A stretch of DNA of 35,975 nt from Syntrophomonadaceae bacterium (lineage in GTDB: Bacteria > Bacillota > Syntrophomonadia > Syntrophomonadales > Syntrophothermaceae): positions 1 through 35,975 of the forward strand of contig JAAYAC010000044.1 of assembly GCA_012719535.1 (NCBI GenBank), read 5' to 3'. A program made the position numbers and the translations under genes. This document shows, piece by piece, positions 1 through 35,975 of the stretch. Numbering within the stretch: the first letter of the stretch is position 1; each line of letters opens with the position of its first letter. A model generated the notes under the pieces. It did not search any database. It saw only the letters and a program-made list of their open reading frames with translations, and had not been told where the DNA came from.

Positions 1-562
1 CCAGATTGCCGGGCTTTTGGGCTATGAAGTCGGCGACCTTTTTGAACCCGTTTCCCTGTCCGGAGTAGGACGCCGGCAGTTGCTTGCGCTTTTCTTCCTC
101 CAGCAGACTCTCCAGCTCCTGTATTTTGCGGTTGCGCTGTTCCAGTTCCTGTTGCAGCCGGGCCATCTCGCTCCCGTAGTCCCTGGTGTAGAGCTCGGGG
201 TGATCGCGCGCGACCAGCTCCTCCAGTTTCTGCCACAACGGGTCCAGGAAGATGCGCCGGGCCGGGAACTCACGGCCCAGGGTCGACTCATCTATTTCCA
301 CCAGGCCAATGCGGGCCCATTTGGAGATACGCCAGGCCAGCTTGTTTTTGCTGAGTGATGGGTAGCACTGCGTTATCTGGCGAATTTCGATTCCCTTGTG
401 CAGGAGGGGTTTGGAACGGTTGGTGTACCCGAAGAACACCAAGCCGAGCAGTCCCAGGTCTTCCGCGTCGAGTTCCAGGTCGGCGGCATAATAATAAAGC
501 GCCGCAGGCATTTGGATGAATCCCCACCGCAGCACTTCCATCAAGGCGTCTCTCTCTCCCAT
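1..562 (-). CDS. DnaD-like replication initiation protein (partial, C-terminus outside window)
   Basis: The frame stays open to the left edge, so only the first 187 residues are present. Residues about 12-95 look like the winged-helix N-terminal domain of DnaD/DnaB-type primosome proteins: helices around GFIQMPAALYYY, a DAEDLGLLGLVFF segment, and a recognition-like stretch SLSKNKLAWRISKW followed by a short wing. Residues 130-162 form a charged coiled coil (QQELEQRNRKIQELESLLEE). The DnaD family acts in replisome loading or remodelling in Bacillota; its second domain would lie beyond the edge. ATG at 562 has GGGAGGT about 10 bases upstream. An in-frame ATG at 571 is almost on top of that site and is less likely. 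The role is inferred from fold-like pattern, not from a full-length match. Confidence 0.75.
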   Translation of the reverse strand, partial: MGERDALMEVLRWGFIQMPAALYYYAADLELDAEDLGLLGLVFFGYTNRSKPLLHKGIEIRQITQCYPSLSKNKLAWRISKWARIGLVEIDESTLGREFPARRIFLDPLWQKLEELVARDHPELYTRDYGSEMARLQQELEQRNRKIQELESLLEEEKRKQLPASYSGQGNGFKKVADFIAQKPGNL

Positions 563-621
563 GAACTTCATTACCTCCCGCAAACATACCAGTTGTAGAA
601 TCTGTTTACTCGAGTAGGAGA

Positions 622-650
622 ATTATAACACACGCTCCGGCAGGCAACAA
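622..650 (-). promoter_or_regulatory. Extended -10 promoter for the DnaD-like gene
   Basis: Read on the minus strand there is a perfect TATAAT (622-627) preceded by TG one base upstream (extended -10), and TTGTTG (645-650) exactly 17 bases upstream as a weak -35. It lies about 50 bp before the DnaD-like gene and faces it. Confidence 0.6.
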
Positions 651-918
651 CACGAGGGAAAACCCGGGAAGTGGCATAAAACTAACTGAGTTCAAGTTTT
701 AATTTGACACATGCCCTGTCATAGCGTCTAATGCCCCATTCTATATCCATGTATTACCAGATAGGTCATACCGGGTCGAAAATTCTGGCGCGGCAAGGCC
801 TTTGGCCAGACTGGGCCCCAAGGCCTGGTACCATTTTACTATTAAAAGTGAATGGTTGCTCTCCTGTGAACGGGTTGCGGTCATGTACACCGGTTTGCAA
901 GCGGGGAACGTGGTTAGT
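651..918. other. Intergenic stretch with no recognisable gene
   Basis: With the promoter segment before it, this gives about 350 bp without a convincing gene. Open frames here lack ribosome binding sites and have odd composition. Two imperfect hairpins are visible: GGCCTT...AAGGCC around 796-825 and ACCATT...AATGGT around 830-856. Neither has a T-run, so I do not call a terminator for the MBL-fold gene that ends at 919. Confidence 0.4.
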
Positions 919-2502
919 CTATGCCTGGTATATCGCAGGAACCTGTTTCAAGCAGTCGATGATTTTCTGGTATTCGCCTTTAGCCCAGTATTCCTGGAAC
1001 ATCTGGTTCATTCTGAGCCGGGTCTCCAGGTACAGTTGTTCGGCCAGCAGGGCCTCAGGAATGGCCAGGCTCGGTGCCTGGGGAACCGCCGCAGGTAGCG
1101 CGCATGGTTGCAGTTCCACTTCATCCATCCAGCTGGGGATACGGGGCTGGACATGAAATTCTTCCTTAATGGCTTCCGCCAGGGACGATAAGGCCGGATC
1201 CTCTCCGTGGACCAGGAAGATGTTGCGGGGGAAGCGGGCGAAGGTTTTTAACCAGTTTATAAGCCCGGCCCGGTCGGCATGGGCCGAGTACCCGTCGATC
1301 TCGCGGATGTCGGCCTTGACTACAACCTCCTCGCCGTGGATGCGTACCAGCTTTTCGCCGTCCAGTATCCGCCGGCCCAGAGTGCCCTGCGCCTGGTAAC
1401 CCACAAAGAGGATAGTAGCTTCCGGTCGCCACAGGTTGTTTTTAAGGTGGTGTTTTATCCGGCCGGCATCGCACATTCCGCTCGCGGATATAATTATAGT
1501 TCTACCCGTAATTTCGTTCAGCCGGGTGGATTCCTGGGCGGTGCGGGAAAAACGAAGGTTGGGAAGTTCAAACGGGTTGGCGCCGCTGCTGTGCATCTGG
1601 CAAGTTTCGTCGTCCCAACAGGCCATGCTTTTGCGAAAGATTTCCGTGGCCGCGATAGCCAGCGGGCTGTCGATGTATATGGGGATGTCCGTGCGCAGTT
1701 CACCCTTATGGTAAAGGGTGGTGAGATCATACAGCAGGTCTTGAGTGCGTTCTACTGCGAAAGAGGGTATGATGAGATTACCGCCTTTGGCCATCGTGTA
1801 GTTTATGACGTCACGCAGCATGTCCGCCCGCCTCAGGTTGCTCTGGTGCAGCCGGTTGCCGTATGTTGACTCCATGATGAGATAGTCGGCATTTTCGATT
1901 ACACTTGGGTCCTTAATGATGGGCTGGTTGTAGTTGCCGATGTCGCCCGTGAAAACCACCTTTATGGTGCCCTCCGGTTCAGTTACCCACAGCTCGACAA
2001 AGGCTGAGCCCAGGATGTGACCGGCGTCCCGGAAGCGAAGCTGGATTTGTTCGGCAGGTTGGACGATCTCGTCGTAGTTGACCGCCCGGAACTGGTTGAG
2101 ACAGCGTTCCGCATCTTCGACGGTGTAAATTGGTTCCAGCGTTGGTTTGCCGGAACGGGTTAGCTTGCGATTTTTTCGTTCTACCTCCATTTCCTGGATG
2201 TGACCGGAATCGGGCAGCATGATGGAGGCCAGTTCCACAGTAGGTTCGGTGCAATAGATGGGGCCCTTGAACCCGTGCTTGCAGAACTTGGGAACCAATC
2301 CCGAATGATCGATGTGGGCATGGGTCAGGATGAGAAAGTCCACCTGCTCGGGATTGACCAGGAAGTCCTGGTAGTTCCTTTCCCGGACTTCTTTCGAGCC
2401 TTGAAACATGCCACAATCTACTGCAAACCATGTCCTTCCCGTTTCCACAACAAAGAAAGACCCGGTTACCGTCCTGGCGGCCCCGAGGAATTTCAGCTTC
2501 AT
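919..2502 (-). CDS. Beta-CASP metallo-beta-lactamase-fold RNA exonuclease/processing-type protein
   Basis: This protein of 527 residues has the metallo-beta-lactamase plus beta-CASP architecture of CPSF73/YSH1-like RNA-processing nucleases. The zinc motif HAHIDH is at residues 61-66, DAGHILGS at about 160, TGDIGN at about 186 and ESTYGNR at about 211. The beta-CASP insert carries PSFAVERTQDLLY and SASGMCDAGRIKHHL. The closing RMMBL-type segment has DGYSAHAD and FLVHGE. About 70 residues beyond the usual end form an Ala/Pro linker and helices of unknown role. Zinc ligands are intact, so it should be an active hydrolase acting on RNA; the substrate is not evident. Start ATG at 2502 follows AAAGGAAGGGAG. 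It is expressed away from the DnaD-like promoter and no operon partner is obvious. Confidence 0.88.
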   Translation of the reverse strand: MKLKFLGAARTVTGSFFVVETGRTWFAVDCGMFQGSKEVRERNYQDFLVNPEQVDFLILTHAHIDHSGLVPKFCKHGFKGPIYCTEPTVELASIMLPDSGHIQEMEVERKNRKLTRSGKPTLEPIYTVEDAERCLNQFRAVNYDEIVQPAEQIQLRFRDAGHILGSAFVELWVTEPEGTIKVVFTGDIGNYNQPIIKDPSVIENADYLIMESTYGNRLHQSNLRRADMLRDVINYTMAKGGNLIIPSFAVERTQDLLYDLTTLYHKGELRTDIPIYIDSPLAIAATEIFRKSMACWDDETCQMHSSGANPFELPNLRFSRTAQESTRLNEITGRTIIISASGMCDAGRIKHHLKNNLWRPEATILFVGYQAQGTLGRRILDGEKLVRIHGEEVVVKADIREIDGYSAHADRAGLINWLKTFARFPRNIFLVHGEDPALSSLAEAIKEEFHVQPRIPSWMDEVELQPCALPAAVPQAPSLAIPEALLAEQLYLETRLRMNQMFQEYWAKGEYQKIIDCLKQVPAIYQA

Positions 2503-2608
2503 CGCAGTCTCCCTTCCTTTAAGACATGATAACCCCGCAAACTGTTTTCCGGGGTAGTCAGGCCCCGTATAACCTTATCTGGTTATTAAACCAAATAGGT
2601 ATTAAACA

Positions 2609-3085
2609 TTAGACTGCCATAATCCTTCTTCTATCTTTCCGGTTGGCCAATTTTCGAAACATCTCGAGAAGTTCTTCCACTTCTTTTTTTATCAGGTTGG
2701 GGCGGTTGGAATGGGCGGCTTGAAAGATGTTCTCAAACCCCAGCCTGCCCACATCGCGAAGGGTGTCTTCGATATGGAGCTCGGAGAGGATGCTCGCGTA
2801 TTTAAGATGGACCTTTTCATACTGCTGGTAGAAGATGAACTTGACCTGTCTTACCTTGGCCAGGATGTCCTCCACGGAGGCTTCTTCCCGTTCACACATC
2901 TTGGCTATGTATACCAGAGCGTTATAAAGAGGCTGGCTGCTGAAAACGGCAGCATGCAGTTCGCGCTGGTACTGTTTAAAAAGAGTATAGCGCAGGTAAT
3001 CCAGGACTTCACGCCGTCCTTCGGGTAGTAACAGGTTGAACTGGTTGAGCAGGGTGATTTCTTCTACGTTATGCTCCCAAAACAC
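2609..3085 (-). CDS. Hypothetical all-helical protein
   Basis: I do not recognise a family. GTG at 3085 is chosen because AAGGAGG lies 8 bases upstream, giving 158 residues; a longer in-frame ATG at 3112 would swallow that ribosome binding site. The protein is predicted almost entirely helical, soluble and charged. A segment near the N-terminus (LPEGRREVLDYLRYTLFKQY) and one near the C-terminus (EELLEMFRKLANRKDRRR) resemble the dimerisation helices often found behind helix-turn-helix domains of XRE-type regulators, but no helix-turn-helix is present. The upstream region has a perfect palindrome touching the ribosome binding site, so its synthesis is probably regulated. Confidence 0.7.
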   Translation of the reverse strand: MFWEHNVEEITLLNQFNLLLPEGRREVLDYLRYTLFKQYQRELHAAVFSSQPLYNALVYIAKMCEREEASVEDILAKVRQVKFIFYQQYEKVHLKYASILSELHIEDTLRDVGRLGFENIFQAAHSNRPNLIKKEVEELLEMFRKLANRKDRRRIMAV

Positions 3086-3098
3086 AAATAGAACCTCC

Positions 3099-3115
3099 TT
3101 AGTGTTGTACACTAA
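3099..3115. promoter_or_regulatory. Perfect palindrome adjoining the ribosome binding site of the helical protein gene
   Basis: TTAGTGT and ACACTAA are exact inverted 7-mers around TGT. On the minus strand the palindrome runs straight into the AAGGAGG of the gene starting at 3085. A second half-like copy, TTTAGTGTAA, lies at 3144-3153, next to a plausible -10 (GATAAT on the minus strand, about 3137-3142). The pattern suits an operator for a dimeric repressor; the regulator is unknown. Confidence 0.5.
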
Positions 3116-3220
3116 GACGGTTCTATCTTTTTAGCTATTATCCTTTAGTGTAATGTCCCCATTTTCCGCGAAGATTCCCGACCATTCGATACATAATGCA
3201 GGGTTGTCGTGACGGGATTC

Positions 3221-4396
3221 CTACTTCTTCCGGTGGCGGGTTACAAACCTGCCCATCCGTTCGATGGCCTCCTCGATCTGCTTGAGGCTGGCTGCGTAAC
3301 AGCAGCGGATGAAACCTTCCCCGGATGGCCCGAAGGCGTTGCCGGGAACCACGGCCACCTTTTCCTCCATCAAGAGCTTTTCGGCGAATTCCTCGCTGGT
3401 CATCCCGGTTACCTGAATGGAAGGAAAGGTGTAGAAGGCACCTTTCGGTTCGAAACAGTCCAACCCGATTTCGGCAAAGCCTTTCAGGATGACTCTCCGG
3501 CGGTAGTCATATTCCTCAACCATCTCCCGCATGCGCGGTTCCCCGTGCCGGAGTGCTTCGATAGCTGCCATCTGCGACATGATGGGTGCACAGAGCATGG
3601 TGTACTGGTGGATCTTGGTCATGGCCCCGATGATGGCTGGGTTGCCGCAGGCATATCCTATCCGCCACCCGGTCATGGCAAAAGCTTTGGAAAAGCCATT
3701 CAAGACTATGGTACGGTCACGCATACCCGGTAAAGCCGCAATGGAAGCGTGCCGGCCATTATACGTCAACTCACAGTATATTTCATCGGAAATGACGATG
3801 AGGTCGTTGTCAATGATAATGTCGACCAGTTTGGTCAGGTCCTCCCGGCCCATTATGCCTCCCGTGGGGTTGTTGGGGTAGGGGAGGACCAGGACCTTGC
3901 TGCGGGGGGTTATTCTGGCTGCCAGTTCTTCTGGAGTGAGCCGAAATTCGTTGTCAGCGGTGGTTTGCAGCAGTACCGGCTTCCCGTAGGCCAGGACGGT
4001 GCCCGGGGCGTACGAGACGTAGGACGGCTCGGGGATAAGAACCTCATCCCCGGGGTCGACCAGGCTGCGCAGGGCCAGGTCGACCGCCTCGCTCACGCCT
4101 ACAGTTACCAGGATTTCGTCGGCCGGGTCGTATTCTATGCCGAATCCCCGCAACATGTAAGCAGCGATCTCCTCACGCAGTTCCGGCAAGCCCAGGTTGG
4201 ACGTGTACATGGTATAGCCTTTTTCCAGCGAGTAGTAGCAGGCTTCCCTGATGTGCCAGGGAGTAACAAAGTCCGGCTCTCCAACTCCCAGGGAAATCAC
4301 GCCCTGGGTCTGGGAGACCAGATCAAAGAACTTGCGAATACCCGAAGGTGCAATGGAGTTAACCGCCCGGGAAAGATGCCTGGTAAGGTTGTTCAT
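3221..4396 (-). CDS. alaT: Class I/II PLP-dependent aminotransferase, probable alanine transaminase
   Basis: This 391-residue fold-type I aminotransferase has the family landmarks: PNNPTG (Asn176), SDEIY (Asp204, Tyr207), FSKAFAMTGWRIG with the Schiff-base lysine Lys237 and phosphate-binding Arg245. The length equals the usual family size. ATG at 4396 overlaps the stop of the Lrp-type gene (ATGA), so the two are translationally coupled. The same pairing, an Lrp/AsnC regulator with an aminotransferase of this size, is the alaR-alaT (yugG-yugH) arrangement of Bacillus subtilis, which makes alanine from pyruvate. A tRNA-Ala-type T-box upstream supports that assignment. An aromatic or aspartate specificity cannot be excluded from sequence alone. 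Confidence 0.85.
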   Translation of the reverse strand: MNNLTRHLSRAVNSIAPSGIRKFFDLVSQTQGVISLGVGEPDFVTPWHIREACYYSLEKGYTMYTSNLGLPELREEIAAYMLRGFGIEYDPADEILVTVGVSEAVDLALRSLVDPGDEVLIPEPSYVSYAPGTVLAYGKPVLLQTTADNEFRLTPEELAARITPRSKVLVLPYPNNPTGGIMGREDLTKLVDIIIDNDLIVISDEIYCELTYNGRHASIAALPGMRDRTIVLNGFSKAFAMTGWRIGYACGNPAIIGAMTKIHQYTMLCAPIMSQMAAIEALRHGEPRMREMVEEYDYRRRVILKGFAEIGLDCFEPKGAFYTFPSIQVTGMTSEEFAEKLLMEEKVAVVPGNAFGPSGEGFIRCCYAASLKQIEEAIERMGRFVTRHRKK

Positions 4397-4881
4397 GGGC
4401 TGACCACCAGCCTGCGGTCTTCCTCCGGGTCATCAAACAGAAAGTTGTCTTGCTTGTAACGCTTGAGTACGAAGTGGGTAACCGTACTCTGCACGTGATC
4501 CAGGGTAGCGAGCTTATCCGAAATAAACCGGGCCACATCCTTCATGTTCTCACATTGAACCACTACGGAAAGGTCGTAGGTCCCGCTCATCAGGTAGACA
4601 CACCTTACCTCCGGGAAGCGGGAGACTCGCTCCGCGATACTGTCGAAACCGACCTCTCTCTCCGGGGTAACCTTGACGTCGATCATGGCTGTTACCCCGT
4701 TGTCTCCCCACTTTTCCCAGTTGATGATGGCGTTGTAGCCGAGAATGATTTTCTCCTGCTCCAGTTTGGTAATGAGGGCGCGAATCTCTTCCTCGTCCAC
4801 ACCCAGCATGGTTGCCATCTGGCGGGGGCTGAGCGTAGCGTTCTTTTCGTAGAGCTTCAAGATTTTACGTTCCAGATCCAC
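4393..4881 (-). CDS. alaR: Lrp/AsnC-family transcriptional regulator, AlaR-like
   Basis: The 162-residue protein has an N-terminal winged helix (about 1-60; SPRQMATMLGVDEEEIRALI is the helix-turn-helix) and a C-terminal RAM/ligand-binding domain (about 68-150; VYLMSGTYDLSVVVQCENMK). The start is GTG at 4881 after GGAGGGATCAATA. It is the first gene after the T-box and overlaps the aminotransferase start by four bases. By analogy with AlaR next to AlaT it probably controls alanine synthesis in response to an amino acid. The family call is firm; the specific ligand is inferred from the neighbour and leader. Confidence 0.88.
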   Translation of the reverse strand: MDLERKILKLYEKNATLSPRQMATMLGVDEEEIRALITKLEQEKIILGYNAIINWEKWGDNGVTAMIDVKVTPEREVGFDSIAERVSRFPEVRCVYLMSGTYDLSVVVQCENMKDVARFISDKLATLDHVQSTVTHFVLKRYKQDNFLFDDPEEDRRLVVSP

Positions 4882-4927
4882 TATTGATCCCTCCTATCAT
4901 ACCTGTAGGTCAAAATACTTCCCCAAA

Positions 4928-5165
4928 ATAAAACTCTCATCCCCTTAGGGACGAGAGTTTTTCCCGCGGTACCACCCCATTTGGCACAAAGGCCCCCTCA
5001 AACTCCATAACGGTGGAGTACCGTCTGGTTTAACCCGTTTAAACGGTTTCACCAGCACTCCCGGGTGGCCTTCATCATGGGTCCCATACCGGCTTTCACC
5101 TTGCCCGGCTCTCTGCGATGGAAGACCCGCGACTACTCTCCCGTTCATCGTGATACCCTATTTAC
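4928..5165 (-). ncRNA. T-box riboswitch leader, probable tRNA-Ala sensor
   Basis: Read on the minus strand, the leader has stem I with the AGTA motif (GAGAGTAGTCG), a distal AGAGAGCCGG loop, a specifier loop after GAA (5073-5071), the T-box sequence GGTGGTACCGCGGG (4976-4963) and an intrinsic terminator (arms AAAACTCTC / GAGAGTTTT, 4930-4961). Possible specifiers are GCC (Ala, 5069-5067, followed by the expected purine) or GGC (Gly, 5070-5068). The tRNA-end-pairing bulge is UGGU (4974-4971). Its variable base U pairs with discriminator A, as in tRNA-Ala; glycine T-boxes normally carry UGGA for U73. It ends about 45 bases before the alaR-like gene. Confidence 0.93.
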
Positions 5166-5188
5166 CTGAAGAAATAACATTATGAATC

Positions 5189-5217
5189 ATGTTAGCACTT
5201 GCCAAATTTCCAGTCAA
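5189..5217 (-). promoter_or_regulatory. Sigma-A-type promoter of the T-box/alaRT operon
   Basis: On the minus strand, TTGACT (5217-5212) and TAACAT (5194-5189) are separated by 17 bases. Transcription would begin near 5182, just before stem I of the T-box. The -35 matches consensus at 5 of 6 positions and the -10 at 4 of 6. Confidence 0.65.
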
Positions 5218-5310
5218 CCACAAAATTATTTCCTGCCGTAGCTGAATTTTTCTCGAACATTTTGGCCGGGTGGTGCATAACATTTACTTAGATTTTGGGG
5301 AGGTGGGATT

Positions 5311-5715
5311 ATGTCAAGTTATCCTGTCGCACCACAGCTCGAGCTAACCGGCGAAGAAACCCGTGTGGCGCAAAAGGTCATATCATATTTCAGGTCGCCC
5401 CGGATGAGCTTACAGGAGAAGATGTGGAATGCCAAACTCATCGCCCTTTATGACCTGGAGCAGCACCACTTTACGAATCCTACCGAAAAGGAAAGGATCG
5501 CCCGGTTCACCAGTATCCTGGATAGCATTCTTACCAAGCTAAACCCCCAGGTAACGGGACATTTCTCCCGCAGCTGCCTGGCCGCTGGTAATGCTCTCCA
5601 GGATCGACATGGGAGCTGTACAGGCGCCGGCAGCAAAAACACCTTCCCGGTTGGTGATAACTCCGCCGGTCACATTAATAAAGCCATGGTCATCACGGTT
5701 GACCCCCAGGAGTGA
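5311..5715 (+). CDS. Small hypothetical protein with convergent 3' overlap
   Basis: ATG at 5311 follows GGGGAGGTGGGATT, a strong ribosome binding site. The first 76 or so residues look like real coding sequence: a helical, charged protein with SLQEKMWNAKLIALYDLEQHHF and TEKERIARFTSILDSILTKL. From 5539 on, the frame runs antisense into the end of the HdrA-like gene, and its translation becomes Gly/Cys/Asn-rich and unconvincing. Either the gene truly overlaps its convergent neighbour by 177 bp, or an original stop near 5545 was lost by a small indel. No family was recognised and there is no membrane segment. Confidence 0.55.
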   Translation: MSSYPVAPQLELTGEETRVAQKVISYFRSPRMSLQEKMWNAKLIALYDLEQHHFTNPTEKERIARFTSILDSILTKLNPQVTGHFSRSCLAAGNALQDRHGSCTGAGSKNTFPVGDNSAGHINKAMVITVDPQE

Positions 5716-6537
5716 GGCCAGGTATGCGACATCGCTCCCGGGTAGTAGGGGAGGGCACAGGATGACCCAGTCATAAACCTCTGCGGTAACGGCACCGGTA
5801 GCCGGGTTATCGTATCTCAGTTCCAGCCGGCCGCGTGAAGTAGGGAAAACCTTACCGGGCATGGCTCTAACATAGCTAATGCCAGGCGAGCGATGCTGGT
5901 AAATAGATTCGTATCTCTGGCGGTCCATGTAGAAGACATCCGTCCGGGCCCCGGGTAGCCGGTGACGCAAAAGGCCGGCCAGCTTCGGTACATAAAAGCA
6001 ACACACGCGGGAACAGTACGGTACTCCCCCCCGGGTATCGCGCGAGCCGGTGCACTGGATGAAGGCCACCCGTGGAGCCGGGCCCAGGCTTTCCGGAACT
6101 TCCCGCATAATGGTTTCCAGTTCCACGGCGGTAATGACCCCGGGCAGGCGCGCATAACCGAATTCACCTTTCCTGTCCAGGGGAAGTAGTGACAAGCCAA
6201 GAGCCAGGAGGATACTGCGCACCTGCAGGCGCTCGACACTTTCACCGGCCCGGAACGTGACCGAGTATCCCGTCCGGTTTCGTTCAATCCCGGTAACTTC
6301 AGAGGATATGTGAAGCTCGATGAGTTCTTCCTCACGTACCCGGGCTACCTTCTGGTGGACCAAACAAACCCCGCACGATTGGCAGAACCCGTCAATGGCC
6401 TTGCAGTTGTAGCGCCGGGCCTGGCCACCCGGTTCAGCCGCTTTCTCAACTATCACCGATGCTATTCCTTGGCGGGCCAGCGGCAGACCGGCCTCCAGGC
6501 CGGCTGCGCCCGCCCCGATTATCATAACCTCAGCCAT
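5539..6537 (-). CDS. HdrA/QmoA-like FAD and Fe-S oxidoreductase subunit (short form)
   Basis: This 332-residue flavoprotein has a Rossmann FAD motif (IIGAGAAGLEAG, about 6-17) and VEKAAEPGGQA. A cysteine insert follows at Cys45, Cys52, Cys55 and Cys58, then the HdrA hallmark FIQCTGSRD with Cys162 and YCSRVCC (Cys175, 179, 180), and finally a GVFAAGACTAP segment near the end that closes the FAD site. HdrA usually has about 650 residues with extra ferredoxin domains; this is only the flavin core, near the size of QmoA. Such subunits pass or bifurcate electrons between ferredoxin, NAD or thiol partners. It lies downstream of metF, 262 bp away on the same strand, so it probably serves the methylene-H4F reductase module, but co-transcription is not proven. 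Confidence 0.82.
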   Translation of the reverse strand: MAEVMIIGAGAAGLEAGLPLARQGIASVIVEKAAEPGGQARRYNCKAIDGFCQSCGVCLVHQKVARVREEELIELHISSEVTGIERNRTGYSVTFRAGESVERLQVRSILLALGLSLLPLDRKGEFGYARLPGVITAVELETIMREVPESLGPAPRVAFIQCTGSRDTRGGVPYCSRVCCFYVPKLAGLLRHRLPGARTDVFYMDRQRYESIYQHRSPGISYVRAMPGKVFPTSRGRLELRYDNPATGAVTAEVYDWVILCPPLLPGSDVAYLASLLGVNRDDHGFINVTGGVITNREGVFAAGACTAPMSILESITSGQAAAGEMSRYLGV

Positions 6538-6799
6538 AAAATCTCACTCCAATAGTCACTGATAACACTGATTATATGTGACTGACAGTGACTTATATGA
6601 GTTGTGTCTATCAGCGTGCATCTACGGTTTCATTTTCAGGGCAGACGTGCATGCCGCCCCACCGCCACCAGTAGAGGGATGAAAAAGCGCGTGCATTGTC
6701 GGAAATAACTGGGAATTTTTAATTCTTCATTCTGAATTCTCAATTCCTGTTATGATTCAGATCCCCAATTATGAATGAACTGTCAGTGTTCGTCCGAAT

Positions 6800-7723
6800 T
6801 CATTCAATTTCCGTAACCGGTCGGGGGTAGAGACCGGCGCGCCGGACGATCTCCGGGACGACCTCCTCCCAGGCAACTGCCATGATATGGATGCCTCGTA
6901 CACCGGGAATCTCCCGGATTTGGGCTATTTGTTCCACCACAATATTTATGGCCTCTTCCTGTACATCCTGTGCCTTTTCCAGGCGTTCGCAGATATCGTC
7001 AGCCACCATCATACCGGCCACGTTTTTTTGCATGTAACGGGCCATCCGTGCGGATTTTATGGGCATTACTCCCGCCAGAACCGCCGCCCTCTCATGCAGC
7101 CCCTGTTCGCATACCATCTCCATGAAGCGGCGAAACCGCTCCATCTCCAGTACACACTGGGTTTGAACGAATTGGGCTCCCGCCTCGATTTTCTTCTTCA
7201 GCCTGGTGACCCGAAAAGGGAAAGGATCGGCAAAGGGGTTTTCCACACAGCCGATAAAAACGTCAGGTCTAACCTTCATCTCTTCGCCACAGATAAACCT
7301 GCCTTCATCGCGCATAGTCCTGACCGTATGAATCAACTGAATGGAATCCAGGTCAAAGACATTTTTGGCCTCCGGGTGGTTGCCGAAACTCTGGTGGTCC
7401 CCGGTGAGACACAGGATGTTTGGTATACCCAGGGCCGCCACCCCCAGCACGTCGGACTGCAGGGCAATTCGGTTACGGTCCCGGCAGGTCATTTGAATGA
7501 CCGGCTCGAGTCCTTCCTGCTGCAAAACGATGCCCGCCGCAATGCTGGACATCCTGACAATGGCTGTCTGGTTGTCAGTGACATTGAAGGCATCCGCATA
7601 GCCCCGCAAGAGGTTTCCTTTCTTGCGGACAAAAGCAGCATTGCAGCTCTTGGGTGGGCCAACCTCAGCGGTGACGGCAAAACTGCCGCTCTGCAAAATT
7701 CTCTCCAGTTTACTCCTCGCCAT
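6800..7723 (-). CDS. metF: Methylenetetrahydrofolate reductase catalytic subunit
   Basis: MetF is a TIM-barrel enzyme reducing 5,10-methylene-H4folate to 5-methyl-H4folate. Typical segments are FAVTAEVGPPKS near the N-terminus, TDNQTAIVRMSS, LCLTGDHQ, GCVENPF, GAQFVQTQCV and AGVMPIKSARMARYM. ATG at 7723 (MARSKLERIL) is preferred because it gives the standard 307-residue protein and overlaps the end of metV by 14 bases; the upstream extension reads as junk. The partner MetV upstream identifies the Wood-Ljungdahl/acetogen type rather than the stand-alone NADH-dependent type. The electron donor is likely supplied by the Hdr-type proteins encoded on either side. Confidence 0.92.
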   Translation of the reverse strand: MARSKLERILQSGSFAVTAEVGPPKSCNAAFVRKKGNLLRGYADAFNVTDNQTAIVRMSSIAAGIVLQQEGLEPVIQMTCRDRNRIALQSDVLGVAALGIPNILCLTGDHQSFGNHPEAKNVFDLDSIQLIHTVRTMRDEGRFICGEEMKVRPDVFIGCVENPFADPFPFRVTRLKKKIEAGAQFVQTQCVLEMERFRRFMEMVCEQGLHERAAVLAGVMPIKSARMARYMQKNVAGMMVADDICERLEKAQDVQEEAINIVVEQIAQIREIPGVRGIHIMAVAWEEVVPEIVRRAGLYPRPVTEIE

Positions 7724-8384
7724 CCGGTACCAACCCCTCCCGCACCATTCTCCTGGGGCCGCCGTCACGACTCTTTGCCCAGTTCTTGGGTAAAACCAGC
7801 CTTTCCAGGTTATCCAGCCGGCCCAGGCGTTCGAGCCGTTCATAGATCAGGTGCCAGGCACATTCCACCTCGGCGGATATCTCGCATTTTCCGTTCTGTG
7901 ACCCGCCACAGGGACCGTTTAAAAGGCTTTTTGAGCACCGGGCCACCGGGCAGATGCCCGCGGTCAGGTCCAGGATGCAGTCCCCGCAGGCCTGGCATCT
8001 TTCTTCAAAGCGGCCGTGACGAACAGGCATTCCCATAAAAGTGGTGTTTAACCCAGGTATGACGGGAGAACTGGGGAAGAATTCGGCTACCGCCTGAACC
8101 CCCACCCCGCAAGCCAGTGAAAGTATGGCATCAAATGACGCAAGGCGGGGTTTAAGCTCTTCCAGCAACTCGAATTCGCACTGGCGGGCAACGCAGGTCC
8201 AGTCGAGCGACACATGCAGGTCTCGCAAGGCCATACCCAGGAGGTGCGCCATGGTTTCCGCTTCGCGGGCCCCTCCTGTCTGGCACACGGTTACACACCC
8301 CCCGCAGCCGACCACCAGTATTCTCGAGTAGCCTTTCACCTTCGCGACGATTTCTTCTACAGGTTTCAGTTCCCCGACGATCAT
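7710..8384 (-). CDS. metV: MetV, zinc/Fe-S partner subunit of methylenetetrahydrofolate reductase
   Basis: The 224-residue protein matches the MetV type, annotated as methylene-H4F reductase C-terminal domain protein. The N-terminal part carries VVGCGGCVTVCQTGG (Cys27, 30, 34) and DWTCVARQC. The C-terminal part has CQACGDC (Cys130, 133, 136), GICPVARCSKSLLNGPCGG and KCEISAEVECAW. MetV forms a complex with MetF and relays electrons to it in acetogens. Its start overlaps the upstream Hdr/MvhD-like gene by four bases (ATGA) and its end overlaps metF, so the three are tightly coupled. All expected cysteines appear present. Confidence 0.9.
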   Translation of the reverse strand: MIVGELKPVEEIVAKVKGYSRILVVGCGGCVTVCQTGGAREAETMAHLLGMALRDLHVSLDWTCVARQCEFELLEELKPRLASFDAILSLACGVGVQAVAEFFPSSPVIPGLNTTFMGMPVRHGRFEERCQACGDCILDLTAGICPVARCSKSLLNGPCGGSQNGKCEISAEVECAWHLIYERLERLGRLDNLERLVLPKNWAKSRDGGPRRMVREGLVPDGEE

Positions 8385-9775
8385 TTCCTCTCACCCACCT
8401 TTGTAGCCAGTTCTTCCGGGTGTTCCGCTGCCGACAGACCGAGCAGCTTGACCCGGAGGGTAATACCTAGCCGGTCCAGCAGGGTATTCAATCGCCGGAC
8501 CCGTACCTGAAGCCTGCGGTTTTGATGTTCATGCTGGCATTTGCCCTGATAACAGGCTACCACATATACGTCCCGGTTGCTTTCGCTCAAGGTACGCAGG
8601 ATAACGTTTTCCCCGATCGATGCGGCACAAGGGAAAAGTCGTAATTCGTAATTAAGGCCTTGGCCATGTATCAACCCGGCCGCAGCGTTCTCACAGGCCA
8701 GAACATGAGGAATCCGGGTAGGCGCTGGCTTATCTACCACCTTTTTTATCGCCTGGGCCGGGCATTCAGCATAACACAGGCCGCAGCCCCGGCAGGATAG
8801 CGTATCTATCCGGCAGGCTTCCCGGTAAAGATTTTGGAATAACTTGTCTCGGTGGAATTCTACGGCCTGGTGGGGACAAAGACGGAAGCAGGTGAGGCAA
8901 AAAGCGCACCTGTCCGCGTCGATTTCATAATATTTCTCGGCTCGAACTCGGCCTGTGGCCATCCTGGCCACCTGAGCAGCAATGGCAGCAATTATGACCT
9001 CCTCTTCCGCCGCCGTAAGCACACCTTCCGGGTCGGGGAATACCCAGATACCTTCCCGGTTGGTCCTGCCCGGATAGCTGTCCAGGTTGTCCTCGCCCAG
9101 GCCGAGGAGTTCGTGGTATCTTAAACCATCATCCGTATGTTCCCAGCGGGGGGCTACCAGTATATCATAGGGCAGAGTTATTTCCCGGCCGATGCCGGTA
9201 TCCAACACCCGGGCCTCGAAGCGGTCAGGGGCGCCAGCCGCAGTCCCGATTAGCGGTACCCGGTCGGTACGGATAAAAACCGCCCCGCGAGCCCGAGCTG
9301 TGGAATAGAGGGCCTCCCCGTTGGCAAAGCCTACCTGAACATCGTCGGTAATAACCCATACCCGGTTCTTGGCGGCCAGGGAGATGATCTGGGAAAAGGC
9401 TTGCGTATAGACTCGCCGGGTAACCCCCATCAAAACAAAGAGGATGGAGCAGCCGGCCACTTCCCCGGGTGGTAGGCCGCTGAGAACGGGACCCGCCGGA
9501 TCCGGTACGATGATAATCCCCCCAACCTCGATTTCCTCAATGGCGGAGCCATGGAGGCCAACCGTGAACCTACCCGCCTTGCCGCGCACATAGGCCAGGT
9601 CTTTACCCCAGGCAGTCTGCCCGGAAAACTGCGTCGCCGGGTAAGGAGGTTTTCGCGAAAAAGCCCAGATTACCGGCTGCTGACCGCTGATAACCTTGGC
9701 CAGGCGCCACGCCCTTTCGTTCCCTCCCCATACCAGGACTCGGGGATTGACCTGACAATCCTGATAAATCCTCAT
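8381..9775 (-). CDS. HdrA/QmoB-like protein with two [4Fe-4S] sites and a C-terminal MvhD-like domain
   Basis: 464 residues in three parts. Residues 1-270 resemble a Rossmann HdrA/QmoB region but lack GxGxxG (LVWGGNERAWRLAK at 14-27), so FAD binding there is doubtful. Residues 290-338 form a bacterial ferredoxin domain: Cys290, 293, 296, 300 and Cys328, 331, 334, 338. Residues 355-464 align by eye with MvhD, the hydrogenase delta subunit, keeping Cys361, Cys383, Cys408 and Cys413 but losing the second Cys of the usual CNWC motif. It is the first gene of the hdr-metV-metF run, with GGGGAG upstream of ATG 9775. It probably links the flavoprotein or an outside donor to MetVF. No HdrB, HdrC or hydrogenase gene is beside it. 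Confidence 0.8.
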   Translation of the reverse strand: MRIYQDCQVNPRVLVWGGNERAWRLAKVISGQQPVIWAFSRKPPYPATQFSGQTAWGKDLAYVRGKAGRFTVGLHGSAIEEIEVGGIIIVPDPAGPVLSGLPPGEVAGCSILFVLMGVTRRVYTQAFSQIISLAAKNRVWVITDDVQVGFANGEALYSTARARGAVFIRTDRVPLIGTAAGAPDRFEARVLDTGIGREITLPYDILVAPRWEHTDDGLRYHELLGLGEDNLDSYPGRTNREGIWVFPDPEGVLTAAEEEVIIAAIAAQVARMATGRVRAEKYYEIDADRCAFCLTCFRLCPHQAVEFHRDKLFQNLYREACRIDTLSCRGCGLCYAECPAQAIKKVVDKPAPTRIPHVLACENAAAGLIHGQGLNYELRLFPCAASIGENVILRTLSESNRDVYVVACYQGKCQHEHQNRRLQVRVRRLNTLLDRLGITLRVKLLGLSAAEHPEELATKVGERK

Positions 9776-9827
9776 AAACCATCTTCTCCCCGTCGAATCG
9801 CCCCAACATCATCTATTAATGTATATA

Positions 9828-9856
9828 ATCATAAGACAACCCTTGACGGCGAGCAA
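9828..9856 (-). promoter_or_regulatory. Candidate promoter of the hdr-metVF operon
   Basis: On the minus strand TTGCTC (9856-9851) and TATGAT (9833-9828) are 17 bases apart, about 53 bp before the ATG at 9775. The -10 is good (5 of 6) and the -35 weak. Confidence 0.4.
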
Positions 9857-9922
9857 GCCATGGGACAAACTTCACAAACCACCGGTGGTTGTTACGTGAC
9901 TCCGTTATGCACAGGTACAAGC

Positions 9923-9960
9923 AAAAAGAACCTTCCTCACATAGAAAGAAAGGTTCTTTG
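9923..9960 (-). terminator. Rho-independent terminator of hsp20
   Basis: A perfect 10-bp stem, AAAGAACCTT (9925-9934) with AAGGTTCTTT (9950-9959), is followed on the minus strand by a T-run. It lies 45 bp after the hsp20 stop. Confidence 0.8.
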
Positions 9961-10004
9961 CTTAGTGAACTAATGTAGGTTTAAACGCGCGAATCCATGG
10001 TTTC

Positions 10005-10430
10005 TTACTGGATCTCCAGCCGCCTGCTGCGGCCCTGGCGTTCGTCGGTCTTGGGGATTCTGATTTCCAGGATGCCGTTGTTGTAGGAGGCGGTACTGGC
10101 CTCGGTGTCCACATAGGGAGGCAGCGGAATGGTGCGGTAGAAACGCCCGTAGTATCGTTCAGACCGGTGGATACCCTGCTCCGACACGTCACGGGTTTTC
10201 TTGATTTCCCCGGACAAGCTGAGTTGGTTTTCGCTAACCGACACTTCTATGTCATTCTTGGATTCCACCCCGGGCACCTCGGCGGAAACCACTACTTCAC
10301 TGTCGGTTTCATACATATCTATGCGGGGGTTTTGGGCAATCCTGGGAAAATCAAACATGTCTTCCAGTTCCATTCTCAGGTCCCGAAAGGGAAAGTGTTC
10401 CCGAAAAGGCATCCAGCGCATCAAGGACAT
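10005..10430 (-). CDS. hsp20: Hsp20/alpha-crystallin small heat shock protein
   Basis: A 141-residue ATP-independent holdase chaperone. The alpha-crystallin domain covers about residues 40-135, with DMYETDSEVVVSAEVPGV, the beta-strand set around NQLSLSGEIKK, the FYRTIPLPPYVD segment, an A-x-x-x-NGIL-type motif (ASYNNGILEIRIPK) and a short C-terminal tail. The N-terminal arm is Phe- and Met-rich (MRWMPFREHFPFRDL), as usual. ATG at 10430 follows GAAGGAGGTG. It stands alone between a terminator and the divergent speE gene. No CIRCE element (TTAGCACTC repeat) is visible upstream, so the heat control is not evident. Confidence 0.93.
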   Translation of the reverse strand: MSLMRWMPFREHFPFRDLRMELEDMFDFPRIAQNPRIDMYETDSEVVVSAEVPGVESKNDIEVSVSENQLSLSGEIKKTRDVSEQGIHRSERYYGRFYRTIPLPPYVDTEASTASYNNGILEIRIPKTDERQGRSRRLEIQ

Positions 10431-10574
10431 GGTTTCACCTCCTTCATACTAGGATTATCCACCTGTATTTTGCCTGTTTGAGGTGCAAAATATTCTCTTA
10501 AGGGAAGATCCGGGAAGGATTAACGATTTTTCTGTCTAAACAATAATAATGCCCGGTCAAATGGAGGTGATTAT

Positions 10575-11402
10575 ATGGGCATCTGGTTGCAGGAGGAGCA
10601 TACCCGGGGCTACGTTGTGAACTGGCGGCTGCACAACATTATCCACACCGAGACGACCAGGTACCAGGAACTGGCAATCGTGGATACCTATGAATGGGGG
10701 AAAGCCCTGGTACTGGATGGAGTCGTCCAGACTACGGAAAAGGATGAGTTTGTTTATCACGAAATGATTGCCCATGTGGGGATGATGGCTCACCCTTGCC
10801 CGCGAAAGGTTTTGATTATCGGCGGCGGTGACGGGGGAGTCCTGCGGGAGGTGCTGAAACACGATTCGGTAACATCAGTGGATCTGGTGGAAATCGATGA
10901 ACGGGTTATCGAAAACTGCCGGTTGTATCTTCCCACTATTGCCTGCGGGTTTTCTGATAATAGGGCTAACATTATCATTGAGGATGGTTTAAAATACGTT
11001 AAGAACATCAAGAACAGATATGATGTAGTAATAGTAGATTCTTCCGATCCGGTCGGCCCGGCAGTGGAACTGTTCGGTGACAAATTTTACCGGGATGTTT
11101 ACGCCATTTTGCATGAGGACGGGCTGATGGTAGCCCAGGCGGAATCTCCCCTGTTTTTTGGTGAGTCGTTTGCCCAGGTCTTTGGTAACATGCGGGCCAC
11201 CTTTCCCATAGCCGGGGTATACCTGGCCTGTGTGCCCACCTACGTAAGCGGGTTCTGGGCTTTTGCGGTAGGTTCGAAGAAGTACCACCCGGAGCAGCCG
11301 GGGAAGGAGCGAAAACCTCTCACCGGCCTGAAGTACTACACCCCGGATATCCACCGGGCGGCGTTCGTTTTGCCGCCCTTTGTCCGTGACCTGGTCCGGT
11401 GA
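10575..11402 (+). CDS. speE: Spermidine synthase (polyamine aminopropyltransferase)
   Basis: 275 residues, the normal family length. It transfers an aminopropyl group from decarboxylated S-adenosylmethionine to putrescine. Visible landmarks are YQELAIVDTYEWGKALVLDG, the GGGDGG nucleotide motif at 83-88, VDLVEID (105-111), the active-site segment DSSDPVGPA (155-163) and YVSGFWAFAVGSKK. ATG at 10575 follows GGAGGTGATTAT. It is divergent from hsp20 and separated from iorA by about 200 bp. No speD or speA/B gene is in the window. Confidence 0.94.
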   Translation: MGIWLQEEHTRGYVVNWRLHNIIHTETTRYQELAIVDTYEWGKALVLDGVVQTTEKDEFVYHEMIAHVGMMAHPCPRKVLIIGGGDGGVLREVLKHDSVTSVDLVEIDERVIENCRLYLPTIACGFSDNRANIIIEDGLKYVKNIKNRYDVVIVDSSDPVGPAVELFGDKFYRDVYAILHEDGLMVAQAESPLFFGESFAQVFGNMRATFPIAGVYLACVPTYVSGFWAFAVGSKKYHPEQPGKERKPLTGLKYYTPDIHRAAFVLPPFVRDLVR

Positions 11403-11600
11403 CTGCGGATGGCCGGGGGTAAAAACCTGGCGATTTACGTGGCCTGGAGAGCAGCCCGGTTGATTGGAAGGGCGTTGCCCTTACCGGGAATGTTTACAAT
11501 ACGGGCGATGCGCCCGACGACTGGCATAATCTGGAAAGCATGAAGAAAACAACCGGTAAAGCCAGAGAGTCGTCAACCTTAGAAAATTAGGGGGAGCAGA

Positions 11601-13352
11601 ATGAAGAAGTTGATGATTGGCAATGAGGCTATTGCCAGGGGAGCGTATGAAGCGGGGGCGACCGTGGGTGCCGCCTATCCCGGTACTCCCAGTACCGAAA
11701 TAATGGAGTTCTTCAAGGAATATGAGGGGGTTTATGCTGAGTGGGCCCCCAACGAGAAGGTGGCTCTTGAAGTGGGCTGCGGGGCTTCCCTGGGTGGAGC
11801 GCGCACTCTGGTCGCCATGAAACACGTGGGGGTGAATGTCGCGGCAGATCCCCTTTATACTTTTTCCTACACCGGGGTGAATGGCGGGCTCGTCCTGGTA
11901 TCTGCCGATGATCCGGGGATGCACTCGTCGCAGAACGAGCAAGACAACCGTGGCTACGGAAAATTTGCCAAGCTGCCCGTTCTGGAGCCTGCCGATAGCC
12001 AGGAGGCGAAAGACTTCGTTGCCTTGGCCTTTTCTTTAAGTGAAGAATTTGACACGCCGGTGATGGTCAGAGTGACCACCCGCCTGGCCCATTCTCAAAG
12101 CATGGTGGAGGAGGGGGAACGCCGGGAAATACCCCTGAAGCCTTACGTTAAAGATGCTGCCAAGTACGTCATGCTGCCGGGGCATGCCCGTCTGCGGCAT
12201 GTTGAGGTAGAGAAAAGGATGGCGGCGCTGCGCCGGTATGTGGAAGAGAGCCCACTCAACCGGGTGGAATGGGGAAGCAGGGAAACCGGAGTTATTACCA
12301 GCGGCGTGTCTTATCAGTACGTGAAAGAGGTTATGCCCGAGGTATCGGTGCTCAAGCTGGGTATAGTCAATCCATTACCGGAGAAGCTGATCCGCGACTT
12401 TGCGGGGCAAGTGAAGAGGGTTGTCGTGGTAGAGGAGCTGGAACCGGTTATTGAGGAGCAACTGAGAGCGTGGGGAATCGCCGTTCAGGGCAAAGATGTC
12501 CTGCCCCGCACCGGGGAGTACAGCCCTGAATTGCTGGAGGAAAGGCTGCTGGGGCGGAAGGCTGCCGAAGCATATGCGCTGGATGCCGCCATACCACCCC
12601 GACCGCCGCTCATGTGCCCGGGGTGCCCCCACCGCGGGGTGTTCTATACTCTCAACCGGATGAAATTGACCGTGTGCGGTGATATTGGTTGCTACACGCT
12701 GGGGGCTTTGAAGCCTCTGGCCGCCATGGATACCACCATCTGTATGGGGGCCAGTATTGGCACGGCGCTGGGCATGGAAAAGGCCCGGGGGGCAGAATGG
12801 GCCCGTAAAGCGGTGGCAGTCATCGGGGACTCCACCTTTGTACATTCCGGTATCACGCCTTTGATAGACGTGGTGTACAACCAGGGAATGTCGACAGTTA
12901 TTATCTTGGATAACGAGACGACGGCCATGACGGGACACCAGAACCACCCGGCTACCGGTCTTACCTTGAATAACACCGACACCGTGCGCTTGGATCTGGA
13001 ATCCGTCTGCCGGGCGGTGGGGGTGAAGAGGGTTCGGACCGTGGACCCGCTGAACCTGAAAGAGCTGGAAAATGCCCTGCAAGAGGAGCTGGCGGCCCGT
13101 GAGCCCTCGGTAATAATTGCCAGACGGCCCTGTGCCCTGATTCCGGGTGCGGGCCTGGGAGAAAAATCGTACTATGTTGACACCGTAGCCTGCAAGGGTT
13201 GCAAGCTCTGTATTAAGCTGGGATGTACTGGCGTATACTGGATTGAAGAAGAAAAACTGGCCAGGATCAACCCCGACCTCTGTGTCGGGTGTGGCCTGTG
13301 CCTGCAGGTATGCAAGCTGGATGCTATCCTGGAAGGGGAGGGAAAAGAATGA
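11601..13352 (+). CDS. iorA: Indolepyruvate ferredoxin oxidoreductase, alpha subunit
   Basis: 583 residues. IorA oxidises aryl 2-oxoacids (indolepyruvate, phenylpyruvate) to acyl-CoA using thiamine diphosphate and reduces ferredoxin. The N-terminal pyrimidine-binding domain has GNEAIARGAYEAG and YPGTPSTEI. The thiamine-diphosphate core has CPGCPHRG, CMGASIGTALG and VIGDSTFVHSG with ILDNETTAMTG. The C-terminal ferredoxin domain has CKGCKLCIKLGC and CVGCGLCLQVC, enough for two clusters. ATG follows GGGGGAGCAGA. It overlaps iorB by four bases. The following HisC-type aminotransferase would supply the 2-oxoacid, pointing to aromatic amino acid breakdown or its reverse. Confidence 0.95.
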   Translation: MKKLMIGNEAIARGAYEAGATVGAAYPGTPSTEIMEFFKEYEGVYAEWAPNEKVALEVGCGASLGGARTLVAMKHVGVNVAADPLYTFSYTGVNGGLVLVSADDPGMHSSQNEQDNRGYGKFAKLPVLEPADSQEAKDFVALAFSLSEEFDTPVMVRVTTRLAHSQSMVEEGERREIPLKPYVKDAAKYVMLPGHARLRHVEVEKRMAALRRYVEESPLNRVEWGSRETGVITSGVSYQYVKEVMPEVSVLKLGIVNPLPEKLIRDFAGQVKRVVVVEELEPVIEEQLRAWGIAVQGKDVLPRTGEYSPELLEERLLGRKAAEAYALDAAIPPRPPLMCPGCPHRGVFYTLNRMKLTVCGDIGCYTLGALKPLAAMDTTICMGASIGTALGMEKARGAEWARKAVAVIGDSTFVHSGITPLIDVVYNQGMSTVIILDNETTAMTGHQNHPATGLTLNNTDTVRLDLESVCRAVGVKRVRTVDPLNLKELENALQEELAAREPSVIIARRPCALIPGAGLGEKSYYVDTVACKGCKLCIKLGCTGVYWIEEEKLARINPDLCVGCGLCLQVCKLDAILEGEGKE

Positions 13353-13963
13353 ACAGGCAATCGGTTACCAACATCATGATCGTCGGAGTTGGGGGACAGG
13401 GTACCCTCCTCACCAGCCGGGTCATCGCCCGGGTAGCCACCAAAATGGGGTATGACGTGAAGGTTTCCGAGGTGCATGGTATGGCCCAGCGCGGCGGGAG
13501 TGTCGTATCCCAGGTCCGTTTCGGGGGCAAGGTCTACTCTCCGATAATTAAAAAGGGTGATGCCGATGTGGTGCTGGCCTTTGAAAAGCTGGAGGCCGGG
13601 CGCTGGTTGGGCTACCTGAAGCAGGGTGGCTTGCTGATCATAAATGATGAAAGGGTAGACCCCCTGCCGGTGATGAGCGGGGAAACCAGGTACCCTGACG
13701 ATATTGCGGAAAGGCTGGCCAGATTGGTTCCGCGTACCGTGGTAGTGGACGCCACGGGCATGGCCCGCTCCTGCGGGAGTGCGCGCGCGGCCAATATCGT
13801 GCTGGTCGGGCTCTTGACCCGGGCTATGGCTCTGCCCGCAGAGCTGGTCGCAGAAGCCATCCAGGAGATGGTCCCGGCCAAGGTGCTGGATATTAACCTG
13901 CGAGCGTTTGAGACAGGACTGGAATACGGGACGAATTGCCGTCTTAAAGTGAATTTGGCATAG
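13349..13963 (+). CDS. iorB: Indolepyruvate ferredoxin oxidoreductase, beta subunit
   Basis: 204 residues from ATG 13349, which overlaps the iorA stop (ATGA). It is the gamma-type domain subunit of the 2-oxoacid:ferredoxin oxidoreductase family: VGVGGQGTLLTSRVIA near residue 12, the SEVHGMAQRGGSVVSQVRFG segment at about 40-60, and ARAANIVLVGLL. A longer in-frame start at 13289 would lie inside iorA without a ribosome binding site and is rejected. It works with IorA as a heterodimer. The downstream aminotransferase starts after only 15 bases. Confidence 0.94.
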   Translation: MNRQSVTNIMIVGVGGQGTLLTSRVIARVATKMGYDVKVSEVHGMAQRGGSVVSQVRFGGKVYSPIIKKGDADVVLAFEKLEAGRWLGYLKQGGLLIINDERVDPLPVMSGETRYPDDIAERLARLVPRTVVVDATGMARSCGSARAANIVLVGLLTRAMALPAELVAEAIQEMVPAKVLDINLRAFETGLEYGTNCRLKVNLA

Positions 13964-13978
13964 ATGGGAGGACAAGAG

Positions 13979-15082
13979 ATGGCCGGTTTTGTAGAACGTA
14001 ATGCGCGCCGGGAGATTTTCGCATTGACGCCGTACGTGCCCGGAAAACCGATTGAAGAGGTGGAGAGGGAACTCGGAATCAAGGACATCATCAAGATGGC
14101 CTCCAACGAAAACCCGCTGGGAGCCTCTCCCAAGGCCAGGGAAGCTATCCGGGGGATGCTCGATGACCTGCACCTGTACCCGGACAGCAACTGCTATTAC
14201 CTGAAAGGACAACTGGCGGAAAAGTACAACCTCGGCGAGGAGCACTTCATCATCGGCAACGGGTCGGACGAGCTGCTCAGGTTGATATCCGAGACGTTTA
14301 TTTCCGCCCGGGATGAGGTCATCTATGCCCAACCTTCGTTTGTTGAATACGAGTTTATGACCAAGATCATGGGTGGCGGCTGCAAAGCGGTCGACCTCAA
14401 AGATTTCCGCCATGATCTGGTGGCCATGAAAGACGCTATCACCGCTTCCACCAAGATCATATACATCTGCAACCCGAACAACCCAACCGGGTCCATTGTC
14501 ACCCGACAGGAGCTGGAGAGCTTCATGGATGGTCTGAGTGACGATATCCTGGTGGTATTTGACGAAGCCTATTACGAGTATGTCGATAATCCCGGGTTTC
14601 AGAGCGGGATGGAGTACCTGGAACAGGGTAGAAACGTAATGGTCTTACGGACTTTTTCCAAGATCTATGGCCTGGCAGGCGTCAGAATCGGTTACGGAAT
14701 AACCAGCCCCGACATCGCCGCCGGCATCAACCGGGTGCGGGAACCGTTTAACGTGAACTTGGTGGCGCAAAAAGCCGCCATCGCGGCCCTCGGGGACAGC
14801 GAACACGTGGAAAAAAGTCGTAACCTTAACCTGCGGGGCAAGTATTATCTTTACGATGAGCTGGACCGCATGGGTTTGAAGTATGTGGAAACCGAGGCCA
14901 ACTTTATCTTTATGGATACCGGGCAGGACTGCCAGAAAGTCTTCCGTAAACTGCTTGCCCAGGGGGTTATTGTCCGTACGGGGGACATTTTCGGATACCC
15001 GACTTTTATCAGGGTCACCATAGGAACAGAGGAACAAAACCAGCGGTTTATTGCCAGCCTCAAACGAGCCCTGGAGGAATAG
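13979..15082 (+). CDS. hisC: Histidinol-phosphate/aromatic aminotransferase (HisC family)
   Basis: 367 residues, PLP fold type I. Family marks: IKMASNENPLGASPKA near residue 45, NPNNPTGS, FDEAYYEY with the PLP-binding Asp and Tyr, and RTFSKIYGLAGVRIGYG with the Schiff-base Lys. ATG 13979 has GGGAGG 7 bases upstream; the ATG at 13964 overlaps that site. HisC-family enzymes act on histidinol phosphate but many also transaminate Phe, Tyr and Trp. No other his gene is nearby, whereas iorAB is immediately upstream, so an aromatic aminotransferase feeding IorAB is as likely as histidine synthesis. Confidence 0.9.
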   Translation: MAGFVERNARREIFALTPYVPGKPIEEVERELGIKDIIKMASNENPLGASPKAREAIRGMLDDLHLYPDSNCYYLKGQLAEKYNLGEEHFIIGNGSDELLRLISETFISARDEVIYAQPSFVEYEFMTKIMGGGCKAVDLKDFRHDLVAMKDAITASTKIIYICNPNNPTGSIVTRQELESFMDGLSDDILVVFDEAYYEYVDNPGFQSGMEYLEQGRNVMVLRTFSKIYGLAGVRIGYGITSPDIAAGINRVREPFNVNLVAQKAAIAALGDSEHVEKSRNLNLRGKYYLYDELDRMGLKYVETEANFIFMDTGQDCQKVFRKLLAQGVIVRTGDIFGYPTFIRVTIGTEEQNQRFIASLKRALEE

Positions 15083-15087
15083 AGGTT

Positions 15088-15624
15088 GTGAAATTCGTCT
15101 TTCGTATAACCTATGACCAGCCGGAGGCGGAGAACGAGCTGGCCCGGGTTCTGAGTAACCTCTTAACCGGTGACGGGGAAGAGGTTATATTCTTATGTAT
15201 CGGTACGGATAAAAACATCCTGGATTGTCTTGGACCGCTGGTAGGAACCATGCTGCAGGAAGCCGTGCCGGAAATCCCCGTTTACGGTACCCTGGATAAC
15301 CCCGTGCATGCCAAGAACCTGGTGCCGGTGTTGCGGGAAATTAATAAAAATCATCCCCGGGCCCGGGAAGTTGCCGTTGATGCTTGCCTGGGAAGACCAG
15401 AGGAAATTGGACTCATTAAGCTCAGGGAAGGTAGCCTTTTTCCTGGCAAAGCCCTCAACAAGGCGCTGCCGGCGGTGGGGGACATTTCCCTGACCGGGAC
15501 AGTGGCTGCCTATCCTCAAGAAAACAAATACCGGGATCTTACAAGCGGCAGTTTTGCACCTGTATATCACATAGCCCGGGTCATTACCCAGGGCATTCGT
15601 TTGGCCCTTGGCCGGCAACTATAG
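15088..15624 (+). CDS. yyaC: YyaC-type spore protease-like protein
   Basis: 178 residues starting at GTG 15088, five bases after the aminotransferase stop. It matches the YyaC family, relatives of the germination protease GPR fold: VIFLCIGTDKNILDCLGPLVG, a DACLGRPEEIGLIKLREGS stretch, and PGKALNKALPAVGDISLTGTV. YyaC is made in sporulating cells; its substrate is not established. Its place at the end of the ior operon is odd, since the upstream genes are metabolic. It may have its own forespore promoter inside the aminotransferase gene, which I cannot demonstrate. Confidence 0.88.
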   Translation: MKFVFRITYDQPEAENELARVLSNLLTGDGEEVIFLCIGTDKNILDCLGPLVGTMLQEAVPEIPVYGTLDNPVHAKNLVPVLREINKNHPRAREVAVDACLGRPEEIGLIKLREGSLFPGKALNKALPAVGDISLTGTVAAYPQENKYRDLTSGSFAPVYHIARVITQGIRLALGRQL

Positions 15625-15679
15625 CGATAAGTATTGGCTTTTCACTCTCCCCAGAAGGTTGAGTACTGGCCTTTTAGAG

Positions 15680-15740
15680 ATCGTGAACAGCGAGCCTGGC
15701 CAGATCACGATGGAAGCTGACACCCAGAGTGTCAGCTTCC
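15680..15740. terminator. Paired hairpins between convergent yyaC and coat genes
   Basis: A perfect 12-bp stem with a 5-base loop, GGAAGCTGACAC / GTGTCAGCTTCC (15712-15740), sits beside a second inverted repeat ATCGTGA / TCACGAT (15680-15686 and 15705-15711). Neither has a long T-run, but the position between two convergent genes suits a bidirectional terminator. Confidence 0.55.
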
Positions 15741-15753
15741 GGCGCGGGGCTTG

Positions 15754-15999
15754 TTACATCATTACCTGAGAACGGACCTGGCTGATATCCTGGCTGCTGG
15801 CCGGCTGGGCCGGTTTGTAGAAGCCCTTTTGCTCTGCTGCCTTGAAGAGTCTGTACTGGAAGTCCTCATCCGAGTCGCGGATCTGCCGGATGGTCGAGCG
15901 CAACTGCTGGTTGGCACACTCGGAGATGACCCGCTCATAATTGGTAAGGCTGCTCTTCAGCATCGACAGCACATCATTTACCATGTCTTTGTCATTCAC
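15754..15999 (-). CDS. CotF-like spore coat protein
   Basis: 81 residues from GTG 15999 with AAGGAGTG upstream. The sequence is of the CotF/coat-ferritin-like type: DKDMVNDVLSMLKSSLTNYE, then ISECANQQLRSTIRQIRDSDEDFQYRLFKAAEQKGFYKPAQPAS split over two helices, with a Gln/Ser-rich end. Such proteins are two-helix halves of a four-helix bundle assembled into the spore coat. The companion gene at 16013-16198 encodes the other half-like protein, 13 bp upstream in the same direction, so they probably act together. Confidence 0.8.
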   Translation of the reverse strand: MNDKDMVNDVLSMLKSSLTNYERVISECANQQLRSTIRQIRDSDEDFQYRLFKAAEQKGFYKPAQPASSQDISQVRSQVMM

Positions 16000-16012
16000 G
16001 CGCTTTCACTCC

Positions 16013-16198
16013 TTACTGTAAAAATGATGCAAGTTTTTGTTTAGTGTTACGGGCCGACTGGGCCGATTGCTGGAACATTTGTTTGAACTCGGGATCCGAG
16101 CAGGACTGGGCGTACGCTTCCAGCTTCTTGGCCGCAGTGTCATGAGCCCCGATAAGCTCGCGCAAGTTTTGCAGTTCCATCATGTTGATGTGGGTCAT
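16013..16198 (-). CDS. Small coat-associated helical protein (CotF-like partner)
   Basis: 61 residues from ATG 16198, with AAAGGAGG 9 bases upstream. Two helices are apparent: MMELQNLRELIGAHDTAAKK and DPEFKQMFQQSAQSARNTKQ. Small proteins of this kind commonly precede CotF-family genes in Clostridia and are annotated as spore coat proteins. It is the first gene of a two-gene unit with the CotF-like gene. The family call rests on size, helical pattern and pairing. Confidence 0.7.
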   Translation of the reverse strand: MTHINMMELQNLRELIGAHDTAAKKLEAYAQSCSDPEFKQMFQQSAQSARNTKQKLASFLQ

Positions 16199-16324
16199 TT
16201 ATCCAGCCTCCTTTCATTATTACCGTGCTTATTTTTTGTAGTTTGCTTGAAAATATGCCGTCAAAAAAGCCCTTGGTTTTAGTAAGTTATACCATTAGCA
16301 CCAAAGATTAACAAAACAATAATA

Positions 16325-17875
16325 TCACGCCCACATATAGGTCAGTATAGCGGCCACCAAAGTCAAGGCTGCCGATATGACCACCGCCACCTTGATCACG
16401 TCTGATTCGGCTCCCAGGGCATCGATAGTGGCCGCGGCGTTCTGCAGCTTGGCCGGCGAGATGACGCTGGCCAAACCGCCGGCAACTGCGGTCCCGGCGG
16501 TGACCACCAGAGGGTCGACCTTGAGGATTGCCGAGGTGAGGAGATGGTATTTGGTAAACAGGGCTATGGTCGAAGCCTCGCTGCCGCTCACAAATCCACC
16601 GAGTAGACCCAGGAAAGCCGCCACGGCGGGATACAATCCTCTAAAAAAATGGGCAGAACTTGTGGCCAGGACAGAAATCATATTGTAGTCCGGGTTGGCC
16701 AACTTCCACTCTTCTCCGGCGGGGACGAAGCCGGACAGGTTCATGACATAAGCGATGGCGAAAAAGATGGCGGCGGAAAACACCGGACGGGGTGCCCGGG
16801 CCAACCACTTGGTCAGGGTTTCCTTCCACTGGGTACGGGTGGGTTTGATAAACGGCACCGCCACCAGCGTGGCAATTATTACCCAGGTGTAAGCATTCCA
16901 TAGCATTCTGGTCATGATAGGCTTGGCACCGGGGATTATTTGTACCGGCATGGCCAGTTGTTTGAAGAGGTAGTCAAACACCGGGGGGTAAAAATTAATG
17001 AACAAGCAGGAGATGATCAGGATAAGCCAGGGGCTCAGGGCCACCAGGAGAGGCATGGAGTTTTCTACCGCGCGTTCCCGGTCAGTTATACAGGAACGGT
17101 CCAAGATAGGTTGGCGCCGTAGCTTCATGTAGACAAGCATCACTGCGACCGTTGCCATTCCGGCGATAACCCCGGTCAGGACAATGCCTTTGCCAATGTG
17201 GGCGACCACCACGGCGGACAATCCCATGGTCAGCCCGGCCAGCAGGCAGGGGATAAACCCTTCCCTTATCTGCCGGAAACCTCCCACGATCCACAGCATG
17301 CCCAAACCGATAAGGGTCGAGATAACCGGCATAAACCTGGAAAATATCAGAGCCGAATCGGTTAGCGGCGTTCCGGTCATGTCCGCGTAGATGACCAGGG
17401 GAGCACCCAGCAACGCATAGGTACACAGGGAGTCAAACCCCAGAGCGGGTAGGGCTACTGCTACAAAGGTGGAATACCCCAGTGCCACCATGATGGGTGG
17501 CAGGATGGAAACCGGGGTAGCTCCTACTGCCACCAGCAGGGTTCCAATCCCCATGTTGATTATCATTATCTGGACCGCCCGGTCGTTCTTGGCCAGCGTC
17601 TTGACAAAAATCACAATACGTTGCAGGGCTCCCGTGCACTCCAGAAAGGTGATCTGGAAAATAGAGGTTGCCACCATTAGCGATACCGGAAAGGAAGCCA
17701 CTATTCCGGCCAGGCTTGCTGTTAGTCCGACCTCCAGCGAGGTATGAAAGAAGAGATAGGCGACGAGCATTACCAGCAGCCATCCTACCAACCCACTCGT
17801 GTCTGCCGGCCAGTTCAGGCAAACCAGCAAAGCCAGCACCGCCATTATGGGCAGCAAAGTAAGCAATACTTCCAT
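16325..17875 (-). CDS. lldP: L-lactate permease family transporter
   Basis: 516 residues with about 12-14 membrane segments, the LctP/LldP family size. Family-type segments include ECTGALQRIV, GATPVSILPPIMVALGY, SGSEASTIALF near the C-terminal third (the typical GSN/GSE loop) and SPAKLQNAAATI. ATG 17875 (MEVLLTLLPIM) is used because GGGAGG lies 9 bases upstream; an upstream ATG abuts that site. The family imports lactate or glycolate with protons. No lactate dehydrogenase gene is adjacent. It is divergent from the ferredoxin and aldehyde oxidoreductase pair, so carboxylate transport for that pathway is possible. Confidence 0.87.
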   Translation of the reverse strand: MEVLLTLLPIMAVLALLVCLNWPADTSGLVGWLLVMLVAYLFFHTSLEVGLTASLAGIVASFPVSLMVATSIFQITFLECTGALQRIVIFVKTLAKNDRAVQIMIINMGIGTLLVAVGATPVSILPPIMVALGYSTFVAVALPALGFDSLCTYALLGAPLVIYADMTGTPLTDSALIFSRFMPVISTLIGLGMLWIVGGFRQIREGFIPCLLAGLTMGLSAVVVAHIGKGIVLTGVIAGMATVAVMLVYMKLRRQPILDRSCITDRERAVENSMPLLVALSPWLILIISCLFINFYPPVFDYLFKQLAMPVQIIPGAKPIMTRMLWNAYTWVIIATLVAVPFIKPTRTQWKETLTKWLARAPRPVFSAAIFFAIAYVMNLSGFVPAGEEWKLANPDYNMISVLATSSAHFFRGLYPAVAAFLGLLGGFVSGSEASTIALFTKYHLLTSAILKVDPLVVTAGTAVAGGLASVISPAKLQNAAATIDALGAESDVIKVAVVISAALTLVAAILTYMWA

Positions 17876-18004
17876 GAAAACCATCCTCCCGTTCTGCTTG
17901 TTTTTCGTTTGGGGATAGACACAACACCTGAGCCTATTCGGCACGTGAAAGTGAATTCCTGCTCAAAGAAAAAATTTATATTGCTTGCCCGGAGACCGGT
18001 TTGG

Positions 18005-18079
18005 GTACCCGGCATTGAAAATCCCAGGGCGACGGTTTCCTCCATGCCCTCGTTTTGATACCTGGCATAGGAAACCCCA
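18005..18079 (+). repeat. Hairpin and imperfect direct repeats in the lldP / ferredoxin intergenic region
   Basis: Two 22-base imperfect direct repeats (18005-18026 and 18058-18079, 17 of 22 identical, spaced 53 bp) share TACC-GGCAT. Overlapping them is an inverted repeat, GGTTTCCTCCATGCC (18034-18048) with GGCATAGGAAACC (18064-18076): 13 pairs with a two-base bulge. It lies in the probable leader of the ferredoxin and aldehyde oxidoreductase genes. Confidence 0.5.
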
Positions 18080-18116
18080 TACCGGTCAAACTATAAATTA
18101 GGGAAGGTGATATTTT

Positions 18117-18560
18117 TTGGCCAGGTTGCTGAGAGTAGGCGATCTGGGAAAATGTATCGGGTGTTATAACTGCATGTTCGCCTGTGCCCGCGAGGTGATG
18201 GGCAGTTATTCCCCGTTGACCGCGGCGATACGTATCAGGACCGGCGGCGGATATCATAGCAAGATGGCGGCCGATGTCTGCCGGGCTTGCCGGGAACCGG
18301 CCTGTGCTGCTGCCTGTGAGGAAGGCGCACTTCGACCGCGGAAAGCTGGAGGCGTTCGGTTTGTATCTGGCCAGTGCACGAGGTGCGGTAAGTGCGGGGA
18401 AGCTTGCCCGATCAAATACCTGGAGTTCAACCCCGTAACTGGGCAACCTATCGTTTGCCGGCACTGCGGCGTGTGTGCCAACTATTGCCCACACGGGGTT
18501 CTGACTATGGAGGAGGTTAACAATGCTCAACCGGGAATACATCAGGGTGCTGCACGTTGA
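18117..18560 (+). CDS. Four-cluster [4Fe-4S] ferredoxin subunit, partner of aldehyde oxidoreductase
   Basis: 147 residues from TTG 18117, seven bases after GGGAAGGTG. Sixteen cysteines fall in four groups: CIGCYNCMFAC, CRACREPACAAAC, CTRCGKCGEACP and CRHCGVCANYCP. This is the pattern of HycB/NrfC-like electron-transfer subunits and of the small subunit AorA that accompanies some tungsten aldehyde oxidoreductases. Its end overlaps the oxidoreductase start by 38 bases, so the two are translationally linked and probably form a complex. No signal peptide is present, so it is cytoplasmic. Confidence 0.9.
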   Translation: MARLLRVGDLGKCIGCYNCMFACAREVMGSYSPLTAAIRIRTGGGYHSKMAADVCRACREPACAAACEEGALRPRKAGGVRFVSGQCTRCGKCGEACPIKYLEFNPVTGQPIVCRHCGVCANYCPHGVLTMEEVNNAQPGIHQGAAR

Positions 18561-20358
18561 TCTGGGGGAACAGAAGTGGAAGGTTGCGGAACGGGAAGAC
18601 CTCTACCGCTATCTGGGAGGGGTGGGAGTGGGAATTCGCCTGCTGGACGAAAACGTGTTTTACAACCTCGACCCGCTGGATCCGGCCCAGCCCATAATCT
18701 TTTGTGTCGGGCCTCTTTCTTCCGTGTATCCGGTCATGACCAAGTCAGTTTGTCTGTTTCGCTCCCCCCTGACCGGGGAGCTGGGTGAAAGCTATGCCGG
18801 AGGCCGGCTAGCCATGGCCATGGTCTATGCCGGTTATGATGCCATCGTGCTCACCGGGGAAAGCGATGTCCCGGTCTACCTGGACATAGGGCCTGACCAG
18901 GTAGAATTTCGCAATGCCGAGCCGTTATGGGGGGTTGGAAGCGGGGAAACCGGGCGTTACCTGCGGGAGCTGGCCCCCGGCAGGGGATTTCGCTCCATTG
19001 TTCGTATCGGCCCCGCGGGGGAAAACCTGGTTCACTTTGCCAACCTGAATGTTGATACCTTTCGTCATTTTGGCCGGCTGGGGTCGGGGGCCGTTTTCGG
19101 CAGCAAGAACCTTAAGGCGATGGTGGTTTACGGTAATCTTGACCACCCTATACCTAATGCACGCCTGCGCGACTACCGGCGTACTTACCAGGAAGTTCAC
19201 AAGAAGGTGACCGAAACCGAACTGATGGAGAAATACCACAACCTGGGGACTCCGGTTAACATCATGCGCCTGAATGAAATGAATGCCTTGCCGACGCGCA
19301 ACCTGCAGCAGGCTACCTTTGAAAAAGCCCGCGAGATATCGGGCGAAGCTTTTGCGGACGAAAGGCTAACCCGCAAGCTTTCCTGCGTCGGCTGCCCCAT
19401 AGGTTGCATTCATATGGCGTCCCACCGGAAGCTCTTCGGACCCAAAAGCCATGACTATGAAACCTCGATTCTGGCGTATGACCATGAACTCATTTTCGCC
19501 CTGGGAAGTTTTCTGGGAACCGCCGACAAAGACCAGTTCTTGACCTTGCTGGAGGAGGTGGAGGACATGGGTTTCGATGTAATGAGCGTGGGGGTGCTGC
19601 TGGGCTGGCTGACGGAGGCCTTTGCCAACGGGCTAGTGGGGGAGAAAGAACTGGGTACCAGGGTGGAGTTCGGCTTCACGGAAGGATACCTGAAGGTGAT
19701 GCGGGGTATAGCTCACCCGGAGAACGAGCTTTACCGTTTGTTGGGCAAGGGGACCGAGGCTGCGGCTGAGCAACTGGGCGGGCTGGATTATGCCATGACG
19801 CTGGGCCGTACCGAGATGACCGGCTACCATACCGGCTATGGGGCTGCCCTTGGCCAGGCGGTAGGTGCCAGGCATTCCCACCTGGACAACGCCGGGTACT
19901 CGTTCGACCAGTCCCGGGACTATGACGATATTCCCGGGTTTGTGTCCGCTATTTTCGAAGAAGAGCTCAACCGCTGCGTAACCAACTGCCTGGTCATGTG
20001 CCTGTTTGCCAGGGCGGTCTACGAATTCCCCATCATTGTCCGGGCCCTGAAATCGGTAGGTATTGAAAAGTCCGAAGAGGAACTAAGGGAACTTGGCCGG
20101 GAAGTATACCGCAACAAGATTCGGGTCAAGCAGAAGATGGGATTTGACTTTAAAAAGTTACGTTTCCCGAAGCGCTTCTTTGAAACCGAGTGCCTGCACG
20201 GGCGGCTGAATGAGGAGACTATGCAACGGATGCTGGAACTGTATATACAGGAAGTGGAACAGGTAATGGCCGAAGATAAAGGGGCCCGCAGCTTTGCTGC
20301 CGGCCCTGGTGAACAGCACCTGCGGGGAAAAACCTCCTCGCCCGGCCCGTTGCATTAG
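18523..20358 (+). CDS. aor: Aldehyde:ferredoxin oxidoreductase family tungsten enzyme
   Basis: 611 residues, the usual AOR length. These enzymes carry a tungsto-bispyranopterin and one [4Fe-4S] cluster and convert aldehydes to acids, or the reverse with low-potential electrons. Seen here: GGVGVGIRLL near residue 32, SPLTGELGESYAGG, the cluster ligands CVGCPIGC, EMTGYHTGYGAALGQAVG and a distal Cys in NRCVTNCLVMCLF. The GTG/ATG region has GGAGG before ATG 18523. The ferredoxin gene upstream overlaps it. The last 35 residues are low-complexity. Its stop overlaps the convergent gene's stop. Substrate specificity cannot be read from the sequence. Confidence 0.92.
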   Translation: MLNREYIRVLHVDLGEQKWKVAEREDLYRYLGGVGVGIRLLDENVFYNLDPLDPAQPIIFCVGPLSSVYPVMTKSVCLFRSPLTGELGESYAGGRLAMAMVYAGYDAIVLTGESDVPVYLDIGPDQVEFRNAEPLWGVGSGETGRYLRELAPGRGFRSIVRIGPAGENLVHFANLNVDTFRHFGRLGSGAVFGSKNLKAMVVYGNLDHPIPNARLRDYRRTYQEVHKKVTETELMEKYHNLGTPVNIMRLNEMNALPTRNLQQATFEKAREISGEAFADERLTRKLSCVGCPIGCIHMASHRKLFGPKSHDYETSILAYDHELIFALGSFLGTADKDQFLTLLEEVEDMGFDVMSVGVLLGWLTEAFANGLVGEKELGTRVEFGFTEGYLKVMRGIAHPENELYRLLGKGTEAAAEQLGGLDYAMTLGRTEMTGYHTGYGAALGQAVGARHSHLDNAGYSFDQSRDYDDIPGFVSAIFEEELNRCVTNCLVMCLFARAVYEFPIIVRALKSVGIEKSEEELRELGREVYRNKIRVKQKMGFDFKKLRFPKRFFETECLHGRLNEETMQRMLELYIQEVEQVMAEDKGARSFAAGPGEQHLRGKTSSPGPLH

Positions 20359-21767
20359 GTACCAGTTTTTTCGATTCTCCATAACACCCCGGTTCCCGGA
20401 ACGGCGTTGGGACTCAAGGCGTGTATCTCGAAAACACCGAAGTCAATAACGTACAGGTATTTTCCATCCGGCGAAAACTTAACGTCGATGGGTCGGTTAA
20501 ACCCGTTGAGGCTCCTGCCGGCCGGTCCCTGATTACGGTTGCGGGCGAAAACGGTGTACTGGCCCGTAGCAGGATCGACCCTCACCACCTGGTGCCCGGG
20601 AATACCCTGCGGGCGGCCGGTAGTGGGCTCTCCGCTTCCGAACAGGGCGACGAATATGTCTCCTTTACCCCCGACCCTGTCGCCACGGGCAATGTCCATT
20701 TTCATGGCCGCCGCGTGGCCGGGGAAAGAGGCCAGCGGCTTGACTACCGGGGGATGTTCCATCATGACCTGCCCGGCTTCAGGGCCCCGGGCGGAGCGGA
20801 ACCGCGGGTCATTGAGCGGGATGTCCCCGGAAAAATCCGGCCACCCGCAGAAGTCGTCCTTGTTTAGCACGTAAAGCTGGTCCGCAGCGTTTTCCACCGG
20901 GCGCAGGCCGCGGTTGTCATAACCGTTATTCGTCACGTACAGCCGCCCCGATGGAGAAAAGCACAGTCCGAAGGGATTCCTGAGCCCCCAGGCGAAGTTT
21001 TCCATCTGGGTCCCGTCGGGATTCATCCGAATGATAGCGCCGGTGGCGGGGACTGCACCTTTAATAACCTGGCCCTTCGAAGTGGTAGTGCCAAAGGGGA
21101 CAAACGCACCCGTCAATACCGTATCTTTCGGGTCGGGGGTTCGCAGGTCCACCGTGCGCCGGTTCAGGCCGCTGAGGCGGATATCATGAGCCGGTATATC
21201 GTGGAATTTCGGGTATTTTGGTACCCAACCATAAAGGAAGTTGTCGTTTCCCACTATTCCCGCATTGGTAGCGGTTCCCTGGCCGAAGTATAGTTTGCCG
21301 TCCGGCCCGAAAACCAGGTCGTTGTTATGATGATCACCCCACGAGGGCAAACCGGTAACCAGGTCGGTCAGTCTTCCCTTCTCGAATACCGAAATCTTGC
21401 CCCGGTGCGATATGTAGAGACGGCCGTTGCGAAACCGTATGCCATTCACCGGTCCGTTCAACCCGGCGACTACGGCGGACAGCGTCCCATCCCGGTTGAC
21501 TTGCACTACCCGCGGCTTCGCCTGTTTCGGTCCATAAGCGTATCCCGCCTCCGCGATGAGGAGCTCGCCCCTTTCGCCGAACTCCAGAGAAGTGGGAAAG
21601 GTCAGACCGGTGGCCACCTTGGAGACCCGGTAACCCGGGGGAACTTCGATCTGGTTGGCGGACATCTTTTTCTGTGGGGTGGGTTGCGTTAAGCCACCGA
21701 TAATAGCGAAGATGACAGCACCCACAATGAGAGTGCCCAGCGCTACAGGTACCCACCTGCTTTTCAT
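20355..21767 (-). CDS. PQQ-dependent sugar dehydrogenase-like beta-propeller protein, membrane-anchored or exported
   Basis: 470 residues. A hydrophobic N-terminal segment (about 5-27, WVPVALGTLIVGAVIFAIIG) is a signal anchor. The rest is a six-bladed propeller of the soluble glucose dehydrogenase/sorbosone dehydrogenase family: PTSLEFGERGELLIAEAG, DHHNNDLVFGPDGKLYFGQG, WGLRNPFGLCFSPSGRLYVT and PIDVKFSPDGKYLYVIDFG. Characterised members oxidise sugars with PQQ, but many family proteins have unknown cofactors. No PQQ synthesis gene is in the window. It overlaps the membrane protein gene upstream by four bases and meets aor tail to tail. Function remains open. Confidence 0.8.
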   Translation of the reverse strand: MKSRWVPVALGTLIVGAVIFAIIGGLTQPTPQKKMSANQIEVPPGYRVSKVATGLTFPTSLEFGERGELLIAEAGYAYGPKQAKPRVVQVNRDGTLSAVVAGLNGPVNGIRFRNGRLYISHRGKISVFEKGRLTDLVTGLPSWGDHHNNDLVFGPDGKLYFGQGTATNAGIVGNDNFLYGWVPKYPKFHDIPAHDIRLSGLNRRTVDLRTPDPKDTVLTGAFVPFGTTTSKGQVIKGAVPATGAIIRMNPDGTQMENFAWGLRNPFGLCFSPSGRLYVTNNGYDNRGLRPVENAADQLYVLNKDDFCGWPDFSGDIPLNDPRFRSARGPEAGQVMMEHPPVVKPLASFPGHAAAMKMDIARGDRVGGKGDIFVALFGSGEPTTGRPQGIPGHQVVRVDPATGQYTVFARNRNQGPAGRSLNGFNRPIDVKFSPDGKYLYVIDFGVFEIHALSPNAVPGTGVLWRIEKTGT

Positions 21768-22198
21768 AACCGTGACTCCTTTTTATCGGCGCGGTGAATG
21801 AAGTAACGGTAACCGAGGGATATGGTCAGGCCTTGGACAAGGAAGGCGACTAACGAAGACAAGTGGAGTTGTGGGTTCATATAGGGGGGGCTTAACCCCA
21901 GGGTGAGGGGTATCAGAAGTACCGGCATGGCCAGCCAGGCAGCCGCCCCCAGGACCAGACCCACCAGCAGGGCTGACCAGTCTTGCTCCCCGGCCCGGCC
22001 CACCACCAGTCCATAAACCAGGCCCAACACGCCTCCGACGACCACGATGAGGATGAAGCCGGTGAACAGGTCGATGCGGGTGGCATGAAGAGCCAGGGCG
22101 GGCAGCATCCACATTCCGCAGAGAATGAGCCCGGTTACCACCCCGGCGATAAACCCGCTTAATACCCCTGCCCGCAAACGTTCTCTATATGAGGCCAA
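21764..22198 (-). CDS. Small integral membrane protein of unknown function
   Basis: About 144 residues from TTG 22198, preceded by GGGAGTGAT; a longer ATG at 22243 is possible but has a weaker site. Four transmembrane helices are visible: GVLSGFIAGVVTGLILCGM, LFTGFILIVVVGGVLGLVYG, SALLVGLVLGAAAWLAMPVL and LVAFLVQGLTISLGYRYF. No motif was recognised. Its stop overlaps the propeller protein start (ATGA), so the two are co-translated and might form a membrane complex. Confidence 0.7.
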   Translation of the reverse strand: MASYRERLRAGVLSGFIAGVVTGLILCGMWMLPALALHATRIDLFTGFILIVVVGGVLGLVYGLVVGRAGEQDWSALLVGLVLGAAAWLAMPVLLIPLTLGLSPPYMNPQLHLSSLVAFLVQGLTISLGYRYFIHRADKKESRL

Positions 22199-22288
22199 GT
22201 TATCACTCCCATCCGGTAATCCGGTAATTAATATGGATAGCATAACCCAATACCACCAGATTATGCATAAGGCCCTGGTACATGTTTG

Positions 22289-22324
22289 ACAAAAAAATGA
22301 ACTAAGCCGGGAATCCCGGCTTAG
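22289..22324 (-). terminator. Terminator after the DUF1540 gene
   Basis: CTAAGCCGGG (22302-22311) pairs perfectly with CCCGGCTTAG (22315-22324). On the minus strand the stem is followed by a seven-T run (22291-22297). Confidence 0.85.
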
Positions 22325-22339
22325 AAGGTACTGTACTTG

Positions 22340-22510
22340 CTATTGGGCTTTCGGCTTAAAGGTCTGACAGTCCGTATCCTGAGTGTTGGATGCAGCGGGG
22401 GGAATTACTTCAATGGCATCGGCCATGCAGTGGTTACCGCTGGCCCAGTATTCACAGGAGTCAACCACGCACTTAACCCTGCTGATAGGCTCGCTAATCC
22501 TCTTGGCCAC
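22340..22510 (-). CDS. DUF1540 domain protein
   Basis: 56 residues from GTG 22510, with AAGGAGG 8 bases upstream; a longer in-frame start lacks a site and reads through it. The cysteine pattern fits DUF1540: VKCVVDSCEYWASGNHCMAD, then AIEVIPP and DCQTF near the end. Four conserved cysteines suggest a small metal-binding fold. Proteins of this family are common in spore-forming Clostridia and Bacilli; their role is not established. Single-gene unit with its own terminator. Confidence 0.87.
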   Translation of the reverse strand: MAKRISEPISRVKCVVDSCEYWASGNHCMADAIEVIPPAASNTQDTDCQTFKPKAQ

Positions 22511-22568
22511 ATTTACTCCCTCCTTTCCCCTACTATTGTGGCAGAAGGAGGGAAGGTTTATGCACAAT

Positions 22569-22599
22569 AAAAGGGTCCCGGTCGCAAGGCCGGCCGGGA
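22569..22599 (-). terminator. Terminator after corA
   Basis: On the minus strand TCCCGG and CCGGGA (22594-22599 and 22576-22581) enclose a GC-rich loop that can extend the stem, followed by CCCTTTTATT. It lies 11 bp after the corA stop. Confidence 0.65.
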
Positions 22600-22609
22600 T
22601 GCCTCAGGA

Positions 22610-23587
22610 CTATATCCAGCGGTTCTTTCTGAAAATGCCGAGCATGAAAGCCGTCAGCAAGCCCATGCCCCCCATTATATACCAGAAGTAATACGGGTTG
22701 TCCTGTAGCGGGATCTTCACATTCATGCCGTACAGGCTGGTTATGAAAGTCAATGGGATCATGATGGTCGACACGATAGTGAGAACCCGAATGATCTCGT
22801 TGGTGCGTACCGTAATGATTGAGTAGTAAGTTTCCATCGAGCTGCTTACCAGGTCACGGTAGGTGTCAATGGAGTCAAGTATCCGGTCGAGGTGGTCTAC
22901 CACGTCCAGGTAGTACGGCTTGTTCTCCTCGCGTATTACAAATGAGTACCGCCCGTTAACATTGGCGAATATTCTCCGCTGGGGAATCAGGACCTTCCTC
23001 ATCAGCAGGATGGTCGTGCGCAGGGCCAGCATCTCTTCGTTTATTTCCCGGTCCGCGTCCATGAAGATGTCATCTTCCAGTTCATCAATCCGGTCTGCCA
23101 GGCGTTCAGTAATAGGAAAATAGTCATCAACGATGTTGTCGATAATACTGTAAAGGAGGTAGTCCGGACCGCGGTTCATCAGTTGGGAGGTCCGGCGTGA
23201 AATCCGGGCTACCTTGCCTACGGCGGACAACGCCACCGGGTGTATGGTTACAATATAATTGGTCCCCAGGAAAACATCCAGCTCGATGCTGGTGATCTCG
23301 TCGTCTTCGTCTGCGTCCTCGCAGTAGCGCAGGGCATGGAACACGAAGAAATTATACTCGTCATACCGGTCAACTTTGGCCCGGGGGTTTTCCTGGAGGC
23401 AGTCCTCGATAGCCAGCGGGTGGAAGTCAAAGATCTCGCCGACATAGTGCAGTTCTTTCTCATTGCAGTCGTAAATGTCCACCCAGAGGAGATTGTCGGG
23501 AGAAGCCAGCAGGGTATCCTTCTCAGTCAGGTCCACATCATGATACATGGCATTTTCGGCGTGGTTGTAGTAGTAGGTCTTGATCAC
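22610..23587 (-). CDS. corA: CorA-family magnesium/cobalt transporter
   Basis: 325 residues from GTG 23587 with GGAGGGATTCCG before it. CorA proteins form pentameric Mg2+ channels. The long acidic cytoplasmic part includes FDFHPLAIEDCLQENPRAK and a regulatory helix region (RLADRIDELEDDIF). The two C-terminal helices carry TIMIPLTFITSLYGMNVK, containing the signature GMN, and WYIMGGMGLLTAFMLGIF, ending in a basic tail RKNRWI. All expected parts are present. It is divergent from the penicillin-binding protein gene. Confidence 0.94.
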   Translation of the reverse strand: MIKTYYYNHAENAMYHDVDLTEKDTLLASPDNLLWVDIYDCNEKELHYVGEIFDFHPLAIEDCLQENPRAKVDRYDEYNFFVFHALRYCEDADEDDEITSIELDVFLGTNYIVTIHPVALSAVGKVARISRRTSQLMNRGPDYLLYSIIDNIVDDYFPITERLADRIDELEDDIFMDADREINEEMLALRTTILLMRKVLIPQRRIFANVNGRYSFVIREENKPYYLDVVDHLDRILDSIDTYRDLVSSSMETYYSIITVRTNEIIRVLTIVSTIMIPLTFITSLYGMNVKIPLQDNPYYFWYIMGGMGLLTAFMLGIFRKNRWI

Positions 23588-23851
23588 CGGAATCCCTCCT
23601 CTCTATGGGAGGGCCAGGCACTCACGGTGGCAGAAAATGACCCTCCTTTTTTGATTAGGCTGGTTGTATAATTGAGGCGATCGTGGTATAGGATCCATTT
23701 TTACCACCGTCCTTTCCGCGGGAAAAGTTTGGTCTAACCCATAACCAATATACGGCGGTGGTTGCACGGTTGTCAATATCACGGGCCGGTTTCCTTAAAC
23801 TGGATAGACGGGCGAAAGATGGGTAAACTTACAATCAAGGGGGGGATGAAC

Positions 23852-25867
23852 ATGAGCATCCGGACCGCCGTGGGGGCGGCTTTAGTAGTATGTGTACTGT
23901 TGACCGGCGGGTTTACCTGGGGATTGCCCGCCATCGATGTGCCCCAAACTTCCATAATCTATGATGCCAGCGGCAGGGAGATCAAGGGTGTTTACCAGCA
24001 AAACCGTATTCCCGTAGAGCTTCAGGAAGTTTCTCCGTACCTTATAGATGCATTTATCGCGGTGGAGGACAAGAACTTTTACCGCCACCACGGTATCGAC
24101 ATCTTTGGTATTTTACGGGCGGCCGTGGTCAATCTCAGGGAAATGCGGGTGGTGGAGGGCGGCAGCACGATAACCCAGCAAACCGCCAAGAATCTCTTTT
24201 TGACCCAGGAAAGAACCTTGACGCGCAAGCTTAAGGAACTGTTTTATACCTTCCTGCTGGAAAGGCGATACAGCAAGGATGAGATCCTGGAGATGTACCT
24301 GAATACCATCTATTTCGGGCAGGGAGCTTACGGGGTGGAAACGGCGGCGCGCACCTATTTCGGCAAGCCGGCCAAAGAGTTGAACCTGGCGGAAAGCGCG
24401 CTTCTGGCGGGAGTTCCGGTGCGCCCCACCTACTATAATCCTTACGAACACCCCGAAGCGGCCAAGGCCCGACAGCGACTGGTCCTGCAACGCATGCTGG
24501 CCGCGGGCAAGATAACGACCCGGGAAAAGGAAGCGGCCGAAAAACAGCCCCTGCAATTCAAATCAGCCCGCTTTATTAAAGGGGACGCCCCGTATTTTGT
24601 GGATATGGTGGTGGAATACCTGGCCCGAAAGTACGGGGCCCGCATGGTGTACCAGGGGGGGCTGAAAATATATACCGGCCTGGACCTGGACATGCAGATT
24701 GCCGCCCAGGAGGCCTATGACGGGGTGATGAAGGCTAGGGACCGGGAACTGCAGGCTGCGCTGGTGGCCGTCGACGCCAGGAACGGGTATATAAAGGCCC
24801 TCGTCGGCGGCCGGGACTTCAGCCAGACTTCGTTCAACCGGGCCGTTAAAGCCAGGCGGCAACCGGGTTCTGCCTTCAAACCGTTCCTTTATTCCCTGGC
24901 CATGGATGAGGGATATACCGCTGCTTCCCTATTTAAGTGTGAGCCGGTGGAATTCCCCCAGCCCGACGGAAGCGTGTACGCGCCCACCGACTACGGAGAC
25001 GAGCCTTACCATTACCGCGAGTTTACCCTCAAAGAAGCCCTAATGGTGTCCGACAACATTGTCGCCGTGAGGCTTAACGACGAGATCGGACCGGCCAAGA
25101 CGGCCGCCTGGGTCAAAAAGTTCGGTTTTGCCGGTCCTATTCGCCCGTATGTCTCCCTGGCGCTGGGCACCTCCGAGGTAACCCCGCTGGAGATGGCTGC
25201 CGCCTTCACCGCCTTTGCCAACCAAGGTATCAGGTCGGAACCGATAATGATTACCCGGGTGGTGGACAGGGAGGGGCGGGTTCTGGAGGAGCACCGCCCG
25301 CGCCAGTCCCGGGTGATTTCTGCGGAGAATGCTTACATCGTCACCGACATGCTCCGGGGGGTTCTGGCTCCGGGGGGAACTGCCTCCCACCTGCGGTCGA
25401 TTGTGGACCGCCCGGCAGCGGGGAAGACCGGAACTACGCAGGAGTACCGTGATGCCTGGTTTGTTGGGTACACTCCGCAGTTGTCATGTGCGGTGTGGGT
25501 GGGCTACGACAGCCAGAAGAAGTCGGTCAATATTGCGGGAGGCCGGATCGCCGGTCCCATATGGGCCAAATTCATCCACGACGCATCGACCAAGCTGCCG
25601 GTGGAGGACTTCCCCAAGCCGGCCGGAGTAACCGTAACCAGCATATGCATGGACACCGGGCTGCTGGCCACCGAGTCCTGTCCCCGTAAGATAGAGGCCG
25701 CTTTCCGGGAAGGAACCGAACCCGGGGATCTGTGTTACTATCATGCGAGCCAGGACTGGTTCGGGGGGTGGTCGGCTGCAGCTCCTCCCGACGGAACCAG
25801 CGGGGAAAACCGGCCGGGGGGGCGCACCTGGCCCGGGTGGCTGAGAAACCTGTTGCCCGGCCGGTAA
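23852..25867 (+). CDS. Class A penicillin-binding protein (PBP1A family)
   Basis: 671 residues from ATG 23852, six bases after a G-rich ribosome binding site. An N-terminal anchor (about 5-25) precedes the GT51 transglycosylase domain, with catalytic Glu in AVEDKNFYRHHG (about 71), GGSTITQQ and LEMYLNTIYFGQGAYG. The transpeptidase domain has SAFK (about 338), SDN (about 399) and KTGTT (about 524). The C-terminus is a Gly/Pro-rich tail after a short Cys-containing segment (SICMDTGLLATESCP). It polymerises and crosslinks peptidoglycan at the outer face of the membrane. In spore formers such enzymes also serve forespore wall synthesis. Confidence 0.93.
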   Translation: MSIRTAVGAALVVCVLLTGGFTWGLPAIDVPQTSIIYDASGREIKGVYQQNRIPVELQEVSPYLIDAFIAVEDKNFYRHHGIDIFGILRAAVVNLREMRVVEGGSTITQQTAKNLFLTQERTLTRKLKELFYTFLLERRYSKDEILEMYLNTIYFGQGAYGVETAARTYFGKPAKELNLAESALLAGVPVRPTYYNPYEHPEAAKARQRLVLQRMLAAGKITTREKEAAEKQPLQFKSARFIKGDAPYFVDMVVEYLARKYGARMVYQGGLKIYTGLDLDMQIAAQEAYDGVMKARDRELQAALVAVDARNGYIKALVGGRDFSQTSFNRAVKARRQPGSAFKPFLYSLAMDEGYTAASLFKCEPVEFPQPDGSVYAPTDYGDEPYHYREFTLKEALMVSDNIVAVRLNDEIGPAKTAAWVKKFGFAGPIRPYVSLALGTSEVTPLEMAAAFTAFANQGIRSEPIMITRVVDREGRVLEEHRPRQSRVISAENAYIVTDMLRGVLAPGGTASHLRSIVDRPAAGKTGTTQEYRDAWFVGYTPQLSCAVWVGYDSQKKSVNIAGGRIAGPIWAKFIHDASTKLPVEDFPKPAGVTVTSICMDTGLLATESCPRKIEAAFREGTEPGDLCYYHASQDWFGGWSAAAPPDGTSGENRPGGRTWPGWLRNLLPGR

Positions 25868-25909
25868 GGCATGAACCATGATACATGGTATTGCCCGGCT
25901 GAGCAGGTG

Positions 25910-25931
25910 GAGGCGGTTGATAAGCCGCCTC
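25910..25931 (+). terminator. Possible terminator hairpin after the penicillin-binding protein gene
   Basis: GAGGCGG (25910-25916) pairs with CCGCCTC (25925-25931) around an 8-base loop, 43 bp after the stop. The following bases are only moderately T-rich. A small perfect inverted repeat, ACCATG-ATA-CATGGT, is just upstream at 25875-25889. Confidence 0.45.
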
Positions 25932-26012
25932 TGTTCACTGATCCTTGATTTTGCCGGGAAAAAAGGAGAAAATAAGAACAGTTTGTAGGGAGACAGAGGG
26001 GGGAGGGTTGAG

Positions 26013-26702
26013 ATGGATAAGAGGAAGGAACTCCTGACCGGAATCAAGGATGCAGTACCAATTGTGCTCGGGTATTTCCCCCTAGGTTTCGCTTTCGGGG
26101 TACTGGCCAACAGCGACGCAGGCATGAGTGTGGGAGAGGCTACCCTGATGTCCGTCATGTGTTTTACCGGGGCCGGACAGTACATAGCCGTAGGCCTGCT
26201 AAAAGAAGGAGCGGCCGCGATTACCATCATCCTGGCCAACCTGCTCGTCAACCTGCGGTATTTTCTGTTTGCCACTTCCCTGGTTCCTTTTCTGAAAACA
26301 GTCCCTACCCGTATCGCCACTTTGCTGTCATACGGGCTTACCGATGAGACCTACGCCGTATCGGTGGCCCATTATGCCCGGTTCCCGGCTACCTCCTATT
26401 ATCTGGCCGGGTTGAATCTTACCTCCCACGTGGGTTGGATTGCCAGTTCGGCACTGGGGGCCTGTATGGGACAGCTCGTCGCCGACACAGGTCGGTACGG
26501 TCTCGATTTCGCCCTCCCGGCGATGTACGCGGTACTCCTGGTAATGGTGGTTAAGCGGAAGCAGGACGCGGTAGTGGCCGCCGTGACCGCAGCCGTCTGC
26601 CTTCTCATCGCCTACCTGGTACCGGCGACCATGAACAACCTGTCCAACGTTATCGTGGCCACGCTGCTGGGGGCCACACTGGGAGTGACCTTGAAAAAAT
26701 GA
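26013..26702 (+). CDS. azlC: AzlC family branched-chain amino acid exporter, large subunit
   Basis: 229 residues with about five to six membrane helices. AzlC-type marks: GIKDAVPIVLGYFPLGFAFG at the N-terminus, MSVMCFTGAGQYIAVGLL, LLVNLRYFLFATSL and LTDETYAVSVAHY. With AzlD it exports branched-chain amino acids (LIV-E family). ATG follows GGGGGGAGGGTTGAG. Its end overlaps the azlD start (ATGA), the standard arrangement. Substrates are assigned by family. Confidence 0.93.
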   Translation: MDKRKELLTGIKDAVPIVLGYFPLGFAFGVLANSDAGMSVGEATLMSVMCFTGAGQYIAVGLLKEGAAAITIILANLLVNLRYFLFATSLVPFLKTVPTRIATLLSYGLTDETYAVSVAHYARFPATSYYLAGLNLTSHVGWIASSALGACMGQLVADTGRYGLDFALPAMYAVLLVMVVKRKQDAVVAAVTAAVCLLIAYLVPATMNNLSNVIVATLLGATLGVTLKK

Positions 26703-27019
26703 GAAAAGAAATTGTTTTACTAATTATAGGAATGTCCATCGTCAGCCTCCTGCCCCGGATGTTTCCGATCGGGACGCTATCCCGGTTTGAGTTTCCGGAA
26801 AGGGTTAAAGAATGGTTGTCCTATATACCGGCGGCAGTGCTGGGCTCTCTACTGGCGATGAGCGTGCTGGTACGCAACAAGACCATTGACTTCAGTCTCC
26901 AGAACCATTATGTCCTGGCTTTTATACCCACATTTGCCGTAGCTGTTTTCACACGCAATCTCTTTTATACCCTGGCCACCGGCATAGGCTGCATGGCTGT
27001 CATCAATCACTTGCTATAG
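26699..27019 (+). CDS. azlD: AzlD family branched-chain amino acid exporter, small subunit
   Basis: 106 residues with three or four membrane helices: IVLLIIGMSIVSLLPRMFPI, the WLSYIPAAVLGSLLAMSVL segment and HYVLAFIPTFAVAVFTRN, ending in LATGIGCMAVINHLL. The YIPAAVL segment is typical of AzlD. It begins inside the azlC stop codon and should assemble with it. A 31-bp repeat begins four bases before the stop codon's end and runs into the following gap. Confidence 0.92.
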   Translation: MRKEIVLLIIGMSIVSLLPRMFPIGTLSRFEFPERVKEWLSYIPAAVLGSLLAMSVLVRNKTIDFSLQNHYVLAFIPTFAVAVFTRNLFYTLATGIGCMAVINHLL

Positions 27020-27045
27020 GGGTCAGGCTTGAAATTTGTGAAATT
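27015..27045 (+). repeat. 31-bp dispersed repeat, copy 1
   Basis: Identical over 31 bases to 33772-33802. It begins TATAGGGGTCAGGCTTGAAA and contains two GAAATTTG-like words in tandem. It straddles the azlD stop codon. Confidence 0.85.
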
Positions 27046-27076
27046 TGCCGGACTGGCTGACAAGGAGGAAGATGCG

Positions 27077-27907
27077 GTGCGGGTTGAGATAACCATTTTA
27101 GTGGAGAACACCACCCCTGCCCTGGATCTGGTGGGGGAATACGGATTTTCGGTTCTGGTGCGGGTAGACGGGCACCCGATCCTGTTTGACACCGGTTCCC
27201 GAGATGCGCTTATCAAGAACGCGCCGGTCCTGGGCGTGGACCTGGGAGCGGTGGAGGACGTGGTTATCAGTCACGGGCACTCGGACCATACCGGGGGACT
27301 GCGCTTGCTGGTGGAAAATAGCACTGAACGCCGGTTTTATGCCCACCCGCACGCATTCAGTCACCGGGGTGTCGTCTTGCCCAAGGGTAAGACCAGGGAT
27401 ATCAGTATGCCGGTAAGCAGGGAGGAGATAACCGCTAGCGGTGGAACCATCATCGCCACACCCGCAGCGCGCGAAATTATTTCCGGAGTTCTGGTTACCG
27501 GGGAGGTTCCGCGGCAAACTGGGTTCGAGGACACGGGAGGCAATTTTATCTACCGCCATGGCGAAGGATGGGAAACGGACTACATTTTGGACGACCAGTC
27601 CCTGGTCATAGATCACCCGGCTGGGCTCATCGTGGTAAGCGGGTGCGCCCACGCGGGGCTCATCAACACGCTGGAACACGCCCGGGAGCTCACCGGGCGA
27701 GGAAATATCCATGCCTTTATAGGGGGAACCCATCTCATGACGGCCGGTGAAGAGAGAATGACGCAAACTATCCACGCACTGAAAGAATACAATATAGATA
27801 GGTTGGTTGTCTGCCACTGTACCGGCTTTTACCCCGCGGCCATACTTTACAGGGAACTGGGGGGCATTGTACAGAAGGGTGAGAGCGGCTTCCGGATGAC
27901 CATTTAG
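27077..27907 (+). CDS. Metallo-beta-lactamase-fold hydrolase (MJ0296/PqsE-like dihydropteroate-synthase-related group)
   Basis: 276 residues from GTG 27077, 8 bases after AAGGAGG; an in-frame start at 27029 lies in the repeat and is rejected. MBL marks: ILFDTGSRD, the zinc motif SHGHSDHTGGL, VVSGCAHAGLINTL with the third-site ligands, FIGGTHL and VVCHCTG. This resembles the group annotated as 7,8-dihydropterin-6-yl-methyl-4-(beta-D-ribofuranosyl)aminobenzene 5'-phosphate synthase-like, though bacterial members have no proven reaction. All metal ligands appear intact. It is in line with azlCD and the Lon-like gene, with a 37-bp gap to the latter. Confidence 0.85.
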   Translation: MRVEITILVENTTPALDLVGEYGFSVLVRVDGHPILFDTGSRDALIKNAPVLGVDLGAVEDVVISHGHSDHTGGLRLLVENSTERRFYAHPHAFSHRGVVLPKGKTRDISMPVSREEITASGGTIIATPAAREIISGVLVTGEVPRQTGFEDTGGNFIYRHGEGWETDYILDDQSLVIDHPAGLIVVSGCAHAGLINTLEHARELTGRGNIHAFIGGTHLMTAGEERMTQTIHALKEYNIDRLVVCHCTGFYPAAILYRELGGIVQKGESGFRMTI

Positions 27908-27944
27908 GGGAAGGTAAGAGAGACCGCCAGTTTGGTCGAGGAGG

Positions 27945-30401
27945 GTGATTATACTGAGAAGGCTGAAGCCAGAAGAATTAAGAAAGGTTTGCAACCCGGC
28001 CGACTTCGATTTTGAGACCACCGCGACGGCCCGGCCCTTGGAGGGGGTTATCGGCCAGGAACGGGCCCTGCGGGCGCTCCAATTTGGGCTTGACATTAAG
28101 AATCAGGGATACAACATCTTCTTGAGCGGCTTCTTCGGCACCGGTAAGACCACGCTGGCCAAGCAGTTGGTAGAGAAAAAAGCCAGTAAAGAGCCGCCTC
28201 CCTTTGATTGGTGTTATGTCTTCAACTTTCAGGATGCCGACTGTCCCAAAGCCATGTCACTTCCCGCCGGCAAGGGCAGGCGCCTGGCCCGGGATATGGA
28301 TAAGCTGGTGGCCAGAGTACGCAACGGGCTGGCCAAGGCCTTTGAAAGCCAGCACTTTGAAATGCTGAAAAACCGGATTTTGGCCAGTTTCTTTGAAAGC
28401 ACCAACGAGATGTACCAGAAGCTGGAGGAGATGGCCCAGGCGGAAGGTTTCACCATCTCGCGTACCCAGCAGGGCATTACTACTATACCGCTCAAAGACG
28501 GCAAACCTCTTGAACAGGAGGAATTCGCTGCTTTGGGTGAGAGCGAGCGCCAGGAGCTGTTGCGTCGCAGCAAGGCGCTGCAGGAGAAGATCAACCTGGC
28601 CATGCGGGAGTACCGGGAACTGGAAAAGGAGACCAAAGAGAGGATCCGTTCAGTAGAACAAGAAACCGCCCGGGGGGTGATGGTCCCCTTTTTCGCGGAA
28701 CTGTACGAGGCTTACCGTGACCACGACAAAGTCATCGAGTACCTGGAAGCGGTACACCAGGACATGCTGGACAATCTGGAACTGTTCGTGGAACAGGAGG
28801 AACAAACATTTCCCCTGGCTTTCTTCCGGCGCATGGACAAGAGGGCGGCCCTCAAGAGATATAAAGTCAATGTGCTGGTAGACAACTCCGAGCTGGAGCA
28901 TGCGCCGGTCATATACGAAACGAACCCCACTTATACCAACCTCTTCGGTACCATTGAATATGAAGGAGAATTCGGGATACTGGCTACCGATTTCACCCGG
29001 GTGCGGGCCGGAGCTATCCACAGGGCCAATGGCGGCTACCTTATCCTGCATGTCATGGATTTATTCAAGAACGTTTTCATCTGGGACACCTTGAAGCGGG
29101 TACTCAAGAACCAGGAAATCACCATTGAGAGCGTCTTGAAGAACTACAGCGTCAGTAGCCTGGAAACCCTGGAGCCAGAGCCGATTCCCGTGAAATTCAA
29201 GGTTATCCTGATTGGGGAGCCTTCCATCTACTACCTGCTATATACATTTGACGAAGACTTTAAGAAATTGTTTAAAATCCGGGCCGACTTTGATGTCGAA
29301 ATGCCGAGGACCAACGAGCACATTTACCAGTACGCGGAGTATATCAAGTCGGTGTGCGACCAGGAGGGTATCCGCCACTTCACGCGGGAAGCGGTGGCGG
29401 AGGTGGTCAACTACGGTACCTGGCTGGCAGGGGACCAGGAAAAGCTCACCACTCTCTTCAACCGCCTCAGCGAGATTATCTACGAGGCCAATGTATGGGC
29501 TTCCTACGACCAGACAGAAACAGTGCAGCCGGAACATGTCCGCAAGGCGATAGCCGAAAAAAGGTTCCGCTCCAGCATGCTTGAGGAAAAGGTGCTTAAA
29601 CTCATCGAAGATGGTACGCTAATTATCGATGTTCATGGTGAAGAGGTGGGACAGATAAACGGTCTGGCTGTATACTCCCTGGGAGACTACTGGTTCGGCA
29701 AGCCCTGCCGCATTACCGCCAAAACCTTCATGGGGGAAAAGGGCCTGGTGAATATCGAAAGGGAAATTCGCATGAGTGGCAGCATCCACAGCAAAGGGGT
29801 ACTCACCCTGGCAGGTTACCTGGGAGCCAAGTACGCGCAGGATAAGCCTCTGTCACTGTCGGCCAGCCTCACCTTCGAACAGACCTACGAGGGCATCGAG
29901 GGCGACAGCGCCTCCAGCGCCGAACTTTACGCTATTCTATCCAGCCTGTCGGGAGTCCCTATCTACCAGGGAATCGCGGTAACCGGATCCGTGAACCAGA
30001 ATGGCGAGATTCAGCCTATCGGAGGAGTTAACCAGAAGATCGAAGGCTTTTTCAAGGTATGTCAACAGAAGGGCCTTACCGGCCGGCAAGGGGTCATCAT
30101 TCCCAAACAAAACGTGGCCAACCTCATGCTGCCCGATGAGATCGTGGAGGCGGTCAGAAAAGGCAAGTTCTCCATATGGGCTATCGGCCATATTGATGAG
30201 GGGATTGAGATACTGACCGGACGACCGGCAGGAAAAAGAGAGAGTAACGGTGAATTTACCAAGGATAGCATTCACTACCTGGTCAACCGGCAGCTGACTG
30301 CCTGGGCGGAGCGGCAGACCAGGGGTGGAGGAAGAAAGCATGTTTCAGAGGTTCCCTTCCGGAGGAGGACGCCCGGGGCGAGGAGGAGTGGCAGGAAATG
30401 A
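27945..30401 (+). CDS. Lon-like ATP-dependent protease (LonB/COG1067 type)
   Basis: About 818 residues. An AAA+ domain has Walker A SGFFGTGKTTLAKQ near residue 64, with a long coiled-coil insert (about 130-250, LQEKINLAMREYRELEKETK). After the ATP domain comes the C-terminal Lon protease domain with catalytic Ser in EGDSASSAELYA (about 654) and Lys in GGVNQKIEGFF (about 695). It degrades or unfolds proteins in the cytoplasm. The start is uncertain: GTG 27945 lies right against GAGGAG; better spaced codons are the non-standard ATA 27951 or CTG 27954. The tail after about 765 is basic and low in complexity. It overlaps the next gene by four bases. Confidence 0.92.
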   Translation: MIILRRLKPEELRKVCNPADFDFETTATARPLEGVIGQERALRALQFGLDIKNQGYNIFLSGFFGTGKTTLAKQLVEKKASKEPPPFDWCYVFNFQDADCPKAMSLPAGKGRRLARDMDKLVARVRNGLAKAFESQHFEMLKNRILASFFESTNEMYQKLEEMAQAEGFTISRTQQGITTIPLKDGKPLEQEEFAALGESERQELLRRSKALQEKINLAMREYRELEKETKERIRSVEQETARGVMVPFFAELYEAYRDHDKVIEYLEAVHQDMLDNLELFVEQEEQTFPLAFFRRMDKRAALKRYKVNVLVDNSELEHAPVIYETNPTYTNLFGTIEYEGEFGILATDFTRVRAGAIHRANGGYLILHVMDLFKNVFIWDTLKRVLKNQEITIESVLKNYSVSSLETLEPEPIPVKFKVILIGEPSIYYLLYTFDEDFKKLFKIRADFDVEMPRTNEHIYQYAEYIKSVCDQEGIRHFTREAVAEVVNYGTWLAGDQEKLTTLFNRLSEIIYEANVWASYDQTETVQPEHVRKAIAEKRFRSSMLEEKVLKLIEDGTLIIDVHGEEVGQINGLAVYSLGDYWFGKPCRITAKTFMGEKGLVNIEREIRMSGSIHSKGVLTLAGYLGAKYAQDKPLSLSASLTFEQTYEGIEGDSASSAELYAILSSLSGVPIYQGIAVTGSVNQNGEIQPIGGVNQKIEGFFKVCQQKGLTGRQGVIIPKQNVANLMLPDEIVEAVRKGKFSIWAIGHIDEGIEILTGRPAGKRESNGEFTKDSIHYLVNRQLTAWAERQTRGGGRKHVSEVPFRRRTPGARRSGRK

Positions 30402-30706
30402 GAGGACGCTGGCGCCCGATAGCCGTAGTTTGCCTTATAATCACCGTAATGCTGCTGGGAGTGTGTGATTTTAATTACAAGAAACTCTTCGGCGACAAGA
30501 CGGCGGAGAAGCCCCGGCTGGTTAAGGTCGAGATCCGTTTTGATAGCGGCGACAGCCTGACCGGGTACGTAAAGGACCTGGGGGTGGGGGAGGAAGGTGT
30601 GATTTATACCGGGGGCTCGTCCGCTAACTACCTTTACGACGCCGGCGGTAATGTGACCGGGGTTTTTAATTATCATCACGTGCTGTATATGAGAGTCCTG
30701 AAATGA
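30398..30706 (+). CDS. Small exported or membrane-anchored hypothetical protein
   Basis: 102 residues from ATG 30398, which overlaps the Lon-like stop (ATGA) and has AGGAGTGGCAGG upstream. Residues 1-22 are a signal peptide or anchor (PIAVVCLIITVMLLGVC); a Cys follows the hydrophobic run but without a clear lipobox. The remainder is a small beta-rich domain: VEIRFDSGDSLTGYVKDLGV, then EGVIYTGGSSANYLYDAGGN. No known family. It is presumably translated with the protease. Confidence 0.65.
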   Translation: MRGRWRPIAVVCLIITVMLLGVCDFNYKKLFGDKTAEKPRLVKVEIRFDSGDSLTGYVKDLGVGEEGVIYTGGSSANYLYDAGGNVTGVFNYHHVLYMRVLK

Positions 30707-30735
30707 ACTTTTTCCAAATAATTAGTATGGCATTG

Positions 30736-30763
30736 ACGGTACCCTGAAGGGTACCGTTTATTC
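30736..30763 (+). terminator. Terminator after the Lon-like operon
   Basis: ACGGTACCC (30736-30744) pairs with GGGTACCGT (30749-30757) around a four-base loop TGAA, followed by TTATTC. Confidence 0.7.
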
Positions 30764-30872
30764 TTGGCATAAGTGAAAAATAATATTAGGAAAATAGGCA
30801 GGAAATAGAAAGAGGGTGTCGAATATACGAATATAACTGAGGAAAACCTTGGTGAAGGAGGTAACGAGCTTC

Positions 30873-31031
30873 GTGCATTGTGAAAACCATCCTGACCGGC
30901 CCGCAGATGGCAGGTGCCTGAGCTGTGGAACGTACCTGTGCGAAGCATGCTTGGATATCGCGGGGCAGTATGGGCTGATAATGTGCGAAGAATGCCTGTT
31001 GCGGTTATTTATCAAAGGTGACAACGCTTAA
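30873..31031 (+). CDS. Small zinc-binding protein (B-box-like)
   Basis: 52 residues. AAGGAGG at 30854-30860 supports GTG 30873 (11-base spacing); a TTG at 30849 precedes that site. The sequence has HCENHPDRPADGRCLSC and YLCEACLDIAGQYGLIMCEEC: the Cys/His spacing of a B-box-type zinc finger (C-x2-H-x7-9-C-x2-C, then CxxC pairs). B-box domains bind zinc and mediate protein contacts. It is 18 bp before the TPR protein gene and probably in its operon. Confidence 0.72.
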   Translation: MHCENHPDRPADGRCLSCGTYLCEACLDIAGQYGLIMCEECLLRLFIKGDNA

Positions 31032-31049
31032 AGAGCTTGGGGGACCGGT

Positions 31050-32018
31050 GTGGACGTCAACTACGGTTGGGAATTGTTGCGCAAAGGTGATTACGGAGGA
31101 GCCATAGCTTATTTTCAGGAACGGCTCGATAGTTCGGAGGCTGACTTTAGCGATTACTGGGGATTGGGTAGGGCCTACCTGCTTTCCGGGGAACGAAACG
31201 AAGCCGTGCGGTACCTGGAGGCGGCACTAACACATGCCGTGCAGGCTTGGGAAAAGGGGGAGATTCCTTATGAGCTAGCTGAAACTATTGAAAAAGACCT
31301 CGACCGGGTCACGGGTCAAGCGGAGGTGCGGATTCTGAAACGCAGCCGGGACTACCTGTTTGGCCTGCTTCGGCTGAAAGGTGCGATGGGATTGCGGGAT
31401 GCGGTTGAGGTGGTAGAGCAGTGTGCCTATCTCAGGCTCACACCGGTTTGGGACTCTTTGCTCGAGGAATTGCGGCAGGATACCAGGTTCAGAATTCACG
31501 GAGAGGACATCATTCAACTACCGGAGGTAGAAGATGGAAGTTACCTGATAGCCAGCCGCCGCAATTTCCAGGTCTCGCTTGCGTATACCCTGGACGACCT
31601 GGTGAAAAGCTGGCGCGGTGATAACTGGCGCGAGCTGGAACTCGGACTCGAACCGGTATTGGACGGCATAACCGGAGGGAACCTCAAGCCCCGGGCACTC
31701 ATGCTGGAGATGCTGAACAGCAAGACCTTTCGCGAAGCCCTGGATCGGATAAGTATTCGGACACGGCTCTATGATTTGCGGTCCCTGCTGGAGAACTGGT
31801 ACAGACTACTGTTCCAGTTGTGGGTGACGATACCGCGCTGGGAGTTGGGTTTCAAATCCCTTGAGAAAGCTGGGGTTGAAGACCTGTGGCTGGGGCAGGT
31901 AACCTCGCGCGAGGTGGCGGCCGTGCTGGGACTTGACGTCGACGAGGAAGGTAACTTCTATTGCCGGGAATGTGGGGAAAGGGTAGCGTTAAGGAATATT
32001 CACCAGCACGGGACGTAG
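31050..32018 (+). CDS. TPR-containing hypothetical protein with C-terminal zinc-ribbon-like end
   Basis: 322 residues from GTG 31050 (a weak site, GGGGGACC, is upstream). Residues 5-70 form a tetratricopeptide-like pair: ELLRKGDYGGAIAYFQERLD and WGLGRAYLLSGERNEAVRYL. A large central helical region follows without recognisable family, and the C-terminus is FYCRECGERVALRNIHQH, a CxxC plus HxxH-type metal site. No membrane segment or catalytic motif. It sits between the B-box-like gene and the chemoreceptor. Possibly a scaffold; no function claimed. Confidence 0.7.
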   Translation: MDVNYGWELLRKGDYGGAIAYFQERLDSSEADFSDYWGLGRAYLLSGERNEAVRYLEAALTHAVQAWEKGEIPYELAETIEKDLDRVTGQAEVRILKRSRDYLFGLLRLKGAMGLRDAVEVVEQCAYLRLTPVWDSLLEELRQDTRFRIHGEDIIQLPEVEDGSYLIASRRNFQVSLAYTLDDLVKSWRGDNWRELELGLEPVLDGITGGNLKPRALMLEMLNSKTFREALDRISIRTRLYDLRSLLENWYRLLFQLWVTIPRWELGFKSLEKAGVEDLWLGQVTSREVAAVLGLDVDEEGNFYCRECGERVALRNIHQHGT

Positions 32019-32075
32019 CCCTGAACCGGATACGGCATGAAGGTGGAACATTTGCCGATAGGGGGAAGTTAAGCG

Positions 32076-33770
32076 GTGAAACTAAAGCTGAATGTAGGAA
32101 CGAGACTAATAGCAGCATCGGTACTGCTGCTGGTCATCATTACCGGCACCATGGGTTACTACGCAGCCACGTCGATGAAACACCACATCATTTCTTCAGC
32201 CGAACAAAAACTTATTTCCGACGCCCGGACGGGTATGGAACTGTTACATAGCAAGTACCCGGGTGACTGGTCCGTCGGCCCCGATGGCAACCTGTATAAA
32301 GGTGAAGTGCTGATGGAGAACAACTTTAGCATAGTGGACCGGATCGGCCAGCTTACCGGAGATACGGTTACCATCTTCAAAGGGGATACACGAGTCTCGA
32401 CCAACGTTAAGAAGGACGGGGTAAGAAAAGTGGGTACCCAGGCAGCTCCTGAAGTAGTACAAACCGTACTCAAAGAGGGGCGGACCTTCCTTGGCGAGGC
32501 TGATGTTGTTGGAACCAGGAACCTGACCTACTATGAGCCCATCAAAGACAGCCAAGGTAAGATCGTCGGGATGTGGTATGTTGGTGTCCCGGCGACTCCG
32601 TACGATAGCATGGCGGCTAAGTTTGCCGGAAGCATGTTATGGTACGCGTTGGGTGGTATCCTGGTGGCCGGTGTGGGTGCCTACCTTCTGGCCAATTCCG
32701 TTTCCCGTCCGCTGAAGGTCATTGAAAACAGCATACAGAAAGCCGCGAGCGGGGATCTGCGAGAAAAAACGGCAGTGGAAAGGGATGACGAGATCGGCCA
32801 TGTGGGTAACTCCGTCAACGTGATGATCGACCAGATGTCCGAACTCATCGGCAAAACGCAGCGGCTGGCACAAAACGTGGCCCAGGTGGCCAACCAGTTG
32901 CAGGCCAGGTCCGATGCGAGTGCCAAATTAATGGAGAACATGACTACCAAGTCCGAGGAAATGACTGACAATGCGCGTATCCAGGTTGAAGTGGCCGAGC
33001 AAACCAGGGCGATCATCAACGAGATGTCGGCAGGTATCCAGCAGGTCGCTTATAACGCCCAGGAAGCTTCCACCGCATCGGTGCAGGCCAATGCTACTGC
33101 CGAGGAGGGAGGAATCCAGGTAGAAAAAGTGGTGCGGCAGATGGAGGTTATCAGTGACACGGTCAACTCGACTGCCGGCATCGTGCAAGGACTGGGGGCC
33201 AAGTCGCAGGAAATCGGTGAGATTGTCGATGTTATCACCGGCATTGCCGAACAGACCAACCTGCTAGCCCTCAACGCCGCCATCGAAGCAGCCCGGGCGG
33301 GTGAACAGGGACGCGGCTTTGCCGTGGTAGCGGAAGAGGTTCGAAAGCTGGCTGAGGAGTCAGGGGAAGCGGCCAAGAAGATAGCCGAGCTCATTAAAGA
33401 AATTCAGAACGAGGCATCCCGCGCTGTACAGGCTATGGCCGACGGCACCCGGGAAGTGGAAAACGGTATCCAGGTCGTGGCGAGATCCGGGGAGGCGTTC
33501 CAGGGAATCATTGAAGCCATCAAGGGAATTACCGCTCAGGCCCAGGAAGTCTCGGCAGCCAGTCAGCAGATGTCAGCCAGCACGGAAACTGCCATGCAGG
33601 CCATCAACAAGACTGCTCTGGCCGCTAACAATACTTCCGCCGCTGCTGCCGAGATCAGTACCCTGGCCGAAAAACAAATGGCCGGCCTCCAGGAATTGAA
33701 CGCTTCCATCATGGAACTTACAGCCGCGATTGGAGACCTGGAAAGCGCGATAGAATACTTCAAGGTATAG
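32076..33770 (+). CDS. Methyl-accepting chemotaxis protein with Cache-type sensor
   Basis: 564 residues from GTG 32076. TM1 (about 11-30, [20 protein letters not shown]) and TM2 (about 190-212) enclose a single Cache-like sensor domain with [15 protein letters not shown] and [25 protein letters not shown] domain ([20 protein letters not shown]) leads to the signalling coil with the conserved hairpin tip [20 protein letters not shown] and [18 protein letters not shown]. It senses an extracellular ligand and controls CheA. There is no C-terminal pentapeptide for CheR. No che genes are in the window. Confidence 0.95.
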
Positions 33771-33771
33771 G

Positions 33772-33802
33772 TATAGGGGTCAGGCTTGAAATTTGTGAAA
33801 TT
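33772..33802 (+). repeat. 31-bp dispersed repeat, copy 2
   Basis: Exact copy of 27015-27045 in the same orientation. It begins two bases after the chemoreceptor stop codon. The following bases (GGCATTGGACACC) are different from copy 1. Confidence 0.85.
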
Positions 33803-33943
33803 GGCATTGGACACCTGGCGGGTGGGGTAACGCGCGCACACCGCGCTGGGGCCCTGCCCGTTTATTTATGGACATTTCAGTTTCCTACCGGCCTGTATTC
33901 CATTAAAATATAGTAAATGAGTTGGGGTAAAGGGGGAATACCG

Positions 33944-34117
33944 GTGGCAATGGAGGCAAGGTGTGCGTTGTGCGGGAAGAAGTACCAGGTAAGTCAGGAA
34001 CACCCGGATTATAAGAAACTGGAATCAAACCCTCAACTTACATTCATCTGTGATATGTGCAACAACCGGGTCCGTTTCGAATCCGAAGACCAGCAAAAAC
34101 CCAAAAAACCCATGTAG
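33944..34117 (+). CDS. DUF2197/YlaI-type small zinc-ribbon protein
   Basis: 57 residues from GTG 33944, seven bases after AAAGGGGG; an ATG at 33950 is an alternative. The pattern MEARCALCGKKYQVSQEHPD and FICDMCNNRVRFES gives two CxxC pairs, a zinc ribbon as in the DUF2197 (YlaI) family of Bacillota. Function unknown. It precedes the alpha/beta hydrolase gene by 10 bp, so they are likely co-transcribed. Confidence 0.8.
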   Translation: MAMEARCALCGKKYQVSQEHPDYKKLESNPQLTFICDMCNNRVRFESEDQQKPKKPM

Positions 34118-34127
34118 GAGGATGCGA

Positions 34128-34925
34128 ATGAATCCGGAAAGGTTAGTCATTCGTAATGCGGAAGGAAACCGGCTTTCCGCTCTTCTTTTTGTCCCGGCCG
34201 GCGAGCGCCGGTGTACCGTAATCGCGGCGCACGGTTTCCGGGGAACCAAAGAGAATGGTGGCCGCATTTGCAGTCTGGCCGCGAAACTGGTTTCCCGTGG
34301 GTGTGCCCTGTTGGCCTTCGACTTTGCCGGCAGCGGGGAAAGCGAAGGCGATTTTGCCGACATCACCCTGAGCGGGCAGGTCCGTGATCTGCAGGCGGTA
34401 GTCGACTGGAGCGACAGCCGGGGGTTACGGCCGGTGGTGCTGTTGGGCCGCAGCTTCGGGGGAAGCACTGTATTGGCGGAGGCAGCCGGCGACGAACGCG
34501 TGTGCGGAATTATCCTCTGGTCTACCCCGGTCTGGCTGAGGGAAACCTTTGCTGCCATTATGCCGGCGGAATACCGGCAACTGGAAGAAGGCAACTCGGT
34601 ATGGATAAGAGATGACTGGGGTGAATTTCGCCTTAACCCGGGGTTTGCGCGAGACCTCGCCGGCCATGACATGTTGCAATATATAAAGTCCATCGGCCAG
34701 CGGCCCGTTCTTATTATCCACGGCCAGAGCGACGAAATAGTAAAACCGGAAAACGCTGAATATATTTATGAAAGGGTAGGGGAGCAGGCGGAGTTGCACC
34801 TGGTCGAAGGGAGTGACCACCGGTTCCTGAACTCCTCCGCCTTGCGCGAGGACCTGACCGTGGCCTGGCTGGAAAGATACTTCTTGCAGGCGCCCGCCGT
34901 TGCTCCAGACAGCCGGGAGAGGTAA
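34128..34925 (+). CDS. Alpha/beta hydrolase (serine esterase/acylhydrolase type)
   Basis: 265 residues from ATG 34128, seven bases after TAGGAGG. An alpha/beta-hydrolase fold with AAHGFRGTKENGG near residue 32 (oxyanion loop), the nucleophile elbow LLGRSFGGST with catalytic Ser, Asp in IIHGQSDEIVKPENA and His in VEGSDHRFLN. The triad is therefore complete. The substrate cannot be told; related proteins are esterases, peptidases or dienelactone-hydrolase-like enzymes. It follows the DUF2197 gene and precedes the DedA-like gene by 18 bp. No signal peptide. Confidence 0.88.
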   Translation: MNPERLVIRNAEGNRLSALLFVPAGERRCTVIAAHGFRGTKENGGRICSLAAKLVSRGCALLAFDFAGSGESEGDFADITLSGQVRDLQAVVDWSDSRGLRPVVLLGRSFGGSTVLAEAAGDERVCGIILWSTPVWLRETFAAIMPAEYRQLEEGNSVWIRDDWGEFRLNPGFARDLAGHDMLQYIKSIGQRPVLIIHGQSDEIVKPENAEYIYERVGEQAELHLVEGSDHRFLNSSALREDLTVAWLERYFLQAPAVAPDSRER

Positions 34926-34943
34926 ATGGGATACTGAGGATGG

Positions 34944-35588
34944 GTGAAACAGATGGTTGATTCTGTGACCATTGATGCCACTGTCAATTACATCAGAAAC
35001 TATCATGCGCTGGCGCCGCTGGTGACCTTCGGCCTTTTTTTCCTCCAGGCGGTGCTGCCGGTATTTCCCTATATGATCCTGGCTGGGGCAGCCGGCATGT
35101 TGTTCGGTTTCTGGGAAGGTTTTCTGCTGTCCTGGTTAGGAGCTTTGCTCGGGGCGTGTGTTGCTTTCCAGATTGCCCGGGCCCTGGGCAAAGACTGGTT
35201 TGTGGCGAGGATTAACGAGCGCTACCAGCTTGACCTGGAGGCCGTAGATCCCAAGTATGGCTTCTGGGGTATTGTCATAGCCCGCGTATTTCCGGTGGTA
35301 CCTACCCCGCTTATCAACGTAGCTGCCGGGGTAGGAGGGGTCTCCTTTTGGGTGTTCACAGCTTCGTCAGCCCTGGGCAAACTGCCCACCGCTCTTATCT
35401 ACACCGGCATCGGGTATAACCTTTACCGCACGCATGACATCAAGCAGACCCTCGTGCTTATAGCCCTGGTCCTGCTGATAAGCTATGTGGGCATAAGCCA
35501 CTTCCGCGGGCGTATCAGCACCTTGCGGCGCCATGCCCGGAAGCGGGAGCCAGCGGACGAGAAAACTTCCGGTCTCATCAAAAAGTAA
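34944..35588 (+). CDS. TVP38/TMEM64 family (DedA-like VTT domain) membrane protein
   Basis: 214 residues from GTG 34944, with ATG 34953 as an alternative. Membrane helices include PLVTFGLFFLQAVLPVFPYM, ILAGAAGMLFGFWEGFLLSW, LGALLGACVAFQIARALGKD, and two after GFWGIVIARVFPVVPTPLIN; the last is the VTT family region (F/Y-x-x-R-x-x-P-x-x-P). The tail is strongly basic. Such proteins flip lipids or carriers in bacteria (DedA/UptA and related), but the substrate here is unassigned. The operon ends with a good terminator. Confidence 0.87.
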   Translation: MKQMVDSVTIDATVNYIRNYHALAPLVTFGLFFLQAVLPVFPYMILAGAAGMLFGFWEGFLLSWLGALLGACVAFQIARALGKDWFVARINERYQLDLEAVDPKYGFWGIVIARVFPVVPTPLINVAAGVGGVSFWVFTASSALGKLPTALIYTGIGYNLYRTHDIKQTLVLIALVLLISYVGISHFRGRISTLRRHARKREPADEKTSGLIKK

Positions 35589-35646
35589 AGGAAGAACGGC
35601 TGCCTCCATTCCGGAATACAAATGAGCCCGGCTCATGACCCGGCAC

Positions 35647-35672
35647 AACCCGGCAAGATCCGGGTTTTCTTC
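35647..35672 (+). terminator. Rho-independent terminator after the TVP38-family gene
   Basis: AACCCGG (35647-35653) pairs with CCGGGTT (35660-35666), loop CAAGAT, followed by TTCTTC. A perfect palindrome ATGAGCC-CGGCTCAT-type repeat lies just before it (35623-35637). Confidence 0.75.
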
Positions 35673-35975
35673 ATTTCCAGCCTGTGTATACCCCCTGCTC
35701 CGCCGCCACCACCACCGCCTGCATAACCGGTTTTTAGCAATCAGCACAGGCGGATTGGACTTCATTTGGCCTGCATATACTCTGTCCCATCCAGCAAGAA
35801 AACTTACTCCTTTTTTTGCCATGACAACCAGGTGTCACAACGTAGTGATAAACACATAATAGACAACCTCGGCCAGGCCGTTATGTTCATGTCAAATCCT
35901 GTCGGATAATAGTAGATAAAAGCCACTCGAATTATGCAGGTTAACTGGAAAACGTGTCTAATAAAGTCATAAGAA
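35673..35975. other. Terminal intergenic sequence with no recognisable gene
   Basis: This last stretch has no frame with a ribosome binding site and credible protein. It includes a purine/pyrimidine-skewed run near 35695-35720 (CCGCCGCCACCACCACCGCC) and A/T-rich sequence after 35850, which may hold the promoter of a gene beyond the window. Confidence 0.4.

Follow-up and report, generated by a model that had tools for sequence, protein, structure and literature searches.

The four-gene unit and its surroundings

The window, that is, the whole stretch of 35,975 nucleotides that was analysed, is the entire contig C21 of a Syntrophomonadaceae genome of 2.49 Mb that is 98% complete. On its minus strand, from 9775 down to 5539, lie in this order the genes for a QmoB-like protein, MetV, MetF and a short HdrA-type flavoprotein:

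8381-9775, minus strand: QmoB-like (HdrA/MvhD-like) protein, 464 aa; PF02662 match, HdrA folds
7710-8384, minus strand: MetV, 224 aa; PF12225/DUF5981, E=8e-38
6800-7723, minus strand: MetF; PF02219, E=2e-40; the ATG at 7723 is the probable start
6538-6799, minus strand: metF-hdrA spacer, 262 bp
5539-6537, minus strand: short HdrA-type flavoprotein, 332 aa; TrxR core alone

ORF translations, Pfam matches, folds and relatives bear out the four genes, the order and the strand given in an earlier note on this DNA. Of the span that it proposed, 5539-9856, the start holds, while the end lies 81 bp past the start of the QmoB-like gene at 9775. As the note had also remarked, genes for HdrB (CCG), HdrC or a hydrogenase are absent from the four-gene unit; HdrBC exist elsewhere in the genome. 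The QmoB-like and MetV genes overlap by 4 nt. The MetF frame is open from 7843, and the proteins of aligned relatives in families f1 and f2 start at the methionine of 7723 (f1, f2 and so on are the family labels used in this analysis; L numbers are loci and C numbers contigs). On this alignment, MetF is most likely encoded by 7723-6800, and its 14-nt overlap with MetV follows from taking the ATG at 7723 as the start. Identity in f1/f2 amounts to 59-75% for MetV and 79-85% for MetF; a sequence search of the PDB found no relative of MetV. The metF-hdrA spacer measures 12-320 bp in f1/f2 and less than 40 bp in most other families, and the 262 bp in the window leave room for a separate promoter.

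Besides MetV and MetF, the genes neighbouring the two Hdr-like ones encode AsnC, an aminotransferase and HSP20. Ahead of the QmoB-like gene, an inverted repeat, AAAGAACCTT...AAGGTTCTTT (9925-9959, minus strand), is terminator-like or operator-like. Downstream of the unit, a T-box leader (4944-5157, minus strand; Rfam RF00230, E=1e-23) lies upstream of the AsnC/Lrp regulator and the aminotransferase, a pair also found after the unit in f63 and in the majority of f1/f2 loci. A small convergent ORF (5311-5715, plus strand), whose frame continues antisense to the 3' end of hdrA, has about 70 residues conserved at 54-74% identity in six f1/f2 relatives, where it likewise adjoins hdrA; it gave no Pfam match in the one relative tested. 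Further away, the window contains indolepyruvate ferredoxin oxidoreductase genes (11601-13963) and an aldehyde ferredoxin oxidoreductase (AOR) gene (18523-20358, plus strand).

Two sets of HdrBC genes are found on other contigs of the same genome. On C110 (L043, 4682-8929), HdrC-HdrB-HdrA-MvhD precedes genes for NAD-binding and Fe-S subunits, which are similar to Flx-Hdr; the hdrA and mvhD genes of this set have in-frame TGA codons, possibly for selenocysteine. On C49 (L044, 1-3404), the order is HdrB-short HdrA (346 aa)-HdrC-HdrB, beside CoA-transferase genes, and this short HdrA is 34% identical to that of the window.

The two Hdr-like proteins

The short HdrA matches the HdrA2 model at positions 138-224 and 304-559 only, which is the TrxR core. 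Model positions 225-303, the inserted ferredoxin domain that serves as ferredoxin site in the methanogen complex, are unmatched, and the N-terminal domain and the C-terminal ferredoxin domain are missing as well. The AF2 model (pLDDT 92.5) resembles sHdrA (6tjr) over its full length, with TM 0.89/0.87, and HdrA 5odc with a TMq of 0.91. Alignment to 5odc places the residues around the flavin as follows:

5983-6054, minus strand: near-flavin [4Fe-4S] ligands C162, C175, C179 and C180, with K185

In the same alignment, K185 corresponds to K409, and E141, just upstream of the cluster ligands, to E356 of M. thermolithotrophicus HdrA. The four cysteines are conserved in 32-33 of 33 short HdrA homologues and E141 in 32 of them; position 185 is occupied by Lys in 23 and by Arg in the other 10, including one of the three f1 proteins. 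A passage of PMC9430772 that cites Appel et al. describes the E356/K409 pair as used to call bifurcating flavins. Both the pair and the near-flavin ligands are present in the window's short HdrA, and flavin-based bifurcation at its FAD is possible, as judged from these residues. The claim is weakened by the f1 protein, one of three, that has Arg at this position. Bifurcation is undemonstrated for the enzymes of M. thermoacetica, S. ovata and T. phaeum, the relatives that have been assayed.

The QmoB-like protein is built of three parts:

8984-9775, minus strand: residues 1-264, a TrxR-like pseudo-flavoprotein domain in which the FAD motif GxGxxG...E...GG is missing, from a motif comparison of 37 homologues
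8738-8950, minus strand: residues 276-346, two CxxCxxCxxxCP [4Fe-4S] motifs that correspond to the C-terminal ferredoxin domain of HdrA
8417-8707, minus strand: residues 357-453, MvhD/FlpD-like domain (PF02662, E=1e-10)

In fold, it comes closest to HdrA chains (5odh_A, E=1e-18, TMq 0.53; AF2 pLDDT 85.5). The eight cysteines of the two [4Fe-4S] motifs are invariant in 31 homologues, and C361, C383, C408 and C413 of the MvhD/FlpD-like domain are invariant among eight f1/f2 homologues. The GGGxxG dinucleotide motif is kept in f7, f14, f56, f77 and f126, partly altered in f30 and absent in f1 and f2. We infer that the latter have undergone decay of the FAD motif and that the others did not gain it, because FAD binding is the rule in the family. 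A near-flavin Cys motif in this subunit was found in none of the families compared.

Conservation across the phylum

The unit is not confined to the window. A synteny search, which had been suggested as a check, finds the same four-gene order in every f1/f2 relative whose contig spans the locus (three of three f1 and five of five f2 loci with context), and the order recurs in f7, f14, f30, f37, f56, f63 and f126. Outside f1/f2, it mostly lies within the CODH/ACS operon. With this conservation across f1, f2 and many other families, a chance arrangement is excluded. Among 399 sampled genomes of the phylum, MetV is present in 110 (E<=1e-30) and the QmoB-like protein in at least 37 (E<=1e-25), all 37 being MetV-positive; L190, L191, L197 and L198, where a QmoB-like gene precedes MetV, fall outside these matches. 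In f30, f14, f7, f56 and f126, the genes are part of operons of the order CooS-AcsB-AcsC-AcsD-AcsE-QmoB-like(-MvhD)-MetV-MetF-short HdrA, one of which was checked with Pfam, and the metF-hdrA gap in these CODH/ACS operons is less than 40 bp. In most loci, the QmoB-like (or MvhD) gene overlaps MetV by 4 nt.

The position of the short HdrA gene is more variable, being upstream of the QmoB-like gene in f36, f102 and f112. In f51, a single ORF of 937-980 aa, directly before MetV-MetF, comprises both a short HdrA part and a QmoB-like part (at 40-352 and 614-939 of the 980-aa ORF). Since the two genes that flank metVF in the window are one polypeptide in f51, the fusion argues for their interaction. 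The earlier note had named two arrangements that would speak against its unit, a short HdrA gene apart from metVF in most relatives and HdrBC genes in the operon of close relatives. The short HdrA gene is adjacent, upstream of the QmoB-like gene or fused to it, L126 being the sole full-context locus without one nearby, and no close relative carries HdrBC in the operon. A recent break of one HdrA gene was rejected as the origin of the two Hdr-like genes, since each is intact and the split is common to several families. The short-HdrA tree has long branches. In two loci from MAGs titled Deltaproteobacteria (L054, 5128-9081; L055, 2449-5626), the short HdrA and QmoB-like pair occurs without MetVF nearby, in L054 accompanied by an HdrC-like and a CCG protein; the pair may therefore serve other systems too.

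Comparison with known systems

The known type IV layout, HdrC-HdrB-HdrA (893-1491 aa)-MvhD-MetV-MetF, is found in f16 and f50. One of these long HdrA proteins has the 1487 aa reported for M. thermoacetica HdrA (PMC9430772). Within the long HdrA there are two TrxR modules, and the short HdrA matches both. With the type IV systems of Moorella thermoacetica and Sporomusa ovata (HdrCBA-MvhD-MetVF), the unit shares MetV, MetF, MvhD, a C-terminal 2[4Fe-4S] part and a double set of TrxR-like HdrA modules, as well as the absence of the inserted ferredoxin domain. Unlike in these systems, however, HdrB and HdrC are missing from the unit, one flavin site has been lost and HdrA is split into two genes that flank metVF. 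Moreover, Moorella has a GltD/NAD(P)H module, whereas the unit has none. MetV and MetF together, an MvhD domain and an HdrA flavoprotein are thus present in the operon as in type IV, but HdrB and HdrC do not accompany MetVF in the window or in the f1 and f2 operons, which makes the unit a type IV-like variant and not a strict member. Nor does its gene content fit type II, where MetVF has no dedicated electron-input subunits in the cluster.

The short HdrA is equal in length and domain make-up to sHdrA of Hyphomicrobium denitrificans (6tjr), but the operons differ: sHdrA belongs to the sulfur-oxidizing sHdr system with HdrB/C-type partners. QmoA and QmoB of sulfate reducers are also a short flavoprotein of the HdrA type with a fusion of HdrA and MvhD as its partner, like the pair in the window. 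The latter, however, is linked to MetVF, with no sulfate-reduction genes adjacent, and the neighbouring genes at the locus include no QmoC membrane subunit.

The closest likeness in layout is to Thermacetogenium phaeum, where cluster Tph_c15120-15090 encodes an MvhD-type protein, MetV, MetF and HdrA, with HdrBC elsewhere (PMC6895022). The order is the same and HdrBC are likewise missing from the cluster, Tph_c15120 being compared by its description as MvhD-type. In T. phaeum, the cluster is part of a CODH/ACS operon in an organism with a reversible Wood-Ljungdahl pathway; the window's genome, by contrast, has no ACS, and the gene ahead of MetV encodes a short protein whose FAD motif has been lost. 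The unit can therefore not be regarded as a singular reduced Moorella-type complex, along the lines that the earlier note had considered: the architecture is widespread in CODH/ACS-bearing members of the phylum and has been published for T. phaeum. It is of a known kind, an Hdr-type methylene-THF reductase operon of the T. phaeum layout, here in a form that lacks CODH/ACS and has lost one of its flavin sites. What is new is that the HdrBC-free layout is retained in a branch that lacks acetyl-CoA synthase.

Physiological role and electron flow

This branch of the MetVF tree unites f1, f2, f37 and f63 (SH-aLRT 94, just below the starred level). AcsB (PF03598) is absent from all nine f1/f2 genomes, among them the complete one-contig genome G003 (2,405,559 bp), taken as Syntrophothermus lipocalidus, and also from those f37 and f63 genomes that were tested. 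At this locus lies the only methylene-THF reductase of the window's genome, which also encodes a MetH-like protein of 845 aa. This points to biosynthesis; on this gene content, reduction to supply methyl-THF for methionine synthesis is the favoured role. The earlier note had imagined the complex running in reverse, oxidizing methyl-THF during syntrophic growth. The lineage is indeed syntrophic, as S. lipocalidus oxidizes butyrate and isobutyrate (PMC3035303), and T. phaeum extracts display methyl-THF:benzyl viologen activity (PMC6895022). But the f1/f2 genomes, lacking acetyl-CoA synthase, have no acetate oxidation through the methyl branch that the complex could serve, and against such a function also stands the pairing of the sole reductase with a MetH-like gene. 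Reverse operation is unlikely, and as an account of the complex we give it hardly any credence.

It is probable, in our estimation, that the four genes encode one split, HdrBC-free, Hdr-type methylene-THF reductase that works reductively and provides methyl-THF for MetH. From the gene order, the fusion and the S. ovata pull-downs, in which HdrA and MvhD bind MetVF (PMC9430772), the four proteins are likely to form a physical complex. To this extent the earlier proposal stands: the synteny, the co-occurrence in 37 of 37 genomes, the overlaps and the f51 fusion give good support to a complex for methylene-H4F reduction that has an Hdr module of its own and no HdrBC in the operon. The notion of a peculiar reduced form does not hold. 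Catalysis would take place at the MetF flavin, supplied by the Fe-S clusters of MetV. The Hdr half, a single chain in some other bacteria, would be spread over two proteins, of which the short HdrA would hold the sole FAD and the near-flavin [4Fe-4S] cluster. The QmoB-like protein could be imagined as a wire, leading through a [2Fe-2S] MvhD domain and then two [4Fe-4S] clusters on a TrxR-like scaffold devoid of the flavin motif. Electrons would thus pass from a donor to the QmoB-like protein, the HdrA FAD, MetV, MetF and finally methylene-THF, the external donor being ferredoxin or a dehydrogenase docked on the MvhD domain. In a lineage without CODH/ACS, the direction would be reductive, with methyl-THF passed on to MetH. 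As the unit has neither an inserted ferredoxin domain nor a GltD/NAD(P)H module, entry via the MvhD domain, or from ferredoxin at MetV, appears likeliest. A [NiFe]-hydrogenase may act as partner in trans; genes of the hydrogenase large-subunit type were found elsewhere in the genome in all 11 genomes searched, some of these matches possibly being complex I-like. That the short HdrA also bifurcates or merges electrons, in a purely biosynthetic HdrBC-free four-subunit enzyme with the second HdrA module as a flavin-less wire, is a more far-reaching version that we regard as rather doubtful.

Two other explanations bear on the partners of MetVF. HdrBC from C110 or C49 might join the reductase in trans to give a classical type IV complex and thereby couple it with NADH or a quinone/formate system, the scheme that has been put forward for T. 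phaeum. The genes are available in the same genome, and in T. phaeum and S. schinkii HdrBC are encoded apart from MetVF-HdrA (PMC6895022, PMC11201294). Yet each set sits with an HdrA of its own (660 aa on C110, 346 aa on C49), that on C110 also with its own MvhD and NAD-binding subunits, and the short HdrA has neither the N-terminal domain nor the two ferredoxin domains of bifurcating HdrA; we consider this arrangement unlikely. It seems a poor prospect, too, that MetVF works as an ordinary type II enzyme that depends on ferredoxin, with the flanking Hdr-like proteins forming an independent oxidoreductase kept by operon history. Type II MetVF is active in vitro with reduced ferredoxin alone (PMC8760232), and MetVF occurs without adjacent Hdr genes in L187 and L196. 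In S. ovata, MetVF separated from the Hdr subunits, which were lost on purification (PMC9430772). Against such independence speak the co-occurrence, the 4-nt overlaps, the order kept across families, the f51 fusion and the retention of the Hdr-like genes after loss of CODH/ACS.

Significance

In the bioenergetics of acetogens, an open question is how Hdr-type methylene-THF reductases receive their electrons and whether bifurcation is involved, and a stable coupled complex has not been obtained for the enzymes of M. thermoacetica and S. ovata. The four-gene HdrBC-free form in the cultured S. lipocalidus, with its complete genome and no acetyl-CoA synthase, offers a simpler test system. In metagenomes, Hdr genes beside metVF are by themselves not evidence for acetogenesis or acetate oxidation. 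If the more far-reaching version with bifurcation is true, an energy module of the Wood-Ljungdahl pathway would have been repurposed for methionine synthesis after the loss of CODH/ACS.

Follow-up and report, generated by a model that had tools for sequence, protein, structure and literature searches.

The stretch of DNA analysed here (the window) is 35,975 nucleotides long and carries on its minus strand P0001, MetV, MetF and HdrA332, four genes whose arrangement is that of an operon-like cluster (Table 1). The MetF orthologues align from residue 41 of the open reading frame 7843-6800, and the start was therefore taken at 7723; MetV overlaps MetF if the latter starts where its orthologues do. 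A gap of 262 bases separates MetF from HdrA332, which carries E141 and K185 (equivalent to E356 and K409 of HdrA, see below) together with C45, C52, C55 and C58. No match to HdrB or HdrC was found in the 36-kb window, nor any to PF02754 on the window's contig (C21); HdrBC is present elsewhere in the host genome, on contig C110.

Table 1. Features of the P0001 gene cluster, with positions in the window
Feature	Position	Strand	Remarks
P0001	8381..9775	-	Fusion of a degenerate HdrA module, a dicluster ferredoxin and MvhD; 464 aa; heads the cluster
P0001 residues 1-275	8951..9775	-	HdrA/TrxR-type module; canonical FAD motifs all gone
P0001 residues 17-22	9710..9727	-	GGNERA where the GxGxxG loop is expected
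P0001 residues 283-350	8726..8929	-	Ferredoxin domain; eight Cys for two predicted [4Fe-4S] clusters
P0001 residues 355-464	8384..8713	-	MvhD/FlpD domain; C361, A364, C383, C408, C413
MetV	7710..8384	-	DUF5981, MTHFR C-terminal protein; four-base overlap of its start with the P0001 stop
MetF	6800..7723	-	Methylenetetrahydrofolate reductase; sole MTHFR match in the genome
HdrA332	5539..6537	-	Short HdrA-like flavoprotein, 332 residues; FAD motifs intact

Over positions 5200-10600, neither promoter-like sites (5, shuffled mean 3.7) nor terminator-like sites (4, shuffled mean 6.3) were clearly in excess of shuffled sequences. A 14-pair hairpin followed by T-rich sequence lies at 9925-9959 on the minus strand, between an Hsp20 gene and P0001, and is possibly the hsp20 terminator. 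Near the cluster are genes for an indolepyruvate ferredoxin oxidoreductase alpha subunit (11601-13352, match above the cut-off), a lactate permease (16325-17944) and an aldehyde ferredoxin oxidoreductase (18523-20358). Further away, at 919-2502, the window encodes a beta-CASP metallo-hydrolase whose best NCBIfam match is the type VII CRISPR Cas14 model; as the score, 442.6 bits, is below the cut-off of 800, this protein is more likely an ordinary RNase.

An earlier note on this DNA had assigned an HdrA-type region to the N-terminus of P0001, and profile–profile comparison with the neighbouring HdrA-like family bears this out (97.9% probability, E 4.7e-13). The same comparison places GGNERAW (residues 17-23) on the P-loop of that family, confirming that this heptad stands where GxGxxG would be expected. 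The ferredoxin domain, which the note had not mentioned, is complete, with Fer4 matches and cysteines at positions 290, 293, 296, 300, 328, 331, 334 and 338. The C-terminal part matches Pfam PF02662 (FlpD) at residues 380-453 with 41.9 bits against a cut-off of 22.3, and the best NCBIfam match of the whole protein is NF040770 (residues 265-460), at 55 bits against a cut-off of 1100 bits. The AlphaFold2 model of P0001, built with three relatives, is poor (pLDDT 50.3, pTM 0.43), so it was used for fold matching only. With this low-confidence model Foldseek returned HdrA chains first and MvhD chains at TM 0.60-0.63 over the target, the remaining matches having low TM. The same architecture recurs beside MetV and MetF in relatives, which argues against a chance arrangement.

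Relatives were sought in 101 genomes, the window's own included. Among the matches listed from these, full-length or nearly full-length matches to P0001 occur in the host's family and its sister family, and those farther out are mostly shorter. Scanning 398 genomes of the phylum with a profile added further relatives among the matches listed. The comparisons below use 43 proteins, P0001 included, which are the top matches, among those listed, to a model built on P0001 relatives and hence a biased sample; G003 (f1, its loop also degenerate) and G291 were left out, being cut by contig ends. MetV was found in 42 of the 43 loci, MetF in all of them and a HdrA332 homologue in 42, with MetV and MetF in G012 and HdrA332 in G332 and G205 located by tblastn. 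The locus without a HdrA332 homologue (G388) lies on a contig that stops within MetF, and the one with no MetV match in the fetched stretch (G175) holds merely a distant relative. The commonest order is HdrA–ferredoxin–MvhD (as one or two genes), MetV, MetF and HdrA332, with HdrA332 placed elsewhere in G095, G258, G433, G182 and G175. HdrB-type genes occur in the fetched stretch of G433, G182, G096 and G175, showing that HdrBC is not missing throughout the group. A similar neighbourhood is described for 'Ca. Contubernalis', in which hdrA and mvhD genes adjoin the reductase genes (PMC10608574). In G095 (locus L040, 6456-14963), the genes flanking MetVF encode a separate HdrA-like protein of 359 aa, a degenerate HdrA–MvhD, a protein resembling HdrC and an HdrA-like protein of 1321 residues; the genome has acetyl-CoA synthase.

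The motif alignments, which included relatives keeping separate HdrA and MvhD genes, show what the N-terminal module has lost. Intact members read GGGxxG, a Glu ending beta-2, LGG (or PGG), A-x-G and a final Gly. In f1 and f2, the two families closest to P0001 and including it, the P-loop, the beta-2 acid, the LGG segment, A-x-G and the last FAD motif are gone (in all eight members in the alignment, and in five in a second alignment), the LGG segment of P0001 and its nearest relatives having been lost by deletion. The segment carrying the equivalent of E356, and the equivalent of K409, are lost as well. These two residues, described as marks of bifurcating HdrA (PMC9430772, PMC12054007), were mapped on M. 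thermolithotrophicus HdrA (5odc_A) by profile alignment, and gaps in f30 and f1/f2 make their columns uncertain there. All 11 intact members have both residues; P0001 has neither, its E356 segment being deleted and its K409 equivalent replaced. When four motifs were scored (GxGxxG, beta-2 acid, A-x-G and the final FAD motif), all eight full-length f1/f2 members, P0001 included, had none, all 11 scored members of f7, f14, f56 and f125 had four, and the 13 members of f30 had three or four, a half-decayed, intermediate site. The remaining families are mixed, with no motif left in G095 (f36), G175 (f40) and G205 either; G172, without its N-terminus, received no score. The loss of the flavin site put forward in the earlier note is thus strongly supported by the absence of all four motifs together with LGG and the E356/K409 equivalents, and the alignments indicate that the HdrA module of P0001 descends from a flavoprotein of which every canonical FAD motif has been lost.

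Could the module still hold FAD or a different nucleotide in a non-canonical pocket, and so take part in flavin chemistry? In favour of this, the fold is still recognisably HdrA/TrxR-like and the module is under purifying selection in f2 relatives, but the four FAD motifs, the LGG segment and the E356 segment are lost together and no replacement glycine-rich loop was seen in the alignment, making this distinctly unlikely. The selection itself is plain in f2: the degenerate module has dN/dS values of 0.21-0.25 in three pairs, for which HdrA332 gives a similar 0.19-0.26 (for the host, synonymous sites are at or near saturation). This result also bears on whether P0001 is a functionless, decaying remnant beside a MetVF that, like that of C. 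ljungdahlii, works by itself with reduced ferredoxin. MetVF alone is described as sufficient in some clostridia (PMC8515935), but the twelve cluster cysteines of P0001 are kept, the gene stays beside MetV across families and dN/dS is about 0.2 in f2; we regard a remnant as extremely improbable.

The partner flavoprotein presents the opposite picture. In 38 of 38 fully readable separate HdrA332 proteins, GxGxxG, the acid (beta-2 Glu), GG, A/T-x-G, the final Gly and the four Cys are kept, which means that one flavin site decays while the other does not. At the E356 position, 37 of these proteins have Glu and one has Asp; at the K409 position, 27 have Lys and 11 have Arg. Four homologues were not scored in full: in G433 and G182 the module sits inside a long HdrA and the slice ends at the loop, G184 runs into a contig end, and G175 is partial. 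Their readable parts keep the motifs. The model of HdrA332 (pLDDT 70) matches HdrA chains and an HdrA-like protein of Hyphomicrobium denitrificans in Foldseek. The latter (6tjr), at rank 2 in that search, is also a full-length profile match to HdrA332 (E 2e-65); it belongs to another system, which we take to be the sulfur-oxidation Hdr-like system, and the likeness concerns HdrA332, not P0001.

At the C-terminal end, the cysteines listed in the earlier note are correctly numbered: C361, C383, C408 and C413 are present and the second Cys of CxxC is missing, residue 364 being Ala. The canonical pattern of CxxC with three further Cys is therefore not found in the MvhD domain of P0001, in which four of five Cys remain. 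These four are invariant in a ten-sequence alignment and in all 43 sampled proteins, among which the second CxxC position is Ser in 40 and Ala in three (all f1). The Cys is also missing from 14 proteins with all four FAD motifs; as Ser or Ala occurs even where the flavin site is intact, the cysteine change is not part of flavin loss, and by this comparison it is old, widely shared and unlinked to it. The earlier note had proposed a plain Fe-S relay relying on an HdrA-like flavoprotein. Of this, the flavin loss and the neighbour with conserved FAD motifs stand, a dependence of P0001 on that neighbour would agree well with them, and the coupling of the cysteine change to the flavin loss does not hold. 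With four invariant Cys there are enough residues for a [2Fe-2S] cluster, and the MvhD end is thus not necessarily impaired. The four that remain in P0001 are candidate ligands; the MvhD/FlpD family is described with four conserved Cys (PMC5736913).

Outside the 43, we looked at 14 further MetV loci (FlpD aligned in 11, frame translation in three), most of which have one long HdrA of about 800-1510 residues. That of G075 has 1487 residues, the length described for M. thermoacetica HdrA (PMC9430772). At the second CxxC position, nine of the 11 aligned proteins and G075 have Cys, and the two f4 members have Ser. In G306 and G329 (L126, L136), the MetV-adjacent MvhD has an in-frame TGA exactly at this position (CHY-TGA), possibly encoding Sec, and a review lists CxxU as a Sec motif of the MvhD/FlpD family (PMC13188914). 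The solved MvhD 9sfi_K carries a non-standard residue (X) at the same position. Cys, TGA or X at this position suggests that it matters in those complexes, and speaks for a reading in which its change would abolish or alter the [2Fe-2S] cluster, leaving an MvhD end that is no ordinary relay. In the sampled group, however, Ser or Ala stands there in 43 of 43 and the other four Cys are invariant, even where the FAD motifs are intact, and we judge an abolished or altered cluster unlikely. A link between the second MvhD Cys and a nearby HdrB was considered and rejected, as G063 and G354 (f4) and G433 and G182 (f51) read Ser despite a nearby HdrB match.

The host genome, which is 98.42% complete, also holds a second, canonical Hdr set on contig C110 (L054, about 8741-11200), with HdrABC, MvhD and Flox-like genes. 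The MvhD of this set has a TGA at the first Cys of the last Cys pair and its HdrA has a TGA in the N-terminal half, both of which are possible selenocysteine positions. The existence of this set in the same genome allows that P0001 might serve it rather than MetVF. But the set has its own HdrA with an intact loop and its own MvhD, and P0001 relatives lie beside MetV in 42 of 43 loci, so this reading is very improbable. As for the fate of the MetVF product, no match to the acetyl-CoA synthase family PF03598 was found in the host genome, there is one MTHFR match, and MetH has homocysteine methyltransferase, pterin and B12 domains; on this gene content, methyl-THF most likely goes mainly to MetH for methionine.

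Across the sample, nine of the 11 proteins with no FAD motif, all but those of G095 and G175, come from genomes with no PF03598 match, and 13 of the 14 with all four come from genomes that have one (the exception, G337, is 61% complete); in f30, PF03598 is found in 11 of 13. A tree of MetV and MetF, which is independent of P0001, groups f1 with f2 (UFBoot 99) and nests both inside a larger group without any PF03598 match (UFBoot 100). This tree has 41 taxa and is midpoint-rooted, omits G012, G175 and G205 of the 43 and includes G291, and several of its inner nodes are weak (33-77). The loss of acetyl-CoA synthase as the sole explanation of flavin loss was rejected, since G095 and G175 retain none of the motifs yet have PF03598; the tie between the two is only partial.

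MetV, MetF, an HdrA-like and an MvhD-like protein are co-encoded here as in the Hdr-type (type IV, 6S) MTHFR HdrCBA-MvhD-MetVF of Moorella thermoacetica and Sporomusa ovata. The HdrA of both species is described with more than one TrxR-like module (PMC9430772), whereas in the P0001 cluster, with no HdrB or HdrC in the window, two such modules are on separate proteins, one of them without the FAD motif. Most Moorella-type MvhD proteins read here keep CxxC, unlike P0001. Closer in gene content is hdrA-mvhD-metVF of Thermacetogenium phaeum (Tph_c15090-15120), the same gene set, described with no hdrBC beside metVF (PMC6895022). In G130, taken as T. phaeum, the fused orthologue keeps GxGxxG, the beta-2 acid and the last FAD motif, unlike P0001; it also has an N-terminal HdrA domain, and its genome has acetyl-CoA synthase. 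The HdrA2/type Ia HdrA–MvhD fusion has the same domain order as P0001, i.e. HdrA module, ferredoxin domain and MvhD, but P0001 scores far under the NF040770 cut-off and has neither the FAD motif nor an N-terminal HdrA domain. The Hdr-type MetVF is itself already known; on the present reading of the sequences, what is new is such a system with one HdrA module lacking its flavin site. No description of flavin loss in a MetVF-associated HdrA–MvhD protein was found in the accessible text of the literature searched, which comprised open-licence papers.

Our preferred reading, to which we give a probability of roughly 0.6, is that P0001 is a non-flavin relay, or a scaffold/accessory Fe-S subunit, of an Hdr-type MetVF reductase that has no HdrBC encoded next to it. 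We counted in its favour the motif loss, the motif retention in HdrA332, the gene neighbourhood and the selection in f2, and against it the poor P0001 model, the 262-base gap between MetF and HdrA332, the HdrB-type genes near some relatives, and G095 and G175, which lack all four motifs despite PF03598. In such a reductase, P0001 and HdrA332 would pair in place of the HdrA homodimer, giving an asymmetric assembly with one flavin. P0001 would offer two [4Fe-4S] clusters and one [2Fe-2S] cluster, and within the Hdr part HdrA332 alone would carry a flavin centre. The ferredoxin domain of P0001 may dock a donor, e.g. reduced ferredoxin, and its [2Fe-2S] cluster would exchange electrons with the FAD of HdrA332, from which they would pass to the [4Fe-4S] cluster of MetV, the MetF flavin and finally methyl-THF. 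Published work on related complexes bears on these contacts: in Sporomusa, HdrA, HdrB and MvhD baits are described to pull down MetF, and a MetV bait HdrA (PMC9430772), and in the Elp-Hdr structure electrons are presumed to move from the [2Fe-2S] cluster of the MvhD homologue to the other HdrA's FAD, by a mechanism stated to be unknown (PMC12350162). Reduced ferredoxin is the donor we favour because HdrA332 is a single TrxR-like module without a GltD domain, such as that described as added in M. thermoacetica HdrA (PMC9430772). In a more specific form, P0001 and HdrA332 would be an asymmetric pseudo-HdrA heterodimer in which the flavin-less half supplies Fe-S clusters in trans, and the relatives would record a stepwise change from a two-flavin system, by way of a second site in decay, to an anabolic and probably non-bifurcating reductase with one flavin. 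We put this form forward tentatively, at somewhat below even odds.

For acetogens and syntrophs, the way in which Hdr-type MetVF reductases take up and route electrons is described as unsettled (PMC8760232, PMC9430772). A natural version in which one of two flavin sites has been discarded suggests that the indispensable flavin is that of the short HdrA332, and this version occurs in hosts with no detectable acetyl-CoA synthase. The P0001 system may thus serve as a simpler complex for testing relay against bifurcation, and Syntrophothermus lipocalidus (taken as G001), with a 54% identical P0001 orthologue, would provide a cultured organism for this work.
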